Positions 1 to 64,000 of a stretch of DNA of 64,000 bases are shown in pieces. Positions within the stretch are counted from its first letter, which is position 1, and each line of letters opens with the position of its first letter. Position numbers and translations under genes: made by a program. Source of the stretch: Pseudonocardia hierapolitana (lineage in GTDB: Bacteria > Actinomycetota > Actinomycetes > Mycobacteriales > Pseudonocardiaceae); the NCBI RefSeq assembly GCF_007994075.1, contig NZ_VIWU01000001.1, forward strand, positions 248,001 to 312,000, read 5' to 3'. The notes beneath the pieces are model-generated. The model was not told the DNA's origin and searched no databases. It was given only the letters and a program-made list of their open reading frames with translations.

Positions 1-1495
1 CGAGGTCGTTCATCGTCTTCTGCAGCTCCAGCTGCACGACGAACGGGTTCTCGCCGCCCTCCGCGGCGCTGGAGTACGGCAGCAGCGCGCGGTCCACGGC
101 CTTCGTCACGTCGTCGATCCGCACGGCGGGGCGCACCCCGGCGAGCGAGTCGACGTACTCGGCCGCGCCGAACCCGGCCCGGCGTCCGAACACGATCAGG
201 TCGGACAGCGAGTTGCCGCCGAGCCGGTTGGAGCCGTGCATCCCGCCGGCGACCTCCCCGGCCGCGAACAGCCCGGGCACCTTCGACATCGCGCTGTCCG
301 GGTCGACCTCCACACCGCCCATCACGTAGTGGCAGGTGGGGCCGACCTCCATCGGCTCCTTGGTGATGTCGACGTCCGCCAGCTCCTTGAACTGGTGGTA
401 CATCGACGGCAGCCGCTTCTGGATCTCCTCCGGCGACAGCCGCGAGGCGATGTCGAGGAACACCCCACCGTGCGGGCTCCCCCGCCCGGCCTTGACCTCG
501 GCGTTGATCGCGCGGGCGACCTCGTCACGGGGCAGCAGCTCGGGGGGACGCCGGTTGTTGTCGGCGTCGGTGTACCAGCGGTCGCCCTCTTCCTCAGTCT
601 CCGCGTACTGCTCGCGGAACACGTCCGGGACGTAGTTGAACATGAACCGCTCGCCCTCGGAGTTGCGCAGCACGCCCCCGTCGCCGCGCACCGACTCCGT
701 GACCAGGATCCCCTTCACCGACGGCGGCCAGACCATGCCGGTCGGGTGGAACTGGAGGAACTCCATGTTGATCAACGTGGCGCCTGCGCGGAGGGCCAGC
801 GCGTGGCCGTCGCCGGTGTACTCCCACGAGTTCGACGTCACCTGGTAGCTCTTGCCGACGCCACCGGTGGCGAGCACGATCGCCGGGGCGTCGAACCGGA
901 CGAACCTGCCGGTGCTGCGGTAGTAGCCGAAGCAGCCGGCGATCCTTCCGTCGTCCTTGAAGATCTCGGTGATCGTGCATTCGTGGAAGACCCGGATGTT
1001 GGCCTCGTAGTCGCCGGTCTCGGCGTAGTCCTCCTGCTGCAGTGACACCACCTTCTGCTGCAGCGTGCGGATCATCTCCAGGCCGGTGCGGTCACCGACG
1101 TGCGCCAGCCGCGGGTAGCTGTGCCCGCCGAAGTTGCGCTGGCTGATCTTGCCGTCCTTGGTGCGGTCGAAGAGCGCGCCGTAGGTCTCCAGCTCCCAGA
1201 CGCGGTCCGGGGCCTCCTTGGCGTGCAGCTCGGCCATGCGCCAGTTGTTGAGGAACTTCCCCCCGCGCATCGTGTCGCGGAAGTGCACCTGCCAGTTGTC
1301 GTTGGGGTTGACGTTCCCCATCGCGGCGGCGCACCCGCCCTCGGCCATCACGGTGTGCGCCTTGCCGAAGAGCGACTTGGAGATGATGGCGGTGCGCTTG
1401 CCCTGCGCCCTCGCCTCGATGGCGGCACGCAGGCCCGCGCCACCGGCGCCGATGACGACGACGTCGAATTCGTAGCGTTCGATCTCTTCAGTCAT
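1..1495 (-). CDS. sdhA: Succinate dehydrogenase/fumarate reductase flavoprotein, Sdh1 type (C-terminus beyond window)
   Basis: Covalently flavinylated catalytic subunit oxidising succinate to fumarate on the cytoplasmic side of the membrane. About 498 N-terminal codons are present and the gene runs off the left edge. The N-terminus starts MTEEIERYEFDVVVIGAGGAG, a classic FAD-binding GxGxxG, followed by the HTVMAEGG flavin-linkage region, and later QFHPTGM and the GGMHGSNRLGGNSLSD signature. The whole read resembles the mycobacterial Sdh1 flavoprotein (Rv0248c type) rather than the second SdhA at 4060-6003. ATG start at 1495. It lies 12 bp downstream of the membrane anchor gene, so the two form one leftward operon; the iron-sulfur subunit is expected just outside the window. 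Confidence 0.93.
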   Translation of the reverse strand, partial: MTEEIERYEFDVVVIGAGGAGLRAAIEARAQGKRTAIISKSLFGKAHTVMAEGGCAAAMGNVNPNDNWQVHFRDTMRGGKFLNNWRMAELHAKEAPDRVWELETYGALFDRTKDGKISQRNFGGHSYPRLAHVGDRTGLEMIRTLQQKVVSLQQEDYAETGDYEANIRVFHECTITEIFKDDGRIAGCFGYYRSTGRFVRFDAPAIVLATGGVGKSYQVTSNSWEYTGDGHALALRAGATLINMEFLQFHPTGMVWPPSVKGILVTESVRGDGGVLRNSEGERFMFNYVPDVFREQYAETEEEGDRWYTDADNNRRPPELLPRDEVARAINAEVKAGRGSPHGGVFLDIASRLSPEEIQKRLPSMYHQFKELADVDITKEPMEVGPTCHYVMGGVEVDPDSAMSKVPGLFAAGEVAGGMHGSNRLGGNSLSDLIVFGRRAGFGAAEYVDSLAGVRPAVRIDDVTKAVDRALLPYSSAAEGGENPFVVQLELQKTMNDL

Positions 1496-1507
1496 CTGCC
1501 ACCACCC

Positions 1508-2308
1508 TCAGTTGATGATCCGCAGGTCGGGGATCCAGCCCGCCGCCACGGCCATGATGTAGAAGTCGGTCACCGCGAGCGTGGCGAGCGTGGTCCAGGC
1601 CAGCTGCATGTGCCGGGCGTTGAGCTTCGAGACGTACACCCACATGCGGTAGCGCAGCGGATGCTTGGAGAAGTGGTTGAGCCTGCCGCCGATGATGCTG
1701 CGGCACGAGTGGCACGAGATCGTGTACGCCCACAGGAGCACGACGTTGACCAGCAGGATCACGTTGCCGAGGCCGAACCCGAACGAACCGTCGCTGCGGA
1801 CGAACGCGTAGAACGCGTCGTAGGTGTTGATCAGGGAGATGATCCCGGCGATGTAGAAGAAATAGCGGTGCAGGTTCTGCCCGAGCAGCGGGAACCGGGT
1901 CTCACCGGTGTAGCTCTTGTGGGGTTCGGCCACCGCGCACGCAGGCGGTGAGAGCCAGAACGACCGGTAGTAGGCCTTGCGGTAGTAGTAGCACGTGAGC
2001 CGGAAGAGCAGGAGGAACGGCAGCGAGACCGCCGCGTAGGGCAACCACCAGACGTCGGGGAGGAACTGCCCGAAGTGCGAGGCGTGCGGGTCGCACCCGT
2101 ACGAGACGCACGGCGAGTAGAACGGCGTGAGGTAGTTGTACTCGGGGACGAAGTAGTCGTCCTGGACGAAGGCGCGCACGGTCGCGTACACGACCCACGC
2201 GGTCAGCCCGACGAAGTTGGCCAGCGGTGGCAACCACCACCGGTCCGTTCGCAGCGTCCGTGCCGTGATCTGCGCCCGGCCGGCGGACGCGTCTGTGGTG
2301 GATGACAC
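1508..2308 (-). CDS. Succinate dehydrogenase membrane anchor subunit (Rv0249c-like)
   Basis: 266-residue multi-pass membrane protein anchoring the Sdh1 complex and passing electrons to menaquinone. I recognise the family from the segments LRTDRWW, the YNYLTPFYSPC stretch, LTCYYYRKAYYRSFWLSPP and the ETRFPL-QNLHRYFFY motif, all hallmarks of the mycobacterial Sdh1 anchor. It has about five hydrophobic helices, several histidines and a CHSCRS motif. The start is GTG at 2308 because AAGGA lies about 7 nt upstream; the open frame continues further but the upstream residues are low-complexity. First gene of the leftward operon with the flavoprotein. A CRP-like palindrome sits 133 bp upstream. Confidence 0.9.
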   Translation of the reverse strand: MSSTTDASAGRAQITARTLRTDRWWLPPLANFVGLTAWVVYATVRAFVQDDYFVPEYNYLTPFYSPCVSYGCDPHASHFGQFLPDVWWLPYAAVSLPFLLLFRLTCYYYRKAYYRSFWLSPPACAVAEPHKSYTGETRFPLLGQNLHRYFFYIAGIISLINTYDAFYAFVRSDGSFGFGLGNVILLVNVVLLWAYTISCHSCRSIIGGRLNHFSKHPLRYRMWVYVSKLNARHMQLAWTTLATLAVTDFYIMAVAAGWIPDLRIIN

Positions 2309-2440
2309 GTCAGGTTCCTTGTTCTGTAGCGGTACGACGCCGTCCGCTCCACGCCGCGGCGTCGGGACGTCTGGATCTCGCCGGAGCCTACGACCGCCCC
2401 GCGGCGCACGGCGTATCGGGCTGTCACTCTGCGTTCCCAT

Positions 2441-2456
2441 CGTGACGCGATTCACG
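2441..2456. promoter_or_regulatory. CRP/GlxR-like palindrome
   Basis: Perfect inverted repeat CGTGA-N6-TCACG between the divergent Sdh1 operon (start 2308) and the gene at 2492. The GTGA-N6-TCAC core equals the consensus core bound by actinobacterial cAMP receptor proteins (Crp in mycobacteria, GlxR in corynebacteria). Placement about 35 bp from one start and 133 bp from the other fits control of either. Binding is inferred from the motif only. Confidence 0.5.
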
Positions 2457-2491
2457 CAAGGACGGGCCAATTCCGGGCCCATGACATTAGA

Positions 2492-3289
2492 GTGCCCGGC
2501 GTGGGCCGCGAGGCGGGCGAGCGCGGCGCGGGCGGTGACGCGACGGCCGCAGCGCGCCACGCACTGGCGCCGGTCGGCTCCCGGCCACCCGCGGTGCTCG
2601 TCGTGCTGGCCGCGCTGCTCGTCGCCGGCACGATCGTCGCCTCGGTCGTCGGCACGCTCTCGCTCCTCCGGGGCCCCGCCGTGGCCGGTCCCCCGCCGCC
2701 CGCCGCCGCGGCGCCTCCCGAGATCGCGACGCCACCCTCGACGCCCACGACGGCTGCTGCGGAGGCAGCCCCGACGCCCGCCCCCACGGCCGCTCCGCCC
2801 GTGCCGCCCGCCGACCCCCGCGTCGTGTTCCAGGACCCCGCGCTGCGCACCCTCGCCGAGCCGTTCCTGGCCGGGCCCGCGGTGTCCTGCGAACAACGCC
2901 CCCCGGCCCCCGATGAGACCGAGAGCGTCGCCTGCGACCTCGGTGGTGGCCGCGCCGCCGCGTTCTCCCGGATGATCGCACCCGACGCGATGCGCGACCG
3001 GCGCCAGGACATCGTCCTGGGCAGGCAGGCCCGACCCGGCACGGTGGTGTCGGTGCGATGGCGCTACGTCGCGGGCGGGACGGACATCCGCGCCGGGATC
3101 CCGGCCGGTAAAGGGGACCGCGGAGAGGGCGTGCGGGCGCGCTACGTGGATCGCGAGGGCGTGCCCCGGCTCTACTTCGACCAGGACGCGACGGCCTGCA
3201 CCGGCGCCCTCACCCTCACCCGGCCCAGCGGGAACGGCCGCGCCGACCTGGAGGAGCTGCGCACCTTCTGGGCGGACCCCACGGCCTGA
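2492..3289 (+). CDS. Membrane-anchored Pro/Ala-rich protein of unknown function
   Basis: 265 residues. A basic, Gly/Ala-rich N-terminus (about 1-32) precedes one hydrophobic helix (about 33-59, VLVVLAALLVAGTIVASVVG). A linker of Pro, Ala and Thr (about 62-117) follows, then a soluble domain of about 145 residues with three or so cysteines (SCEQ, ACDL, ACTG). The shape is that of a single-pass protein with an extracytoplasmic domain on a flexible stalk. I do not recognise the domain. GTG start at 2492; a second GTG at 2501 is equally possible and no strong ribosome site decides. It sits between two succinate dehydrogenase operons and ends 27 bp from the convergent sdhB. Confidence 0.7.
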   Translation: MPGVGREAGERGAGGDATAAARHALAPVGSRPPAVLVVLAALLVAGTIVASVVGTLSLLRGPAVAGPPPPAAAAPPEIATPPSTPTTAAAEAAPTPAPTAAPPVPPADPRVVFQDPALRTLAEPFLAGPAVSCEQRPPAPDETESVACDLGGGRAAAFSRMIAPDAMRDRRQDIVLGRQARPGTVVSVRWRYVAGGTDIRAGIPAGKGDRGEGVRARYVDREGVPRLYFDQDATACTGALTLTRPSGNGRADLEELRTFWADPTA

Positions 3290-3316
3290 CGCCGAGCGGG
3301 CCTGTTGATCAGCTGC

Positions 3317-4059
3317 CTAGCGCCGGTGGGTCGTCGCCGCCAGGTAGTCCCGGTTCAGCTGCGAGATCACGTCGAGCGGGATCTCCTTCGGGCACGCCAC
3401 CGCGCACTCGCCGGTGTTGGTGCACCCGCCGAAGCCCTCGGCGTCGTGGGTCTTCACCATGCGGATCACGCGGTCGGACCGCTCGGGCTGACCCTGCGGC
3501 AGCTCACCGAGGTGGGTGATCTTCGCACCGAGGAAGAGCGACGCACTCCCGTTCGGGCACGCGGCAACGCAGGCCCCGCAACCGATGCACGCGGCCGCGG
3601 TGAACGCGCGGTCGGCGTTCGGCTTCGGCACCGGAGTGGAGTGCGCCTCCGGCGCCGCACCGGTGGGAGCGGAGATGTAGCCACCGGAGGCGATGATGCG
3701 GTCGAACGCCGTGCGGTCCACGACCAGGTCCTTCACCACCGGGAACGCCGCCGCGCGGAACGGCTCCACCGTGATCGTCTCGCCGTCGCGGAAGTGCCGC
3801 AGGTGCAGCTGGCAGGTGGTGGTGGCCTTCTGCGGACCGTGCGGCTCACCGTTGATCACCATGCTGCAGGCGCCGCAGATGCCCTCGCGGCAGTCGTGGT
3901 CGAACGCCACCGGCTCCTCACCGTCGAGGATGAGCTTCTCGTTGAGGACGTCGATGAGCTCGAGGAACGACATGTCCTCGTCGGCGTCGTCGACGCGGTA
4001 CGCGACGAGGCGACCCTTGTCCTCGGGGCCGTCCTGGCGCCAGATGCGCAGGTTCAACT

Positions 4060-4063
<4 letters not shown>
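3317..4063 (-). CDS. sdhB: Succinate dehydrogenase iron-sulfur subunit
   Basis: 248 residues, usual length for the family. It relays electrons from FAD to the heme subunit through three clusters. The [2Fe-2S] ligands are visible at C58, C63, C66 (CREGICGAC) and C84; the ferredoxin-like half carries [15 protein letters not shown] and later [13 protein letters not shown] for the [4Fe-4S] and [3Fe-4S] centres. GTG start at 4063 overlaps the sdhA stop (GTGA), indicating translational coupling; the longer open frame upstream is a shadow of sdhA. Last gene of a sdhC-sdhA-sdhB operon of the B. subtilis/Corynebacterium type. Confidence 0.95.
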
Positions 4064-6003
<1,940 letters not shown>

Positions 6004-6004
6004 G

Positions 6005-6715
6005 TCAGGCCACCAATCCGGTCAGCACGGCGAACGGGACGGAGAGGAAACCGGCCACCAGCACGACCGCGACCCCGAGGGCGACGCCCTGGAGCGTCTT
6101 CTGCGTGGCAGCGCTGGACCGGCCGAACGTCTGCAGGGCGCTCCACACGCCGTGCCGGACGTGGAAGCCGACAGCCACCACGGCGAGCGTGTAGACGAGC
6201 GTGACGTACCAGCGCTCGGGAGCGAAGTCGGCCACGACGTTCGCGTGGACCTCGCCGTGCACGCCGTGCGGGTTGAGCGTGCCGGTCGTGAGGTCGAGCA
6301 GGTGGTAGACGACGAACAGCGCGATGATCACACCGCCCCAGCGCATGGTGCGGGCCGCGTAGCTGCCCTGCACCGGCGTGCGGTGGGCGTAGCGCACCGG
6401 GCGGGCCCGGCGGGCCCGCCGCGCAAGGATCGTGGCCGAGACGACGTGCCCGACCAGCGAGGCGGCGAGCACGATCCGGATCAGCCAGAGAAGCGTCTCG
6501 TGGGGTAGCGCGGGCTCGCCCACCTCCCGCAGCCAGGCCGCGTAGGTGTCGATCGCCTCCGCACCGAAGAAGATCTTCAGGTTGCCCACCATGTGGACCA
6601 CCAGATAGAGCAGCATCACCGCGCCGGTGACCGCCATGACGAACTTGAGCTGGACCGACGTGCGGCGCGGCGGACGGCCCGCGCGCACGGCGGGGCGCTG
6701 TTGCACGGTCACCAT
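6005..6715 (-). CDS. sdhC: Succinate dehydrogenase cytochrome b558-type membrane subunit
   Basis: 236 residues with five transmembrane helices. Histidines suited to bind two b hemes occur in the helices: [23 protein letters not shown] and [16 protein letters not shown]. This single-subunit anchor defines the b558 (type B) complexes. I chose ATG at 6715 (MVTVQQRP) because GGAGG lies 8 nt upstream; the ATG at 6775 would leave almost no promoter and would run into the LysR operator. First gene of the sdhCAB operon, divergent from the lysR gene. Confidence 0.92.
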
Positions 6716-6772
6716 GCGCTCAGCCTCCGTAGCGCAGCCTCCGAGCGTCCAATGCATCGAAGGGCCAGAGTC

Positions 6773-6789
6773 CATAGCCGTACGCTATG
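6773..6789. promoter_or_regulatory. LysR-type operator, T-N11-A palindrome
   Basis: Perfect 17-bp inverted repeat CATAGC-N5-GCTATG with an internal T-N11-A (T6775, A6787), the canonical LysR-family binding motif. It lies 58 bp upstream of the sdhC start and physically overlaps the first ATG of the divergent lysR gene, so binding could both regulate sdhCAB and block lysR expression. Confidence 0.65.
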
Positions 6790-7737
6790 CCGGTGACGTT
6801 CACGCAGCTCGCGTACTTCCTGGCCGTGGCCGACGTGCGCAGCTTCACGCGAGCGGCGGAATCCGTCGGCGTGGCGCAGCCCACGCTGTCGCGGCAGCTC
6901 AAGGCGCTCGAGACGGAGCTCGGTGCCGAGCTGGTGGACCGCGGCGGTCGCGACGGACCGGTGCTCACACCGGCCGGTGAGGCGCTCCTGCCGCTCGCCC
7001 GCCGGATGCTCGCCGATGCCGACAGCGCACGCACCGCCGTGGCGGAGATCGTCGGGCTGCGCAGCGGGCGCGTCCGGGTGGGCGCCACCCCGTCGCTGTG
7101 CATCGGGGTGCTCGCCGACGTGCTCCGGGTGTTCCACGAGCAGCACCCGGACATCCGGCTCGAGCTGGTCGAGGACGGCTCACAGCCGCTGGTGCGGTCG
7201 CTCGCCCGCGGTGAGCTGGACCTGGCGCTGGTGATCGTGCCGTCGACGGGCGTCGACCCCGCCCTGCACACCACCCCGGTGCTGCGCGAGCGGTTGTCGG
7301 TGGCCTCGCCCACATCGGAGCGCTCGCCCGCCTCCCGCGGCTCGATGAGCATCAGGGAGCTCGGCCGCCGGTCGCTCGTGGTGCCCCGCCGCGGCTACGA
7401 CGTCCGCGAAACCACCCTGCAGGCGTTCGCCGACGCAGGCGTGGAGCCCCGGTTCGCCGTGGAGGGCGGGGAGATGGACGCCGTGCTGCGGATGGTCGAG
7501 GCGGGCACCGGTGTGGCCGTGGTGCCCGACCTCGTGTTCGCCGGACGCCCCCGGCTGCGCCGCACCGTGCTCACCCCGCCCCTCTTCCGCACCGTGGCGC
7601 TCGCCCGGCGCGCCGACCTCACCCCCACCCACGCCATGCGCGCGTTCCGCACCTCCCTCCTGTCGTTCCTCGCCGTCCTGTCGGCGGGCGACGGGTTCAC
7701 CGGGGACGTGCAGGTCCTGCGGCCCGCGACCGAGTGA
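6787..7737 (+). CDS. LysR-family transcriptional regulator
   Basis: 316 residues. Winged helix-turn-helix at about 1-60 (FTQLAYFLAVADVRSFTRAAE, then VAQPTLSRQLKALE), followed by a periplasmic-binding-protein-like effector domain (about 90-300, beginning GRVRVGATPSL). Divergent from sdhCAB with a T-N11-A palindrome between them, so it probably senses a dicarboxylate or redox cue and controls that operon; the effector is unknown. ATG at 6787 lies inside the operator; GTG at 6793 gives a more typical LysR N-terminus (MTFTQL) and may be the true start. No Shine-Dalgarno precedes either, so the message may be leaderless. Confidence 0.9.
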   Translation: MPVTFTQLAYFLAVADVRSFTRAAESVGVAQPTLSRQLKALETELGAELVDRGGRDGPVLTPAGEALLPLARRMLADADSARTAVAEIVGLRSGRVRVGATPSLCIGVLADVLRVFHEQHPDIRLELVEDGSQPLVRSLARGELDLALVIVPSTGVDPALHTTPVLRERLSVASPTSERSPASRGSMSIRELGRRSLVVPRRGYDVRETTLQAFADAGVEPRFAVEGGEMDAVLRMVEAGTGVAVVPDLVFAGRPRLRRTVLTPPLFRTVALARRADLTPTHAMRAFRTSLLSFLAVLSAGDGFTGDVQVLRPATE

Positions 7738-7827
7738 CCGGGATGGCCGGGGGCAGACGTGCCCGGCGAGGGCTCCTGCCGCCCGCCTGACGCTGCCCCC
7801 GCGGCGGAACGGAACTACCGTCGACGG

Positions 7828-8556
7828 ATGGCCGATGCGGACATCCACTTCTACTTCGACCCGGTGTGTCCGTTCGCCTGGATGACCAGCAAATGGGTGC
7901 GGATGGTGCAGGCACAGCGCGACTACCGCGTCGACTGGCGGTTCATCTCGCTGCGGCTGGTGAACGCGGACGTGGACTACGCCGCGCACTTCCCACCGGA
8001 GTACGAGGCCGGCCACACGTCCGGGCTGCGGCTGCTGCGGGTGGCGGCCCGCACCCGCGCGGAGTACGGGCGGGAGGCGATCGGGCCGCTCTACGCGGCC
8101 CTCGGGGAGAAGATCTTCGATCGAGAGGACGCCGCGAACGACGGCGCGGAGCGCAAGTCCCGCGGCACCCGCGAGTTCGTCGAGCCGGTACTGGCCTCGG
8201 TCGGGCTGCCGCCCGCACTCGCGGACGCCCTGGACGACACGTCGTGGGACGCCGAACTGAAGGCCGAGACCGACGAAGCGCTCTTGCTCACGGGCAAGGA
8301 CGTCGGCACGCCGATCCTGCACTTCGAGCCCCCGGAGGGCGTCGCGTTCTTCGGACCGGTGATCAGCCGGCTGCCGACCGAGGAGCAGGCCGCACAGCTG
8401 TGGGATCACGTGATCGGCCTGACCCGCTTCCCCGGCTTCGCCGAGCTGAAGCGCAGCCTCCGCGAACGCGTCCAGCTGCGCGCCCTCGGCTGGCGCGACG
8501 GCGAGGTCGGTGAGCTGGAGGACTGGCACGGCGGCAGCCGGCGGCTGAAGAAGTAG
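7828..8556 (+). CDS. DsbA-family protein related to mycothiol-dependent nitroreductase
   Basis: 242-residue thioredoxin-fold protein without signal peptide, hence cytoplasmic. Line-up with the Rv2466c family is evident: FDPVCPFAWMTSKW near the N-terminus, EDVGTP-like VGTPILHF (cis-Pro), AFFGPVISRLP, and LWDHVIGLTRFPGFAELKR near the end. In that family the active site is CPWC; here it reads C14-P-F-A17, so the resolving cysteine is missing and only a monothiol mechanism is possible. ATG at 7828 chosen because the fold begins directly after it. Likely a single-gene unit; function inferred from family. Confidence 0.85.
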   Translation: MADADIHFYFDPVCPFAWMTSKWVRMVQAQRDYRVDWRFISLRLVNADVDYAAHFPPEYEAGHTSGLRLLRVAARTRAEYGREAIGPLYAALGEKIFDREDAANDGAERKSRGTREFVEPVLASVGLPPALADALDDTSWDAELKAETDEALLLTGKDVGTPILHFEPPEGVAFFGPVISRLPTEEQAAQLWDHVIGLTRFPGFAELKRSLRERVQLRALGWRDGEVGELEDWHGGSRRLKK

Positions 8557-8590
8557 GCGCGCGGGCGCCGCAGTCCGGCCGGCGCGCGGG
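8557..8590. terminator. GC-rich imperfect hairpin between convergent genes
   Basis: The 41-bp gap between the DsbA-like gene (+) and recX (-) holds GCGCGC...GCC on the left and GGC...GCGCGC on the right, giving an interrupted stem of about 3 plus 5 pairs with internal mismatches. It could serve as a bidirectional terminator; no T-run follows. Confidence 0.35.
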
Positions 8591-8597
8591 ATCGCCC

Positions 8598-9824
8598 TCA
8601 GTCGTCGGGGATCTCGCCGTCGGCGAGCTCGTCGACCTCGGCTCCGCGTTCGGCGAGCGCCTCCTTCACCACGCGGTAGGCGATGCCGGCGCCGTACCCC
8701 TTGCGGGCGAGCATCCCGACCAGGCGGCGCCCGGCGGTGGCGCGCTGCTCGCTGGTGCCGACGGCGAGCGACCGCAGCTTGCGGTCGACCAGCTCCCGGG
8801 CCCGGCGCTCCTCCGCCTCGGCGTCGACCTCCGCCAGCGCCTCGCCCGCGGCCTCCTCGCTCACCCCCTTGCGGCGCAGCTCCACGGCGATCGCGCGGCG
8901 CGCCAGCCCGCGGTGGGTGTGGCGCGAGCGGACCCACTGCCCGGCGAACGCGGCGTCGTCGATGAGGCCGACCTCGTCGAACCGCTCCAGCACGGTGTGC
9001 GCCGCGTCGTCCGGCACGCCCTTGCGGCGCAGGGCCTGGGCCAACTCCTGGCGGGTGCGGGCGCGGTCGGTGAGCAGCCGCAGGCACACCTCGCGGGCGA
9101 CGGCGATCGGATCCGCGTCGGGGTCGAGCTCCTCGGGGCCGCGTCCACGCCGGTCACGCGGACGCCCGCGCGGCTCGTCCGCATCCGCCCTCGCGGGGCC
9201 GTCCGACTCATCGACATCCGCGGCGGGGTCCCGGCCGGGATCGTGGTCGGACCGGGTGGGCGGCTCGACCGGCGAGGTCGGGCGCCGCCGGCCTCGCGCA
9301 CCCCGGTTCTCCCCCGCCCCGCGATGCTCCGGCTCGCGGCCGGGCGCGCCGGCTGCCCGGCGGGAGCCGCCCCGCGCGGCGCCGCCGCCCGTCCGTTGCC
9401 GACCACCGCGGGCGGCGCTCCGGTTCAGGGCGCCGGGGCCGAGCTCGACCACGGCGACATCGTCTCGGTCGGCCCCGAGCGACGGGTTGTCGAACAGCGC
9501 GATCGGGCCAGGCTCGCCGGCAGCCGCACTCTGCCGCTCGTGCCGCCCGCCGACGGTGGGCTCGCCGTCGACCGGTGCGCGGGGGGCGAAGTCGGCTACC
9601 GGAGCAGCGGGAGCGTTTCCCGCGCCTGTGAGCTCGCGGAGATCGGCGGGCCCGACCGGGACCGGGCTGCCGTCCGCAGGTTCCGGAGTCGCCTCGGCCG
9701 CGAGCAGCTCGCCGAACCGCGCGACCGGCGCGCTGGGGCTTCCCTCTCCCCCGGCGGCGATCCCGTCGAACCGGGCCACCCTGCCGTCGGCCGCCGGATC
9801 GTGCGGGCGCCGGCCGTCAGCCAT
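8598..9824 (-). CDS. recX: RecA regulator RecX with long disordered N-terminal extension
   Basis: 408 residues against roughly 170-200 in typical actinobacterial RecX. The RecX fold occupies about 240-400: ICLRLLTDRARTRQEL-type helix (CLRLLTDRARTRQELAQALR), GLIDDAAFAGQWVRSR, RRKGVSEE and LVGMLARKGYGAGIAYRVV. RecX modulates RecA filaments. Residues 1 to about 235 are Ala, Gly, Pro, Arg and Asp rich with no visible fold. ATG at 9824 lies 2 bp after the recA stop, so translational coupling supports the long form, though an internal start cannot be excluded. Co-transcribed with recA and therefore presumably SOS-controlled. Confidence 0.9.
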   Translation of the reverse strand: MADGRRPHDPAADGRVARFDGIAAGGEGSPSAPVARFGELLAAEATPEPADGSPVPVGPADLRELTGAGNAPAAPVADFAPRAPVDGEPTVGGRHERQSAAAGEPGPIALFDNPSLGADRDDVAVVELGPGALNRSAARGGRQRTGGGAARGGSRRAAGAPGREPEHRGAGENRGARGRRRPTSPVEPPTRSDHDPGRDPAADVDESDGPARADADEPRGRPRDRRGRGPEELDPDADPIAVAREVCLRLLTDRARTRQELAQALRRKGVPDDAAHTVLERFDEVGLIDDAAFAGQWVRSRHTHRGLARRAIAVELRRKGVSEEAAGEALAEVDAEAEERRARELVDRKLRSLAVGTSEQRATAGRRLVGMLARKGYGAGIAYRVVKEALAERGAEVDELADGEIPDD

Positions 9825-9826
9825 GC

Positions 9827-10867
9827 TCAGAAGTCGACGGGAGCGGGCAGCGGCTCGACCTCGGCGTCGACCTGGGCACCGATCCCGAGCTTCTCCTTGA
9901 TCCGCTTCTCGATCTCGTTGGCGACGTCGGGGTTGTCACGCAGGAACTTGCGGGCGTTCTCCTTGCCCTGCCCGAGCTGGTCGCCCTCGTAGGTGTACCA
10001 GGCGCCGGACTTGCGGATGATCGCCTGCTCGACGCCCACGTCGATCAGCGAGCCCTCGCGGCTGATGCCGATGCCGTAGAGGATGTCGAACTCGGCCTGC
10101 TTGAACGGCGGCGCGACCTTGTTCTTGACGACCTTGACGCGGGTGCGGTTGCCGACCATGTCGGAGCCGTCCTTGAGCGTCTCGATGCGGCGGACGTCCA
10201 GCCGGACCGACGAGTAGAACTTCAGGGCCTTTCCACCCGTCGTCGTCTCGGGAGACCCGAACATCACACCGATCTTCTCGCGCAGCTGGTTGATGAAGAT
10301 CGCCGTGGTGCCCGAGTTGCTGAGCGCGCCCGTGATCTTGCGCAGCGCCTGGCTCATCAGCCGGGCCTGCAGGCCCACGTGGTTGTCGCCCATCTCGCCC
10401 TCGATCTCCGCGCGCGGGACGAGCGCCGCGACCGAGTCGATGACGATGATGTCGAGCGCACCGGAGCGGATGAGCATGTCGGCGATCTCGAGGGCCTGCT
10501 CACCGGTGTCGGGCTGGGAGACCAGCAGGGCATCGGTGTCGACGCCGAGCGCCTTGGCGTACTCGGGGTCGAGCGCGTGCTCGGCGTCGATGAACGCCGC
10601 GACGCCGCCCGCGGCCTGCGCGCTGGCCACCGAGTGCAGCGCGACCGTGGTCTTACCGCTGGACTCCGGGCCGTAGATCTCCACGACGCGACCGCGGGGC
10701 AGGCCGCCCACGCCGAGCGCGAGGTCGAGCGCGATCGATCCGGTGGGGATCACTCCGATCGGCGGGCGGGTGTCGTCGCCGAGGCGCATCACCGACCCCT
10801 TGCCGTGGTTCTTCTCGATCTGCGCGAGGGCGAGCTGCAGCGCCTTCTCGCGGTCGGGTGTGCTCAT
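9827..10867 (-). CDS. recA: Recombinase RecA
   Basis: 346 residues, standard length, no intein. ATP-dependent strand-exchange protein and coprotease for LexA. Walker [10 protein letters not shown], Walker [15 protein letters not shown], loop region [19 protein letters not shown], and the L2 segment [21 protein letters not shown] are intact. ATG at 10867. Upstream (on the minus strand) is a SOS box with an adjacent -10-like TACGAT; recX follows after 2 bp. Confidence 0.98.
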
Positions 10868-10991
10868 CGCCGGGTCTCCACCTCAGTGCTCGGACTTCTC
10901 TTCTCGGGTCGGCGTCGACGTTAGGGGGCGCCACCGACGATCTGCGTGGGCGGTGAGGATCTGTGGACAGCCGCACCGCGATGTGAATGGA

Positions 10992-11013
10992 ATCGTAGCG
11001 AACACCTGTTCGA
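10992..11013 (-). promoter_or_regulatory. recA SOS box (LexA site) with -10 element
   Basis: Read on the minus strand, TCGAACAGGTGTTCG is a near-perfect actinobacterial LexA site (TCGAAC-N4-GTTCGA) whose 14-bp core CGAACAGGTGTTCG is, from memory, the same as in mycobacterial recA promoters. TACGAT follows directly (10997-10992), so LexA would cover the -10 region. It lies 131 bp upstream of recA, and about 85 bp upstream of the divergent WYL gene, which could also be affected. Confidence 0.8.
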
Positions 11014-11096
11014 TCGACTACGGGACACGCCGGACGGTTACCATGCCGCGCCCGCCGGCGCGCTCCGTTGTCGGTGGCCCGCTCTACCGTCGGCGC

Positions 11097-11804
11097 GTGA
11101 ACCGCACCGATCGCCTGTACGCACTGGTCGAAGAGTTGCGGGCATGCGCTCCCCGCCGCCTCAGCGCCCGTGCGCTGGCAGCCCGGTTCGAGGTCAGCGC
11201 ACGCACCGTCGAGCGGGACATCTCGGCGCTCCAGCAGGCCGGCGTGCCGATCTACTCCGACGTGGGCCGCACCGGCGGCTACACCCTCGACAAGAGCCGC
11301 ACCCTGCCGCCGCTCAACTTCACCCCGACCGAGGCGGTCGCGGTCGCCATCACCCTCAGCCGCAGCGAGGGGTCGCCGTACGGCCGTTCCGCACGCACCG
11401 CCCTCCGGAAGATCCTCGCGGCGATGTCGGCCGTCGACGGTGCCGCGGCCCAGGAGCTGGCCGATCGCATCCGCTTCCTGTCGCCGACGGAGCCCGGCGA
11501 GCGCGCATCGGTGCCCGCGGTGCTGGAGGAGGCCGTGGCCACGCGGCGCGTCGTCCGGATCGGGTACGTCGACCGCTCCGGTGCGGTCACCGAACGCGTC
11601 GTGGAGCCGGTCTCGTTCACCGCGGGGAGCCGCTGCTGGTACTTCCTCGGCTGGTGCCGCCTGCGGGGAGAGGGCCGGGTGTTCCGCACCGACCGGATCC
11701 GCCACGCCGTCCTGCTCGACGAGCCCGCCCCGCACCGCAGCTTCGAGGAGCTGAAGTGCGACGTACCGGACGACGTGGTCATCCGCGCGCTGAACCTGGT
11801 CTGA
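11097..11804 (+). CDS. WYL-domain transcriptional regulator (YafY-like)
   Basis: 235 residues. N-terminal winged HTH (about 1-60: LSARALAARFEVSARTVERDISALQQ, then GVPIYSDVGRTGGYTL) and a C-terminal WYL ligand domain (about 135-225; VRIGYVDRSG, VEPVSF, RCWYFLGWCRLR, FRTDRI). WYL proteins bind nucleic-acid or small ligands and often act next to enzymes they control. GTG start at 11097. It lies 44 bp before a VOC-family gene, which is the probable target or partner. Divergent from recA with the SOS box in between. Confidence 0.9.
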   Translation: MNRTDRLYALVEELRACAPRRLSARALAARFEVSARTVERDISALQQAGVPIYSDVGRTGGYTLDKSRTLPPLNFTPTEAVAVAITLSRSEGSPYGRSARTALRKILAAMSAVDGAAAQELADRIRFLSPTEPGERASVPAVLEEAVATRRVVRIGYVDRSGAVTERVVEPVSFTAGSRCWYFLGWCRLRGEGRVFRTDRIRHAVLLDEPAPHRSFEELKCDVPDDVVIRALNLV

Positions 11805-11848
11805 AACACCGACAGGGGGTTGTCGCCGGGCAGGTCGATGGTGGCGCC

Positions 11849-12235
11849 ATGACCGACAACACCACCGCCCCCGCACCCAACACCGTCGCCTGGTTCCAGA
11901 TCGGGACGGACGAGCCCGCGGCCGCCCAGGAGTTCTACGGCGGCCTGTTCGGCTGGAACGTCGTCCCGGACCCGAGCTCGGGGCCGGGCTACGACCTCGT
12001 CAGCTACGCCGGCGGCGGGCAGCCGGCGGGCGGCATCGCTCACACCGACGGCGGCGCGGCGAACCACGCCACCTTCTTCGTGCTCGTCGAGGACGTGGCG
12101 GCCGTGTGCGCCGACGCCGAGCAGCTCGGCGGCAAGGTCCTCGTGCCGCCCGTCACCACACCGAACGGGCTGGCATTCGCCCACCTGCTCGACCGGTCCG
12201 GCAACCGGTTCGGCGTCTTCAGCCCGCCCGCCTGA
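11849..12235 (+). CDS. VOC-family (glyoxalase/bleomycin-resistance fold) protein
   Basis: 128 residues made of one paired beta-alpha-beta-beta-beta unit: VAWFQIGTDEPAAAQEFYGGLFGW at the N-terminus and the second half FVLVEDVAAVCADAEQLGGKVLVPP ending AHLLDRSGNRFGVFSPP. The EFYGGLFGW motif is typical of the PhnB/YdeM-like antibiotic-resistance-type proteins. Substrate unknown. Probably co-transcribed with the WYL regulator; followed immediately by a strong hairpin. Confidence 0.88.
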   Translation: MTDNTTAPAPNTVAWFQIGTDEPAAAQEFYGGLFGWNVVPDPSSGPGYDLVSYAGGGQPAGGIAHTDGGAANHATFFVLVEDVAAVCADAEQLGGKVLVPPVTTPNGLAFAHLLDRSGNRFGVFSPPA

Positions 12236-12240
12236 CGAGA

Positions 12241-12274
12241 ACGCGAGGGCCCGAGGTGCCTCCGGCCCTCGCGT
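12241..12274. terminator. Bidirectional hairpin terminator
   Basis: ACGCGAGGGCC at 12241-12251 pairs perfectly with GGCCCTCGCGT at 12264-12274; inside the loop GAGG (12253-12256) pairs with CCTC (12259-12262), so nearly all 34 nt are paired with one C-C mismatch. It lies between the convergent VOC gene (+) and DUF3046 gene (-). Confidence 0.8.
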
Positions 12275-12276
12275 CG

Positions 12277-12471
12277 TCAGCGACGCGCGAGCGGCACGTC
12301 GTAGGCGTCGCAGACGGCTTTCCACACCTCGCGCGGCTCGAGCCCGGCCTCGAGGGCCTCCTCCACCGTGCGCCCGCCGAGCTCGGAGAACACGTGGTCG
12401 CGGGAGACGGCTGCGGCGCGGGCGACGCCGAACTCGGTCTCCATCAGCTCCCGGAAGTAGGTCAATCGCAC
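12277..12471 (-). CDS. DUF3046 small protein
   Basis: 64 residues. The sequence RLTYFRELMETEFG...RDHVFSELGGRTVEEAL...EPREVWKAVCDAYDVP matches the DUF3046 family, a small helical protein confined to actinobacteria and usually encoded next to recA; its function is not established. GTG start at 12471 chosen because the family begins MRLT. Here the WYL and VOC genes separate it from recA. Divergent from the CoA-transferase gene with only 28 bp between starts. Confidence 0.88.
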   Translation of the reverse strand: MRLTYFRELMETEFGVARAAAVSRDHVFSELGGRTVEEALEAGLEPREVWKAVCDAYDVPLARR

Positions 12472-12499
12472 GCGACCACGGTAGTGGCAGGCTCCCGGT

Positions 12500-13801
12500 G
12501 TGCCGGACCTGCTGTCTGCCGTGTGGACGTCGCTCGGAGGTGCCGCCGACGAGCTCACCCGGCTCCGGATCACCGGGCCGCCCGCCGTGCTGCGCTCGAC
12601 CTTCCCCGTCACCGCCGTGGGTGCCGCCGCGGTCGGTGCGAGCCTGCTGGCGGCGACGCGTGGCGTGCCGGTGGCCGTCGACACCCGTGCGCTCGGCGTG
12701 GCCCTGCGCAGCGAGCGCCACCTCCGGCTCGACGGCCGGACGGTCGGCAGCCCGTTCGACCCCCTGTCGGCCTTCCACCGCACGTCGGACGGCTGGCTGC
12801 GGCTGCACGCCAACTACCCGTGGCACCGGGCCGCTGCCCTGCGCGTCCTGGACTGCACGGAGGACGACGTCCCGGCCGCGATCGCGGATCGCGGTGCGCT
12901 CGAACTGGAGTCGGCGCTGCACGCCGCGGGCGGCGTCGGCGCCGCGGTGCGCACCGAGGAGGTGTGGCGCGCGACCGCAGGCCCGCCGCCCCCGCTCGTC
13001 GAGCGGCGCGTGCTGGGCGACGCCCCGCCGCGCCCGGCCCGCAGGCCGCGCGTGCTCGACCTCACCCGGGTGATCGCCGGGCCCGTCGCGACGCGCACGC
13101 TGGCCGCCCACGGCGCCGACGTCCTGCGCCTCGACGCATCCGACCGGCCCGAGATCCCGCTGCAGGCCTACGACACGCTGCCCGGCAAGCGCAGTGCCCT
13201 GCTGGACCTCGCGACGCACGGTCGGGTGCTCGAGGAACTGCTGGCCGGCGCCGACGTCGTGGTCAGCGGCTACCGACCCGGCGCGCTCGACCGGTTCGGC
13301 CTCGCCCCCGCCGAGCTGGCGCGGCGACACCCGGGCCTGGTGGTCGTCACGCTGTCGGCGTGGGGTCACGAGGGGCCGTGGGCGCACCGGCGAGGCTTCG
13401 ACAGCATCGTGCAGGCCGCGTGCGGGATCGCCCACGCCGAGGGCACCGGCGGCGTTCCCGGCGCCCTGCCCGCCCAGCTGCTCGACCACGCCACGGGCTA
13501 CCTGGCGGCGGCGGGCGCCCTCCTCGCGCTCGGCGAGCAGCGCCGCGGCGGCGGGACCCACCACGTCCGGCTCGCACTGGCCGGAACCGCGGCGTGGCTG
13601 CAGTCCCTCCCACGCGAGACGCCCGAGGCCATCCCCGACATCGACCCGGCGCCACACCTGGTCGACCTCGCCGCCCCGGCCGGACGGCTCACCCTCGCCG
13701 CCCCGCCGGGCGCGGTGGCCGGGACGCCGCTCACCTGGCCCGCCCCGGCCCCGTCCTACGGGACGGCCGCGGCCCGCTGGTTCGGCACCGCCGACAGATG
13801 A
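12500..13801 (+). CDS. Family III CoA-transferase (CaiB/BaiF), domain-permuted
   Basis: 433 residues. CaiB/BaiF enzymes move CoA between carboxylic acids. The Rossmann-like catalytic lobe normally opens the protein, but here its signature RVLDLTRVIAGP begins at about residue 184, followed by LPGKRSALLDL, DVVVSGYRPGALDRFGL and LSAWGHEGPWAHRRGFDSIVQ. The first 180 residues (VAVDTRALGVALRSER, HRTSDGWLRLHANYPWH) resemble the region that usually follows the catalytic lobe. GTG start at 12500. Substrate unknown, no obvious partner gene. Confidence 0.82.
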   Translation: MPDLLSAVWTSLGGAADELTRLRITGPPAVLRSTFPVTAVGAAAVGASLLAATRGVPVAVDTRALGVALRSERHLRLDGRTVGSPFDPLSAFHRTSDGWLRLHANYPWHRAAALRVLDCTEDDVPAAIADRGALELESALHAAGGVGAAVRTEEVWRATAGPPPPLVERRVLGDAPPRPARRPRVLDLTRVIAGPVATRTLAAHGADVLRLDASDRPEIPLQAYDTLPGKRSALLDLATHGRVLEELLAGADVVVSGYRPGALDRFGLAPAELARRHPGLVVVTLSAWGHEGPWAHRRGFDSIVQAACGIAHAEGTGGVPGALPAQLLDHATGYLAAAGALLALGEQRRGGGTHHVRLALAGTAAWLQSLPRETPEAIPDIDPAPHLVDLAAPAGRLTLAAPPGAVAGTPLTWPAPAPSYGTAAARWFGTADR

Positions 13802-13896
13802 TCATCAGTTGGGTGCGTTCCTGGCCGCATTCGGCCGACGAGGCACCGAACCCCCGATGGCCGCCCCGCCCCGATGATCACCGGCCTGGTGCATCC

Positions 13897-13914
13897 GCGG
13901 CCGCATGCGGCCGC
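13897..13914. repeat. 18-bp perfect palindrome
   Basis: GCGGCCGCATGCGGCCGC is fully self-complementary and sits in the gap between the CoA-transferase and the small membrane ORF. The same gap carries the octamer GATGATCA at 13797, 13873 and 13929. No function is known to me. Confidence 0.6.
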
Positions 13915-13991
13915 CCGTGCACCCGTCCGATGATCAACCGGTCCCGGCCGATGGCCACGAGCTCGGATGGGCCGGTAGCGTCGTGTCCGTG

Positions 13992-14117
13992 ATGTCCGTT
14001 CTCGCCCAGGACCCCACCGGCCTCTCCTCGCCGGTCGGGCGGCTGGTGATCCTGTTCGGGCTGCTGGCGTCGCTGGTCGTCCTCCTGCGCTGGTGGTGGT
14101 ACAACCGCCGCCGCTGA
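13992..14117 (+). CDS. Possible 41-residue single-pass membrane peptide
   Basis: Reads MSVLAQDPTGLSSP, then a hydrophobic helix (VGRLVILFGLLASLVVLL) and an Arg/Trp-rich end (RWWWYNRRR). The hydrophobic-then-basic layout is that of a small inner-membrane protein with cytoplasmic C-terminus. In-frame GTG (13983) is an alternative start. No homologue recognised; no clear ribosome site. It ends 26 bp from the convergent DUF6807 gene. Confidence 0.45.
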   Translation: MSVLAQDPTGLSSPVGRLVILFGLLASLVVLLRWWWYNRRR

Positions 14118-14143
14118 CCGCAGGGGATCACCAGCGGGTGGAC

Positions 14144-15049
14144 TCAGGGAGCGTGCTCCGCGGCGAACGCCTCGATCTCCGCGCGCGTCCAGATCCGGTC
14201 GGCGATGACGAACCGGTGCGCGAGGCTGATCGACTCGCCGGGCGGGAGGACGATCTCCTCGTGGAACGCGGGCGAGGGGTTGAGCGCCGGGAACGGGTCG
14301 TTGCGCACGAACCACGTGATGCGGCCCCGGCTCGTCGTGCCCGCGAAGAGCAGGAGCGTCGCGCCGCCGTCGACCTCGTCGTGCTGACCCGTGTAGGCCA
14401 GCCACGGCGACTTGGTGGTGCCCATCGTCTCCGGGCCGCCTCCCCCGTCGGCCGCGATGACCTCGCCGCCGGTGAAGCCGCGCGGGCCACGCCAGAACCA
14501 GCCCGTGTAGCCGGCGTTGTGGCGGCCTGCCGTCGTGGGGCTGCCGAGCACGAGCGCCTCGTCCCGGGTGGTGGTGAGCTCGGTGGCGACGTCGAGCACC
14601 CACGTGCCCTGCGCCGGGTCGACGCCGTGGAAACGCAGGGAGCGGCGCTCGGAGGCCCACTCCTCGCCGGTGGAGGCCACCCAGGTGAGCTCCTCGGAGA
14701 GGGTCAGCTCGGCCCCGGTCAGCTCGATGAGGCCGAACGCGTCGTGCCGCATCGACCCGACGTTGTCCTTCGGCGTGTAGCCCGTGGGGTGGACGTAGGT
14801 GTTCCCGCCCCAGAAGTTCTGCCCGGACACGTGGGACCACGTCATCTGCAGGCCCTTGTGCCAGCGGTGGTCGTTCGGCCGGTACGCGGACACGAGCCCG
14901 CCGGTGAGCGTCCGCATCGGGTGCAGGTACGGCTTGGGCGCCTCGAAGGCGGCGATGTCCTCGCCGTAGACGTAACGGGCGATCTCGACCTCGCCCGCGG
15001 CGACCCCGATCGCCGTGCCGTGCTCGTGGGTGACGGTGAGCGGGGTCAT
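14144..15049 (-). CDS. DUF6807 (PmoA-like) family protein
   Basis: 301 residues, no signal peptide. Motifs PYLHPMRTLTGGLVSAYRPNDHRWHKGLQMTW, GYTGWFWRGPRGF and NDPFPALNPSPAFHEEIVLPPGE identify the DUF6807 family, misnamed methane oxygenase PmoA in some databases. Homologues are regularly encoded beside Gfo/Idh/MocA oxidoreductases in carbohydrate operons. That is the case here: its ATG overlaps the stop of the upstream oxidoreductase gene (ATGA). Probably a sugar-modifying or sugar-binding beta-sandwich protein; activity unproven. Confidence 0.82.
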   Translation of the reverse strand: MTPLTVTHEHGTAIGVAAGEVEIARYVYGEDIAAFEAPKPYLHPMRTLTGGLVSAYRPNDHRWHKGLQMTWSHVSGQNFWGGNTYVHPTGYTPKDNVGSMRHDAFGLIELTGAELTLSEELTWVASTGEEWASERRSLRFHGVDPAQGTWVLDVATELTTTRDEALVLGSPTTAGRHNAGYTGWFWRGPRGFTGGEVIAADGGGGPETMGTTKSPWLAYTGQHDEVDGGATLLLFAGTTSRGRITWFVRNDPFPALNPSPAFHEEIVLPPGESISLAHRFVIADRIWTRAEIEAFAAEHAP

Positions 15050-16143
15050 CGGGCGGCCTCCGCGCGCTCGGGGCGGTAGAGACCGCCACCGTCGAGCCGG
15101 TAGTAGAACGGGTTGCGCGGCTCGAGCTCGTTACGGAAGACGGGCCTGCCGGTGATCGCCGACTCGTAGAGGCCGGTGATCAGCTCCATGCTGCGCCTCC
15201 CGTCGGCGCCGCTGGCGGGGGGACGCTCGCCGCGGTCCATCGCGTCCAGGAACGCCGTGAGCTGGACGCTGTGGGAGCTCGCGAGGTCGGTGGTGGGGAG
15301 CCAGCCCGCCGGGTCGACGCCGTCGCGGGCCGTCCACGTCCAGTGGGAGTTGTCGTACCCGTACAGGTGCGAGACCTCGACGGTGGCGCCGGTGAAGTCG
15401 AACCGCAGGTAGCTCTCCTGCCGCGGCGACAGCACGCTGTTGACGACCGACACGAGCGCCCCCGACTCGAACGCCACCGCCGCGATGGAGACGTCCTCGG
15501 TGGCGACGTCGCGGTCGAGCGTGCCCATCATCGCGCGGATCTCGCGCCAGTCGCCGAGCAGCGACAGGAGGAGATCCATCTGGTGGATGCCGTGCCCCAT
15601 CGCCGGGCCGCCACCCTCGGTCTCCCACTTCCCCCGCCACGGCACCGCGTAGTAGGCGTGGTCGCGGTACCAGAGCGTGTGGCAGACGCCGACGAGCGGC
15701 CGCCCCAGCGTGCCGTCGGCGATCTGCCGGCGCAGGGTCTGCGCGGCCGAGCCGAACCGGTGCTGGAACACGTAGCCGACGTACGGGCCGCCGCGGCGCT
15801 CGTGGCCGGCCAGCTCGTCGTACTCGGCCAGCGACAGCACCGGCGGCTTCTCGCACCACACCCATGCCCCGGCGTCGAGGCTCGCCCGGACCCCGTCGTG
15901 GTGGGCGGCAGGCGGGGTGCAGACGACCACGAGGTCCGGCCGAGTCGCCTCGAGGGCGGCCGTCAGGTCGGTGGCGTGGTGTGCGATGTCCCACTCGGCC
16001 GCGAACGCCGCGGCGCGGTCCCCGTCGGCGTCGACGACCGCGACCACCTCGGCCCGGTCGGGGTGGTCGCGCAGTGCCGGCATGTGCCGGCCCGCGGCGA
16101 TCCCGCCTGCCCCGACGATCGCGACCCGGTACCTCGTGCTCAT
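15046..16143 (-). CDS. Gfo/Idh/MocA-family oxidoreductase
   Basis: 365 residues. N-terminal NAD(P)-binding Rossmann fold (RVAIVGAGGIAAGRHMPAL) with the catalytic E-K-P motif (WVWCEKPPVLSLAEYDEL), and a C-terminal substrate domain with GGGPAMGHGIHQMDLLLSLLGD supplying the typical histidine. Members oxidise or epimerise sugars, inositols and their acids. ATG at 16143 preferred over the one at 16176 because GAGGGAG lies 5 nt upstream. First gene of a two-gene operon with DUF6807; a LacI-type operator candidate is about 65 bp upstream. Confidence 0.92.
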   Translation of the reverse strand: MSTRYRVAIVGAGGIAAGRHMPALRDHPDRAEVVAVVDADGDRAAAFAAEWDIAHHATDLTAALEATRPDLVVVCTPPAAHHDGVRASLDAGAWVWCEKPPVLSLAEYDELAGHERRGGPYVGYVFQHRFGSAAQTLRRQIADGTLGRPLVGVCHTLWYRDHAYYAVPWRGKWETEGGGPAMGHGIHQMDLLLSLLGDWREIRAMMGTLDRDVATEDVSIAAVAFESGALVSVVNSVLSPRQESYLRFDFTGATVEVSHLYGYDNSHWTWTARDGVDPAGWLPTTDLASSHSVQLTAFLDAMDRGERPPASGADGRRSMELITGLYESAITGRPVFRNELEPRNPFYYRLDGGGLYRPERAEAAR

Positions 16144-16204
16144 GCGACTCCCTCGGCTGCCCACCTGCGAGCGCACGCAGCCTCGCCGTCGCGGGAGCGA
16201 ACTG

Positions 16205-17443
16205 TCAAGAAAGCGCTTGCCGGGCCGTGCGCCGCCCGGCCGAGCTGGCGGCCACCAGGTAGGGGACGGCGATCACGGCGGCCGCCACCCCGAGCGCCGC
16301 GTACGACACGCCGGCGACCACGACCCCGGCCGCGATGCCCCCGACGGCGCCGCTGACGTTCATCGCGACGTCGGACAGGCCCTGCACGCCGGCGCGCACC
16401 CGGATCGGCACGGACTCGCTGAGCAGCGCCGACCCGGCGACGAGGCCGCCCGACCAGCCGAGCCCGAGCAGCACGAGCCCCGCGGTGAGCAGCCACGTGT
16501 CGGCCGGTCCGGCCAGCGCGCTCAGCACGCCTGCCCCGAGCAGCAGCGCGGCGGCCAGCGCGAGCACCGGGGGGCGGCCCACGCGGTCGGCGAGCCAGCC
16601 GAAGAGCGGGCTCAGCGCGTACATGCCTGCGACGTGCAGGCTGATCACCAGTCCGACGACCGCGAGCGTCGCGCCGCCGTGGTCCATGTGCACCGGTGTC
16701 ATCGACATCAGCCCGACCATGATCAGGTGACCCACGACGATCCCGCCGAGCCCGAGCAGCGCGCCGGGTGAGGCCAGGAGCGCGGCCCGCACCTCGGCCG
16801 CGCGCGGTGGCGGGCCGGTGTCCGGCGTCGCAGCACCGCGGGCGAGCAGCAGCGGGTCCGGCCGCAGGCCCACCCACGTGCCGAACGCGGCGAGCGTGAA
16901 GGCGCAGGCGCACAGCAGGAACGGGCCGGTAGCCGGTTCGAGCCCGATCGCACCGGCCACCCCCTGGACCGGACCGGCGAGGTTGGGGCCTGCCACCGCT
17001 CCCACCGTGGTGGCCCAGACGACCATGGCGAGAGCGCGGGCCCTGCCTTCGGGGGCTGCGAGGTCCGTGGCGGCGAAGCGGGCGGCCAGCCCGGCCGCCG
17101 TGGCCGACCCGACGAGCACGAGCGCGACGAGCAGGGCGGGCGCGCTGCCCACCGACACGGCGACCACCGCCGCCGTCCCGCCGAGCGCCGCCACGGCGTA
17201 CCCGGCGCTCAGCGCGGGCCGCCGTCCCGAGCGCGTCGCCACCCGCGAGACGACGAACGACGCCGCGGCGGCGCCGAGCACGATGCCGGTCTGCGCCAGC
17301 CCGCCCACCGCCTCCGACCCGGAGAGCCGGCTGGCGACGAGCGAGCTGACGGCGATCGTGGTGGCCACCCCGACCCCGCCGAGCACCTGTGCCGCGGCGA
17401 GCACGACGAGGATCCGGCGCTGGAGGGCGATCTGGGCGGGCAC
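16205..17443 (-). CDS. MFS transporter
   Basis: 412 residues, about 12 transmembrane helices in two halves, with the cytoplasmic signature VATRSGRRPAL after helix 2 and a second copy WLADRVGRPPVLAL after helix 8, characteristic of the major facilitator superfamily drug/sugar exporters. Start at GTG 17443 is uncertain because the AGGGA stretch is too close to the codon. It lies 48 bp downstream of the SDR gene on the same strand. Substrate not predictable. Confidence 0.85.
   Translation of the reverse strand: MPAQIALQRRILVVLAAAQVLGGVGVATTIAVSSLVASRLSGSEAVGGLAQTGIVLGAAAASFVVSRVATRSGRRPALSAGYAVAALGGTAAVVAVSVGSAPALLVALVLVGSATAAGLAARFAATDLAAPEGRARALAMVVWATTVGAVAGPNLAGPVQGVAGAIGLEPATGPFLLCACAFTLAAFGTWVGLRPDPLLLARGAATPDTGPPPRAAEVRAALLASPGALLGLGGIVVGHLIMVGLMSMTPVHMDHGGATLAVVGLVISLHVAGMYALSPLFGWLADRVGRPPVLALAAALLLGAGVLSALAGPADTWLLTAGLVLLGLGWSGGLVAGSALLSESVPIRVRAGVQGLSDVAMNVSGAVGGIAAGVVVAGVSYAALGVAAAVIAVPYLVAASSAGRRTARQALS
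16209..16220. promoter_or_regulatory. LacI-family operator candidate
   Basis: GAAAGCGCTTGC contains the 8-bp palindrome AAGCGCTT, the hallmark centre of LacI/CcpA-type operators. It lies inside the last codons of the MFS gene and about 65 bp upstream of the Gfo/Idh/MocA start, so it could control that sugar-type operon. No LacI gene is visible in the window. Confidence 0.4.
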
Positions 17444-17491
17444 TCCCTGATCCTGGTGGGCGGACGCCTGCTACGCCAGGCGGTTCTCGAT

Positions 17492-18298
17492 CTAGACGGC
17501 CTTGTGGAAGCCGCCGTCGACGAGGACGTCCGCTCCGGTCGTGCTGGCCGAGCGGGGCGAGGCGAGCAACGCGATCATGTCGGCGATCTCCTGCGGGTCG
17601 AGCAGCCGCCCCGTCCGCACGGCCATCGCCTCCGGCGCCACCTGTTCCAGCACCGCGTCGCGGTCGGCACCGAACGCGGCGGCGAGGACGTCCGCGGCGC
17701 CGCCCTCGTCCGTCCACCACGGCGTGCGCACCGGTCCCGGCGAGACGCTGTTCACCCGCACGCCCTGGGGCGCGAACTCCTCGGACAGCGCCTTCGTGAG
17801 GGTGGTGAGCGCCGCCTTCGCCGCGGCGTAGTCGGCGTTCATCGCGCCGGGCTGGCGCGCCACGGCGGACGACACGTTGACGATCGACCCACCACCGCGC
17901 CCCACCATCACCGGGATCGCGGCCCGGATCGCACGCACGGCCGAGAGCAGGTTGAACTCGAACATGTCCCGCCAGTCGGCGTCGGTGAGCGGGAGGAAGG
18001 AGAAGCGGGGCAGGGTCGCGCCGGGCGGCGGCCCGCCCGCGTTGTTGACGAGGACGTCCAGGCCGCCGAAGATCTCCACGGCGTGCGCGACGACGGCGGC
18101 CGGCGCGTCCGGATCCGTGAGGTCGGCGGGGAAGTGCACGAGGCCGGGGCCCGCGAGCGCGTCGAGCTCCGGGCTGCTCTTCCGCGAGGCCGCGACGACG
18201 TGGGCACCCTCGGCGCGCAGGGTGCGCGCCGTCGCGAGGCCGATGCCCTTGCTGCCGCCGGTGACGACGGCGACCTTTCCGGTGAAATCCAGTTCCAT
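17492..18298 (-). CDS. Short-chain dehydrogenase/reductase
   Basis: 268 residues, classical SDR. Cofactor motif TGGSKGIG near residue 14, NNAG (VLVNNAGG), catalytic Ser in VNVSSAVA, YxxxK as YAAAK, and the C-terminal TTGADVLVDGGFHKAV typical of the 3-oxoacyl-ACP-reductase-like group. Soluble NAD(P)H oxidoreductase of unknown substrate. ATG at 18298; 20 bp separate it from the stop of the upstream membrane gene, whose 3' end carries a strong hairpin, so it may have its own promoter or be partly attenuated. Confidence 0.92.
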   Translation of the reverse strand: MELDFTGKVAVVTGGSKGIGLATARTLRAEGAHVVAASRKSSPELDALAGPGLVHFPADLTDPDAPAAVVAHAVEIFGGLDVLVNNAGGPPPGATLPRFSFLPLTDADWRDMFEFNLLSAVRAIRAAIPVMVGRGGGSIVNVSSAVARQPGAMNADYAAAKAALTTLTKALSEEFAPQGVRVNSVSPGPVRTPWWTDEGGAADVLAAAFGADRDAVLEQVAPEAMAVRTGRLLDPQEIADMIALLASPRSASTTGADVLVDGGFHKAV

Positions 18299-18318
18299 GC
18301 CGACGAGCCTGGTGCCGG

Positions 18319-19779
18319 TCAGCCACCGGTTCCGGCGGAAATCGGACCCGGGACACCGGCGTCCGATTTCCGCCGATCGCTCCGTTCGGGGTGGTCGGCG
18401 TAGGTCAGCGAGAGGCCCCCGTCGCGCGAGAGCCGGGTCATCGCGGCCGCCGCCCCGATCAGGAGGATCACCCCGACGCCCTCGGCGAGCTCCTCGACGT
18501 GGTAGCCCATGACGAAGCCAATCCCCTCGTTCCCCGCCGCCATGAACATGCCCTGGACGACCTCGAGGCCGAGCCCGGCGGCGAGCATCAGCCCGATGCC
18601 CCCGATCAGCAGCGCACGGGCACGGGCGTGGACCCGGACGGCGAGCATCGTCACCGCCACGGCGACGCCCAGGCCTGCGAGCGTCCCCGGGATCAGCCAG
18701 TAGAACGGGAAGTCGCCGGTCTCGGCGACCACGAGCCGCCCCAGCTCCTCGGAGCGCTCGTGCAGCTGGCTCTGGTCGTCCAGCGAGAGGAAGGCGAGCA
18801 CGGCCGCGGTGACGAGCCAGTACGCGGCGCCGGGCGCCCCGGCGTTCCGCGCGACCACGAACGTGGCGAAGTGGGCGAGCGCCGCCGTGGCCAGCAACGC
18901 CACGCTCCACCAGGTGGGCAGGTTGTGCTCGACGAGCACGTCGACGAACAGGCGCAGCGCGCGCCACGCGGGATGCGCGGGATCGGCGAGTACGAAGCCG
19001 AGGCTGAGCAGCGTCAGGGCCACGCTGACCCCGCCGAGCCACCACCAGACCGCCGTCGGGCGCATCGGCACGGCCTCGCTGCCGGGGACCGCAGCGCGGT
19101 GCCGCACCGCGAGCCCGTCGCGGTGGCGGACCAGGACCAGCGCCCGACCCGCGGCTGCCGCCATCAGCGCGGCACCGACGTTCCCGCCCAGCTCCCCGAG
19201 GTGCGCGACGATCACGGCTGCGGGCTCGGCATGCCCGCCGAGCAGGGCGGCGAGGAACGCCCCGGCCACGGCCGACACCAGGAGCACCACGCCACCGCCC
19301 ACCATCAGGCGGCCCGACGGGGCGCCGACCCGTGCCGCGAGCAGGATCAGCACCCCGGCGAGCACCGGCACCAGGACGGCGGCCGTCGTGAACCAGTTCC
19401 GGGTGAGCGCCTCCTCTCCGAGCACGAGACGGCCGATGCCGCCTAGCCTGCGGTGCACCCCGCTGAGCTCGGCGAGGGAGAACGCCCCGACGATCCCGGC
19501 GGCCGTGAACCAGGCACCCGCCCCGGCCACCGCGCCTGCCCTCGCGGCCGCGCCAGTCACCGCGAACACGAGCGCCACTGTGATGAGCAAGGTGGTGCTC
19601 CACCAGGCGGGCAGGGTGTTCTCGCCGAGCGCGTCGAGCCAGCGCGCGAGCTCGGTGCGCGCGTCCCGGTCCGGACCGGCCGTCGCGACGGCGAGGCTCA
19701 CGCCGGTGAGAACCGTCGAAATGATCAGGACCATTCCGACCGGATGAAAAGGCAACCGCCGGGCACCGAAATCGATCAT
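18319..19779 (-). CDS. Polytopic membrane protein with internal duplication, unknown function
   Basis: 486 residues, about 12-14 transmembrane helices. It consists of two homologous halves offset by about 231 residues: ENTLPAWWS (53-61) matches EHNLPTWWS (284-292); SLAELSGVHRRLGGIGRLVL (101-120) matches SLDDQSQLHERSEELGRLVV (332-351); HLGELGGNVG (193-202) matches HVEELAEGVG (427-436). The recurrent D/E-x-x-x-H and H-x-x-E-L in the membrane suggest a metal- or proton-linked site. I do not recognise a named family. ATG 19779 chosen for GAGGAG 8 nt upstream. The last 20 codons overlap a perfect 15-bp inverted repeat. Confidence 0.78.
   Translation of the reverse strand: MIDFGARRLPFHPVGMVLIISTVLTGVSLAVATAGPDRDARTELARWLDALGENTLPAWWSTTLLITVALVFAVTGAAARAGAVAGAGAWFTAAGIVGAFSLAELSGVHRRLGGIGRLVLGEEALTRNWFTTAAVLVPVLAGVLILLAARVGAPSGRLMVGGGVVLLVSAVAGAFLAALLGGHAEPAAVIVAHLGELGGNVGAALMAAAAGRALVLVRHRDGLAVRHRAAVPGSEAVPMRPTAVWWWLGGVSVALTLLSLGFVLADPAHPAWRALRLFVDVLVEHNLPTWWSVALLATAALAHFATFVVARNAGAPGAAYWLVTAAVLAFLSLDDQSQLHERSEELGRLVVAETGDFPFYWLIPGTLAGLGVAVAVTMLAVRVHARARALLIGGIGLMLAAGLGLEVVQGMFMAAGNEGIGFVMGYHVEELAEGVGVILLIGAAAAMTRLSRDGGLSLTYADHPERSDRRKSDAGVPGPISAGTGG
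18333..18375. terminator. Perfect 15-bp stem hairpin inside a gene 3' end
   Basis: CGGCGGAAATCGGAC at 18333-18347 and GTCCGATTTCCGCCG at 18361-18375 are exact reverse complements with a 13-nt loop. It lies wholly within the last codons of the membrane protein gene and 35 nt upstream of the SDR start. The stem strength suggests termination or attenuation, or a dyad operator for the SDR gene. Confidence 0.6.
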
Positions 19780-19874
19780 CGGCCGACTCCTCGTCTCGAG
19801 CACGTGGCTGAACGGAAGAGCAAGGCGAGGTTGCCACACGACATCACAATGGTGCGGCAGGCCGGGCGTCAGGA

Positions 19875-19909
19875 ATTGCGCGTGTCGTTCATGGAACGGG
19901 ATGCGCAAT
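19875..19909. terminator. Nested inverted repeat downstream of SRPBCC gene
   Basis: ATTGCGC (19875-19881) pairs with GCGCAAT (19903-19909), and inside it GTTC (19887-19890) pairs with GAAC (19894-19897), with a 5-nt unpaired bulge on each side. It begins 25 nt downstream of the SRPBCC stop on the minus strand, so it probably ends the ArsR-SRPBCC transcript, but it could equally be an operator for the membrane gene starting at 19779. Confidence 0.5.
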
Positions 19910-19933
19910 GGGTGCGATCGGCTGATCGACTGC

Positions 19934-20407
19934 TCACACCCAGTTGTCCGGGTGCTTGTCGCGGACGGCACCCAGCTCGATCCCGTGCTCGAGCAGGGCC
20001 TTCGCAGCGCACAGGACGGTGGTGTATCCGCCGGTGGACCCGGCGATGTACTCGATCACGTCGTCGCCGGTGCCGCTGAAACCCGGATCGTCGAGCGAGC
20101 CGGTGAAACCGGACTCGGTGATCGTGACCACCGTCCCCTCCTCCCGCGGCGTGAACCGGAACTCGACGGTCAGGCCGTCACCCCCACCGGTTGTCAGGAC
20201 GAACCGCTCGGGCGCCTCGAACTCCTTCACCAGCACGGTGTCGGTCACGCCGTACATCTCCCATTCCCACCGCACGGTGGCGCCCGGCGCGAGCGGGCCG
20301 CTGCTCCTGGTGAACCAGAACCGGGTGGTGATCGCGGGATCGACGAACGCGGTGAAGACCCCCGCGGGCGGGCGGCGGATCAGTGTCGAAGCCTCGACGT
20401 TCGGCAT
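19934..20407 (-). CDS. SRPBCC/AHSA1-like protein
   Basis: 157 residues, single START-like helix-grip fold: IRRPPAGVFTAFVDPAITTRFWF at the N-terminus, the central VRWEWEMYGVTDTVLVKEFEAPERFVL strands, and the long C-terminal helix GGYTTVLCAAKALLEHG. Such proteins bind hydrophobic ligands in a cavity. The gene starts 3 bp after the ArsR-SRPBCC fusion stop, so the two are one operon. Confidence 0.88.
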   Translation of the reverse strand: MPNVEASTLIRRPPAGVFTAFVDPAITTRFWFTRSSGPLAPGATVRWEWEMYGVTDTVLVKEFEAPERFVLTTGGGDGLTVEFRFTPREEGTVVTITESGFTGSLDDPGFSGTGDDVIEYIAGSTGGYTTVLCAAKALLEHGIELGAVRDKHPDNWV

Positions 20408-20410
20408 CGC

Positions 20411-21220
20411 TCAGCTCCTCCACGCCTCGGCCGGCACCGGGGGAAGCGTGGTCCCGGTCTCCAGCAGCGTCTTGAGGTCGGACAGCAGGTGCGGCCAGCC
20501 GGTGCTCGCCATCGCCCGCATCGTGCTGTCGGTGGGGAAGTCGTCGTGGACGACGGTGAGCTTGACGGTCTCCCCGAACGGCTCGATCTCGAACGTCACG
20601 CGCGACCGGCTCTCGGCGGCGAGCGTGGCGCGCACGTCGTCGGCGATGCCGTTCAGGCTCGCCCACTCGGGCGTGGGCGTGTGCCAGGTGTAGGCGAGCC
20701 TGCGGTGCGGCTCGGCCTCCAGCACGACCTGGTCGGGGTCGACGATCCGCTGCCCGTCCTGTTCCCAGACCATGGCCGACCCGGGACGCCAGTCGGTCTC
20801 GAACGAGATGCCCCAGTACCGGCGGGTGAACGCCGGGTCCGTGAGCGCCTTCCACAGCTGCTCCGGCGTGGTCTTGATGAAGGTGGTGTACACGAAGGCG
20901 GGCTCACCCATCGGTGACTCCTCCAATGCCTGTTTGAGGTCGGCGAGCGCCTCGACGCGCCGCCGGTCGTACTGGTGGATCCAGCGGTCGGCGATCGCGT
21001 GGATCGGCACCGCGTTGAGGTAGTGCAACTTCTCCCGGCCGTTGCGAACGGTGGTCACGAGGTTCGCCCCCTCCAGCACCGCGAGGTGCTTGCTGACCGA
21101 CTGCCGGGCCATCTCCAGGCCCGCGCACAGCTCGGTCAGCCGCTGCCCGTTGCGCGCGTTGAGGCTGTCGAGGAGCCGGCGACGGCTCGGGTCGGCCAGC
21201 GCCTTGAAGATCTCGTCCAT
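20411..21220 (-). CDS. ArsR-family HTH fused to SRPBCC domain
   Basis: 269 residues with two domains. Residues 1-100 are an ArsR-type winged helix (EIFKALADPSRRRLLDSL, then MARQSVSKHLAVLEGANLV, then TVRNGREKLHYLN). There is no metal-binding cysteine motif, so it is not a classical metal sensor. Residues 108-255 are an SRPBCC/AHSA1 domain (FIKTTPEQLWKALTDPAFTRRYWG, VILEAEPHRRLAYTWH-type strand, WPHLLSDLKTLLE). The ligand is probably a hydrophobic molecule sensed by the second domain. ATG 21220. Two near-identical palindromes lie directly upstream, implying autoregulation. Confidence 0.9.
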   Translation of the reverse strand: MDEIFKALADPSRRRLLDSLNARNGQRLTELCAGLEMARQSVSKHLAVLEGANLVTTVRNGREKLHYLNAVPIHAIADRWIHQYDRRRVEALADLKQALEESPMGEPAFVYTTFIKTTPEQLWKALTDPAFTRRYWGISFETDWRPGSAMVWEQDGQRIVDPDQVVLEAEPHRRLAYTWHTPTPEWASLNGIADDVRATLAAESRSRVTFEIEPFGETVKLTVVHDDFPTDSTMRAMASTGWPHLLSDLKTLLETGTTLPPVPAEAWRS

Positions 21221-21240
21221 CCCCTGCCCCGGTCGGTCAT

Positions 21241-21285
21241 GCAGCCGTTCGGCTGCCTTTCCACGATAGGCAGCCAATTGGCTGC
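21241..21285. promoter_or_regulatory. Twin palindromic operators for the ArsR-SRPBCC regulator
   Basis: Site 1 GCAGCCGTTCGGCTGC (21241-21256) and site 2 GCAGCCAATTGGCTGC (21270-21285) share identical 6-bp arms GCAGCC/GGCTGC around 4-nt spacers; site 2 is a full 16-bp palindrome. Centres are 29 bp apart. They fill the gap between the ArsR fusion (start 21220) and the divergent arginase-like gene, so both promoters would be covered. Confidence 0.75.
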
Positions 21286-21312
21286 ATGTCAATGCGCGCG
21301 CAGACTGGCGGC

Positions 21313-22059
21313 GTGACCGTGATCGCCGTCCCGTTCCACCTCGACGAGCACCTGCCCACCCTGGAGCTCCCGCTCCCCGCCGACCGCACGATCGCACCGG
21401 ACCTGCCGGCCGGGTCGCCGTGGGAGCGGATGGCGCTGCTCTACGCCGAGGTGGCGGAAGCCGTCGCGGCCGAGGTGCGAGCGGGCCGCGTCCCGGTCGT
21501 CGTGTCGGGCGACTGCACCGCCTCGCTCGGAGTCGTCGCCGGCCTGCAGCGGGCCGGTCACGATCCGCGCGTGGTCTGGTTCGACGGCCACGCGGACGTC
21601 CAGACCCCGGAGACGACGTCGTCGGGCTACCTGGGCGGGTTCCCGGTGCGCCAACTGGTGGGCGGCTCGGACCGCACCGCCCCCGACCGGCTCGGGCTGC
21701 GTCCGGTCCCGGAAGGGGACGTCGTGCTGGTCGACGCGCGCGACCAGGACCCGCCGGAGGTGGAGTACCTCGCGCACGCGGCGATCCGGCAGGTGCCGGT
21801 CGAGGAGGTCGGCGACGCGCTGCCGCCCGCGCCGGTGTACCTGCACGTCGACGTCGACGTGACCGACCCCGACGACCTGCCGGGCCTGATGATCCCCGCG
21901 CCCGGCGGGCCCTCACTCGCGGCGGTGACCGCGGCCGTCCGGACCGTCGTCGCCGCGGGTGGCGTCGCCGCGGTGGGGATCGCGTGCACCTACCGGCCCG
22001 GCAGCGGAACCCACCGGGAGCTCGCCGGACTGGTCGCGGCGCTGTCAGGCCTCGAGTAG
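21313..22059 (+). CDS. Arginase/agmatinase-superfamily protein
   Basis: 248 residues, near the lower end for ureohydrolases. Metal-site motifs are recognisable but altered: SGDCTASLG replaces the usual GGDHS, so the first metal-binding His is Cys; WFDGHADVQTPETTSSGYLGG corresponds to the DAHxD motif, and HVDVDVTDPDDLPG to SxDxDxxDP. A GDC variant with the second motif followed by NTPE/QTPE is typical of a divergent actinobacterial branch with unproven activity. GTG at 21313 chosen; ATG at 21286 or 21292 would also work. Its 3' end overlaps the convergent TetR gene by 15 bp. Confidence 0.8.
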   Translation: MTVIAVPFHLDEHLPTLELPLPADRTIAPDLPAGSPWERMALLYAEVAEAVAAEVRAGRVPVVVSGDCTASLGVVAGLQRAGHDPRVVWFDGHADVQTPETTSSGYLGGFPVRQLVGGSDRTAPDRLGLRPVPEGDVVLVDARDQDPPEVEYLAHAAIRQVPVEEVGDALPPAPVYLHVDVDVTDPDDLPGLMIPAPGGPSLAAVTAAVRTVVAAGGVAAVGIACTYRPGSGTHRELAGLVAALSGLE

Positions 22060-22602
22060 GCGCGCGGCGGCGCGACGGGCCTGCTCGATTGCATCGGCCT
22101 GCCCGCCTGCCGTCACGGCGACGTTCGCGCCCTCGTACAGCACGTGCAGCTGCGCACCGAGGTCCTCGGCGCCGTCCACGAGCTCGGTGAACAGGGCGCG
22201 CATCGCCGCCTTCTCGGCGCGGATGACCGGCTCCCCGGGATGGTCCGTGCCGCCGATCTCCGCGTGGGCGTTGACGAACGCGCAGCCGCGGTCCTGCTCG
22301 GCGAGCCACTCCTCGAGCGCGCCGAAGACGGCCAGCGCCCGTTCCCGCCCCGGCGGCACCCGCTCGACGTACTCCCGGACGAACGCCTGCCACCGCCACG
22401 CCCGCCGCCGCAGGTACAGCGCGACCAGCGCGTCCTTGCTGCCGAACCGGTCGTAGAGGGTCTTCTTCGTGGTGCCCGCGACGTCGGCGATCAGATCCAC
22501 GCCGACCGCGCGGATCCCCCGGCGGTAGAACAGCTCGGCCGCCGCGTCGAGCAGCCGCTCCCCCGCGGGCGTGAGCGGTGCGACCTCGAAACCGGTGCTC
22601 AT
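22045..22602 (-). CDS. TetR-family transcriptional regulator
   Basis: 185 residues. N-terminal HTH at about 12-58 (GERLLDAAAELFYRRGIRAVGVDLIADVAGTTKKTLYDRFGSKDAL), then an all-helical ligand domain containing RGCAFVNAHAEIG, which is typical of AcrR/YcdC-like repressors. Divergent from the EamA exporter with a palindrome between, so it most likely represses itself and the exporter. Ligand unknown. Confidence 0.92.
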   Translation of the reverse strand: MSTGFEVAPLTPAGERLLDAAAELFYRRGIRAVGVDLIADVAGTTKKTLYDRFGSKDALVALYLRRRAWRWQAFVREYVERVPPGRERALAVFGALEEWLAEQDRGCAFVNAHAEIGGTDHPGEPVIRAEKAAMRALFTELVDGAEDLGAQLHVLYEGANVAVTAGGQADAIEQARRAAARLLEA

Positions 22603-22615
22603 AGACTGCGAGTAT

Positions 22616-22625
22616 ACCGACCGGT
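22616..22625. promoter_or_regulatory. TetR operator candidate
   Basis: ACCG-AC-CGGT core, extending imperfectly to TATACCG-AC-CGGTGTG, in the 40-bp gap between the tetR-like gene (start 22602) and the divergent EamA gene (start 22643). ACCG/CGGT cores are common in TetR-family operators. Confidence 0.55.
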
Positions 22626-22642
22626 GTGGTTACCTCGAGCTC

Positions 22643-23569
22643 ATGGATCGACGGACGGACGCGGCGGCGGGCGCGGCACTCGTCGTGCTGTGGAGCTCCG
22701 GCTTCATCGGGGCGGAGCTGGGCACCCGCTACGCCCCCGCCGACACGCTGCTGGCCTGGCGCTATGTCGTGGCGGGCGCCGTGCTGGCCGGGCTCGCCGC
22801 CGCGCTGGGCACCCGGCTGCGCCTGCGGGCGCTGCTGCGCCAGGGCACGCTCGGGCTGCTCTGCCAGTGCCTGTACCTGGGCGGGGTCGTCACCGGTGTC
22901 GGGCTCGGCGTGCCCGCCGGCACCACGGCCCTGATCGCCTCCGTGCAACCGTTGCTCGTCGCCATCGCGGCCGGACCCGTGCTCGGCGAACGCACCGGGC
23001 CGCGCGGTCGCGTCGGGCTGGCGCTCGGCCTGGTCGGTGTCGGCATGGTCGTGGCAGGCGACCTCGGCCTGGGCGACGCGCCGTGGTGGGCGTTCCTGCT
23101 CCCCGTCGGCGGGATGGTGGCACTCACCACCGGAACGGTCCTGGAACGGCGGTGGCGTCCCGCCGAGTCACCCCTGGAATCCCTCACCGCCCAGACGGTC
23201 CTCGCAGCGGGCGTCTTCGTCGCGGCGGCCGGGGTCGGCGGGCACCTGCGGCCGCCCGCCGACCCGGGATTCTGGTGGGCCGTCGCCTGGGTGGTGGTGC
23301 TGTCGTCGTTCGGCGGCTACGGCGCGTACCTGCTGGTGCTGCGGCGCAGCGGCGCCGTGCGGGTGAGCACGCTGCTCTACCTGACCCCGCCCACCACGAT
23401 GCTGTGGGCGTTCGTGATGTTCGGCGAGGTGCCCGGCCCGCTCGCCGTGCCGGGTGTCGCGGTGTGCGCGGTCGGCGTCGCCCTCGCGCTCGGGGATAGG
23501 CCGTCCCGCGCCCCCGATCGAGACATGGTGACCGCTCGCCCCGGCAGTTCAGGAAAGCCACCTTCCTGA
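22643..23569 (+). CDS. EamA-family (DMT superfamily) transporter
   Basis: 308 residues, about ten transmembrane helices in two EamA repeats (roughly 5-135 and 145-285). The N-terminal AALVVLWSSGFIGAELG and the second-half end STLLYLTPPTTMLWAFVMFGE are family hallmarks. Probably a metabolite exporter; substrate unknown. ATG at 22643. Regulated most likely by the divergent TetR protein. Its last eight or so codons lie in a repeated inverted-repeat element also found at 32.2 kb. Confidence 0.9.
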   Translation: MDRRTDAAAGAALVVLWSSGFIGAELGTRYAPADTLLAWRYVVAGAVLAGLAAALGTRLRLRALLRQGTLGLLCQCLYLGGVVTGVGLGVPAGTTALIASVQPLLVAIAAGPVLGERTGPRGRVGLALGLVGVGMVVAGDLGLGDAPWWAFLLPVGGMVALTTGTVLERRWRPAESPLESLTAQTVLAAGVFVAAAGVGGHLRPPADPGFWWAVAWVVVLSSFGGYGAYLLVLRRSGAVRVSTLLYLTPPTTMLWAFVMFGEVPGPLAVPGVAVCAVGVALALGDRPSRAPDRDMVTARPGSSGKPPS

Positions 23570-23600
23570 ACCGTCAGGACAGGAACGTGGCTTCCCTGAA
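23548..23600. repeat. Paired inverted repeat element, copy 1
   Basis: Two hairpin units in opposite orientation. Unit A (23548-23570) has arms TTCAGGAA and TTCCTGAA around AGCCACC. Unit B (23574-23600) is an imperfect inverted copy, with CAGGA at its left and GTGGCTTCCCTGAA at its right. The core GCCACCTTCC and its complement recur in the element at 32184-32238, so this is a dispersed family. It starts within the EamA stop region and probably acts as a terminator before lhr. Confidence 0.7.
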
Positions 23601-23648
23601 CCTCGGGGAGGCCTCGCACATCCGGGACTGTCGGGGTGCGGGCGCATC

Positions 23649-26600
23649 ATGGATCCCGTGAGCGCGCTCGACGGTTTCTCCCCCGCCACCGCGGACTGGT
23701 TCCGCGGGGCCTTCGCCGCGCCCACCGCCGCCCAGGAGGGCGCCTGGTCTGCGGCGCAGGCGGGCAGGCACGCGCTCGTCGTCGCGCCCACCGGCTCGGG
23801 CAAGACCCTGGCCGCGTTCCTGTGGGCGCTCGACCGCCTCGCCGCCGGGCCACCGGCCGACACCGCCCACCGGTGCCGGGTGCTGTACGTCTCCCCGCTC
23901 AAGGCTCTCGCCGTCGATGTGCAGCGCAACCTCCGCTCCCCGCTCGCCGGCATCCGCCAGGCCGCCACCCGCCTCGGGCTGCCGGTCCCCGACATCGCGG
24001 TCGGCATGCGCACCGGCGACACCCCCGCCGACGAACGCCGCCAGTTCGCCCGCACCCCGCCCGACGTGCTTGTCACCACGCCGGAGTCGCTGTTCCTGCT
24101 GCTCACGTCCGCTGCGCGCGAGTCGCTGCGCGGCGTCGAGACCGTGATCGTCGACGAGGTGCACGCCGTCGCAGGCACCAAGCGGGGCGCCCACCTGGCG
24201 CTGTCCCTCGAACGGCTCGACGAGCTGCTGACGAAGCCCGCGCAGCGGATCGGGCTCTCGGCCACCGTGCGCCCGATCGACGAGGTCTCCACGTTCCTCG
24301 CGGGCGCGCGGCCGGTGGAGGTGATCCAGCCGCCCATCCCGAAGACGATCGAGGTGTCCGTCGAGGTCCCGGTGCCCGACCTCGCGGCGCTCGACGAGCA
24401 ACCCGCGGTGGGCAGCTCCGACGAGGAGGTCATCGGCTCGGCGGCGGGCACCGCCCAGCGGCCGTCGATCTGGCCCGCGGTGGAGCGGCGGCTGCTCCAG
24501 CTGGTCCGCGAGCACCGGTCCACGATCGTCTTCTCCAACTCGCGGAGGCTGGCCGAACGGCTCACGGCCCGGCTCAACGAGCTGGCCGCGGAGGAGGTCG
24601 AGGAGGCGGCTGATCTCGACACCGTGCTCGACACCTTCCCGGCCGAGGCGATCGGCCAGTCCGGCATCGGCGGCGGCGCGCTCCCCACCGTGGCGAAGGC
24701 GCACCACGGGTCGATGTCCCGCGAGCAGCGCACGCTCGTGGAGGAGGAGCTCAAGAGCGGCCGGCTGCCCTGCGTGGTGGCCACGTCCAGCCTCGAGCTG
24801 GGCATCGACATGGGCGCCGTCGACCTCGTCGTGCAGGTGGAGGCCCCGCCGAGCGTGGCGTCCGGGCTGCAGCGGGTGGGGCGGGCGGGCCACCAGGTCG
24901 GCGCGGTCTCCCGCGGGGTCGTGTTCCCGAAGTACCGCGGAGACCTCGTGTCCTGCGCGGTCGTCGCCGAGCGCATGACGTCGGGTGCTATCGAGTCGAT
25001 GCGCTATCCGCGCAACCCGCTCGACGTACTGGCCCAACAGGTCGTCGCGATGACCGCCCTCGAACCGTGGCAGCTCGGCGACCTCGCCCGGGTGGTGCGC
25101 CGCGCGGCGCCGTTCGCCGCGCTGCCGGAGTCGGCGCTGCACGCGGTGCTGGACATGCTCGCGGGGCGCTACCCGTCCGAGGAGTTCGGCGAGCTGCGCG
25201 CCCGCATCACGTGGGACCGCGTCACCGACACCCTGCATGGCCGCCCCGGCGCGCAGCGCCTGGCCGTCACCTCGGGCGGCACCATCCCCGACCGGGGCCT
25301 GTTCACGGTCATGACGCCCGGCGGGGCCGACGGGCGCGGCTCCCGCGTCGGCGAGCTGGACGAGGAGATGGTCTACGAGTCGCGCGTGGGCGACACCTTC
25401 CTGCTCGGCACGTCGAGCTGGACGGTCCAGGACATCACCCACGACCGCGTGATCGTCACACCGGCGCCGGGGCAGCCTGCGCGGATGCCGTTCTGGAAGG
25501 GCGAGCAGATCGGGCGACCGCTGGAGCTCGGCCGGGCTGTCGGGGCGTTCGTGCGGGAGATGGCGGGCCTGTCGGAGGAGGCCGCGCGCGAGCGGGCCAC
25601 GGCCGCGGGTCTCGACGCGTGGGCGGTCGACAACCTCGTCGCCTACCTGCACGAGCAGCGCGAGGCCACCCGCCACGTGCCGAGCGACCGCACCATTCTC
25701 GTCGAGCGGTTCCGCGACGAGCTGGGCGACTGGCGCCTGGTCGTGCACTCGCCGTTCGGGTCCAAGGTCAACGGGCCGTGGGCGCTCGCGATCGCGGCCC
25801 GGATGCGGGAGCGGCGCGGGGTGGAGGTGCACGCCTCGGCCGCCGACGACGGGATCGTGCTGCGGCTGCCCGACGCCGTCGACGACTCCGGCGCCGAGGT
25901 CACGCCCACCGCCGAGGACGTGTTGCTCGACCCGGCCGAGGTGGAGCAGGTCGTCGTCGCCGAGCTGGGCGGCTCGTCGCTCTACGCGTCCCGGTTCCGG
26001 GAGTGCGCGGCGAGGTCGCTGCTCCTCCCCCGCCGCGACCCACGCCGGCGCACCCCGCTCTGGCAACAGCGCCAGCGCGCGTCGCAGCTGCTCACGGTGG
26101 CGGGGCGCTACGAGCAGTTCCCGGTCACCCTGGAGGCGATGCGCGAGTGCGTGCAGGACGTGTACGACCTGCCCGGCCTGCGTGAGCTGATGGGCGACGT
26201 GCAGTCGCGCAAGGTGCGCGTGGTCGAGATGACCACCCCGGCGCCGTCGCCGTTCGCGCGCAGCCTGCTCTTCGGCTACGTCGGGATGTTCCTCTACGAG
26301 TCCGACGCCCCGCTCGCCGAACGCCGGGCCGCGGCGCTCTCGCTCGACTCCACGCTGCTCGCCGAGCTGCTCGGGTCGGAGGCCATCCGCGAGCTGCTCG
26401 AGCCGGAGGTGGTGGCGGAGGTCGAGGCGCAACTGCAGCGGCTCGCGCCCGACCGGCACGTCCGCGACGCGGAAGGCGCGGCCGACCTGCTCCGGTTCCT
26501 CGGCGACCTCACCACCGAGGAAGCGGCTGCGCGCGGGGTGTCCGAGGAGTGGCTCCACGAGCTGGAGGCCGCTCGCCGCTCCATCCGCGTACGCATCGCG

Positions 26601-28343
26601 GGTGAGGAACGCTGGCTGGCCATCGAGGACGCCGGACGGATCCGTGACGCGCTCGGCGCCGCACTCCCGGTCGGGGTGCCGGAGACGTTCACCGAGCCGG
26701 TCGCCGACCCGCTCGGCGACCTCGTGCTGCGCTACGCCCGCACCCGCGGGCCGTTCGCAGCGGCCGAGTGCGCCGCCCGCTTCGGGCTCGGGGTCGCGGT
26801 CGTCGCGGGCGTGCTCGACCGGCTCGTCGGCGCGGGACGGCTGGTGCGCGGCGAGCTGCGCCCGCTCGCCCTGCAGCCCGTCGGTGCCCATGCCGTCGAC
26901 CCCGTCGAGTACTGCGACGCCGAGGTGCTGCGCCGGCTGCGGCGGGCGTCGCTCGCGCGGCTGCGGGCCGAGGTCGAGCCCGTGGAGCAGCAGGCACTCG
27001 GCCGGTTCCTGCCCGCGTGGCAGGGCGTCCAGGCCGCGCCGGGCGGGGATCGACGCGGCCGGATGCGCCGGGCTCCGGGCGCGGAGGACGTGCTCGGGGT
27101 CGTCGAGCAGCTCGCCGGGGCACCGCTGCCGGCCAGCGCGCTGGAGTCGCTGATCCTGCCCGCTCGGCTGCCCGGGTACACGCCCGCGCTGCTCGACGAG
27201 CTCACCGCGGCGGGCGAGGTCACCTGGACCGGCTGCGGTCCGCTCGGCGGCACCGATGGCTGGCTCGCCGTCGCTCCGGCTGATGTGGCCGACCTGCTGC
27301 TGCCCGAGCCCGAACCCGACACGGCGGCCACCCCGCTGCACCGCGCCGTCCTGGCCGCGCTGGGCCTTCCCGACCTCGACGCCCCACCCGTCGGCGGGGG
27401 CGCGCTCTTCTTCCGCGAGCTCGCCGACCGCGCGGCGCGCACCCTGCTCGACGCCGGGGAACAGGCGCCGGCCGACGACGCGGTTGTCGGCGCGGTCTGG
27501 GACCTGGTCTGGGCCGGGCTGCTCACCAACGACACGCTCGCGCCCCTGCGCGGCCGGCTCGGGGGCGGCGGCCGGTCGGCGCCCGCCCACCGCACGCGGC
27601 GCGGCCCGGGCCGCGGCCGGTACGCGCAGCTGCGCGCCGGACGCCCCGCCATGCCCACCCGCACCGGCCCGCCGTCGGTCGGCGGGCGCTGGTCGCTCGC
27701 CGTCGCACGCGAGCCGGATCCCACCCGCCGGGCCCACGCCCGCGCCGAGGCGTTCCTCGAACGCCACGGCGTGCTCACCCGCGGCGCGCTCGGCACCGAG
27801 CGCCTGAGCGGCGGGTTCGCCGGGGTCTACCGCGTGCTGCGGGCGATGGAGGACTCCGGCCGCGCCCGCCGCGGGTACGTCGTCGAAGGGCTCGGGGCCG
27901 CTCAGTTCGCGGTACCCGGCGCGATCGACCGGCTGCGGGCGCTGTCGCGTCCCGAGGGCGGCCCGCAGGCGCGGCCCTCCAGCGTGGTGCTCGCCGCCGC
28001 CGACCCGGCCCAGCCCTACGGGGCTGCTCTTCCGTGGCCCGCCACGGTTGGCGAGAGCAAGCACCGCCCCGGCCGCAAGGCGGGTGCGCTCGTGGTGCTC
28101 GTCGAGGGTGCCCCGGTGCTGTACGTCGAGCGGGGCGGGAAGTCCCTGCTGTCGTTCGGGACGGAGCGGGAGGAGCTCGTCGCGGCCGCCCACGCCCTCG
28201 CCGGCGCCGTGCACGAGGGGTGGCTCGGGAGCCTGGCGGTGGAGCGCGCCGACGGGGTCGGCTCGCTGGGATCCGACCTGGCGGACGTGCTCACCGAGGC
28301 CGGGTTCCGCGTCACGCCGAAGGGGTTGCGGCTGCGGGCCTGA
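23649..28343 (+). CDS. lhr: Large ATP-dependent helicase Lhr
   Basis: 1564 residues, full length for actinobacterial Lhr. Superfamily 2 helicase core: Walker A APTGSGKT (46-53), DEVH (169-172), SAT (204-206), then the second RecA domain with SNSRRLAERL, TSSLELGIDMGAVDLVVQVEAPPS and QRVGRAGHQVG. Winged-helix and Lhr-specific domains follow to about 860. The remaining 700 residues form the C-terminal Lhr extension with tandem winged helices and a uracil-glycosylase/tetramer role in relatives. It translocates 3' to 5' on single-stranded DNA and unwinds RNA-DNA hybrids in mycobacteria. ATG at 23649. YidD follows downstream; a Nei-like glycosylase, often lhr-adjacent in actinobacteria, is 8 kb away. 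Confidence 0.95.
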   Translation: MDPVSALDGFSPATADWFRGAFAAPTAAQEGAWSAAQAGRHALVVAPTGSGKTLAAFLWALDRLAAGPPADTAHRCRVLYVSPLKALAVDVQRNLRSPLAGIRQAATRLGLPVPDIAVGMRTGDTPADERRQFARTPPDVLVTTPESLFLLLTSAARESLRGVETVIVDEVHAVAGTKRGAHLALSLERLDELLTKPAQRIGLSATVRPIDEVSTFLAGARPVEVIQPPIPKTIEVSVEVPVPDLAALDEQPAVGSSDEEVIGSAAGTAQRPSIWPAVERRLLQLVREHRSTIVFSNSRRLAERLTARLNELAAEEVEEAADLDTVLDTFPAEAIGQSGIGGGALPTVAKAHHGSMSREQRTLVEEELKSGRLPCVVATSSLELGIDMGAVDLVVQVEAPPSVASGLQRVGRAGHQVGAVSRGVVFPKYRGDLVSCAVVAERMTSGAIESMRYPRNPLDVLAQQVVAMTALEPWQLGDLARVVRRAAPFAALPESALHAVLDMLAGRYPSEEFGELRARITWDRVTDTLHGRPGAQRLAVTSGGTIPDRGLFTVMTPGGADGRGSRVGELDEEMVYESRVGDTFLLGTSSWTVQDITHDRVIVTPAPGQPARMPFWKGEQIGRPLELGRAVGAFVREMAGLSEEAARERATAAGLDAWAVDNLVAYLHEQREATRHVPSDRTILVERFRDELGDWRLVVHSPFGSKVNGPWALAIAARMRERRGVEVHASAADDGIVLRLPDAVDDSGAEVTPTAEDVLLDPAEVEQVVVAELGGSSLYASRFRECAARSLLLPRRDPRRRTPLWQQRQRASQLLTVAGRYEQFPVTLEAMRECVQDVYDLPGLRELMGDVQSRKVRVVEMTTPAPSPFARSLLFGYVGMFLYESDAPLAERRAAALSLDSTLLAELLGSEAIRELLEPEVVAEVEAQLQRLAPDRHVRDAEGAADLLRFLGDLTTEEAAARGVSEEWLHELEAARRSIRVRIAGEERWLAIEDAGRIRDALGAALPVGVPETFTEPVADPLGDLVLRYARTRGPFAAAECAARFGLGVAVVAGVLDRLVGAGRLVRGELRPLALQPVGAHAVDPVEYCDAEVLRRLRRASLARLRAEVEPVEQQALGRFLPAWQGVQAAPGGDRRGRMRRAPGAEDVLGVVEQLAGAPLPASALESLILPARLPGYTPALLDELTAAGEVTWTGCGPLGGTDGWLAVAPADVADLLLPEPEPDTAATPLHRAVLAALGLPDLDAPPVGGGALFFRELADRAARTLLDAGEQAPADDAVVGAVWDLVWAGLLTNDTLAPLRGRLGGGGRSAPAHRTRRGPGRGRYAQLRAGRPAMPTRTGPPSVGGRWSLAVAREPDPTRRAHARAEAFLERHGVLTRGALGTERLSGGFAGVYRVLRAMEDSGRARRGYVVEGLGAAQFAVPGAIDRLRALSRPEGGPQARPSSVVLAAADPAQPYGAALPWPATVGESKHRPGRKAGALVVLVEGAPVLYVERGGKSLLSFGTEREELVAAAHALAGAVHEGWLGSLAVERADGVGSLGSDLADVLTEAGFRVTPKGLRLRA

Positions 28344-28445
28344 CGACCGGTGGGTGGTCGAGCCACCCGCGGGCCGGCGGAGGCGCCCAGGGATGATCTC
28401 GCCGCGGCGCGTCCCCCGAACGGGTCGGCTGCGGAGGAGGAGCGG

Positions 28446-28889
28446 GTGGGAGAGCATGCGGGAGAGGAGTCGGAGGAGGAGCGGCGGAACCGCAGGCGGC
28501 GACGGCGCGAGGAGCGCCGGGACACGGCCGACGCGGTCGGCGACACCTGTGAGTTCATCGACTCGGTGCGCGGGTGCGGCACGGGCTGCTCGCGGCTCGG
28601 CAGGGGGCGAGGCGGGAGCGACGGGTGCAGCTGCGACGGGCCCTGCGACTTCCCGCTCCTGCGCGTGTCGCCCCTGCTCCTCGTGGCCGCTGCCATGGTG
28701 CCGGCACGCGGGGCGAGCGGGTTGGTGCGCGCAGCCCTGCTCGGCTACCAGCGGTGGCTGAGCCGCTTCACCCCCGTGTGTCCCTCCACACCGAGCTGCA
28801 GCGCGTACGCGCTCGGCGCCGTCGCGCGCCACGGCGCTCGCCGCGGGCTCCGGCTGGCCGCCGCACGGGTACGAGGCTGTTCGTCATGA
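28446..28889 (+). CDS. yidD: Membrane protein insertion efficiency factor YidD with N-terminal extension
   Basis: 147 residues. The C-terminal 70 carry the YidD fold: LLGYQRWLSRFTP, then PSCSAYALGAVARHGARRGLRLAAARVRGC, equivalent to the usual P-T-C-S-x-Y motif. Residues 1-30 are an acidic then strongly basic stretch; residues 34-68 hold seven or so cysteines (CEF, CGTGC, CSCDGPC) of unknown role before a hydrophobic helix. GTG at 28446 is chosen for the excellent GGAGGAGGAG ending 3 nt upstream; the frame is open from 28350. YidD assists YidC-dependent insertion, but the YidC gene here lies 3.5 kb away in the opposite direction. It overlaps the next convergent gene by 6 nt. Confidence 0.85.
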   Translation: MGEHAGEESEEERRNRRRRRREERRDTADAVGDTCEFIDSVRGCGTGCSRLGRGRGGSDGCSCDGPCDFPLLRVSPLLLVAAAMVPARGASGLVRAALLGYQRWLSRFTPVCPSTPSCSAYALGAVARHGARRGLRLAAARVRGCSS

Positions 28890-29846
28890 CGTGGTGAACT
28901 CGCACCAGAGCGGTAGGTGGTCGGAGATCCGCCAGGACAGCTGCACTTCCGTGTCGGCCGGGACGATCCGGTTCGTGAAGTCGAAGGTGCCCGCGTTGAC
29001 GAACGGCATCGACAGTTTGGCTCGGCCGTCGGGGAACCAGGCGATCTGATCGTAGAAGTGCTGGTTGTCGGGTCCGGCGTCCGGATCGTCGAAGATGGTG
29101 CGTGGAATGTGGTTCAGCGCTGCAGGCGGCTGCAGGCCGGTCGAGGTGAACGCTTCGTAGAGCGGGTCGCCGCGCCGGTCGATGTTGAAATCACCCAGGG
29201 CGATGAGGTTCTCACCCCACGGGTCCTTGCTCGCCGACCACCGGGCCAGCCACTGCGCGATCGCGCTCAACTCCGGAATCCGGTCGGCCGGGGCGTCGCC
29301 GTAGAGGACGTGCAGCGTGACGAGGGTGAAGCGGACGTCGTCACGGGCGAAACCGACCGCGTAGGGGGTCCGGGCGAACTGCTCGGTCATGCTGCCGACC
29401 GGCACGGCGGCATCCTTCGCGGCGACGACGAGCTCGCAGGCCAGCCCGGAGGGTCGCAGGCGAGTGGTGTCGTACACGAACGCGAGGCGCTCGCTGTTCC
29501 CGGCCCGGCCGTCGGTGACGTCGGTGACCAGGAACGCCCACTGCTCACCCAGGTCGCGCATCATCGTCTGGAAGGCCAGGGCGCTGCGGCGCACCTCCTG
29601 AACCGCGACGACGTCGAAGCGGCGGACGATCTCGGCGATGCATGCGACGTTGCTGCGGTCTCGGATCGGCGAATCCCCGCCCACCGATCGCCACTTCGCA
29701 TCGAACCGGTCGAACGCGCGCACGTTCCAGGTACCGACGAGCAGGTTCGTCGGCGTCTTGGCCCGGAGCTGCCGGTCCAGCACGCCCGACAACGCCGCGA
29801 GCTGGTCGGCCACGTCGGCCGGGGGAATGTCGACTGAGTCCGGCAT
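28884..29846 (-). CDS. Endonuclease/exonuclease/phosphatase-family protein
   Basis: 320 residues. DNase I-like fold: TWNVRAFDRF at the N-terminus (metal Asn), VAVQEVRR (metal Glu), GDFNIDRRGD (Asp-x-Asn), and the terminal SDHLPLW catalytic His. No signal peptide is evident, so it is probably cytoplasmic. Substrate may be DNA or a phosphoester. ATG at 29846 with AGGAGGT 10 nt upstream. Monocistronic and convergent with yidD. Confidence 0.88.
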   Translation of the reverse strand: MPDSVDIPPADVADQLAALSGVLDRQLRAKTPTNLLVGTWNVRAFDRFDAKWRSVGGDSPIRDRSNVACIAEIVRRFDVVAVQEVRRSALAFQTMMRDLGEQWAFLVTDVTDGRAGNSERLAFVYDTTRLRPSGLACELVVAAKDAAVPVGSMTEQFARTPYAVGFARDDVRFTLVTLHVLYGDAPADRIPELSAIAQWLARWSASKDPWGENLIALGDFNIDRRGDPLYEAFTSTGLQPPAALNHIPRTIFDDPDAGPDNQHFYDQIAWFPDGRAKLSMPFVNAGTFDFTNRIVPADTEVQLSWRISDHLPLWCEFTTS

Positions 29847-30040
29847 CGGAGCTAGGACCTCCTCGAGCCCGATCGACAGCAGGAGGGGGCGCCGGGCCGA
29901 GAAATACCCGCCCGGCCAGGGCCCACCCGAATGCGCGATCGTCGGCCGGGCGGTGGCGGAATCCCGACGCGCGGCGGCTGCCGGCGGCCCGCTCGGCGAG
30001 GACGATCAGTCGTACCCGAACCGTGAGCGTGGAGGAACAG

Positions 30041-30982
30041 ATGAGCTACCCGTTCGACCCCGAGCTCGCCGCAGCAGTGGCGATGATGCCGGTCGTCGAG
30101 ATCAGCGACGTCCCGAGCGCCCGCGCGCAGGCGGCCGAGATGTTCGCTTCCGTGTACGGCGAGCCCGACCGTTCCGGCGTCCAGGTCCGCGACGAGCTCG
30201 TCCCCGGTCCGGACGGCGCCCCCGACGTGCGGCTGCGGATCTACACCCCGGACCGGCCGGTGGCGCCGGCCGCGATCTACGACGTCCACGGCGGCGGCTT
30301 CATCCTCGGCGCGATCGACATGTTCGACGGGAAGAACCTGCGCCTCGCCCGCGAGCTCGGCGTCACGGTCGTCACCGTGGAGTACCGGCTCGCACCCGAG
30401 CACGCCTACCCGGCCCCGCTGGAGGACTGCTACGCCGGGCTCGTGTGGACGGCGAAGAACGCCGACTCGCTCGACATCGACCCTGACCGGATCGCGATCC
30501 ACGGCGAGAGCGCAGGCGGTGGCCTGTGCGCGGGCCTGGCGTTGCTCGCGCGCGACCGCGGTGGTCCCTCGATCGCGTTCCAGTACCTCGGCGTGCCCGA
30601 ACTGGACGACCGCCTCGACACGCCGAGCATGCGCGCGTTCACCGACACACCGATCTGGAACCGGCCGAACGCGGTGGTCAGCTGGGACTCCTACCTCGGC
30701 CCGGGGAAGCGCGGCACTCCCGACGTGCCGATCTACGCGGCGCCCGCCCGGGCCACCGACCTCACCGGGCTGCCACCGGCCTACGTCTCGGTGATGGAGT
30801 TCGACCCGCTGCGCGACGAGGGCATCGCGTACGCGCTGGGCCTGATGCAGGCCGGCGTCTCGGTGGAGCTGCACGCCTTCCCGGGGACGTTCCACGGCTC
30901 GGCCATGGTGGAGCAGGCCGCGGTGAGCAAGCGCGAGGCCGACGAGGCGCTGGCGGTCCTGCGCCGCGCCCTCAAGCTCTAG
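30041..30982 (+). CDS. Alpha/beta hydrolase, hormone-sensitive-lipase family
   Basis: 313 residues. HGGGF oxyanion motif (about residue 86), nucleophile elbow GESAGG (about 157), Asp in EFDPLRDEG and His in GTFHGS complete the triad. This is the esterase group that hydrolyses short-chain acyl esters and lactones. ATG at 30041 with GGAGGA 5 nt upstream. Its 3' end overlaps the convergent PucR-type gene by 11 bp. Probably cytoplasmic and monocistronic. Confidence 0.92.
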   Translation: MSYPFDPELAAAVAMMPVVEISDVPSARAQAAEMFASVYGEPDRSGVQVRDELVPGPDGAPDVRLRIYTPDRPVAPAAIYDVHGGGFILGAIDMFDGKNLRLARELGVTVVTVEYRLAPEHAYPAPLEDCYAGLVWTAKNADSLDIDPDRIAIHGESAGGGLCAGLALLARDRGGPSIAFQYLGVPELDDRLDTPSMRAFTDTPIWNRPNAVVSWDSYLGPGKRGTPDVPIYAAPARATDLTGLPPAYVSVMEFDPLRDEGIAYALGLMQAGVSVELHAFPGTFHGSAMVEQAAVSKREADEALAVLRRALKL

Positions 30983-32081
30983 TTCCCCGGACCGGGCCAC
31001 TGGCCAACCGCCGCGCGAGCAGGGCGAACCGGGCGCGGAAGCGGTCTCCCGGCTCGTCGAGGCGCCAGCCCAGCTCGTGCTCGACGCGGGCGAGCCGGTC
31101 GGCCACGGAGCTGTGGTGCAGGTGCAGCAGCGCCGCCGCCTTGCGCAGCGACCCGGTGCGGCAGAACGCCTCGAGCGCGGCCACGTCGGTGGCCGGCAAG
31201 GCGTCCAGCGCAGCGACGTCGGGCTGGGCGCGGAGCTGCTCGGGTGGCAGCTCACCCAGCAGGGCGAGCGACCCGAGCTCGGCGTGATCGATGATCGCGT
31301 CGTCCGCTGTGGCGAAGCGCAGGGCGAGCTTCGCCTGCATCCAGGACGTGCGGGCCTCAAGGCCCGGCACCGGCCGGCCGACGCCGACCCGTACGGCCGG
31401 TGCGGTGGCGCGCTCGCGGGCCCGCGCCTCGAAGGCGACCCGGAGATCCGCCACCACCGTGGCGGCCGACTCGTGCGGCTGCAGCAGCATGGCGGCCCGG
31501 CCCCCGATGACGGCCACACGCGCGGCCCGCACGGGCCGGCCCCGGGTGACGAGCGCGACCGCGGCCGCGCCCGGGTCACCGTCGGCCGCGACCGCGAGGG
31601 CGCGCACCGGGACCTCGGTGTCCAGGCCGAGCAGCCGCAGGGCCCGCGCGCGGTCCTCCGGCGCCTCCCGCTCGGCGAGCACCAGCTCGACGAGGCCGGG
31701 ATCGGCCAGATCCGGGGCGGGCGTGCGGCGCTGCGGGACCGCGAGCAGGCGGGCGCTGATCGCGAGCCGCTCCAGCACGAGGTCGTCCAGCGGCCCGGCC
31801 CCGCCGTCGCGGGCGAGCCACACCCGCCCGGCATCGGGCCCGATCTCTACGCTGCCGGTGACCACCACCTCGCCGGCGGACGATCCGTCGGGGCGGAACA
31901 CGAGCGGTTCCGTGCCCGTCCGGTCCATGCCCGCCGGGCACTCGGCCAGTGCCGCGGTGGCGCGCACGAGCTCCACCGGGGTGGCGCCGCGCTCCACGAG
32001 GGCGTCGAAGTAGGCGATCACCCGCACCGCGGCCTCGGCGTCGGCGTCGACCGCCGAGAGCCGCAGGAGCAGACCCTTCAC
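30972..32081 (-). CDS. PucR-family transcriptional regulator
   Basis: 369 residues. The C-terminal HTH_30 domain is clear: ALEAFCRTGSLRKAAALLHLHHSSVADRLARVEHELGWRL. The middle GGDEF-like region (RVGVGRPVPGLEARTSWMQAKLALRFA) is also typical of PucR/CdaR proteins. GTG start at 32081 (MKGLLLRLS) preferred; the frame stays open upstream through a repeat element. The ligand and target are unknown; the convergent esterase is the only close neighbour with metabolic function. Confidence 0.82.
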   Translation of the reverse strand: MKGLLLRLSAVDADAEAAVRVIAYFDALVERGATPVELVRATAALAECPAGMDRTGTEPLVFRPDGSSAGEVVVTGSVEIGPDAGRVWLARDGGAGPLDDLVLERLAISARLLAVPQRRTPAPDLADPGLVELVLAEREAPEDRARALRLLGLDTEVPVRALAVAADGDPGAAAVALVTRGRPVRAARVAVIGGRAAMLLQPHESAATVVADLRVAFEARARERATAPAVRVGVGRPVPGLEARTSWMQAKLALRFATADDAIIDHAELGSLALLGELPPEQLRAQPDVAALDALPATDVAALEAFCRTGSLRKAAALLHLHHSSVADRLARVEHELGWRLDEPGDRFRARFALLARRLASGPVRGTRA

Positions 32082-32103
32082 GAGCGCCAGCCTACGGCGC
32101 AGA

Positions 32104-33012
32104 TCAGCGGCGCCGTCGGCTCCGACGGTGCCCCGACGAATGCCGCCGCTGTACTCGCGCCGGCGGCTTCGAAGCGGCCGGGATTGCAGCAAGGCCACCT
32201 TCCTGCAGCGTCGTTGCGGGAAGGTGGCCTTCCTGCAACGGCCGCGGGGTAGGCCGGAGCACCAGCCACTGCTGCACCAGCGTCCAGGCGCTGTTCGTGA
32301 GCCAGTAGAGCAGGATCGCCACCGGGAACGGGAAGAACGCACCGCCGACCAGGACGCCCAGGGGGAAGACCCACGGCGTCCACCGCATGATCCCCGCGAG
32401 CGGGCCGTCCGCAGGCTGCTGGCGCAGCGACAGCCGGGCCGTGAGGTGCGTGGCCAGTGCCGCGAGCAGGACGAGGGGCACGGTGACGACCGCGACCTCC
32501 CAGCGCTCGACCCCGACCGCGTCGAGGTGCGGCATGCTCAGGTAGGCCGAGAGCGGCACCCCGAACAGCCGGGCCTCGAGGAACGAACGAACCTCGTCGG
32601 GGCCGAACGCGTAGTTGGCGAGCTCGGGGTTCGTGAAGCTCGTCAGCACGTGCAGCAGGCCGAGGAACACCGGCACCTGCAGCAGCACCGGCAGGAGGGT
32701 GCTCGCCGCGCTCACTCCGTGCGCCCGCTGCAGGGCCCCGGTCTCCTGCAGCAGGCGGGCCGGATCGTCGGCGTGCCGGGTGCGGAGCGCGGCGAGCTGC
32801 GGCGTGAGCTCCCGCATCACCCGGGCGGACCGCACCTGGGCGAGGAACGGCCGGATCAGGAGTGCCCTCAGCGTCAGCACGAGGAACACGACGGACAGGG
32901 CCCATGCGGCGCCACTCGACGGGCCGAGCAGGAACCCGAACAGCTGGTGCCAGCACCACATGACACCGGAGACGGCGAGATAGAGAGGATCGAACAAGGC
33001 GATGTCGAACAA
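32104..33012 (-). CDS. yidC: YidC/Oxa1-family membrane insertase
   Basis: 302 residues with about five transmembrane helices. Family features: FDPLYLAVSGVMWCWHQLFG, the conserved helix Arg in LRALLIRPF, RELTPQLAALR cytoplasmic hairpin, LLPVLLQVPVFLGLLHVL, and the FPVAILLYWLTNSAWTLVQQWLV closing helix. It inserts membrane proteins. TTG start at 33012 with GGAG 8 nt upstream; a second TTG at 32997 is possible. After the last helix the frame runs into a dispersed repeat (32184-32238), which encodes the tail PLQEGHLPATTLQEGGLAA, then ends in a basic RRSRRRR. Shares an operon-like order with DUF6412, as elsewhere in actinobacteria, so probably the second, accessory YidC. Confidence 0.88.
   Translation of the reverse strand: MFDIALFDPLYLAVSGVMWCWHQLFGFLLGPSSGAAWALSVVFLVLTLRALLIRPFLAQVRSARVMRELTPQLAALRTRHADDPARLLQETGALQRAHGVSAASTLLPVLLQVPVFLGLLHVLTSFTNPELANYAFGPDEVRSFLEARLFGVPLSAYLSMPHLDAVGVERWEVAVVTVPLVLLAALATHLTARLSLRQQPADGPLAGIMRWTPWVFPLGVLVGGAFFPFPVAILLYWLTNSAWTLVQQWLVLRPTPRPLQEGHLPATTLQEGGLAAIPAASKPPARVQRRHSSGHRRSRRRR
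32184..32238. repeat. Paired inverted repeat element, copy 2
   Basis: Unit A (32184-32208) runs TTGCAGCAAGGCCACC then TTCCTGCAG; unit B (32214-32238) is its inverse, TTGCGGGAAGGTGGCC then TTCCTGCAA. Each is a hairpin and together they form a larger one, 30 bp centre to centre. Same architecture and core as 23548-23600. Here it lies within the 3' end of the yidC reading frame. Confidence 0.75.
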
Positions 33013-33072
33013 GGCAGCACTCCACGGGAGCCGGGGTCGGACGGACGCGTCGACCGGCGGCGTGGATGTGCG

Positions 33073-33366
33073 CTACGCCGCCGGGAGGGGCTCCGACGGC
33101 GCTCGGGAGCGGGTGTGCCCGGGGGCGTCCGGGTCGCGGTGGCGCGGCACTGGCCTGCGGGCGAGTGCCCGGTGGTGGTCGCGGGCGGCGACCACCGGGC
33201 CGGTGCCGCTGAGCACGGGCAGGACCGCCGCGACCTCCCTGGCCACCACCCACGCGACGACGAGGGTGCCGAGGGCACCGACGAGGAGGGCGGGCTCGAC
33301 GGTGGTGCCCGCCAGCATCGCGAAGAGCGCTCCGGCGAGGGCGACGAGTCGCGACACCGGAGTCAT
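33073..33366 (-). CDS. DUF6412-like small membrane protein
   Basis: 97 residues. Two hydrophobic helices (about 6-24 and 27-58), then a charged tail RDHHRALARRPVPRHRDPDAPGHTRSRAPSE. The tail pattern RDPDAPGxxRxRAP is what I associate with DUF6412, a short actinobacterial protein encoded next to YidC-type insertases. It ends 60 bp before the yidC start on the same strand. Function unknown; an accessory role in membrane insertion is an inference from context. Confidence 0.65.
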   Translation of the reverse strand: MTPVSRLVALAGALFAMLAGTTVEPALLVGALGTLVVAWVVAREVAAVLPVLSGTGPVVAARDHHRALARRPVPRHRDPDAPGHTRSRAPSEPLPAA

Positions 33367-33426
33367 GTCCACCACCGTACCGGTAACCCGGTGGCACCCG
33401 GGCCGCCGTCGCGGCAGGCTCACGGC

Positions 33427-34167
33427 GTGCTCACCGTCGCGCCCGATGCGCTGCGCCCCTGGTTCACGCCCGAACGCCCGGGCCCGCTGGTCTTCGAACA
33501 CGTCGCGCGCACCGGCCACGGCACCGTCCGGGTGGACCGCTGGCCCGACCCGCGGGTGGTGATCGCCGAGCTGCCGAGCAACCTCTCGCTGCGCGGCGAC
33601 CCGGACTACCTGCCGCCCGCCGATCTGGCCGAGCTCACCGGGTTCGTCGACGCCCCGCCCGAGTGGCTGCCCGCCCTGCGCGCGTCGGATCCGGACGTCG
33701 CGCCGTGGAACCGGCTGATCGCCGTGCTGCCCGACACCGCGGCGACGCCGACACCCGCCCCGGACGTCCGGCTGCTCACCGGCGACGACGCATCCGCGCT
33801 CGCCGGCCTCAGCGCCGAGAGCGGGTGGATCGCGCAGACCTGGGGCGGGGTGCCCGGCATGCTCGCAGCGGGCGTCGCGCGGGGCGTCGTCGTGGATGGG
33901 CAGATCGCCGCGATCGCCGTGCCGTTCTACCTCGGCGGCACCTACGAGGACATCGGCGTGGTCACCGAGCCCGGTCACCGCAGGAAGGGGCTGTCCACGG
34001 CGTGCGCGGGCGCGCTGATCGCCGACATCCGGGCCCGCGGCCACGTGCCCACCTGGTCGACGTCGCCGGACAACACGGGCAGCCGCGGGGTCGCGGCGCG
34101 GCTGGGCTTCGTGCACGTGCGCGACGACGTCCTCTACGCGCTCCGCACGCCGGTCCCGACGTCCTAG
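33427..34167 (+). CDS. GNAT-family N-acetyltransferase
   Basis: 246 residues. The catalytic GNAT half is C-terminal (about 120-240): DVRLLTGDDASALAGL, VAVPFYLGGTYEDIGVVTEPGHRRKGLSTACAGALIADI (acetyl-CoA pyrophosphate loop R-K-G-L) and NTGSRGVAARLGFVHVRDD. The N-terminal 110 residues resemble a GCN5-like pre-domain. GTG start 33427 is tentative. Divergent from DUF6412, convergent with the response regulator. Substrate unknown. Confidence 0.82.
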   Translation: MLTVAPDALRPWFTPERPGPLVFEHVARTGHGTVRVDRWPDPRVVIAELPSNLSLRGDPDYLPPADLAELTGFVDAPPEWLPALRASDPDVAPWNRLIAVLPDTAATPTPAPDVRLLTGDDASALAGLSAESGWIAQTWGGVPGMLAAGVARGVVVDGQIAAIAVPFYLGGTYEDIGVVTEPGHRRKGLSTACAGALIADIRARGHVPTWSTSPDNTGSRGVAARLGFVHVRDDVLYALRTPVPTS

Positions 34168-34176
34168 TGCCCCGCC

Positions 34177-34806
34177 CTAAGGCGTCAGCAGGCCCCGCTG
34201 GTAGCCGGCGGCCACGGCGGACGCGCGGTCGCGCACCTCGAGCTTGGCGTAGATGTGCAGCAGGTGGGTCTTGACCGTCGCCTCGCTGATGAAGAGCCGC
34301 TGCGCCGTCTCCCGGTTGGTGGAGCCCGCCGCGACGAGCCGCAGCACCTCCAGCTCCCGCGCGGACAGTGTGGCCTGCGCCGGTCCGCGGACCTGGCCCA
34401 TGAGCCGGCCCGCCACCGCCGGTGACAGCACCGCCTCCCCGCGGTGGGCCGCTCGCACGGCGCGCAGCAACTCCTCACGCGGGGTGTCCTTCAGCAGGTA
34501 GCCGGTTGCGCCCGCCTCGATCGCCGGGAGGACGTCGCGGTCGGTGTCGTAGGTGGTGAGCACGAGCACCCGGGCGTCGGGCGCGACGCGGCGCAGCTCC
34601 CCGATCGCCTCGACGCCGCCCATGACCGGCATCCGCAGATCCATGAGCACGACGTCCACCGAGGTGGCCCGGACCCGCGCCAGCGCCTCCGCGCCGTGGC
34701 CCGCCTCGCCGACCACCTGCATGTCCGACTCCCCGTCGAGCACACCACGCAACCCGTCGCGAACGACGGGATGGTCGTCGACGATCAGCACCCTGATCGG
34801 GCCCAT
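34177..34806 (-). CDS. NarL/FixJ-family response regulator
   Basis: 209 residues. Receiver domain 1-120 with acidic pocket D10, D11, phosphoacceptor D56 (VVLMDLRMP), Thr in VLTTYD and Lys in LLKDTP. LuxR-type HTH at about 145-205 (LSARELEVLRLVAAGSTNRETAQRLFISEATVKTHLLHIYAKL). ATG 34806 overlaps the kinase stop (TGATG), so it is co-translated with its partner kinase. Targets unknown. Confidence 0.95.
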   Translation of the reverse strand: MGPIRVLIVDDHPVVRDGLRGVLDGESDMQVVGEAGHGAEALARVRATSVDVVLMDLRMPVMGGVEAIGELRRVAPDARVLVLTTYDTDRDVLPAIEAGATGYLLKDTPREELLRAVRAAHRGEAVLSPAVAGRLMGQVRGPAQATLSARELEVLRLVAAGSTNRETAQRLFISEATVKTHLLHIYAKLEVRDRASAVAAGYQRGLLTP

Positions 34807-36095
34807 CACCTCACCTCCGCCGGGATCGCCGGCACGCTCGCGCTCAGCGCCACGCCCTCGCCCGGCGCGCTCTCCACGCTGAAGGTGCCCGCCACCCGCC
34901 GCACCCGCTGCTCCATCGCCAGCAGCCCGAACCCGGAGCCGTCGCGCGCACCGGAGACGAACCCGCGCCCGTCGTCGCGGACGTCGAGCACCACCACGTC
35001 GTCCATGTAGGACAGCGTGAGCCCGACGCGGCCGGCGTCCGCGTGCTTGGCCACGTTGGCGAGCGCCTCCTGCGCCACCCGGAACAGGGTGACCTCCAGC
35101 TCCGGCAGCAGCGGGCGCGGATCGCCGGTGGTGTCGAGGATCAGCTCGACGCCGCTCCCCTCCGCCCACCGCTTCGCCATGTCGGCGATCGCGTCGGGCA
35201 GCTGCGCCTCCACGAGCTGCCGCGGGCCGAGCGCATCCACCGAACGGCGGGCCTCGGTGAGGCTCTCACGGGCGAGCGCGCGGGCGGTCTCGATGTGTCG
35301 GCGCCGCACCGCGGGATCGCCGTCGGCCACGCCTGCCGCTTCGAGCTGGGTCACGATGCCGGTGAGGCCCTGGGCGATCGTGTCGTGGATCTCCCGCGCC
35401 AGCCGGGCCCGCTCGTCGAGCATCCCGGCCTCCCGCGCCTGAGCGAGCAGCTGTGCGTGGAGGCTCGCGTTCTCGTCGAGGGCCTCCGACAGCCGCCGGT
35501 TCGTCGCGCCCAGCTCGTCGATGATCTCGCGCCGGCGCTGGTTCTGCTCCGACATGAACACGCCGAAGTAGGTGCCCCCGCCCCCGAGGAGCGCGTTGGC
35601 CACGGTGAGCACGCCCACGGCGGCCCCGAGCCCGGGCGTGAATTCGGCGAACCGGCCGCCGACCTGCGAGTAGGAGACGATCGCCGCGCCGATGACGACG
35701 GCGACGAAACGCCAGCGGCCGTGCAGGAACGTGAAGGCGTGGATGTAGACGGCGAGTACCTGGAACGCGAAGAGCGGCGAGGCGTGGACCAGCGCAGTCA
35801 TCAGCACGAGCAATCCGCCCATGTAGACGGCGCCGGCGACCGGGCGCTCCGCCCGCGGCGTGCTGCCCGCCGTGAAGACCGCGCACCACGTCGCCGTCAC
35901 CGGGACCAGCGCGCCGATGACCACCCACGGCCACGTCGGGCCTCCGGCAAGGAACGGTGGGGTGAGCGCGAGACCGATCGCCAAGCCGGCGTAGGGGGCG
36001 TAGCGGCCGATCGCGGTGTCGATGCGGTGCTCGACCGCGTCGAGCCGACGCGCCGTCTGCTCGGCGCCGGACGACACACCGGACGACGCGGTCAC
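34806..36095 (-). CDS. Sensor histidine kinase (HisKA_3 type)
   Basis: 429 residues. About five or six transmembrane helices in residues 35-165, a coiled coil near 175-215 (RREIIDELGATNRRLSEAL), the dimerisation-phosphoacceptor helix ERARLAREIHDTIAQGLTGIVTQLE, and a C-terminal ATPase domain with N-box FRVAQEALANVAKHADA and G-box VRDDGRGF. The sensory part is entirely in the membrane, so it probably senses an envelope or membrane stimulus. GTG at 36095. Partner is the adjacent response regulator. Confidence 0.92.
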   Translation of the reverse strand: MTASSGVSSGAEQTARRLDAVEHRIDTAIGRYAPYAGLAIGLALTPPFLAGGPTWPWVVIGALVPVTATWCAVFTAGSTPRAERPVAGAVYMGGLLVLMTALVHASPLFAFQVLAVYIHAFTFLHGRWRFVAVVIGAAIVSYSQVGGRFAEFTPGLGAAVGVLTVANALLGGGGTYFGVFMSEQNQRRREIIDELGATNRRLSEALDENASLHAQLLAQAREAGMLDERARLAREIHDTIAQGLTGIVTQLEAAGVADGDPAVRRRHIETARALARESLTEARRSVDALGPRQLVEAQLPDAIADMAKRWAEGSGVELILDTTGDPRPLLPELEVTLFRVAQEALANVAKHADAGRVGLTLSYMDDVVVLDVRDDGRGFVSGARDGSGFGLLAMEQRVRRVAGTFSVESAPGEGVALSASVPAIPAEVR

Positions 36096-36285
36096 CCCCC
36101 TGCTCCCACCGGCACACCGTAACCGCGGCTGCTCGGGGCGAGCGCAACCCCGCGATGCGCCCGCCCCTCGTTCCTCCGCACGTGATCCATGTTGCGCGAT
36201 GGGCCGGGCCGTGCGATCGACCGGAGCGCCACCACCGGATCCATCGATCGGTGGATGCCCGAGCGGCCGCGCTACCGTCGCCCAC

Positions 36286-37113
36286 GTGCCCGAAGGCGAC
36301 ACGGTCCACCTCACCGCGAAGCGGCTGCGTGCGGCGCTGTCCGGGCACCTGCTCCTGCGCGGCGAGCTACGGCACCCGCAGCTCGTCGAGCACGACCTCG
36401 CCGGTCGCACGGTGCTCGACGTCCGTTCCGTCGGCAAGCACCTGTTCACGCGGTTCGACGACGGCCGCAGCCTGCACAGCCACCTGCGCCTCGACGGTTC
36501 CTGGCACCTCTACCGCCCCGGCATGCCGTGGCAGCGGCCCGCCCACCAGGCCCGCGCCGTGCTGGAGACGGCCGAGCGCACCGCTGTCGGGTTCCTGCTG
36601 CACGACCTCGAGCTGCTGCCCACCGCCGAGGAGAGCCGGCTGGTCGGGCATCTGGGGCCCGACCTGCTCGATCCCGCGTGGAGCGACGACCACACCGCCG
36701 AGGCGCTGCGCCGGTTCACCGCCCGCGGGGCGTCCGAGCTCGGGCTCGTCCTGCTCGAGCAGCGGGTGATGGCCGGCGTGGGCAACCTCTACAAGAACGA
36801 GGTGTGCTTCCTGCTCGGGCTCTCGCCGTGGACGCTCGCGCGCGACGTCCCCGACCCGGCCGCCGCGGTCACCCTCGCCCGCGACCTGCTGCTCCGCAAC
36901 GCAGACCGCCCGGAGCAGTCCACCACCGGCGAGCTGGCCCGCGGCCGGCAGCACTGGGTGTACGACCGCGGCGGGCAACGCTGCCGCCGTTGCGGCACCC
37001 GCATCCGCACCGCGAAGCAGGGCGACGACGTCCACGCCCGCATGACGTGGTGGTGCCCCACCTGCCAACCCGGCCCCTCCCCCACCCGCGAGTCCGGCAA
37101 CCGGACACGGTGA
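36286..37113 (+). CDS. nei: Fpg/Nei-family DNA glycosylase
   Basis: 275 residues. After start-Met removal the N-terminus is PEGDTVH: catalytic Pro and Glu of bifunctional base-excision glycosylases, in the Nei (endonuclease VIII) form. VGKHLFTRF supplies the conserved Lys, GNLYKNEVCFL the H2TH region, and the C-terminal zinc finger has C-RRC (CRRCGTRIRTAKQ) and CPTC. Removes oxidised pyrimidines or ring-opened bases. GTG 36286. Its last codons are the first unit of a 22-bp repeat array that fills the gap to pspA. Confidence 0.92.
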   Translation: MPEGDTVHLTAKRLRAALSGHLLLRGELRHPQLVEHDLAGRTVLDVRSVGKHLFTRFDDGRSLHSHLRLDGSWHLYRPGMPWQRPAHQARAVLETAERTAVGFLLHDLELLPTAEESRLVGHLGPDLLDPAWSDDHTAEALRRFTARGASELGLVLLEQRVMAGVGNLYKNEVCFLLGLSPWTLARDVPDPAAAVTLARDLLLRNADRPEQSTTGELARGRQHWVYDRGGQRCRRCGTRIRTAKQGDDVHARMTWWCPTCQPGPSPTRESGNRTR

Positions 37114-37495
37114 GTCGGACACCCCCACACGGCGAGTCCGACATCCCATCCGGGCGAGTCCGACATTTCAGCACGGCGAGTCGTGCGAATCAGCACGCAG
37201 TGCAGCGTGCGTGCGGACAGCGAGTACGAGCGGGCGCCGGACTCGCCGCACCGGACGTCGGACTCGCCGCGTCAAGATGCTGGACTCGCCATGTCGAGAT
37301 GCTGGACTCGCCGCGTCGGACGTCGGACTCACCGTGCGGGATTGCAGGACTCGCCGTGCACGAATGCCCGACTCGCCGTGCATGAACGTCGGACTCGCCG
37401 TGCACGAATGCCCGACTCGCCGTGTGTGAACGTCGGACTCGCCGTGCACGAATGCCCGACTCGCCGTGTGTGAACGTCGGACTCGCCGTGCGGGG
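37087..37495. repeat. 22-bp tandem repeat array in two opposing orientations
   Basis: Left block: GGCGAGTC-like octamers start at 37087, 37109, 37131, 37153 and 37175, exactly 22 bp apart. Right block: the reverse complement GACTCGCC starts at 37240, 37261, 37283, 37305, 37326, 37348, 37370, 37392, 37414, 37436, 37458 and 37480, 21-22 bp apart. Right units share GACTCGCCGTG followed by 11 variable bases, and the last seven alternate between two variants, giving a 44-bp higher-order period. About 57 bp of less ordered sequence join the blocks. It lies between convergent nei and pspA. There are no spacers of the CRISPR kind. Not coding: the period shifts the frame. Confidence 0.88.
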
Positions 37496-37572
37496 TGGCG
37501 CGGTCGGGCGGGCTGGAGACGGCGACGCCGCCCGGTCCCTGGCGGGGCGGGCGGCGTCGGGGATCGTGCTGC

Positions 37573-38382
37573 TCAGGCGGTGCCGGGCTGCTGTTGCTTG
37601 TTGAGCTGCTGGGTGGGGGCGGCGGCCTGGTCGCCCGCGGTGACCTCGCCGGCCACGGGGGTGCCGTGCAGCGAGGCGCGGATCTGCTCCAGGCGGCTCG
37701 CGCCCGCCATGTCCACCGTGGACTGCTGGACCTCCAGCATGCGGCCCTGCACCGAGTTGGCCGCAAGGTCGGCCTGGCCGAGGGCGTTGGCGTAGCGACG
37801 CTCGATCTTGTCGCGGACCTCCTCCAGCGACGGGGTGCTCCCCGGCGCCGCGAGCTCGGTCATCTGCCGCAGGGACGCGGCCGCCTGCTCCTGCATCTTG
37901 GCCTGCTCCAGCTGGCTGAGCAGCTTGGTGCGTTCGGCGATCTTCTGCTGCAGCATCATCGAGTTGCGCTCGACGGCCTGCTTCGCCTGCCCGGCGGCCT
38001 GGATCGACTGGTCGTGCAGCGTCTTGAGGTCCTCGACGGACTGCTCGGCGGTGACCAGCTGGGTGGCGAACGCCTGCGCGGCCTGCTCGCGCTGCTGGGC
38101 GGTGGTCTCGTCGCCTGCGGCACGGGCCTGGTCGGCGAGCACGAGCGCCTGCCGAGCGGATGCCTGCAGCTTCTCGATCTCGCCGAGCTGCCGGTTGAGC
38201 TTCATCTCCAGCTGCCGCTGGTTGCCGATCACGGCCGCGGCCTGCTGGGACAGCGCCTGGTGCTGCCGCTGGGCCTCCTCGATGGCCTGCTGGATCTGGA
38301 CCTTCGGGTCGGCGTACTCGTCGACCTTGGACGAGAACAGCGCCATCAGGTACTTCCAGGCCTTCGTGAAACCGTTGGCCAT
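37573..38382 (-). CDS. pspA: Phage-shock protein A homologue (PspA/IM30)
   Basis: 269 residues, almost entirely alpha-helical. [38 protein letters not shown] is the amphipathic membrane-binding start of actinobacterial PspA (Rv2744c type), followed by long coiled coils rich in Gln, Ala and Glu and a Gln/Pro tail. Binds stressed inner membrane on the cytoplasmic side and maintains proton-motive force. ATG 38382 with GGAG upstream. Downstream of clgR by 282 bp; in mycobacteria ClgR activates pspA. The mycobacterial partners PspM/PspN are not adjacent here, where the 22-bp array follows. Confidence 0.93.
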
Positions 38383-38614
38383 CTGCTCCGCCCTCCGAGT
38401 GCGGCGCACTCGCCGCTGCCTGTCCGTTTCGTTCCGGCCACCCGGCCGACCTGCCGGATGCGCTGGGCCCCATCGTGGCACCGGATCGGTCCGGCTTCCA
38501 CTGATCGGCGACGATATCGGGGATCATCCGGAGGCCACCGTCGGGGCGACCCGGACCTCAGGCTACCGGGCCGGACGGCAAGGTGGGGCGACTCGACACC
38601 CGGTGGGCACACGT

Positions 38615-38642
38615 CGGGCGCCCGCCGTGGAGCGGGCGCCCG
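38615..38642. terminator. Strong hairpin downstream of clgR
   Basis: GGGCGCCCGC (38616-38625) and GCGGGCGCCC (38632-38641) are exact complements around a 6-nt loop, with one further C-G pair outside. It begins 23 nt after the clgR stop on the minus strand. It probably separates clgR from pspA transcription, or attenuates it. Confidence 0.7.
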
Positions 38643-38664
38643 GACGGAACGGGTGCTGGAATTC

Positions 38665-39093
38665 TCAGGCGGCGCGGACGGACGCCAGCGCGACGGGCTG
38701 CGACGGGACCGGCGTGGCGGGGCGCGGCGCCACCGGGGCGACGGGCGCGACCGGCGACATCGGCGTGAGCGGCCCCTCGTCGGCGGCGGTGGCCAGGCGC
38801 AGGTCCATGTGGCGAAGCCCGATCGGGCGGCGCAGCCGGGCGGCCTCGGCCGCGACGGTCTCGGCGGCGATGGCCTGCGCGGCCTCGGCGAGCAGGTCGC
38901 TGAGGGCGATGTCGAGGGCTTCGCAGATGGCGGCGAGCAGCTCGCTGGAAGGCTCCTTGCGCCCCCGCTCCACCTCGGAGAGGTAGCCGAGGCTCACCCG
39001 GGCGCGCCGTGACACGTCCCGCAACGTGCGTCTGCGTGCCGTGCGCACGCGCCGCAGGCTGCCGCCGATCGCCTCTCTCATCAGCACCGCCAT
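38665..39093 (-). CDS. clgR: ClgR-type transcriptional regulator
   Basis: 142 residues. Cro/CI-type HTH at about 8-65: [51 protein letters not shown], the ClgR signature. Activates clp protease, stress and psp genes in actinobacteria. The C-terminal 45 residues are Ala/Pro-rich with a run of PVA repeats and end in Ala-Ala, as in ClgR proteins that are ClpP substrates. ATG 39093 with GGAGG 6 nt upstream. Order pgsA, clgR, pspA matches mycobacteria; a cinA gene often found between pgsA and clgR in Streptomyces is absent. Confidence 0.93.
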
Positions 39094-39231
39094 GCGACCC
39101 TCCTCATCGTCCGCCGGGCGCGGCCGCCCGCAACCCGGTGAGATCACCGTACCGACTCACGGCCCGTCGCGTCGCCGTGCTCGGGGGCGCGGCGCGTCCG
39201 CCCACGGCGAACACGACGGGCGACGGGCGGC

Positions 39232-39831
39232 TCAACCGGCTGCGGCGGCCGCCGCCCGCAGGCGCAACGCACGCAGCACGTAGTCCACACCGGTGCCGAC
39301 GGTGAGCGCGATCGCGAGGCCGAGCACGGCCCATCGCAGGGTCCAGACGACGCTGGTGGCGCCCAGCAGCTCGGGTAGCGGGAGCAGGTACAGCCCGATC
39401 GCGACGGCCTGGCACAGCGTCTTCGCCTTGCCGCCGCGGCTGGCCGGGATGATGCCGTGGCGCAGCACCCAGAACCGCAGCACGGTGATGCCCAGCTCCC
39501 GGCCCATGATCACGATCGTGACCCACCACGGCACCTGCCCCAGCACGGACAGGCCGATGAAGGCGGAGCCGGTGAGCGCCTTGTCGGCGATGGGGTCGGC
39601 GATCGTGCCGAACGCGGTGACGAGGCCGCGGCTGCGCGCCAGCTCACCGTCGAACCGGTCGGTGATCGCGGCGAGCACGAAGACGCCGGTGGCGGCCAGC
39701 CGCCAGCCGATGTCGACGCCGTCCTCGGTGAAGAGCACGACGAGGAAGACCGGGACCAGCAGCAGCCGGACACCCGTGAGGACGTTCGCGATGTTCAGCA
39801 GCGGCGGTGGGCTCGCCGGTGCAGAGCTCAC
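39232..39831 (-). CDS. pgsA: CDP-diacylglycerol-glycerol-3-phosphate 3-phosphatidyltransferase
   Basis: 199 residues with about six transmembrane helices. CDP-alcohol phosphotransferase motif D-x2-D-G-x2-A-R-x8-9-G-x3-D-x3-D appears as [12 protein letters not shown]...[11 protein letters not shown]. Makes phosphatidylglycerol phosphate. GTG at 39831 overlaps the rimO stop (GTGA), so the two are co-translated; the neighbourhood with clgR/pspA is widely conserved. In mycobacteria this paralogue (PgsA3) lies in the same context. Confidence 0.93.
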
Positions 39832-41300
39832 CCCGACTCCCGAGCGCCCGCGGCGGCGAGCTCACTGCGCGCCAGCCGCTCCCGCGGCGACACGAGCAGG
39901 TCGGTGCCCTCCGTGCCGACGACGACGGCGCGTACGAGGTCCCCCACCTCGAGGCCGGAGCCGCGCTCGAGCACGCACTCGCCGTCGACCTCGGGGGCCT
40001 GGTGGTCGGCGCGGCCCGTGCACTCGAAGTCCTCGTCCTCCTCGGCCTCGACGAGCACGGTGACCTCGGTGCCGACGCGGTCCTCGGCGCGCTGGGCCAT
40101 CAGCTCCTCGACGAGCGAGGTGATGTGCTCGACCCGCCGGGCGATCTCCTCCGGCGGCAGCTTGCCGTCGTAGCCCGCGGCCTCGGTGCCGTCCTCGTCT
40201 GAGTAACCGAAGACGCCGACGGCGTCGAGCCGCGCCCCGACGAGGAACGCCTCCAGCTCGTCGAGGTCGGCTTGCGTCTCGCCGGGGAAGCCGACGATGA
40301 CGTTGCTGCGGATGCCGGCCTCGGGTGCGAGCGCGCGGATCCGCTCGCACAGCCCGAGGAAGTCCTCGCGCGAGCCGAACCGGCGCATCCGCCGCAGCAC
40401 CGCGGGGCTCGCGTGCTGGAAGGACAGGTCGAAGTACGGGGCGACACCCGGGGTGGTGGCGATGACCTCGAGCAGGTCCGGGCGCAGCTCCGCCGGCTGC
40501 AGGTACGACACGCGGACCCGGTCGATGCCGGGCACGTGGGTGAGCCGCGGCAGCAGCCGCGCGAGCGCGGTGGTCCCGCCGGGCAGGTCCTTGCCGTAGG
40601 ACGTGGAGTTCTCGCTGACCAGCACCAGCTCGCGCACGCCGTGCATGCCCAGCCACGCGGCCTCGGCGACGACGTCGTCCGGCTGCCGCGAGACGAACGC
40701 GCCGCGGAACGACGGGATCGCGCAGAACGCGCAGCGGCGGTCGCAGCCGGAGGCGAGCTTGAGCGGGGCGACCGGGGCGTCCGACAGCCGGGTGCGCGCC
40801 AGGTTCGGCACCCAGGCGTGGCCGGGGACGGCGATGTCGCCCGCGGCGGCGGGCCGCTCGACGGGGGAGATCGGCAGCAGCGTGCGTCGGTCGACCGGGA
40901 CGTGGGGGGCCGGGGCGTGGCCGCCGAGGACGTCGCCGAGCCACTCGGCGAGGTCCGGGTAGGCGTCGAACCCGAGCACGGCGTCGGCCTCGGGCAGGCT
41001 CTCGGCCAGCTCGGCGCCGTAGCGCTCGGCGAGGCAGCCGACGGCCACGACCTTCGCCCCGCGGGGGGCGGCCGCGTCGGACGCCGCGAGGAGCGTGTCG
41101 ATCGAGTCCTTCTTGGCCTGCTCGACGAATCCGCAGGTGTTCACGACGATGACGTCGGCGGTGCCGGAGTCGGCGTCCACCAGCTCCCACCCGCTGCCGG
41201 TGAGCCGGCCTGCGAGCTCCTCCGAGTCGACCTCGTTGCGGGCACAGCCGAGGGTGAGCAGGGCGGCACGCCGCGGGGTGACGGGTTCGGGCACGGGCAC
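39828..41300 (-). CDS. rimO: Ribosomal protein S12 methylthiotransferase RimO
   Basis: 490 residues. N-terminal methylthiotransferase domain with three cysteines ([31 protein letters not shown]), radical SAM core with CxxxCxxC ([17 protein letters not shown]), [11 protein letters not shown] region specific to RimO, and a C-terminal TRAM domain. Transfers a methylthio group to Asp of ribosomal protein S12. Start ATG 41300 (GTG possible) lies 36 bp from the divergent argA. Confidence 0.95.
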
Positions 41301-41336
41301 CAGGGTATCCGGCGTGCCTCTCTAGGCTTGCGGGTC

Positions 41337-41888
41337 GTGGCGACACCACTCGTGCGGCGGGCACGCACCGCCGACGTCCGGACCATCAAGCAGCTCGTGG
41401 ACTCCTACGCCGGACGGGTGCTGCTCGCCAAGGAGATGATCACCCTCTACGAGGCCGTCCCGGAGTTCCTGGTGGCGGAGCTCGACGGCGAGGTGGTCGG
41501 CTGCGGTGCGCTGCACGTGCTGTGGGAGGACCTCGGCGAGATCCGCACGGTGGCGGTGCATCCACGCGTGCTCGGACACGGCGTCGGGCACGCGATCGTC
41601 GGCAAGTTGATCGAGGGTGCCCGCGAGCTGGGCCTGAAGCGCCTCTTCGTGCTCACCTTCGAGAAGCAGTTCTTCTCCCGCCACGGCTTCGAGGAGATCG
41701 ACGGCACGCCGGTGGAACCGGACGTGTTCGCCGCGATGCTGCGCTCCTACGACGCCGGTGTCGCCGAGTTCCTCGACCTGGCCCACGTCAAGCCGAACAC
41801 GCTCGGGAACGTCAGGATGCTGCTCCACCTGCGGGATGAACTACATCCTGACCTCCGGTCTGCTGGTAGCGCCGAAGCCCCGGGTTAA
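41337..41888 (+). CDS. argA: Amino-acid (glutamate) N-acetyltransferase, Rv2747-type ArgA
   Basis: 183 residues. GNAT domain with VRRARTADVRTIKQLVDSYAGR, VVGCGALHVLWEDLGEIRTVAVHPRVLGHGVGHAIVGKLI, VFLTFE-like LFVLTFEKQFFSRHGFEEI and EFLDLAHVKPNTLGN; this series is specific to the short ArgA family that starts arginine synthesis in mycobacteria. GTG 41337 by family alignment. It sits between ftsK-side genes and pgsA-clgR as in mycobacteria, although rimO intervenes. The sigma gene follows after 9 bp. Confidence 0.92.
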   Translation: MATPLVRRARTADVRTIKQLVDSYAGRVLLAKEMITLYEAVPEFLVAELDGEVVGCGALHVLWEDLGEIRTVAVHPRVLGHGVGHAIVGKLIEGARELGLKRLFVLTFEKQFFSRHGFEEIDGTPVEPDVFAAMLRSYDAGVAEFLDLAHVKPNTLGNVRMLLHLRDELHPDLRSAGSAEAPG

Positions 41889-41897
41889 CTTCGAACC

Positions 41898-42842
41898 ATG
41901 CTGGTCGGTGCGCATGAGGTCGAGGTGTTCGAGGGGGCCAGGGCGCGGTTGGAGGCAATCGCGTACCGCCTGCTGGGGTCGGCGAACGATGCCGAGGACG
42001 CGGTGCAGGACACGTTCCTGCGCTGGCAGTCCGCCGACCGGGAGCTCATCGAGACGCCCGAGGCGTGGCTGACGAAGGTGCTCACCAACATCTGCCTCAA
42101 CCGGCTCACTTCGGCGCGGGCCATGCGAGAGGCCTATGTGGGCCAATGGCTCCCCGAGCCGGTCTTCGCCGGGGACCGGATGCTCGGTCCGTCCGACACC
42201 GTCGAGCAGCGTGAATCGGTCTCGATCGCGATGCTCACGCTGATGGAGCGGCTCTCGGCCAAGGAACGCGTCGTGTACGTGCTGCGCGAGGCGTTCGGAT
42301 ACTCACACGGCGAGATCGCCGAGGTGCTCGACCTCACCGAGTCGAACTGTCAGCAGGTCTACCGGCGTGCCAAGCAGCACCTGGCCGCCGACCGGCGCCG
42401 GGTGGCGGTCGATGCGGCCGCCGCCCGCAAGATCGTCGAGGAGTTCCTCGCCGCGGCACTCAGCGGCAGGACCGACTCACTGGTGAAGATGCTGACCGAC
42501 GACGCGATCAGCGTGGGTGACGGTGGCGGCGTGGTCTTCTCGGTGCCTCGGCCGATCAACGGTGGCCTGCGGGTGGCGAGGTTCCTTCGCACGCTGTTCG
42601 AGCCCAGCGAGGCCAAGTGGGAGATGATCGGCGGTCGTCCCGACCTGTTCGCCGCGGTCGCCAATGGCGTACCCGCGCTGGTGATGGTGGTCGGCGACCG
42701 GGTCGTCGGAGTCTTCTCGCTGGACGTGACCGCCGACGGCATCGCGGCCGTCCACGCCCAGGCGAACCCCGGCAAGCTCGACCGCGCCACGCGCCAGTGG
42801 ACCGTGTCCGGACACGGGGAACCGCTCACCGGCACCTGGTGA
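41898..42842 (+). CDS. ECF41-type sigma factor with SnoaL-like C-terminal domain (SigJ-like)
   Basis: 314 residues. Sigma region 2 (ARARLEAIAYRLLGSANDAEDAVQDTFLRW), region 4 (LMERLSAKERVVYVLREAFGYSHGEIAEVLDLTESNCQQVYRRAKQHL), then a SnoaL-like fold (about 178-300) containing the ECF41 marker NPGKL. In this group the C-terminal domain replaces a separate anti-sigma factor and tunes activity. ATG 41898. It lies just before a flavin oxidoreductase gene, the typical ECF41 partner class, so that gene is the probable target. Confidence 0.93.
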   Translation: MLVGAHEVEVFEGARARLEAIAYRLLGSANDAEDAVQDTFLRWQSADRELIETPEAWLTKVLTNICLNRLTSARAMREAYVGQWLPEPVFAGDRMLGPSDTVEQRESVSIAMLTLMERLSAKERVVYVLREAFGYSHGEIAEVLDLTESNCQQVYRRAKQHLAADRRRVAVDAAAARKIVEEFLAAALSGRTDSLVKMLTDDAISVGDGGGVVFSVPRPINGGLRVARFLRTLFEPSEAKWEMIGGRPDLFAAVANGVPALVMVVGDRVVGVFSLDVTADGIAAVHAQANPGKLDRATRQWTVSGHGEPLTGTW

Positions 42843-42924
42843 TCCAGATCACATCGCACTGCTGTCAGGTTTCACGTCGCTGTCCGGTTCAGGAAGCGAA
42901 CACCGACCGGACAGGAGCGAGACC

Positions 42925-44109
42925 ATGAAGCACCGCATCGTCGTCCTCGGGGCCGGATACGCCGGAGCCAACGCCGCCGGGCGCCTGGCCAGGCGGCTGC
43001 ACCCCGCCGACACCGAGATCACCCTCGTCAACGTCGATCCCGAGTTCGTCGAGCGCGTCCGCATGCACCAGCTCGCGACCGGCCAGGACCTGAAGCCTCG
43101 TCCACTGACCGACGTCTTCGCGGGCACGGGCGTGCAGGTGCGGCTCGCGCAGGTCACCGCCGTTGACACCGAACGCAAGACCGTTGGCGTCGTCGACGCC
43201 GACGGCCCCGGCGAGATCGCCTACGACACGCTCGTCTACGCCCTCGGCAGCGCCGCCGACGACTGCGGCGTTCCCGGCGTCGCCGAGCACGCCCACCACA
43301 TCGCCGGCAGGCAGTCCGCGCTGCGGCTGCGTGCGCGTCTGGCCGACCTCGCCGCGGGCGAAACGGTGCTCGTCGTCGGCGGTGGCCTCACCGGCATCGA
43401 AGCCGCCACCGAGATCGCCGAAACCCGACCGGACCTCGAGGTCTCACTCGCCGCCCGCGGCGGCCTCGGCGACTGGCTGAGCACGAAATCCCAGAGCCAC
43501 CTGCGCACGGCATTCGACCGGCTCGGCATCACCGTGCGCGAGCACACCGACATCGCGGGCGTCGAGCCGACCGGCGCGTTCACCGCCGACGGCCACGCGA
43601 TCCCGGCCCAGGTGACCGTCTGGACGGCCGGCTTCGCCGTCCATCCCATCGCCGCGGCCACGACCCTGCAGGTTTCCGCGACAGGGCAGATCGTCGTCGA
43701 CGACACCATGCGGTCGGTCTCGCACCCCGACGTCTACGCCGTCGGTGACGCCGCGCTCGCACCGGGCGCGAGCGGCACACCACTGCGGATGTCCTGCGCA
43801 TCGGGAGTCCCAACGGCTCACCAGGCGGCCGACGCCATCGCCGCCCGCCTGACCGGACGTCGAATCCCCCCGAACAAGATCGGCTACACCGCCCAGTGCA
43901 TCAGCCTCGGCCGCCGCGACGCCATCGTGCAGTGGGTGACCCCGGACGACCAGCCCAAACCGTCCGCGATCACCGGCAAGACGGCCGCGCGCCTGAAGGA
44001 GATGATCTGCAAGGCCGCCGCCTGGAGCATCTCGCATCCGACATCGATGCTCCCGACCCGTCGCCGTCACACCATCCTGACCCAAGAACCGCTCGCGACC
44101 ACGGTCTGA
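42925..44109 (+). CDS. FAD-dependent NADH dehydrogenase-like oxidoreductase
   Basis: 394 residues. Two Rossmann folds: FAD site IVVLGAGYAGANAAGRL at the N-terminus and NAD(P)H site TVLVVGGGLTGIEAATEIAE at about 150; the closing FAD motif VYAVGDAAL near 270. The architecture is that of type II NADH dehydrogenases and related quinone reductases. ATG 42925 with GGAG 7 nt upstream. Preceded by the ECF41 sigma gene and followed by a strong terminator; the 82-bp gap holds TGTCAGG (42863-42869), a weak match to an ECF41 -35 element. Confidence 0.9.
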   Translation: MKHRIVVLGAGYAGANAAGRLARRLHPADTEITLVNVDPEFVERVRMHQLATGQDLKPRPLTDVFAGTGVQVRLAQVTAVDTERKTVGVVDADGPGEIAYDTLVYALGSAADDCGVPGVAEHAHHIAGRQSALRLRARLADLAAGETVLVVGGGLTGIEAATEIAETRPDLEVSLAARGGLGDWLSTKSQSHLRTAFDRLGITVREHTDIAGVEPTGAFTADGHAIPAQVTVWTAGFAVHPIAAATTLQVSATGQIVVDDTMRSVSHPDVYAVGDAALAPGASGTPLRMSCASGVPTAHQAADAIAARLTGRRIPPNKIGYTAQCISLGRRDAIVQWVTPDDQPKPSAITGKTAARLKEMICKAAAWSISHPTSMLPTRRRHTILTQEPLATTV

Positions 44110-44115
44110 CACCCC

Positions 44116-44155
44116 GCCACCGCACGGGCGTGCCCGATACGGCCCGTGCGGTGGC
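44116..44155. terminator. Perfect 14-bp stem terminator
   Basis: GCCACCGCACGGGC (44116-44129) and GCCCGTGCGGTGGC (44142-44155) are exact complements around a 12-nt loop, 6 nt after the oxidoreductase stop. Confidence 0.85.
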
Positions 44156-44263
44156 AGGGCGGCCGCGCCCGGTTCAGCAACGACGACAACGCAGCGAGGT
44201 GGCCGCCTGGGCGTCGCGCAGTAGGTCGGGGTTCTTCAGCGCGCTCCTCGGTAACCTCGGGTC

Positions 44264-45094
44264 GTGACCGCCGCCGTCGTCGAGAACGCGTTCCGCACGT
44301 GCGGGCGCGTGCCCGCGGCGTGGCTGCGTCCGTACGTCAGCGCGTACACCGGCTACCGGATGGAGGCCACGCCGCCGTCGGTGCACCAGGGCGTGGCCTC
44401 GGCCCACCTCACGTTCCTGTTCTGCCTCGACGGCCGCGTCGACGTGCTCAGCAACGGCGACCCCACCAAGCCCGCGGGCAGCTTCACCGCCGCGGTCGGC
44501 GGGCTGCACGACGCCCCGGCCCGCATCGCCCAGGGCGACCCGCAGACGGGCCTGCAGCTGCGGCTCACCTGGCGCGGCGCCCGCGCCCTGCTCGGCGTGC
44601 CGGCCGGCGCGCTCGCCGGCGACACGGTCGACCTCACCGACCTGCTCTCCGGCCGCGCGAGGGCACTGCTGGACCGGCTCGCGTCCGCCCGCGGCTGGAC
44701 GGAGCGGTTCGACCTGCTCGACGCCGAGCTCACCGGATGGCTGCGGCGCGGGCGCGGCGAGCGCGGTGTGCTGCCCGAGGTCGGCTACGCGTGGGACCGG
44801 CTGGCCGAGACCGGCGGCAACCTCCGCATCGAGGAGCTCGCCCGCGAGGTCGGGTGGAGCAGGCGCTACCTCGCGGAGCGGTTCCGCGCCGAGACCGGGC
44901 TCGCTCCCAAGGCCGCCGCGCGCGTGATCCGCTTCGAGGGCGCATGCGACCGGCTGCTCGCGCCGGACCGGCCCGCGCTGGCGTACGTCGCGGCCGAGGC
45001 GGGCTACGTCGACCAGGCGCACCTCTCCCGCGACTTCCGCGACCTCGCCGGCCTCCCGGCCACCGCGTGGCTCGCGGAGCGGAGCGGCCGCTGA
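44264..45094 (+). CDS. AraC-family transcriptional regulator
   Basis: 276 residues. C-terminal double HTH (about 180-270): LRIEELAREVGWSRRYLAERFRAETGLAPKAAARVIRF and LAYVAAEAGYVDQAHLSRDFRDLAG. The N-terminal half (VASAHLTFLFCLDGRVDVLS) is a cupin-like sensory domain of the kind paired with small enzymes in actinobacteria. GTG 44264. Targets not evident. Confidence 0.9.
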   Translation: MTAAVVENAFRTCGRVPAAWLRPYVSAYTGYRMEATPPSVHQGVASAHLTFLFCLDGRVDVLSNGDPTKPAGSFTAAVGGLHDAPARIAQGDPQTGLQLRLTWRGARALLGVPAGALAGDTVDLTDLLSGRARALLDRLASARGWTERFDLLDAELTGWLRRGRGERGVLPEVGYAWDRLAETGGNLRIEELAREVGWSRRYLAERFRAETGLAPKAAARVIRFEGACDRLLAPDRPALAYVAAEAGYVDQAHLSRDFRDLAGLPATAWLAERSGR

Positions 45095-45116
45095 GCCGCT
45101 CGGGAGCCGACGATCG

Positions 45117-45620
45117 TCAGGCCGGCTCGAGCTCCCGCCGGAAGCACACGCGGTGCTGCCCCGGGCCGTCGTAGTCGCTGTGCACGGAAACCCCGTCGAC
45201 CTCGCGGTCGCCGGGCTCGACGGTGAAGCCCATCGCGCGGTGGAACGCGATGGATCCCGTGTTCGTCGGCGAGGTGATCGCCCGGACCGTCCGCCTGCCC
45301 TCCTTCGCCGCTTGTGCGAAGAACGTCGTGTAGAGGCTGCGCGCGGTCCCGGTTCCGCGCAGCTGCGGGTCGACGCCCACGAAGTGGATGTACGCCTCGT
45401 CGGCGGCGTCGGCGGAGTGGAACCCCACGAGGAAGGCCCGGATCCCGGAGTCGTCCTCGACCACGAGGCTGGTCCGTGCGAAGTGCTGCAGGAACAGCTT
45501 CGGCAGGAGCAGCGAGAGCTCCCACGCCTGCGTAGGCGTGCGCGAGTCGGCCCACCAGCTCTGCACGCGCTCCACGATCGCGCGGTGGTCCTCGACGCGT
45601 GCCTGCCTCACGCCGCTCAC
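45117..45620 (-). CDS. GNAT-family N-acetyltransferase
   Basis: 167 residues, single GNAT domain: VRQARVEDHRAIVERV at the start, AYIHFVGVDPQLRGTGTARSLYTTFF (acetyl-CoA loop R-G-T-G) and NTGSIAFHRAMGFTVEPGDREVDG with YDGPGQHRVCFRREL at the end. GTG at 45620 overlaps the ftsK stop (GTGA); a second GTG at 45611 is possible. Co-transcribed with ftsK, substrate unknown. Confidence 0.9.
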   Translation of the reverse strand: MSGVRQARVEDHRAIVERVQSWWADSRTPTQAWELSLLLPKLFLQHFARTSLVVEDDSGIRAFLVGFHSADAADEAYIHFVGVDPQLRGTGTARSLYTTFFAQAAKEGRRTVRAITSPTNTGSIAFHRAMGFTVEPGDREVDGVSVHSDYDGPGQHRVCFRRELEPA

Positions 45621-48142
45621 TCGTCGTCGGCGTCCGGCTCGGGGCCACCACCGCGGATCAGCCAGAGCGCGTTCTCCAACTCGTCCGGCTTGATCAGCAC
45701 CTCGCGCGCCTTCGACCCCTCCGACGGGCCGACGATCCCCCGCGTCTCCAGCAGGTCCATCAGCCGCCCGGCCTTCGCGAAGCCGACGCGCAGCTTGCGC
45801 TGCAGCATCGACGTCGACCCGAACTGCGAGGTGACGATCAGCTCGGCGGCCTGGATCAACACGTCGAGGTCGTCGCCGATGTCGGGGTCGATCTCCTTGG
45901 CCTCGCCCGCCTTCTGCGCGGTGACGCCCTCGGTGTAGGTGGGCTCGGCCTGCTCCTTGGTGAACGCGACGACGGAGGCGATCTCCTCGTCGCCGACGAA
46001 GGCACCCTGCATGCGCACCGGCTTGCCCGCGCCCATCGGCAGGTACAGCCCGTCGCCCATGCCGATGAGCTTCTCGGCGCCGGGCTGGTCGAGGATCACG
46101 CGCGAGTCGGTGAGCGAGGACGTGGCGAACGCCAGGCGCGAGGGCACGTTGGTCTTGATCAGACCGGTCACGACGTCGACGGACGGGCGCTGGGTTGCGA
46201 GCACCAGGTGGATGCCGGCGGCGCGGGCCTTCTGGGTGATCCGCACGACCGCGTCCTCGACGTCGCGCGGCGCGGTCATCATCAGATCGGCCAGCTCGTC
46301 GACGATGCAGAGGATGTACGGGTACGGGCGGTACTCCCGCTCGCTGCCGAGCGGTGCGGTGATCTCGCCGGTGCGCACCTTGCGGTTGAAGTCGTCGACG
46401 TGGCGGACCTTGTTGGCCTGCATGTCCTGGTAGCGCTGCTCCATCTCCTCCACGAGCCACGCGAGCGCGGAGGCGGCCTTCTTGGGCTGCGTGATGATGG
46501 GCGTGATCAGGTGCGGGATGCCCTCGTACGGGGTGAGCTCGACCATCTTCGGGTCGATGAGGATCATCCGGACCTCGTCGGGGGTGGCCCGCGAGAGCAG
46601 CGACACGAGCATCGAGTTGACGAAGCTCGACTTGCCGGAACCGGTGGAGCCCGCCACCAGCAGGTGCGGCATCTTCGCCAGGTTCGCGACGAGGAAGTGG
46701 CCCTCGATGTCCTTGCCCAGCCCGATGCCGAGCGGGTGCTGCTCGGTGCGGGCGGCGCTGGACCGCAGGACGTCGCCGAGGCGCACCATCTCGCGGTCGG
46801 TGTTGGGCACCTCGATGCCCACGGCGGACTTGCCGGGGATCGGCGCGAGCAGCCGCACGTTGTCGGTGGCCACGGCGTAGGAGATGTTGCGCTGCAGCTG
46901 GGTGATCTTCTCGACCTTCACGGCCGGGCCCAGCTCGATCTCGTACCGCGTGACGGTCGGACCGCGGGTGAACCCGGTGACCTGCGCGTCGACGTTGAAC
47001 TGCTCCAGGACGCCGCTGATCGACTCGATCATCGCGTCGTTGGCGCGGCTGCGCGTCTTCGGCGCGGGCCCGGTGGGGAGCAGGTCGCTCGGCGGCAGCT
47101 TGTACGGGGCCACGCCCTCCGAGGGCTGCACGGTGAGCCGCAGCTGCTCGCCCACCGCGCCATCGGGTTCGGGCTCGGCGGGCGGCGTGGCCGGCACGGT
47201 GGCGGGCTTGCGCCTGGGCTGGGCGGGCGCCTCCTCGGCGGGCGGGTCGAGCGCCTCGGGGGTCTCGGCGGGGTCCTCGCGGTAGACGTCGGCCACCCGG
47301 GAGGCCTGCCGCCTGCGCGACGGGCGGCGCAGCGCGACCGAGGGCGTCTCGGTGACGGCGTCACCCGGCTCCTCCGCCGCAGGCGCCGGCTCGTCGACGG
47401 TCTGTCCGGTGAGCCTGCGGAACCGGTTCGGCACCTCCCGCACGGGCGTGCCGGTGAGCACGAGGAACGCGTAGCCCGACAGCAGCACCAGGACCGGCAC
47501 CGCCACCCACGACGTCAGACCGGTGGCGAGCGGGGTGGCGGCGACGTAGCCGAGCGCTCCCCCGCCCTGCGACCACCGGGCCGGTTCGTCCGGCCGCCCG
47601 GCGACGATGTGGACGAGGCCGAGGACGCCGAGCGCGAGCAGCAGCGAGCCGACGGCGATCCGGGGGCGGGACTCCGGGTGCGGCTGCGAGGCCATGAGCA
47701 GCACGCCGACCCCCACCACGAGAACCGGGAGCACCACCGCGCCGAGCCCGACGACCGCCGCCACCGCTGCCGAGAGCCAGTGGCCGACCGGGCCGCCCGC
47801 ACCCCACCAGATGCCAGCCGCAGCGACCACGCCGAGCACGAGCAGCGCCACGCCCAGACCGTCGCGGCGGTGGGCCGGGTCGAGCTCGCGCGTGCGCCCC
47901 ACGGCGCGGCCCACCGACCTGCCGAACCGGGCGATCCCCCGGCCCACGCCGTCGATGCCGCGGTCGATCAGGTCGGGCTGCCTCCGCGCCGGCGTGCGGC
48001 GGGTGGAGCCCGACCGGCCGCGCGCGGTGGAGCGGGACGCCGGCGTGCGGCGCCCCGAGCCCCGTGCAGATCGGCCCGACGACGCTGCCCCGGACATCGC
48101 CGCGGTGCTCCTGCCGCCGCCGGCGGTCGTCCGTCCTGCCAT
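45617..48142 (-). CDS. ftsK: DNA translocase FtsK
   Basis: 841 residues from ATG 48142 (MAGRTT), 844 if the GTG at 48151 is used. Arg/Ser-rich N-terminus, four membrane helices (about 95-250), a Pro/Glu linker, then the RecA-like motor: beta domain NDAMIESISGVLEQFNVDAQV, Walker A VAGSTGSGKSS, IDPKMVELTPYEGIPHL, Walker B ILCIVDELADLMM, and a C-terminal gamma winged helix (SMLQRKLRVGFAKAGRLMDLLETRGIVG) that reads KOPS. Couples chromosome segregation to division. First gene of an operon with the GNAT gene. Confidence 0.96.
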   Translation of the reverse strand: MAGRTTAGGGRSTAAMSGAASSGRSARGSGRRTPASRSTARGRSGSTRRTPARRQPDLIDRGIDGVGRGIARFGRSVGRAVGRTRELDPAHRRDGLGVALLVLGVVAAAGIWWGAGGPVGHWLSAAVAAVVGLGAVVLPVLVVGVGVLLMASQPHPESRPRIAVGSLLLALGVLGLVHIVAGRPDEPARWSQGGGALGYVAATPLATGLTSWVAVPVLVLLSGYAFLVLTGTPVREVPNRFRRLTGQTVDEPAPAAEEPGDAVTETPSVALRRPSRRRQASRVADVYREDPAETPEALDPPAEEAPAQPRRKPATVPATPPAEPEPDGAVGEQLRLTVQPSEGVAPYKLPPSDLLPTGPAPKTRSRANDAMIESISGVLEQFNVDAQVTGFTRGPTVTRYEIELGPAVKVEKITQLQRNISYAVATDNVRLLAPIPGKSAVGIEVPNTDREMVRLGDVLRSSAARTEQHPLGIGLGKDIEGHFLVANLAKMPHLLVAGSTGSGKSSFVNSMLVSLLSRATPDEVRMILIDPKMVELTPYEGIPHLITPIITQPKKAASALAWLVEEMEQRYQDMQANKVRHVDDFNRKVRTGEITAPLGSEREYRPYPYILCIVDELADLMMTAPRDVEDAVVRITQKARAAGIHLVLATQRPSVDVVTGLIKTNVPSRLAFATSSLTDSRVILDQPGAEKLIGMGDGLYLPMGAGKPVRMQGAFVGDEEIASVVAFTKEQAEPTYTEGVTAQKAGEAKEIDPDIGDDLDVLIQAAELIVTSQFGSTSMLQRKLRVGFAKAGRLMDLLETRGIVGPSEGSKAREVLIKPDELENALWLIRGGGPEPDADDE

Positions 48143-48236
48143 GCGTCCCACGGTATCGGGGAGCGACCCCCGGTCCGGTGACCGACACCCGCAGGCAGCG
48201 GCGTGATCCAGAGCATCGGCTCACGCCGGGCCCGGG

Positions 48237-48686
48237 TCAGCGGTAGCGCGTCAGCACCACCCACGTCGTCGTCCGCACGGTCTCGCGCCACTTCTGGATG
48301 CCGTCGAGCACGGCGTCCAGCTCGCCCGCGCTCGGGGCGGTGACCAGCACCATCAGGTCGTACTCGCCGGTCACCGACTCGATCTCCGACACCCCGGGCA
48401 TCGCGGAGAGCCTCCGGACGTAGCCGGCCACGTCCGCCGTGCGGACGACGATGCCGATGCGGGCGCGGTGCGCGGCCGCCTCGCCCGGCAACGCCACGTC
48501 GGCCCGGTACCCGCGGATCACTCCGGCCCGCTCGAGGCGCTGCACCCGGGCGAGCACCGCGGTGCGCGAGAGCCCCACCGCCCGGCCGAGATCGGCCATC
48601 GACGCGCGACCGTCGGCCACCAGGTGCGCGAGCACGCGGCGGTCGAGGTCGTCGAGCTGACGATCCGTCGGCGGCACGGCACACAT
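48237..48686 (-). CDS. Lrp/AsnC-family regulator of lysine catabolism
   Basis: 149 residues. Lrp-type HTH (LDDLDRRVLAHLVADGRASMADLGRAVGLSRTAVLARVQRLERAGVIRGY) and an RAM/Lrp ligand domain (GVSEIESVTGEYDLMVLVTA). Divergent from the lysine 6-aminotransferase gene, the same arrangement as lrpA-lat in mycobacteria. Expected to sense lysine or another amino acid and control lat. ATG 48686. Confidence 0.93.
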   Translation of the reverse strand: MCAVPPTDRQLDDLDRRVLAHLVADGRASMADLGRAVGLSRTAVLARVQRLERAGVIRGYRADVALPGEAAAHRARIGIVVRTADVAGYVRRLSAMPGVSEIESVTGEYDLMVLVTAPSAGELDAVLDGIQKWRETVRTTTWVVLTRYR

Positions 48687-48713
48687 CGTGGCACTTCGTC
48701 ACCGATACCGACG

Positions 48714-48734
48714 GTCGACGCGCTGCGCGCCGAC
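48714..48734. promoter_or_regulatory. Lrp operator candidate upstream of lat
   Basis: GTCGACGCGC and GCGCGCCGAC flank a central T as a 21-bp inverted repeat with one mismatch per arm pair. It sits midway in the 72-bp gap between lrp (start 48686) and lat (start 48759), a position that would let a bound Lrp octamer control both. Confidence 0.5.
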
Positions 48735-48758
48735 GATCTTCGAACCGACACTTCCGGC

Positions 48759-50066
48759 ATGACCGTTGCGCCCGATCGCGTCCACGAGACGCTGCGCCGC
48801 CACCTGCTCGTCGACGGGTTCGACCTCGTGCTCGACACCCGGGCGAGCCGCGGGTCCTGGCTGGTCGACGCCCGTGACGGGTCCCGCTGGCTGGACATGT
48901 TCAGCTTCTTCGCATCGAGCCCGCTCGGCATGAACCACCCGGCGCTCACGGGCGATCCGGCGTTCCTCGCCGAGCTCACCGAGGTGGCGGTCAACAAGCC
49001 GTCGAACTCCGACATCTACACGACGCACATGGCCGCGTTCGTCGAGACGTTCGAGCGTGTGCTCGGCGACCCGGCGCTACCCCACCTGTTCCTCGTCGAG
49101 GGCGGGGCCCTCGCCGTCGAGAACGCGCTCAAGACCGCGTTCGACTGGAAGCGCAGGCACAACGCGCTGCACGGGCGGCCAGAGCACCTCGGCACGAAGG
49201 TGCTTCACCTGCGGAAGGCGTTCCACGGGCGCAGCGGCTACACCCTCTCGCTGACCAACACCGATCCGCGCAAGACCGCGCTCTTCCCCACGTTCGACTG
49301 GCCGCGCATCGACGTACCGGCGATCCGCTTCCCCCTCGGCAGCGCAGATCATCGAGCCGAGGTCGAGTCCGCCGAAGCGCGAGCGCTGGAACAGGCCCGC
49401 GAGGCGTTCGCCGCCCACCCGCACGACATCGCCTGCTTCATCGCCGAGCCGATCCAGGGCGAGGGCGGCGACAACCACATGCGCGCCGGGTTCCTGCAGG
49501 CCATGCAGGCGCTGTGCCGCGAGCACGACGCCCTGTTCGTGCTCGACGAGGTGCAGACCGGCGGCGGCATGACCGGCACGGCGTGGGCCTACCAGCAGCT
49601 GGGTCTGCAGCCCGACGTCGTGGCGTTCGGCAAGAAGCTGCAGGTCTGCGGGATCATGGCAGGCGGCCGGGTGGACGAGGTGCCCGACAACGTGTTCCGG
49701 GTGTCCTCGCGGATCAACTCCACGTGGGGCGGCGGGCTCACCGACATGGTGCGCTCGCGCCGGTACCTGGAGGTCATCGAGTCCGACGACCTGATCGAGC
49801 GGGCCGCGGTGCTCGGCAAACGGCTGCTGGACGGGCTCGCCACCATCCCCGAGGTCGACAACGTGCGCGGCCGCGGCCTGTTCGTGGCCGTCGACCTGCC
49901 CACCCCGGACGCCCGGAACGCGGCCGTCCAGCGGCTGCACCGCGACGAGAAGGTGCTGATCCTCGGCGGCGGGGAGCGCTCGATCCGGTTCCGCCCCGCC
50001 CTGACGGTCGGTGAGGACGAGCTGGACCTGGCCATTGCAGCGCTCGCCAGGGCGGTGCGGGCATGA
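48759..50066 (+). CDS. lat: L-lysine 6-aminotransferase
   Basis: 435 residues, fold-type I PLP enzyme converting L-lysine and 2-oxoglutarate to piperideine-6-carboxylate and glutamate. Recognised by MFSFFASSPLGMNHPAL, FVEGG-type LFLVEGGALAVENALKTAFDWKRRHN, FHGRSGYTLSLTNTDPRK, EPIQGEGGDNH, LDEVQTGGGMTGTAWA and the PLP lysine in VAFGKKLQVCGI. ATG 48759. Its stop overlaps the next gene's start (ATGA). Confidence 0.95.
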   Translation: MTVAPDRVHETLRRHLLVDGFDLVLDTRASRGSWLVDARDGSRWLDMFSFFASSPLGMNHPALTGDPAFLAELTEVAVNKPSNSDIYTTHMAAFVETFERVLGDPALPHLFLVEGGALAVENALKTAFDWKRRHNALHGRPEHLGTKVLHLRKAFHGRSGYTLSLTNTDPRKTALFPTFDWPRIDVPAIRFPLGSADHRAEVESAEARALEQAREAFAAHPHDIACFIAEPIQGEGGDNHMRAGFLQAMQALCREHDALFVLDEVQTGGGMTGTAWAYQQLGLQPDVVAFGKKLQVCGIMAGGRVDEVPDNVFRVSSRINSTWGGGLTDMVRSRRYLEVIESDDLIERAAVLGKRLLDGLATIPEVDNVRGRGLFVAVDLPTPDARNAAVQRLHRDEKVLILGGGERSIRFRPALTVGEDELDLAIAALARAVRA

Positions 50067-51658
50067 CCGTTGCCGGGGTGCGGGAAGAGGGCCACGATCC
50101 TGCGATGGGTACGACACGCGAGGTCGGGGCGTACATCGGCGGCAAGTGGCGCGACGACGCCGCGGGCGGCCGCCTCACCTCGATCGACCCGGCCCGCGAC
50201 ACGCCGGTTGCCACCGCGCTGCTGGCCGACGCCGGCGGTTTCGTCGAGGCCTGCCACGTCGCCCGGGAGGCGCAGCGGGCATGGGCCGCCGTGCCGGCCC
50301 CGGTGCGCGGCCGGGTGGTCGAGCAGATCGGCCGGCTCGTCGAGGCCAACAAGGACGAGCTCGCCGCACTCGTCACGCGCGAGATCGGCAAGCCGATCGC
50401 CGAATCCCGCGGCGAGGTGCAGGAGGTCATCGACACCTGCGCGTTCTTCGCGGGCGAGGGCAGGCGCCTGTACGGGCAGACCGTGCCCAGCGAGATGCCC
50501 GACAAGCAGCTGTTCACCTTCCGGGTGCCGGTGGGGGTGGCGGCGATCGTCACCGCAGGGAACTTCCCCGTGGCCGTGCCGTCCTGGTACCTGGTGCCTG
50601 CGCTGCTGTGCGGCAACGCGGTGGTGTGGAAGCCTGCCGAGTACACGCCCGCGATCGCCGAGGCGTTCACCGAGCTGTTCGCGCGCGGCGGGCTGCCCGC
50701 GGGCGTGCTGAACACCGTGCTCGCCGACGGCAGGACCACCTTCGACGGCCTGTCCGCCGCGCTCGACGCCGGGCTCGTCGACAAGATCGGCTTCACCGGC
50801 TCGTCGGCGGTGGGCGTGCGGATCGGCGAGCTGGCCGGGCGGCACCTGCAGAACCCGTGCCTGGAGCTGGGCGGCAAGAACCCCCTCGTGGTCATGCCCG
50901 ACGCCGACCTCGACCTCGCCGTCGAGGGCGCGCTGTTCTCCGGCTTCGGCACGGCCGGGCAGCGCTGCACGTCGCTGGGCACGGTGATCGTCCACGCATC
51001 GGTGCACGACGAGTTCCTGCGCCGCTTCGACGCGGCCGTCCGGGACGCGGCGATCGGCGACCCGACGCGCTCGGACGTGCTGTACGGGCCGATGATCTCG
51101 GCCCGGTTCCTGGCGAACTTCGAGAAGCACCTCGACCTGGTCCGCCCGCACCACACCCTGCACGGCTCCACCGGCACCGGCCGGATCACGCCCGCCAACC
51201 CGCGCGGGGACTTCACCGGTGAGCCGGGGATCTACGCCCACCCGACCATCGTGGACGGCGTGGTGGCCGACGACGCGCTGTACCGCACCGAGACGTTCGG
51301 CCCGATCGTCGGCGTCGCGACGTTCGAGACGTTCGACGAGGCCACAGCTCTCGCCAACGGCCACGGCTACGGCCTGTCCGCGGCGATCTACACGTCCACC
51401 CCGGTGCACGCGTTCCGGTTCCGGGAGCGCGCGAGCGCGGGCATGGTGAGCGTCAACAACTCGACGTCCGGGGCCGAGGCGCACCTGCCGTTCGGCGGGA
51501 ACGGCCGCTCGGGCAACGGGAGCAGGCAGTCGGGGATCTGGGTCCTCGATCAGTTCACGCGGTGGCAGTCGATGAACTGGGACTACGCGGGGAAGCTGCA
51601 GAAGGCCCAGATGGACACGGCGGAGCTGCCGGCCGACCCCGCCTACCGCCTCTCCTGA
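50063..51658 (+). CDS. pcd: Aldehyde dehydrogenase, piperideine-6-carboxylate (aminoadipate semialdehyde) type
   Basis: 531 residues, NAD(P)-dependent ALDH. Conserved catalytic Glu in LELGGKNPLVV, Cys in GTAGQRCTSLG, and the FTGSS cofactor loop. Downstream of lat and overlapping it by 4 nt, so it most likely oxidises the lat product to 2-aminoadipate, as the pcd gene does in the mycobacterial lysine locus. ATG 50063 is used for the ATGA coupling; an internal ATG at 50105 gives a shorter start (MGTTREVGAY) closer to family length. Function assignment rests mainly on context. Confidence 0.85.
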   Translation: MTVAGVREEGHDPAMGTTREVGAYIGGKWRDDAAGGRLTSIDPARDTPVATALLADAGGFVEACHVAREAQRAWAAVPAPVRGRVVEQIGRLVEANKDELAALVTREIGKPIAESRGEVQEVIDTCAFFAGEGRRLYGQTVPSEMPDKQLFTFRVPVGVAAIVTAGNFPVAVPSWYLVPALLCGNAVVWKPAEYTPAIAEAFTELFARGGLPAGVLNTVLADGRTTFDGLSAALDAGLVDKIGFTGSSAVGVRIGELAGRHLQNPCLELGGKNPLVVMPDADLDLAVEGALFSGFGTAGQRCTSLGTVIVHASVHDEFLRRFDAAVRDAAIGDPTRSDVLYGPMISARFLANFEKHLDLVRPHHTLHGSTGTGRITPANPRGDFTGEPGIYAHPTIVDGVVADDALYRTETFGPIVGVATFETFDEATALANGHGYGLSAAIYTSTPVHAFRFRERASAGMVSVNNSTSGAEAHLPFGGNGRSGNGSRQSGIWVLDQFTRWQSMNWDYAGKLQKAQMDTAELPADPAYRLS

Positions 51659-51742
51659 CGCTCGTCGGGCTCCCGCCGCGACCTGGGTTCTCGGTACCGG
51701 GGCCGTAAACGCACCATCGTGCTCAGGTTCGGATCGGAATGA

Positions 51743-51865
51743 TCAGGCCGGCGAACGGGCGAGACCCAGGAGCTCGGGCAGGTCCGCGACCCCGCCCAGC
51801 ACCTGCGTGGGCGCCTCGGCACTCAGCTCTGCGCGCCCGGCGATGACGCGCACGGGCGCCTGAGG
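51743..51865 (-). pseudogene. Possible C-terminal remnant of a HAD-like hydrolase
   Basis: About 40 codons on the minus strand read PVRVIAGRAELSAEAP...GGVADLPELLGLARSP before a stop, reminiscent of HAD-hydrolase C-termini. It begins directly after the stop codon of the hypothetical gene at 51866, in the same frame, with no start or upstream catalytic part. It may be decayed coding sequence or chance. Confidence 0.25.
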
Positions 51866-52306
51866 TCAGGAGGGCTCGTCGTCCTCCGCGCCCGCCCGGC
51901 GGATGTCGTCGGCGACGAGCTCCTTGAACGGGTGCAGCCGCTCGTAGAGCTCCTCGGGCGGCACCGCCTCCTCCGGCTCGCGGGTGCCGATGATCCACGG
52001 CGCCGCCTCGACCGCCGTGTCCCAGGCCGACTCGTCGGCCGGCTGGGCCTCCCGGGTGCGATCGGGCTCCCCCGCCGGCTCCTGGGCGGGGCCGATGGCG
52101 TCGAGGTACACGTTCTGGAAGCCCCGGCGTTCCTCTTCGTGGAACTCGATCCGGGCCTGCTTGCTCCGGAACCGCATCGCCTCCCGGCCGATGCGTTCAC
52201 GGAACGTCGTGTACTCCCTGCCCTCGTCGTCGCGCAGGACGTACCGGGTCGTCCCGGAGCGTCCCGAAAGCTCCTCGACCTCGCGCACACGCACCTCGCG
52301 CTCCAC
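51866..52306 (-). CDS. Hypothetical acidic protein
   Basis: 146 residues, Glu/Arg-rich, soluble. The N-terminus REVRVREVEELSGRSGTTRYVLRDDEGREYTTFRERIG looks like a small beta-barrel or OB-like strand set, followed by a helical part (AWDTAVEAAPWIIG, PPEELYERLHPFKELVADDIRR). No family recognised. GTG at 52306 is one of several possible starts. Located between two catabolic islands, transcribed away from the FAD oxidase gene by a separate 27-bp gap. Confidence 0.6.
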   Translation of the reverse strand: MEREVRVREVEELSGRSGTTRYVLRDDEGREYTTFRERIGREAMRFRSKQARIEFHEEERRGFQNVYLDAIGPAQEPAGEPDRTREAQPADESAWDTAVEAAPWIIGTREPEEAVPPEELYERLHPFKELVADDIRRAGAEDDEPS

Positions 52307-52333
52307 CCGGTCGGGGTACCCGGCCCGGACCCG

Positions 52334-53701
52334 TCAACCCCCGAGGAACCGCGTGAGGGAGGCAGCCACGACGCTCGGACGGCGGGTGAGGCGCTCCTCC
52401 TCGTCGGCGAGCGTCATCAGGCGCAGCCCTGCGTTGACCAGCAGCCAGCGCAGCGGTTCGGGTTCCCAGCGCCGCGACCGGTGCCCGACCCACGGCAGGC
52501 GCACCAGTGGGTCGTCGCTCCCGAGGATCAGGGCCGCGAGCGTGCGGCCCGCGAGGTTCGACGTCGCGACGCCGTCGCCCACGTACCCGCCTGCCCAGCC
52601 GACGCCGTCCGGCCCGAGCCCGATGCCGGCGTGCCAGTCCCGGGGGATGCCGAGCGGCCCGCCCCAGGCGTGGGTGAAGTCGTCCGGGCGCAGCGCAGGG
52701 AACAGCTCGGTGACGGCGGTGCGCAGCCCGGCGAACACCCGCTCGTCGCGGTCGAACGACGGGTGGATCCGGGAGCGGAAGTGGTACGGCGCCCCGCGCC
52801 CACCGAACACGAGCCGGTCGTCGGCGGTGCGCTGGCCGTAGACGACGAGGTGGCGGTGGTCGCTGAACGTCTGCCCGCCGGCGAGCCCCGCCTCGTCCCA
52901 GAACGACGCCGGCAGCGGCCGTGTCGCGACGATCAGCGAGTACACCGGCACCACCGAGCGCGGGGTGAGCGTGGCGCTCCACGCCTCGGTCGCGCGGACG
53001 ACGGTGCGGGCGCGCACCACCCCGCGATCGGTCACGACCTCGCGGGGGCGGATCGCCAGCGCCGTGGTGCCCTCCGCGATCCGCCCGCCGCGGCGCTCTA
53101 CGGCCCGCGCGAGCCCGCGGGCGAGCCGCGCCGGCTGGATCCGGGCGCAGTCGGGTGAGTAGGTCGCCCCGAGCACGCCGGCGGCCCCGACCAGCGCGGA
53201 CGTCTCCTGCGGCCCGAGCAGCTCGACCCGGTCCGGCCCGTCTGACACCTCGGCACGGGCCCGCGCGAGCTGCGCCGGCGTCCGCGCGAGGACGACGGTG
53301 CCGCCCTTCAGCCAGCCGCAGGAGATGCCCTCGTCCGCCACCGCCGTGCCGACCTCGTCCACGGCGGCGCGCATCGCCGCCCGCATCGCGTCGGCTGCCT
53401 CGGCCCCGTGCCGCCGGGTGAGTGCGGCCCGGCCGGCCGGGAACAGCGCCGAGCACCAGCCGCCGTTGCGCCCGCTCGCCCCGAACCCGGCGATCTCCCG
53501 CTCGATGAGCAGCACACGTAGGCCGGGGTCGCGCCGCAGGAGCGTGTGCGCCGTCCACAGACCGGTGTAGCCCGCGCCGACGATGCAGACGTCGGCCTCG
53601 GTGTCGCCTTCGAGGGGTGGGCGCGGCGCGAGGTCGTACCCGTCGGAGGCGACCTGCTCGAACCACAGGCCTACGGCGGCGCTGGTCAGATTCGGACCCA
53701 C
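52334..53701 (-). CDS. FAD-dependent amine oxidase (DAO family, gamma-glutamylputrescine oxidase-like)
   Basis: 455 residues. N-terminal FAD fold VCIVGAGYTGLWTAHTLLRRDPGLRVLLIE, GASGRNGGWCSALF typical of PuuB/OrdL proteins, and the C-terminal WGGPLGIPRDWHAGIGLGPDGVGWAGGYVGDGVATSNLAGR. These enzymes oxidise amines or their gamma-glutamyl forms. The gene overlaps the aminotransferase by 16 bp and so belongs to the same operon of polyamine/amino-alcohol breakdown. GTG start 53701. Confidence 0.88.
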   Translation of the reverse strand: MGPNLTSAAVGLWFEQVASDGYDLAPRPPLEGDTEADVCIVGAGYTGLWTAHTLLRRDPGLRVLLIEREIAGFGASGRNGGWCSALFPAGRAALTRRHGAEAADAMRAAMRAAVDEVGTAVADEGISCGWLKGGTVVLARTPAQLARARAEVSDGPDRVELLGPQETSALVGAAGVLGATYSPDCARIQPARLARGLARAVERRGGRIAEGTTALAIRPREVVTDRGVVRARTVVRATEAWSATLTPRSVVPVYSLIVATRPLPASFWDEAGLAGGQTFSDHRHLVVYGQRTADDRLVFGGRGAPYHFRSRIHPSFDRDERVFAGLRTAVTELFPALRPDDFTHAWGGPLGIPRDWHAGIGLGPDGVGWAGGYVGDGVATSNLAGRTLAALILGSDDPLVRLPWVGHRSRRWEPEPLRWLLVNAGLRLMTLADEEERLTRRPSVVAASLTRFLGG

Positions 53702-55104
53702 GCCTCCGTCAGCACCCCCCGCAGGATCTGCTCGATCTCGTCGAACTCGGCCGGGCCCGCGACGAGGGGCGGCGAGAGCTGGACGACGGGGTCGCCGCGG
53801 TCGTCGGCGCGGCAGTACAGCCCGGCATCCAGCAGCGCCTTGGACAGGAACCCGCGCAGCAGCCGTTCGCTCTCCTCGGCCGTGAAGGTCTCCTTGGTCG
53901 CCTTGTCCTTGACCAGCTCGATGCCGAAGAAGAACCCCTCGCCGCGGACGTCGCCGACGATGGGCAGGTCGAGCAGCTTCTCCAGCGTCGCCCGGAACAC
54001 CGGCGACTGCTCACGGACGTGCTCGTTCAGCCCCTCGCGCTCGAAGATGTCGAGGTTGGCCATCGCGACGGCCGCCGAGACCGGATGCCCGCCGAACGTG
54101 TAGCCGTGCAGGAAGGACGTGGCACCGGAGCGGAACGGCTCGAACAGCCGGTCGCTGGCGATCATCGCGCCGATCGGCGAGTAGCCCGAGGTCATGCCCT
54201 TGGCGCAGGTGATGATGTCCGGGACGTAGCCGAAGCTCTCGCAGGCGAACATGTTGCCGATGCGGCCGAACGCGCAGATCACCTCGTCGGACACGAGCAA
54301 CACGTCGTGGCGGTCGCAGATCTGGCGCAGCCGCTCGAAGTAGCCGGGCGGCGGCGGGAAGCAGCCGCCCGCGTTCTGCACCGGCTCCACGAACACGGCC
54401 GCGACGCTGTCCGGGCCCTCGGCGAGGATCGCCTGCTCCACCTGGTCGGCGGCCCAGCGGCCGAACGCCTTGAGGTCGCCCGCCACGTGCTCGGGCGCGC
54501 GGTAGGCGTTGGTGTTGGGCACCTTGAACGCGCCGGGCACCAGCGGCTCGTACGGAACGCGCAGGTCCGGCACGCCGGTGATGGCGAGCGCGCCCTGCGG
54601 GGTGCCGTGGTAGGCGACCTGCCGGCTGATCACCTTGTGCTTGGTGGGCTTGCCGGTGAGTTTGAAGTACTGCTTGGCGAGCTTCCACGCGCTCTCGACG
54701 GCCTCGCCGCCGCCGGTGGTGAAGAAGACGCGGTTCAGGTCGCCGGGCGTGTGGTGTGCGAGCCGCTCGGCGAGGTCGATCGCCGAAGGGTGCGCGTAGG
54801 ACCAGATCGGGAAGTACGCCAGCTCGGCGGCCTGGCGGGCCGCGGTCTCGGCCAGCTCGCGGCGCCCGTGCCCGGCCTGTACCACGAAGAGCCCGGCGAG
54901 CCCGTCGAGGTACTCCCGCCCGTCGGCGTCCCACACCCGGCAGCCCTCGCCGCGCACCATGATCGGCACCCGCCCACCGTCCTCGTAGGTGGAGTGCCGC
55001 GTGAAGTGCATCCACAGGTGGTCACGGGCGGCATCGGTGCGATCGGTGCCGCGGGGGGTGTGGGAGGAGGTGGGGGCGGTGGCGGTCTCGGGCACGGTGG
55101 TCAT
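53686..55104 (-). CDS. Class III aminotransferase (putrescine/omega-amino acid type)
   Basis: 472 residues, PLP-dependent. FVVQAGHGRRELAETAARQAAELAYFP, NRVFFTTGGGEAVESAWKLAKQY, EPVQNAGGCFPPPPGYF, VSDEVICAFGRIGNMFA and the PLP lysine in DIITCAKGMTSGYSP are characteristic of the aspartate-aminotransferase-family enzymes in actinobacterial polyamine clusters. ATG 55104 overlaps the Lrp stop (ATGA), giving an Lrp-aminotransferase-oxidase operon. Substrate inferred from context. Confidence 0.92.
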   Translation of the reverse strand: MTTVPETATAPTSSHTPRGTDRTDAARDHLWMHFTRHSTYEDGGRVPIMVRGEGCRVWDADGREYLDGLAGLFVVQAGHGRRELAETAARQAAELAYFPIWSYAHPSAIDLAERLAHHTPGDLNRVFFTTGGGEAVESAWKLAKQYFKLTGKPTKHKVISRQVAYHGTPQGALAITGVPDLRVPYEPLVPGAFKVPNTNAYRAPEHVAGDLKAFGRWAADQVEQAILAEGPDSVAAVFVEPVQNAGGCFPPPPGYFERLRQICDRHDVLLVSDEVICAFGRIGNMFACESFGYVPDIITCAKGMTSGYSPIGAMIASDRLFEPFRSGATSFLHGYTFGGHPVSAAVAMANLDIFEREGLNEHVREQSPVFRATLEKLLDLPIVGDVRGEGFFFGIELVKDKATKETFTAEESERLLRGFLSKALLDAGLYCRADDRGDPVVQLSPPLVAGPAEFDEIEQILRGVLTEAWVRI

Positions 55105-55574
55105 CGAGTTCCCCAGTTGTAGTGCTGCTTGCGCAGCTTCATGTAGACGAACGTCTCCGTGCTGCGGACGCCGGGCAGCGCTCTGATCCGCCGCCCGACC
55201 AGCTCGAGCAGGTGGTCGTCGTCCTCGCAGACGGCCTCGATCAGCACGTCGTAGGACCCGGCCGTGATCACGACGTAGTCGACCTCCGGCATCTCGGCCA
55301 GCGCGTCGGCCAGGTCCACGACGTCGCCTCCAGCCTTGATCCCGACCATCGCCTGGCGTCGGAAGCCCAGCTGCAGCGGGTCGGTGACGGCGACGATCTG
55401 GATGACGCCCGCCTCCTGCAGCCGCGCCACCCGCTGCCGCACGGCGGCCTCGGAGAGCCCGACCGCGCGCGCGATCGTGGCGTAGGACCGCCTGCCGTCC
55501 TCCTGCAACTGCTCGACGATCGCCTTGCCGACGTCGTCGAGCAGGACGTGCGCCGGCTCCGGGGCGAGGGACAC
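55101..55574 (-). CDS. Lrp/AsnC-family regulator of the polyamine cluster
   Basis: 157 residues. HTH at about 9-55 (LDDVGKAIVEQLQEDGRRSYATIARAVGLSEAAVRQRVARLQEAGVIQIVA) and the Lrp ligand domain (MPEVDYVVITAGSYDVLIEAVCEDDDHLLELV). GTG 55574 chosen over the ATG at 55619 since the extra residues are atypical. It is the first gene of the leftward operon and divergent from the aldehyde dehydrogenase-permease operon, so it can control both. Confidence 0.92.
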   Translation of the reverse strand: MSLAPEPAHVLLDDVGKAIVEQLQEDGRRSYATIARAVGLSEAAVRQRVARLQEAGVIQIVAVTDPLQLGFRRQAMVGIKAGGDVVDLADALAEMPEVDYVVITAGSYDVLIEAVCEDDDHLLELVGRRIRALPGVRSTETFVYMKLRKQHYNWGTR

Positions 55575-55600
55575 GTCGCACAGGGTAGGTGATCGCAACT

Positions 55601-55670
55601 GAATCCGTCGACAGATCAATTCGGTAATACGGATTTCATCGCCTTCGGCCTGTCAAGGTCTCGAAATCCG
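55601..55670. promoter_or_regulatory. Cluster of GAATCCG/GAAATCCG half-sites
   Basis: GAATCCG (55601-55607), CGGATTTC (55630-55637) and GAAATCCG (55663-55670) lie 29-33 bp apart in the AT-richer 150-bp gap between lrp and the dehydrogenase gene. The second and third are exact 8-bp inverted copies; the first is a shorter copy. Repeated, phased half-sites are typical of Lrp-family binding. Confidence 0.55.
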
Positions 55671-55724
55671 CAGAATGGGCCTATAGAGTGCCCCAGGTCA
55701 CCCGGTCGAACGAGGAGCGCCTCG

Positions 55725-57167
55725 ATGGACAAGCTGCAGCTGCGGAACTTCGTGGACGGGCAGTGGTCCGATGCCAGCGACGGGCGCACGAGCGATCTCG
55801 TCGACCCGGTGACCGGAGAGGTGTACGCGAGCGCCCCGATGTCCGGGGATGCCGACGTGGACGCGGCCTACGGCGCCGCGGCGCGGGCGTTCGAGACGTG
55901 GCGTGACACCACGCCCGCCGAGCGGCAGCGCCTCCTCCTCAAGCTCGCCGACGCAATCGAGGGGCGCGCCGGGGAGTTCGTGACGACCGAGAGCCGCAAC
56001 ACGGGAAAGCCGCTCGGTCTCACGGCGGAGGAGGAGCTGCCGCCCTGTGTGGACCAGATCCGCTTCTTCGCAGGCGCCGCGCGCGTGCTCGAGGGCCGGG
56101 CCGCGGCGGAGTACATGGCCGGGCACACATCCTTCGTCCGCAGGGAGCCGATCGGCGTGGTCGGGCAGGTGACGCCCTGGAACTACCCGCTGATGATGGC
56201 CGTCTGGAAGATCGCCCCCGCGCTGGCTGCGGGCAACACCGTGGTGCTCAAGCCTTCGGACACCACGCCCGCCTCCACGCTCCTGCTCGCCGAGGTGGCC
56301 GCGGAGTTCCTGCCGCCGGGCGTGTTCAACGTGGTCTGCGGCGACCGCGACACCGGGCGCGCGCTCGTGTCCCACTCCGTGCCGCAACTGGTGGCGATCA
56401 CCGGCTCCGTGCGCGCCGGCATGGAGGTGGCCGAGGCCGCGAGCCACGACGTCAAGCGCGTGCACCTGGAGCTGGGCGGCAAGGCACCGGTGATCGTCTA
56501 CGACGACGCCGACGTCGAGGCCGCCGCACGGTCGATCGCCGAGGCCGGCTACTTCAACGCGGGCCAGGACTGCACCGCCGCCACGCGGGTGCTGGCCGGC
56601 GCCTCCGTGCACGACGACCTGGTGGCCGCGCTCACCGAGCAGGCCCGGGCCACGCGCACCGGCCTGCCCGACGACGAGGACGTGCTGTTCGGCCCGCTGA
56701 ACAACCGCACCCAGCTCGATCGCGTCACCGGGCTGCTGGGCCGGCTGCCCGACCACGCGACGGTGACCACCGGCGGCACCCGGCCCGGCGGTGATCTCTC
56801 CGGTGGCTTCTTCCTGGAGCCTGCCGTCGTCGCCGGCCTGCGCCAGGATGACGAGGTGGTCCAGAACGAGATCTTCGGCCCGGTGATCACCGTGCAGCGG
56901 TACGCCGACGAGGAGGAGGCGATCCGGCTCGCCAACGGCGTGCGTTACGGCCTGGCATCCAGCGTGTGGACGCGCGACTTCGGCCGCGCCATGCGCACCA
57001 GCCGCAGGCTCGACTTCGGCTGCGTCTGGATCAACACGCACATCCCGCTGGTCGCCGAGATGCCGCACGGCGGCTTCAAGCACTCGGGCTACGGCAAGGA
57101 CCTGTCGGTCTACGGATTCGAGGACTACACGCGCGTCAAGCACGTGATGGCGAACATCGACTCCTGA
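55725..57167 (+). CDS. Aminobutyraldehyde-type aldehyde dehydrogenase
   Basis: 480 residues. VTPWNYPLMMAVWKIAPALAAGNTVVLKPSD, catalytic Glu in LELGGKAPVIV, catalytic Cys in NAGQDCTAATR and the C-terminal PHGGFKHSGYGKDLSVYGFEDYTRVKHV are typical of gamma-aminobutyraldehyde dehydrogenases. It should oxidise the aldehyde made by the oxidase/aminotransferase pair to an omega-amino acid. ATG 55725 with GAGGAG 9 nt upstream. The permease follows after 12 bp. Confidence 0.93.
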   Translation: MDKLQLRNFVDGQWSDASDGRTSDLVDPVTGEVYASAPMSGDADVDAAYGAAARAFETWRDTTPAERQRLLLKLADAIEGRAGEFVTTESRNTGKPLGLTAEEELPPCVDQIRFFAGAARVLEGRAAAEYMAGHTSFVRREPIGVVGQVTPWNYPLMMAVWKIAPALAAGNTVVLKPSDTTPASTLLLAEVAAEFLPPGVFNVVCGDRDTGRALVSHSVPQLVAITGSVRAGMEVAEAASHDVKRVHLELGGKAPVIVYDDADVEAAARSIAEAGYFNAGQDCTAATRVLAGASVHDDLVAALTEQARATRTGLPDDEDVLFGPLNNRTQLDRVTGLLGRLPDHATVTTGGTRPGGDLSGGFFLEPAVVAGLRQDDEVVQNEIFGPVITVQRYADEEEAIRLANGVRYGLASSVWTRDFGRAMRTSRRLDFGCVWINTHIPLVAEMPHGGFKHSGYGKDLSVYGFEDYTRVKHVMANIDS

Positions 57168-57179
57168 GCGGAGGCCGAC

Positions 57180-58808
57180 ATGACCGAGGTGATCGGCCGC
57201 TCCGACGGCACCGCCCCAGGCGACAAGGGTCTCAAGGGCGGTGCGCTCGGGCTGGTGTCCAGCGTGGTGATCGGCCTGGCGTCCACGGCACCGGCCTACA
57301 GCCTCGCCGCCAGCCTGGGCGCGCTCGTCCTGCTGACCGGTGAGAAGGCACCTGCCGTCCTGCTGCTCGCGTTCGTGCCGATGTACCTGATCGCGGTCGC
57401 CTACCGGGAGCTCAACCGGGCAGAGCCCGACTGCGGCACCACCTTCACGTGGGCGGGCCGGGCGTTCGGGCCGTGGATGGGGTGGCTCGGCGGCTGGGGC
57501 ATCATCGCCGCCGACGTGATCGTCATGGCCAACCTGGCGCAGGTGGCGGGGCAGTACTCGTTCCTGCTGATCGGGGCGGACGCGCTCGCGGAGAGCACGC
57601 TGTGGACCACGGTGGCCGGTGTCGTCTGGATCCTGGTCATGACCTACATCTGCTACCGAGGCATCGAGATCTCGGCACGCCTGCAGTACGCCCTGCTGGG
57701 CATCGAGCTCGTGGTGCTGGCGATCTTCGCCGTCACCGCGCTGGTCCGCGTCTACGCGGGCGACGCCCCCGAGGGCTCGATGACGCCGAGCTTGGGCTGG
57801 CTGTGGCCCGGCGGGCTCGGCGTCGCCGAGCTGGTCGACGCCGTGCTCATCGCCGTGTTCCTGTACTGGGGCTGGGACACCGCGGTGGCCGTCAACGAGG
57901 AGAGCGACGAGCCCGGCCGCACACCCGGGCGGGCCGCGGTGCTCTCGACGCTGCTGCTGGTCGTCACCTACGTCCTGGTCGCGGTGGCCGCGGTCGCGTT
58001 CGCGGGCACGGGTACCGAGGGCATCGGGCTGGGCAACGAGGAGAACTCCGACGACGTCTTCGCCGCGATGGGCACCGCGGTGTTCGGCGAGGAGGGCCTC
58101 GGCCCCGCCTTCGTGATCCTGCTGATCATCTCGGTGCTGACGTCGTCGGCGGCGTCCACGCAGACCACGATCCTTCCCACGGCGCGGGCGGCGCTGTCGA
58201 TGGGTGCCTACCGGGCGCTCCCACAGCGGTTCGCCGACATCCACCCCCGCTACCTCACCCCGACCTGGGCCACCTGGGGCATGGGCATCGCGTCGGTCGT
58301 GTTCTACGTGGGCCTCACGCTGGTCAGCGAGAACGTGCTGGCCGACTCGATCTCGGCCACCGGCCTGCTGATCGCCTTCTACTACGGCCTCACCGGCTTC
58401 GCCTGCGTGTGGTTCTACCGCCGGGAGCTGCGGGGACGCGGGCTGTGGACCAAGGGCGTGCTGCCCGGCCTCGGCGGGCTGATGCTGCTGGTGGCGTTCG
58501 TGCTGTCGAGCATCGACTACGCGGCGGTGGACGCGGGGTCCACCACCATCCTGGGCATCGGCGGGGTCTTCGTGATCGGCATCGGGGCCATCGTGCTGGG
58601 TGCCGTGCTGATGTTCGTGTACAGCCGGATCGCCCCCGCGTTCTTCCGCGGCGAGACGCTGCGCCCGGGCACGTCCGACCTGCTGCTGCACGACGAACGC
58701 GGCGGCCCGCACTTCGGCCTGCCCGACTCGGAGGAGAGCACCGTGATCGCGCCGGACCGGTCGAACCTGCCGCCCGGACGGGAGCCGGACGACCCGCCGC
58801 GCTCCTGA
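57180..58808 (+). CDS. APC-superfamily amino acid/polyamine permease
   Basis: 542 residues with about 12 transmembrane helices. GALGLVSSVVIGLASTAPAYSLAASLG, YRELNRAEPDCGTTFTWAGRAFGPWMGWLGGWG and AVAVNEESDEPGRTPGRAAVLST are the usual signatures of APC permeases in actinobacterial amine catabolism islands. Probable uptake of putrescine or a related amine. ATG 57180, same operon as the aldehyde dehydrogenase. A hydrophilic tail of about 50 residues follows the last helix. Confidence 0.93.
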   Translation: MTEVIGRSDGTAPGDKGLKGGALGLVSSVVIGLASTAPAYSLAASLGALVLLTGEKAPAVLLLAFVPMYLIAVAYRELNRAEPDCGTTFTWAGRAFGPWMGWLGGWGIIAADVIVMANLAQVAGQYSFLLIGADALAESTLWTTVAGVVWILVMTYICYRGIEISARLQYALLGIELVVLAIFAVTALVRVYAGDAPEGSMTPSLGWLWPGGLGVAELVDAVLIAVFLYWGWDTAVAVNEESDEPGRTPGRAAVLSTLLLVVTYVLVAVAAVAFAGTGTEGIGLGNEENSDDVFAAMGTAVFGEEGLGPAFVILLIISVLTSSAASTQTTILPTARAALSMGAYRALPQRFADIHPRYLTPTWATWGMGIASVVFYVGLTLVSENVLADSISATGLLIAFYYGLTGFACVWFYRRELRGRGLWTKGVLPGLGGLMLLVAFVLSSIDYAAVDAGSTTILGIGGVFVIGIGAIVLGAVLMFVYSRIAPAFFRGETLRPGTSDLLLHDERGGPHFGLPDSEESTVIAPDRSNLPPGREPDDPPRS

Positions 58809-58832
58809 GCCGCACCTGCACGTGGCGTCGGA

Positions 58833-59249
58833 TCACGGCCGCCGGAACCGGTCGTGCGGCACCACCGCGATCGGCACCAGCTCCACCCGCAGCTCCGGGA
58901 CGACGAGCCCGGCGACCTGGATGAGGATGCTCGCCGGCGCCGTGCCCGCGGTGAAGTACCGCGAGCGGACGCGCTGGATGGCGGGCAGGTCCATGCGGTC
59001 GACGAAGTAGACCGTCATCGACACGATGTCGTCGAGCGCGCCGCCGACCTCGGCGAGGACCGTCCGTACGTTGCGGACGCACTGCTCCATCTGCGCCTCG
59101 GCGTCGCCGATCCCCACGACCTGGTCGTGCTCGTCCCATGCGACCTGACCCGTGACGTGCACGACCTGGCCAGGGCCCTGGATCACGCCCTGGGAGAACG
59201 CCCTGCCGTTCGGTTGCCAGATCCCGCGCGGGTTGAAGCCGTCAGCCAT
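58833..59249 (-). CDS. RidA/YjgF-family protein
   Basis: 138 residues. The RidA fold (FSQGVIQGPGQVVHVTGQVAWDEHDQVVG, AQMEQCVRNVRTVLAEVGGALDDIVSMTVYFVD, PASILIQVAGLVVPELRVELVPIAVVP) carries the conserved Arg near the end. Members hydrolyse reactive enamine/imine intermediates, which fits the neighbouring PLP and FAD amine-degrading enzymes. ATG 59249. Convergent with the permease operon. Confidence 0.9.
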   Translation of the reverse strand: MADGFNPRGIWQPNGRAFSQGVIQGPGQVVHVTGQVAWDEHDQVVGIGDAEAQMEQCVRNVRTVLAEVGGALDDIVSMTVYFVDRMDLPAIQRVRSRYFTAGTAPASILIQVAGLVVPELRVELVPIAVVPHDRFRRP

Positions 59250-59294
59250 GGCTCGACGATCCCAGGGCGGACGACGCGACGACAGCCGGGAGCG

Positions 59295-59987
59295 CTACGG
59301 GACTGCTCGGCGGCGCAGTTGCGCGTACCGCTCGCCGAAGATGGCCAGCAGCGGGCCCATGTGCTCGGTGGTGTCCCGGAGCAGGCACTCGGCCTCCGCC
59401 GGGGTGACGTGGTGGTGCAGCCACACCGCCAGGAACGAGAGCAGCTCGGCGCCTGCCCTGCGTCGCATCTGCTGCCGCACCCACCGCATGTCGCTGCAGC
59501 TGAGATGCGTGGTGATCAGCGGGAACAACCGGCGCTCGCGCTCGGCCAGCTGCTCGTGCAGCACGGGTGCGATGCCGTCGAGCGCGTCGCGGAGCGCGCC
59601 TGCCGCGGCGGGCACCGCATCCACCAGGCGGGCGGCCCCGCCGAGCAGGGGCTCCAGCACCGCGCGGTCGGCGACGACCCGGTCCAGCACGTCGGACGCG
59701 TACGGGCCGGCGCGCCGCGCCAGCAGCGGGGGCAGCGCCTCACCCGCCACCTCGAGGTGCACGTCGACGGCCGTCAGGACGGGCAGCAGGTAGCCGCGCA
59801 GTGCATCGGCGTCGGTCCCGCCGGCACCTCGTGCCATGGCGTCCGCGGCGCGGGCGAACTCCACGACGTCGGCGAGAGCAGCGCGGTGCAGCACGCGCCA
59901 CGCCGTGAGGTCGGGTACCGGATCCCCTGGCCGGCGCGGCCCGTTGGGCGGGATCCACATCGCGCCGCACGGCCGATCCTCCGTCAT
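59295..59987 (-). CDS. Hemerythrin-like HHE domain protein
   Basis: 230 residues, mostly helical. Candidate metal ligands appear in helices: LHRAALADVVEF, VDVHLEVAGEALPPLL, LHEQLAERERRLFPLI (H-x3-E-x-E-R) and WLHHHVTPAEAE. The layout fits the hemerythrin/HHE family that binds di-iron, but spacing is not canonical, so the assignment is moderate. ATG 59987. Divergent from the LuxR regulator by about 100 bp. Confidence 0.6.
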   Translation of the reverse strand: MTEDRPCGAMWIPPNGPRRPGDPVPDLTAWRVLHRAALADVVEFARAADAMARGAGGTDADALRGYLLPVLTAVDVHLEVAGEALPPLLARRAGPYASDVLDRVVADRAVLEPLLGGAARLVDAVPAAAGALRDALDGIAPVLHEQLAERERRLFPLITTHLSCSDMRWVRQQMRRRAGAELLSFLAVWLHHHVTPAEAECLLRDTTEHMGPLLAIFGERYAQLRRRAVP

Positions 59988-60085
59988 GCCGTGCAGTGAA
60001 CCGCCGGGCGCGGGCGGCGCGCGTCGGTAGCGACTACCCAGTTCGCAGCGTGTTCCCGCGACGCGGCACGTGGCACCATCGGCGC

Positions 60086-62671
60086 ATGTCAGGGGGGCCG
60101 CTGCTGGAGCGCCACACCGAGCTCGTCCGGCTGGCGGCCGCCGTGCGGGCCGCCGCGACGGGTCGCGGGCGCGTCGCCCTCGTCACGGGTGAGGCGGGCA
60201 TCGGCAAGACGAGCCTGGTGCGCGCGTTCCTCGGCACCCTGGGCCGGGACGTCCGGGTGTTGCGCGGCGCCTGCGACGACCTGCTCGCTCCCCGCCCGCT
60301 CGCCCCGCTCCGGGAGGCCGTGCGCGACAGCGCGGGCCCGCTGGCACGGGCGCTGGACACCTCCGCGGCGGCCGACGCGGCGCTCTCGGCGGTCGTCGAG
60401 GAGCTCGCCGCGCAAGTGCCCACCGTCCTCGTCGTCGAGGACCTCCACTGGGCCGACGACGCCACCATCGACGTGCTGCGCTACCTCGTGCGGCGGATCG
60501 ACACCCTGCCCGCGGTGCTCGTGCTGACCGTACGGGAGGACGAGATCGCCGCGAACCAGCAGCTGCTCCAGCTGCTGGGCGCGGTGGCCGGGCCGGAGAG
60601 CGTCCGCCTCGAGCTCGAGCCGCTCTCCACCGCGGCCGTCGCGGAGCTCGCCGGGCCGGCCGGTCGCGACACGGGGGCGCTGCATGCGCTCACCGCGGGC
60701 AACCCCTTCTACGTCACCGAGGCGCTCGCCGCGCCCCCGGACGCGCTGCCGATCAGCGTGGCGGACGCCGTGCGCGCACGGATCCGCCCGCTCGGCCCGC
60801 ACTGCGCCGCGGCGCTCGAACAGCTCTCCGTGGTGCCGGGAGTCGTGGAGTTCCCGCTGGCGGAGGCGCTGCTGCCGGACCGGATGGACGAGCTCGCCCG
60901 CGCCGAGGAGCGCGGGATCCTCGCCGTGCGGGAGAACGGCCTCGCGTTCCGGCACGAGCTCGCACGGCGCGCGGTCGAGGCCGCGCTCCCCCGGCTGCGG
61001 CGCAGGGCGCTCAACCTCGCCGTCGTCCGCGTCCTGCGCGGCATCCCGGACATCGACCTCGAACGCGTCGTGCACCACGCCGTGCAGGCCGACGATGCCG
61101 CCACGATCGTCGAGTTCGCACCCCGCGCCGCCCACGCCGCGGCGGCCAGCGGCTCCCATCGGCAGGCGTTGACGCACCTCGAGGCCACGGTCCGCCACGT
61201 CCACCGGCTGCCGCCCGCCGAGCAGGCGACGGTGATCGACGAGTACGGCTGGGAGCTGCACCTGGCCCACCGGCTCGACGACGCCGTGGCCGCCGGGCGG
61301 GACGCCGTGGCCCGCTTCGAGCGGCTCGGCCACCCGGTCGGCCTGGGCACCGCCCTCGTCCGGCTGTCGCGCCACGAGTTCATGTCCGGGGACACCGAGG
61401 AGGCCGAGCGGCTGATCGGGCGAGCGGTGACCGTGCTGGAGAGCGCCGGATCCGACGTGGCGAGCGCCGCGGCGTCCACCGACCGGGCCGCCCTGCTGAC
61501 CCTGACCGGGCAGACCAGGGAGGCGCTTCCCGTCCTGGAGGCGGCCCTGGAGCTGGCGCGCCGGGCGCAGCGGCCCGACCTGCAGTCGCTGTGCCTGAAC
61601 TACCGCGGTCTCGCCCGGGCTCATCACGACGACGTCGACGGCGCCCCGGACATGCGCGAGGCGATCGCGGTCGCGACGACGAACGGGTGTCACGAGGCCG
61701 CCGCGCGTGCCTACATCAACTTCGGTGAGCTGCTGCAGTGCAGCGGCCGCTGGGTGGAGATGGCGCAGTGCGTCGAGGACGGGCTGGCCTACATCCGCGA
61801 GTTCGGGCTGTGGCAGCACGCGCAGCTGGCCGGTGTGCAGCGGCACCTCCTGCAGATGCACCACGGGGACTGGGACGCCGCCGAAGAGGGGCTGCGCAGG
61901 CTCGTGGAGCAGAGCACCCGGAGCGTGTTCGACGTACACCGCCTGCCCGTCTACGGCCGGCTGCTGGCCCGGCGGGGCCGGGAGGATGCCGAGCAGGTGC
62001 TGGATCGGGCCTGGCGGCACGCGAGCCAGCAGCGCGCTCCCATCGGCATGGCCCGGGCGGCGACCGGGCTCGTGGAGTGGGCGTGGCTGAACGAGCAGCC
62101 GGACCGCGCCCGGCGGGCGGCCGAAGAGGTGCTGCCCTGGATGCGGGGCGGCGCCTGGAACACGATGCGCGGCGAACTGCTGCGCCACCTGGCTCGCGCG
62201 GGGATCGACCCCGGCCCGTTCCCCGGCTGCCCGGAGCCGTGGGCGGCCGGGCTGCGCGGCGACTGGGAGGCCGCCGCGGCGGAATGGGCCCGGATCGGCG
62301 ATCCGTACGAGCGGGCGCTCGAACTCACCGAGTCCGGGGAAGCCGGGCCCGCGCTGGAGGGCCTGCGCGTGCTCGACGAGCTGGGCGCCGCGGCCGCCGC
62401 GGTCGTCCGGCGCCGGTTGCGTGAACGGGGCCTGCGGCCACCACCGCAGCGGCGGACCGACCGCAAGCGGTCCCACCCGGCCGGGCTCACCGACCGCGAG
62501 ATCGACGTGCTCGACCTCGTGGCGCAGGGCTCGACCAACGCGGAGATCGCGGCGAAGCTCGTGCTCTCGGTGCGCACCGTCGACCACCACGTGTCGTCGA
62601 TCCTCGGCAAGCTCGGGGCGCGTACGCGCCGGGAGGCCGTCGCGGCGCGGCGCGCCCTCGAACCGAGCTGA
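60086..62671 (+). CDS. Large ATP-binding LuxR-family regulator (LAL type)
   Basis: 861 residues. STAND-type AAA ATPase at about 1-290: Walker A VTGEAGIGKTSLVRAFL and Walker B TVLVVEDLHWADDATIDVLRYL. A TPR-like helical middle (about 350-760) follows, then the LuxR HTH at about 800-855 (LTDREIDVLDLVAQGSTNAEIAAKLVLSVRTVDHHVSSILGKLGA). MalT-like architecture; usually activates a nearby cluster after binding an inducer. ATG 60086. No enzyme gene immediately downstream; next is an ECF sigma factor. Confidence 0.93.
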   Translation: MSGGPLLERHTELVRLAAAVRAAATGRGRVALVTGEAGIGKTSLVRAFLGTLGRDVRVLRGACDDLLAPRPLAPLREAVRDSAGPLARALDTSAAADAALSAVVEELAAQVPTVLVVEDLHWADDATIDVLRYLVRRIDTLPAVLVLTVREDEIAANQQLLQLLGAVAGPESVRLELEPLSTAAVAELAGPAGRDTGALHALTAGNPFYVTEALAAPPDALPISVADAVRARIRPLGPHCAAALEQLSVVPGVVEFPLAEALLPDRMDELARAEERGILAVRENGLAFRHELARRAVEAALPRLRRRALNLAVVRVLRGIPDIDLERVVHHAVQADDAATIVEFAPRAAHAAAASGSHRQALTHLEATVRHVHRLPPAEQATVIDEYGWELHLAHRLDDAVAAGRDAVARFERLGHPVGLGTALVRLSRHEFMSGDTEEAERLIGRAVTVLESAGSDVASAAASTDRAALLTLTGQTREALPVLEAALELARRAQRPDLQSLCLNYRGLARAHHDDVDGAPDMREAIAVATTNGCHEAAARAYINFGELLQCSGRWVEMAQCVEDGLAYIREFGLWQHAQLAGVQRHLLQMHHGDWDAAEEGLRRLVEQSTRSVFDVHRLPVYGRLLARRGREDAEQVLDRAWRHASQQRAPIGMARAATGLVEWAWLNEQPDRARRAAEEVLPWMRGGAWNTMRGELLRHLARAGIDPGPFPGCPEPWAAGLRGDWEAAAAEWARIGDPYERALELTESGEAGPALEGLRVLDELGAAAAAVVRRRLRERGLRPPPQRRTDRKRSHPAGLTDREIDVLDLVAQGSTNAEIAAKLVLSVRTVDHHVSSILGKLGARTRREAVAARRALEPS

Positions 62672-63012
62672 CCGGCGGAGACGCGGGGCGGGGGGCCTCC
62701 AGCGCCTCCCGGGCAGCGTTGCTCTAGAAGGTCATCGGCTCTCCCGGGATCGGCCCCGACCCGGTCTCGGAGCTGCGTCGCCCCGGACACGCCGCGGTGC
62801 GGGCGAAAGGTCACCCCTCGCGGCCCGGGTGTGTCCGCGCTGACGCACCGGGTGCCGGCTCACCGACGGACCAGGTCACCCACCTGCGGAGAGGGTGCGG
62901 GCGTGCCCGGTCGGGTGCCGGGCTGTCACCGATGCAGATGGGCACCCCGGGCGTCCGGATGGGCAGCGCCGACGGATGTCCCGAGCCCGACCCGACCGTA
63001 GGAAGTGTCTCC
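62672..63012. other. 341-bp gap without a recognisable gene
   Basis: Between the LuxR regulator and the sigma factor. The sigma frame remains open upstream to 62797 but the residues are low-complexity and start-poor, so I treat it as a leader. No strong hairpin or repeat seen. Confidence 0.4.
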
Positions 63013-63681
63013 ATGCTGATGCTCGAAACACGCTGCCGGACCGTCGCCGAACGGCCCGGTGCTCCCGAGCCGGCCGCCCCGCCGGGTGCCGAGGTCGTGC
63101 CACGGCCCCTCGAGACCGCCCCGGCGGGGTGCGCCCCCCACTGCGCCCGCCTCTGCACCGAGGACGGGTTCGCGACGGCCTACACCGGCCACGCCAGCGA
63201 GCTGACCGGGTTCTGCCGGCGCGCGCTGGCCGACCACGGGCTCGCGGAGGAGGTCACCCAGGAGGTGTTCCTGCGGGCATGGCGCCGGTGCGCCACCTTC
63301 CGGGTCCGCGACGGCAGCAGCCGGGACGAGACGGCCCAGATACGCACCTGGCTCTTCGCGATCGCCCGCAACGCGGTGATCGACGCCACCCGCAGGCGCG
63401 GACGCCGCCCGACGCTGCACCTGGACCCCGAGCAGGTCGCCCAGCAGGCCGACCCGTCCGACACCTACGCCCGCTTCGACACGGCCGAGCAGGTGCGCGG
63501 CGGGCTCGCCGCGCTCACCCCGACCCACCGGGGCGTCCTCACCGCGATCTTCGTCGACGAGCTGACCTACGACCAGGCCGCCAACCGGTTCGGAGTCCCC
63601 GTCGGCACCGTGAAGAGCCGGATCTACTACGCGCTGCGGGCACTGCGCGCCGAGCTGGGCGACGATGGCCGGCACCGGTAG
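63013..63681 (+). CDS. ECF-family RNA polymerase sigma factor
   Basis: 222 residues. Region 2 (FATAYTGHASELTGFCRRALADHGLAEEVTQEVFLRAWRRC, with WLFAIARNAVIDATRRRGRRP) and region 4 (ALTPTHRGVLTAIFVDELTYDQAANRFGVPVGTVKSRIYYALRALRAEL). The N-terminal 55 residues are extra and Cys-containing (PHCARLC). ATG 63013 is tentative; ATG 63019 is an alternative. An anti-sigma gene is often next, but none is visible before the window ends. Confidence 0.9.
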   Translation: MLMLETRCRTVAERPGAPEPAAPPGAEVVPRPLETAPAGCAPHCARLCTEDGFATAYTGHASELTGFCRRALADHGLAEEVTQEVFLRAWRRCATFRVRDGSSRDETAQIRTWLFAIARNAVIDATRRRGRRPTLHLDPEQVAQQADPSDTYARFDTAEQVRGGLAALTPTHRGVLTAIFVDELTYDQAANRFGVPVGTVKSRIYYALRALRAELGDDGRHR

Positions 63682-64000
63682 GCCCGGTATGGGCAGCGGT
63701 TGCCGATGCAGGCGCCGCCGCGGCGGGCGCAGGATCGAGCGGCGGGGGCGGGTGACCCCTGCACCACCCCGGCGCAGTGGCACGACCCGGCGGGAACAGA
63801 GGCCGCGGCCTCGGCCCGCCACGGTGTGACGCCGATGCGCACGGACGAGCCGGGAGGTGGCTCATCGCATGCGGTTGATGTGGCGTCACGAGAAGGAACG
63901 AACCACTCACCCGCCGCCGCGCGCGACGAGCTGCGCAGCACGATCACGCGGGTCTCCTGACCGATGGGTGGTGGGCCGGCTGCGTGGGAGCATGGCGCGG
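63682..64000. other. Right-edge gap; possible short ORF
   Basis: An open frame from 63835 (MRTDEPGGGSSHAVDVASRE) to 63960 would give about 41 residues with no ribosome site and no recognisable homology. Another frame begins near 63964 and leaves the window. I see no further support for a gene here. Confidence 0.3.

Follow-up and report, generated by a model that had tools for sequence, protein, structure and literature searches.

Within the window that we analysed, a 64,000-nucleotide stretch of the Pseudonocardia hierapolitana genome, an array of short repeats lies between two convergent genes: a nei-type DNA glycosylase gene on the forward strand (36286..37113; Pfam Fapy_DNA_glyco, H2TH and zf-FPG_IleRS; start as chosen by the gene caller) and a pspA gene called on the reverse strand (37573..38382; Pfam PspA_IM30). 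The named matches of the nei protein were three Pseudonocardia and two Pseudonocardiales records. A small regulator gene with an HTH_3 domain (38665-39093, reverse strand) adjoins pspA, a position that we take to recall the clgR-pspA pair of other actinobacteria. Direct reading and repeat finders placed the array at 37088-37491, with five reverse and twelve forward units. The left block (37088..37182, reverse strand) carries GCGAGTC or GTGAGTC cores at 37088, 37110, 37132, 37154 and 37176, every step being 22 bp. A unique 57-bp stretch (37183..37239, by direct reading) separates it from the right block (37240..37491, forward strand), whose twelve cores, all GACTCGCC except for one GACTCACC, lie at 37240, 37261, 37283, 37305, 37326, 37348, 37370, 37392, 37414, 37436, 37458 and 37480, with nine steps of 22 bp and two of 21 bp. 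From 37348 to 37479 on the forward strand, two spacer types alternate over six units to form three 44-bp dimers, a sign of two-unit expansion, and a final single unit follows at 37480. An earlier note, made from the letters alone, had described five inverted plus twelve direct units at a nearly strict 22-bp period and an alternation of two variants among the last seven right units; the architecture was borne out by reading and by the repeat finders, and six of those seven units indeed alternate. The note was also correct that the array begins inside the last codons of nei, because the nei stop codon TGA (37111-37113) falls within the second repeat unit, GGTGAGTC. Directly behind pspA lies a GC-rich hairpin with 12-bp arms (37523..37559, inverted-repeat finder). 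Rfam returned no match up to E 1 within 36500-38000. A CRISPR array, which the note had already discounted, was rejected, as the spacers are not unique and agree at 10.3 of 14 positions within a block and at 8.5 between blocks.

The nei-pspA array belongs to a non-coding repeat family that is scattered over many loci in Pseudonocardia and some related genera. Across the 8.86-Mb single contig, the exact pattern GACTCGCC-N14-GACTCGCC occurred 96 times in the forward and 101 times in the reverse orientation (197 pairs), whereas the exact reversed-pattern control gave no match on either strand; allowing up to two mismatches, we counted 222 and 243 matches versus 14 and 10 for the reversed pattern. 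The search for similar arrays elsewhere in the genome, which the earlier note had proposed, was thus clearly positive. A KOPS-like replichore polarity, suspected among the matches listed, found no support in the exact strand totals. An even sample of 1.244 Mb (59 evenly placed chunks together with the window, with chunk L016 left out because it overlaps the window) contained 10 arrays, from which we extrapolated approximately 70 arrays genome-wide. The unit derived from the seed in this genome reads GACTCGCC-GTG-YYG-RRA-YGYCG. In 189 kb of intergenic DNA, 7-mers recurred 647 times at 22 bp and 574 times at 44 bp, against a median background of 47 over lags 8-60.

We then located the arrays relative to genes, using codon-usage gene calls made in this analysis and no annotation. 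In a sample whose DNA is 88% called coding, 57 of 58 core pairs 22 bp apart were intergenic, and the period is not a multiple of 3; a coding repeat was therefore rejected, in keeping with the view of the earlier note. Of the 43 arrays listed from this genome, comprising the 10 from even sampling and targeted ones among the matches listed, 20 had convergent, 18 tandem and 4 divergent neighbouring genes, and 1 was unassigned; an array without a left gene was excluded from the test of gene-orientation type. The 930 intergenic regions with a length of 40 bp or more comprised 141 convergent, 507 tandem and 282 divergent ones; against this background, the arrays were enriched in convergent regions (OR 5.8, p 3e-7), where the note had suggested looking, and depleted from divergent ones (OR 0.23, p 0.002). 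A looser array definition raised the count to 53, of which 24 lay between convergent, 24 between tandem and 4 between divergent genes, with 1 unassigned. Between tandem genes the array was closer to the 3' end of the upstream gene in 12 of 18 regions, and 34 of 37 sense-oriented ends among the arrays listed lay 5-51 nt past the stop codon. In the relative G009, convergent enrichment was weak (6 of 27 arrays vs 16 of 124 regions) and the median distance between stop codon and array start was 2 nt. The ratio of sense to antisense orientation was 45:23 in the own genome, 6:19 in G009 and 3:7 in the relative G022; a sense-orientation rule, true of the own genome, was dropped because the preference flips in the other two. 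Units with a GACTCGC core thus sit mostly just behind stop codons, and core and 22-bp period recur in many of the dialects described below.

The location of the arrays behind stop codons raised the question of whether they act as hairpins at gene ends, with the opposed blocks folding in both convergent transcripts to serve as a bidirectional terminator or as a guard of the mRNA 3' end; the earlier note had similarly proposed a comb-like hairpin or bidirectional terminator. The fold of the window array is strong (-230 kcal/mol, z -7.1), as it must be for an inverted repeat; both orientations occurred within 150 bp in 35 of the 43 own arrays listed, the forward-then-reverse order was present in 20 of 43, and one relative's locus (L117) has a minimal perfect hairpin that includes the core at the same nei-pspA site. 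However, in 26 two-orientation arrays the arms paired at 10.17 of 14 spacer positions within an array vs 10.45 between arrays, and 496 of 500 shuffles were at or above the observed pairing; as an arm matches its partner in the array a little less well than it matches arms from other arrays, it is not the pairing of the hairpin that has been preserved. The slight deficit may reflect avoidance of long perfect palindromes, and unlike partners in REP dimers are remarked on in excerpts of PMC3733652. Moreover, only 7 of 23 G009 arrays had both orientations and 16 of 23 were single-orientation, which, like the flip of the preferred orientation between species, speaks against a hairpin. A simple scan of 36900-37700 for a stem followed by a T-run gave one site, at 37576-37592, and none inside the array. 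By eye, the GC hairpin behind pspA recurs in similar form in many relatives, whether or not they have repeat units there, and in G113 one array follows a hairpin and T-run. The proposal of a comb-like hairpin or bidirectional terminator as the function is weakened, and we regard a gene-end hairpin as an unlikely explanation.

Subsequently, we examined how constraint is distributed along the unit. In the 152 interior slots considered, which came from runs with scored units as anchors, positions 1-5, 7-9, 11 and 19 were 96-100% one base, positions 17 and 6 reached 88% and 87%, and positions 12-16 and 20-22 were variable. The nearest same-strand core within 60 bp lay at 22 bp for 61 of 86 cores in the own genome, 83 of 97 in G009 and 9 of 14 in G022, with the G009 loci chosen for holding arrays and L165 and L166 excluded from the count because they overlap. 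The conserved positions form two stretches spaced by approximately one turn and recurring at every second turn, an arrangement reminiscent of sites for a DNA-binding protein. Variation within own units (positions 6, 10, 12, 16, 18 and 20) is mostly C/T or G/A exchange, partly at CG steps, for which methylation decay is one possible cause.

Comparison of unit consensuses from 14 genomes revealed that they share GACTCGC and an enrichment of A at positions 16 and 17 (51% and 50% vs a background of 13%), with little else in common; the conservation of the core is partly by construction, because relatives were searched for with the core itself. A core-independent search for tandem arrays with a period of 22 or a multiple thereof recovered the core in 16 of 17 own arrays, 2 of 3 in G022 and 32 of 32 in G009, whose loci were chosen for holding arrays. 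The non-core positions differ between species and are common to many loci within one species: in the 1.244-Mb own sample, the own-dialect GACTCGCCGYG occurred 69 times vs twice for the G022 type, and 500 kb of G022 held the own type once and the G022 type 6 times. G009 holds two dialects, in separate arrays among the matches listed; at C1:3528246-3528317 and 3528720-3528813, dialects beginning AACTCGCCGGG and GACTCGCGGGC lie approximately 400 bp apart in opposite orientation. The family itself is real, and its copy number, place, spread and dialects are established. A shared core with one dialect per species, here with the core as search key across the 14 genomes, is also the arrangement that excerpts of PMC3630211 describe for the DNA uptake sequences (DUS) of Neisseriaceae. 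By that analogy, the units would be self-recognition words that label the cell's DNA and are disseminated through biased exchange, but they form tandem arrays rather than single words, at approximately 70 sites rather than thousands, which makes this reading very improbable.

Within the genus, 41 of the 62 Pseudonocardia genomes, own included, contained triple arrays (core ACTCGC, period 22), and 37 of them had at least 5 matches. A family-wide search of 150 genomes in 46 genera gave matches in 17 genomes, one of them the own genome, and in 9 genera. Five further genera carry convincing triple arrays: g26 in 4 of 4 genomes, g30 and g51 in 1 of 1 each, g43 in 1 of 6 (G220) and g53 in 2 of 6 (G113 and G225). 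We set aside G114 (g54), in which the control count was higher, and G164, G166 and G205, with 1-4 matches each. Of 24 genomes from this order, 6 held the octamer pair when one mismatch was allowed, and none had it more than once. The 22-bp period in part of the relatives' matches listed was judged by eye. The longest array among the matches listed, in G004 (C1:2601041-2601465), has approximately 20 head-to-tail units, mostly of two alternating types. Absence of such arrays elsewhere and in relatives, which the earlier note had named as evidence against itself, clearly does not hold. Since 21 of the 62 Pseudonocardia genomes are without triple arrays, any function of the arrays must be dispensable or replaceable.

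At the pspA loci of relatives, a nei match adjoins pspA in 25 of 30, own included, and the nei-pspA gap may be devoid of units, contain arrays with different spacers or hold a single hairpin, although some gaps of 0-14 bp may be artefacts of stop finding. The description of the site as a hypervariable locus holds between species. We also compared the own genome with G022 over 158 orthologous intergenic regions (median flank identity 89.8%); a core was present in both at 5, in the own genome only at 5, in G022 only at 6 and in neither at 142 (Fisher p 1.3e-4), in a table of single cores, some of which occur by chance. Units of the own type stand opposite units of the G022 type at own 5246, 83005, 285114 and 379858, no unit in G022 stands opposite own 160598 and 56825, and own 40540 and 423601 hold G022-type units. 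This pattern suggests a succession of dialects with replacement in place, which is well supported at a few sites; alternatively, repeated insertion at preferred sites may account for the differences.

We also searched for enzymes that might copy the units. RAYT (PF01797) was not found in the own genome (G000) and was absent from 20 of 22 genomes and present in 2; reverse transcriptase (PF00078) was likewise not found in the own genome and was present in 6 of 22, namely G012 and G086 with arrays and G002, G065, G085 and G101 without arrays among those listed. An own reverse transcriptase as copier was accordingly rejected. G086 has four reverse-transcriptase matches with equal scores (C1:2443216, 3617052, 4379204 and 5118170), probably copies of one mobile element. 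Folding of the own-dialect unit is weaker than that of its shuffled versions (-6.8 vs a mean of -11.2), and on the forward strand none of 15 consensus units beats its shuffles by more than 2 sd; the G022 reverse strand exceeds forward-strand shuffles by 2.0 sd for one unit and 2.9 sd for three. Iterons of 22 bp exist, and the arrays consist of short direct repeats, as iteron and clt loci do. Excerpts of PMC3583192 describe such repeats in both kinds of locus. The own array, the sole dialect queried, had no match in 72,556 plasmid records, and no rep or tra link was found among the neighbour functions, which were examined at nei-pspA. A viral origin was rejected because the 5 viral contigs that match the pattern hold other repeats, with a GC content of 31-57%. 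The units are extragenic, multicopy and of mixed orientation with a common motif, as RAYT-borne REP/BIME elements would be; nevertheless, the missing PF01797 and the non-palindromic own unit largely refute a RAYT-borne origin. With no plasmid match for the own array and the viral matches being other repeats, both this origin and descent from plasmid iteron or clt loci are extremely unlikely.

A further reading is that of a selfish or neutral repeat with no host function, which would be propagated through recombination or template switching and accumulate downstream of genes, where it does the least harm, its core and period being needs of the copying itself. Its patchy presence (41 of 62 genomes), the two dialects in one genome and the apparent succession of dialects, the 44-bp dimer expansion and the depletion between divergent genes all fit such an element. 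On the other hand, core and 22-bp period are kept across dialects that otherwise differ, constraint is strongly uneven along the unit, and both enzyme classes searched are absent from the own genome. We consider this reading possible though doubtful.

Collectively, we favour, at a probability of roughly one half, a family of gene-end repeats that is non-autonomous and evolves in concert, each unit being recognised in double-stranded form by a putative protein. For its copying mechanism and function, we infer that units would be copied between loci onto existing units in a conversion-like manner, with no transposase of their own, and that arrays would afterwards grow in 22- and 44-bp steps. Binding of each duplex unit by a sequence-specific protein, with neighbouring sites nearly on one helix face, would explain why the core, the A-rich region around positions 16-17 and the spacing of approximately two turns are kept; this binding is the least certain step. 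Hairpins from opposed blocks would be mostly a by-product if the units are protein-bound duplex. The core may instead be kept as a need of the copying process, as opposed to a binding site, and a model with one protein must explain the two dialects within G009. As a tentative extension, which we hold as a possibility rather than an expectation, the arrays could constitute an undescribed chromosome-marking system of Pseudonocardiaceae, in which a putative dialect-specific protein coats 22-bp phased sites at the ends of transcription units, co-evolves with them and drives or permits their copying between gene ends, with older dialects being overwritten at their sites. Such a system, if true, would bear on topology, on boundaries of transcription or replication, or on recognition of self DNA. 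A non-coding unit here keeps its core and spacing family-wide while the rest is rewritten genome-wide in each species, partly at the same gene ends. The split of the genus into 41 genomes with and 21 without triple arrays would make the responsible gene traceable by gene-content association.

We found no description of the 22-bp family in the literature searched, most subscription papers being outside the scope of the search, and no paper for the octamers searched as words; the word 'repeat' is absent from two genome papers of the group (PMC3469384 and PMC5183585). REPs and uptake sequences are known to evolve in concert, whereas here such evolution would concern non-palindromic units in a genome lacking both enzyme classes searched. 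According to excerpts of PMC12306157 and PMC3733652, REP/BIME elements (also the subject of PMC2817692), CGTC-tagged REPs included, are likewise short extragenic repeats with many copies, opposed orientations and species-specific families, and CGTC-tagged REPs, like the 22-bp family, are without a dedicated transposase; unlike REP/BIME, the own-dialect units are non-palindromic and arranged head-to-tail at a strict period in a genome without RAYT. The DUS dialects resemble the family in having a common core and species dialects across a bacterial family, but, as the same excerpts of PMC3630211 indicate, they are single words and far more numerous than the gene-end tandem arrays. TAACTGA heptamer repeats, as outlined in the abstract of PMC4679880, are genome-wide intergenic sets of a conserved heptamer with a patchy taxonomic distribution; they differ in lying just upstream of start codons and in sequence and spacing, and that abstract describes no dialects. 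Streptomyces plasmid iterons and clt/TRS loci are also arrays of short direct repeats, bound there by proteins, according to excerpts of PMC3583192 and PMC4170104; in those excerpts, iterons and clt belong to a replicon or transfer locus, whereas the 22-bp family occupies many chromosomal gene ends.
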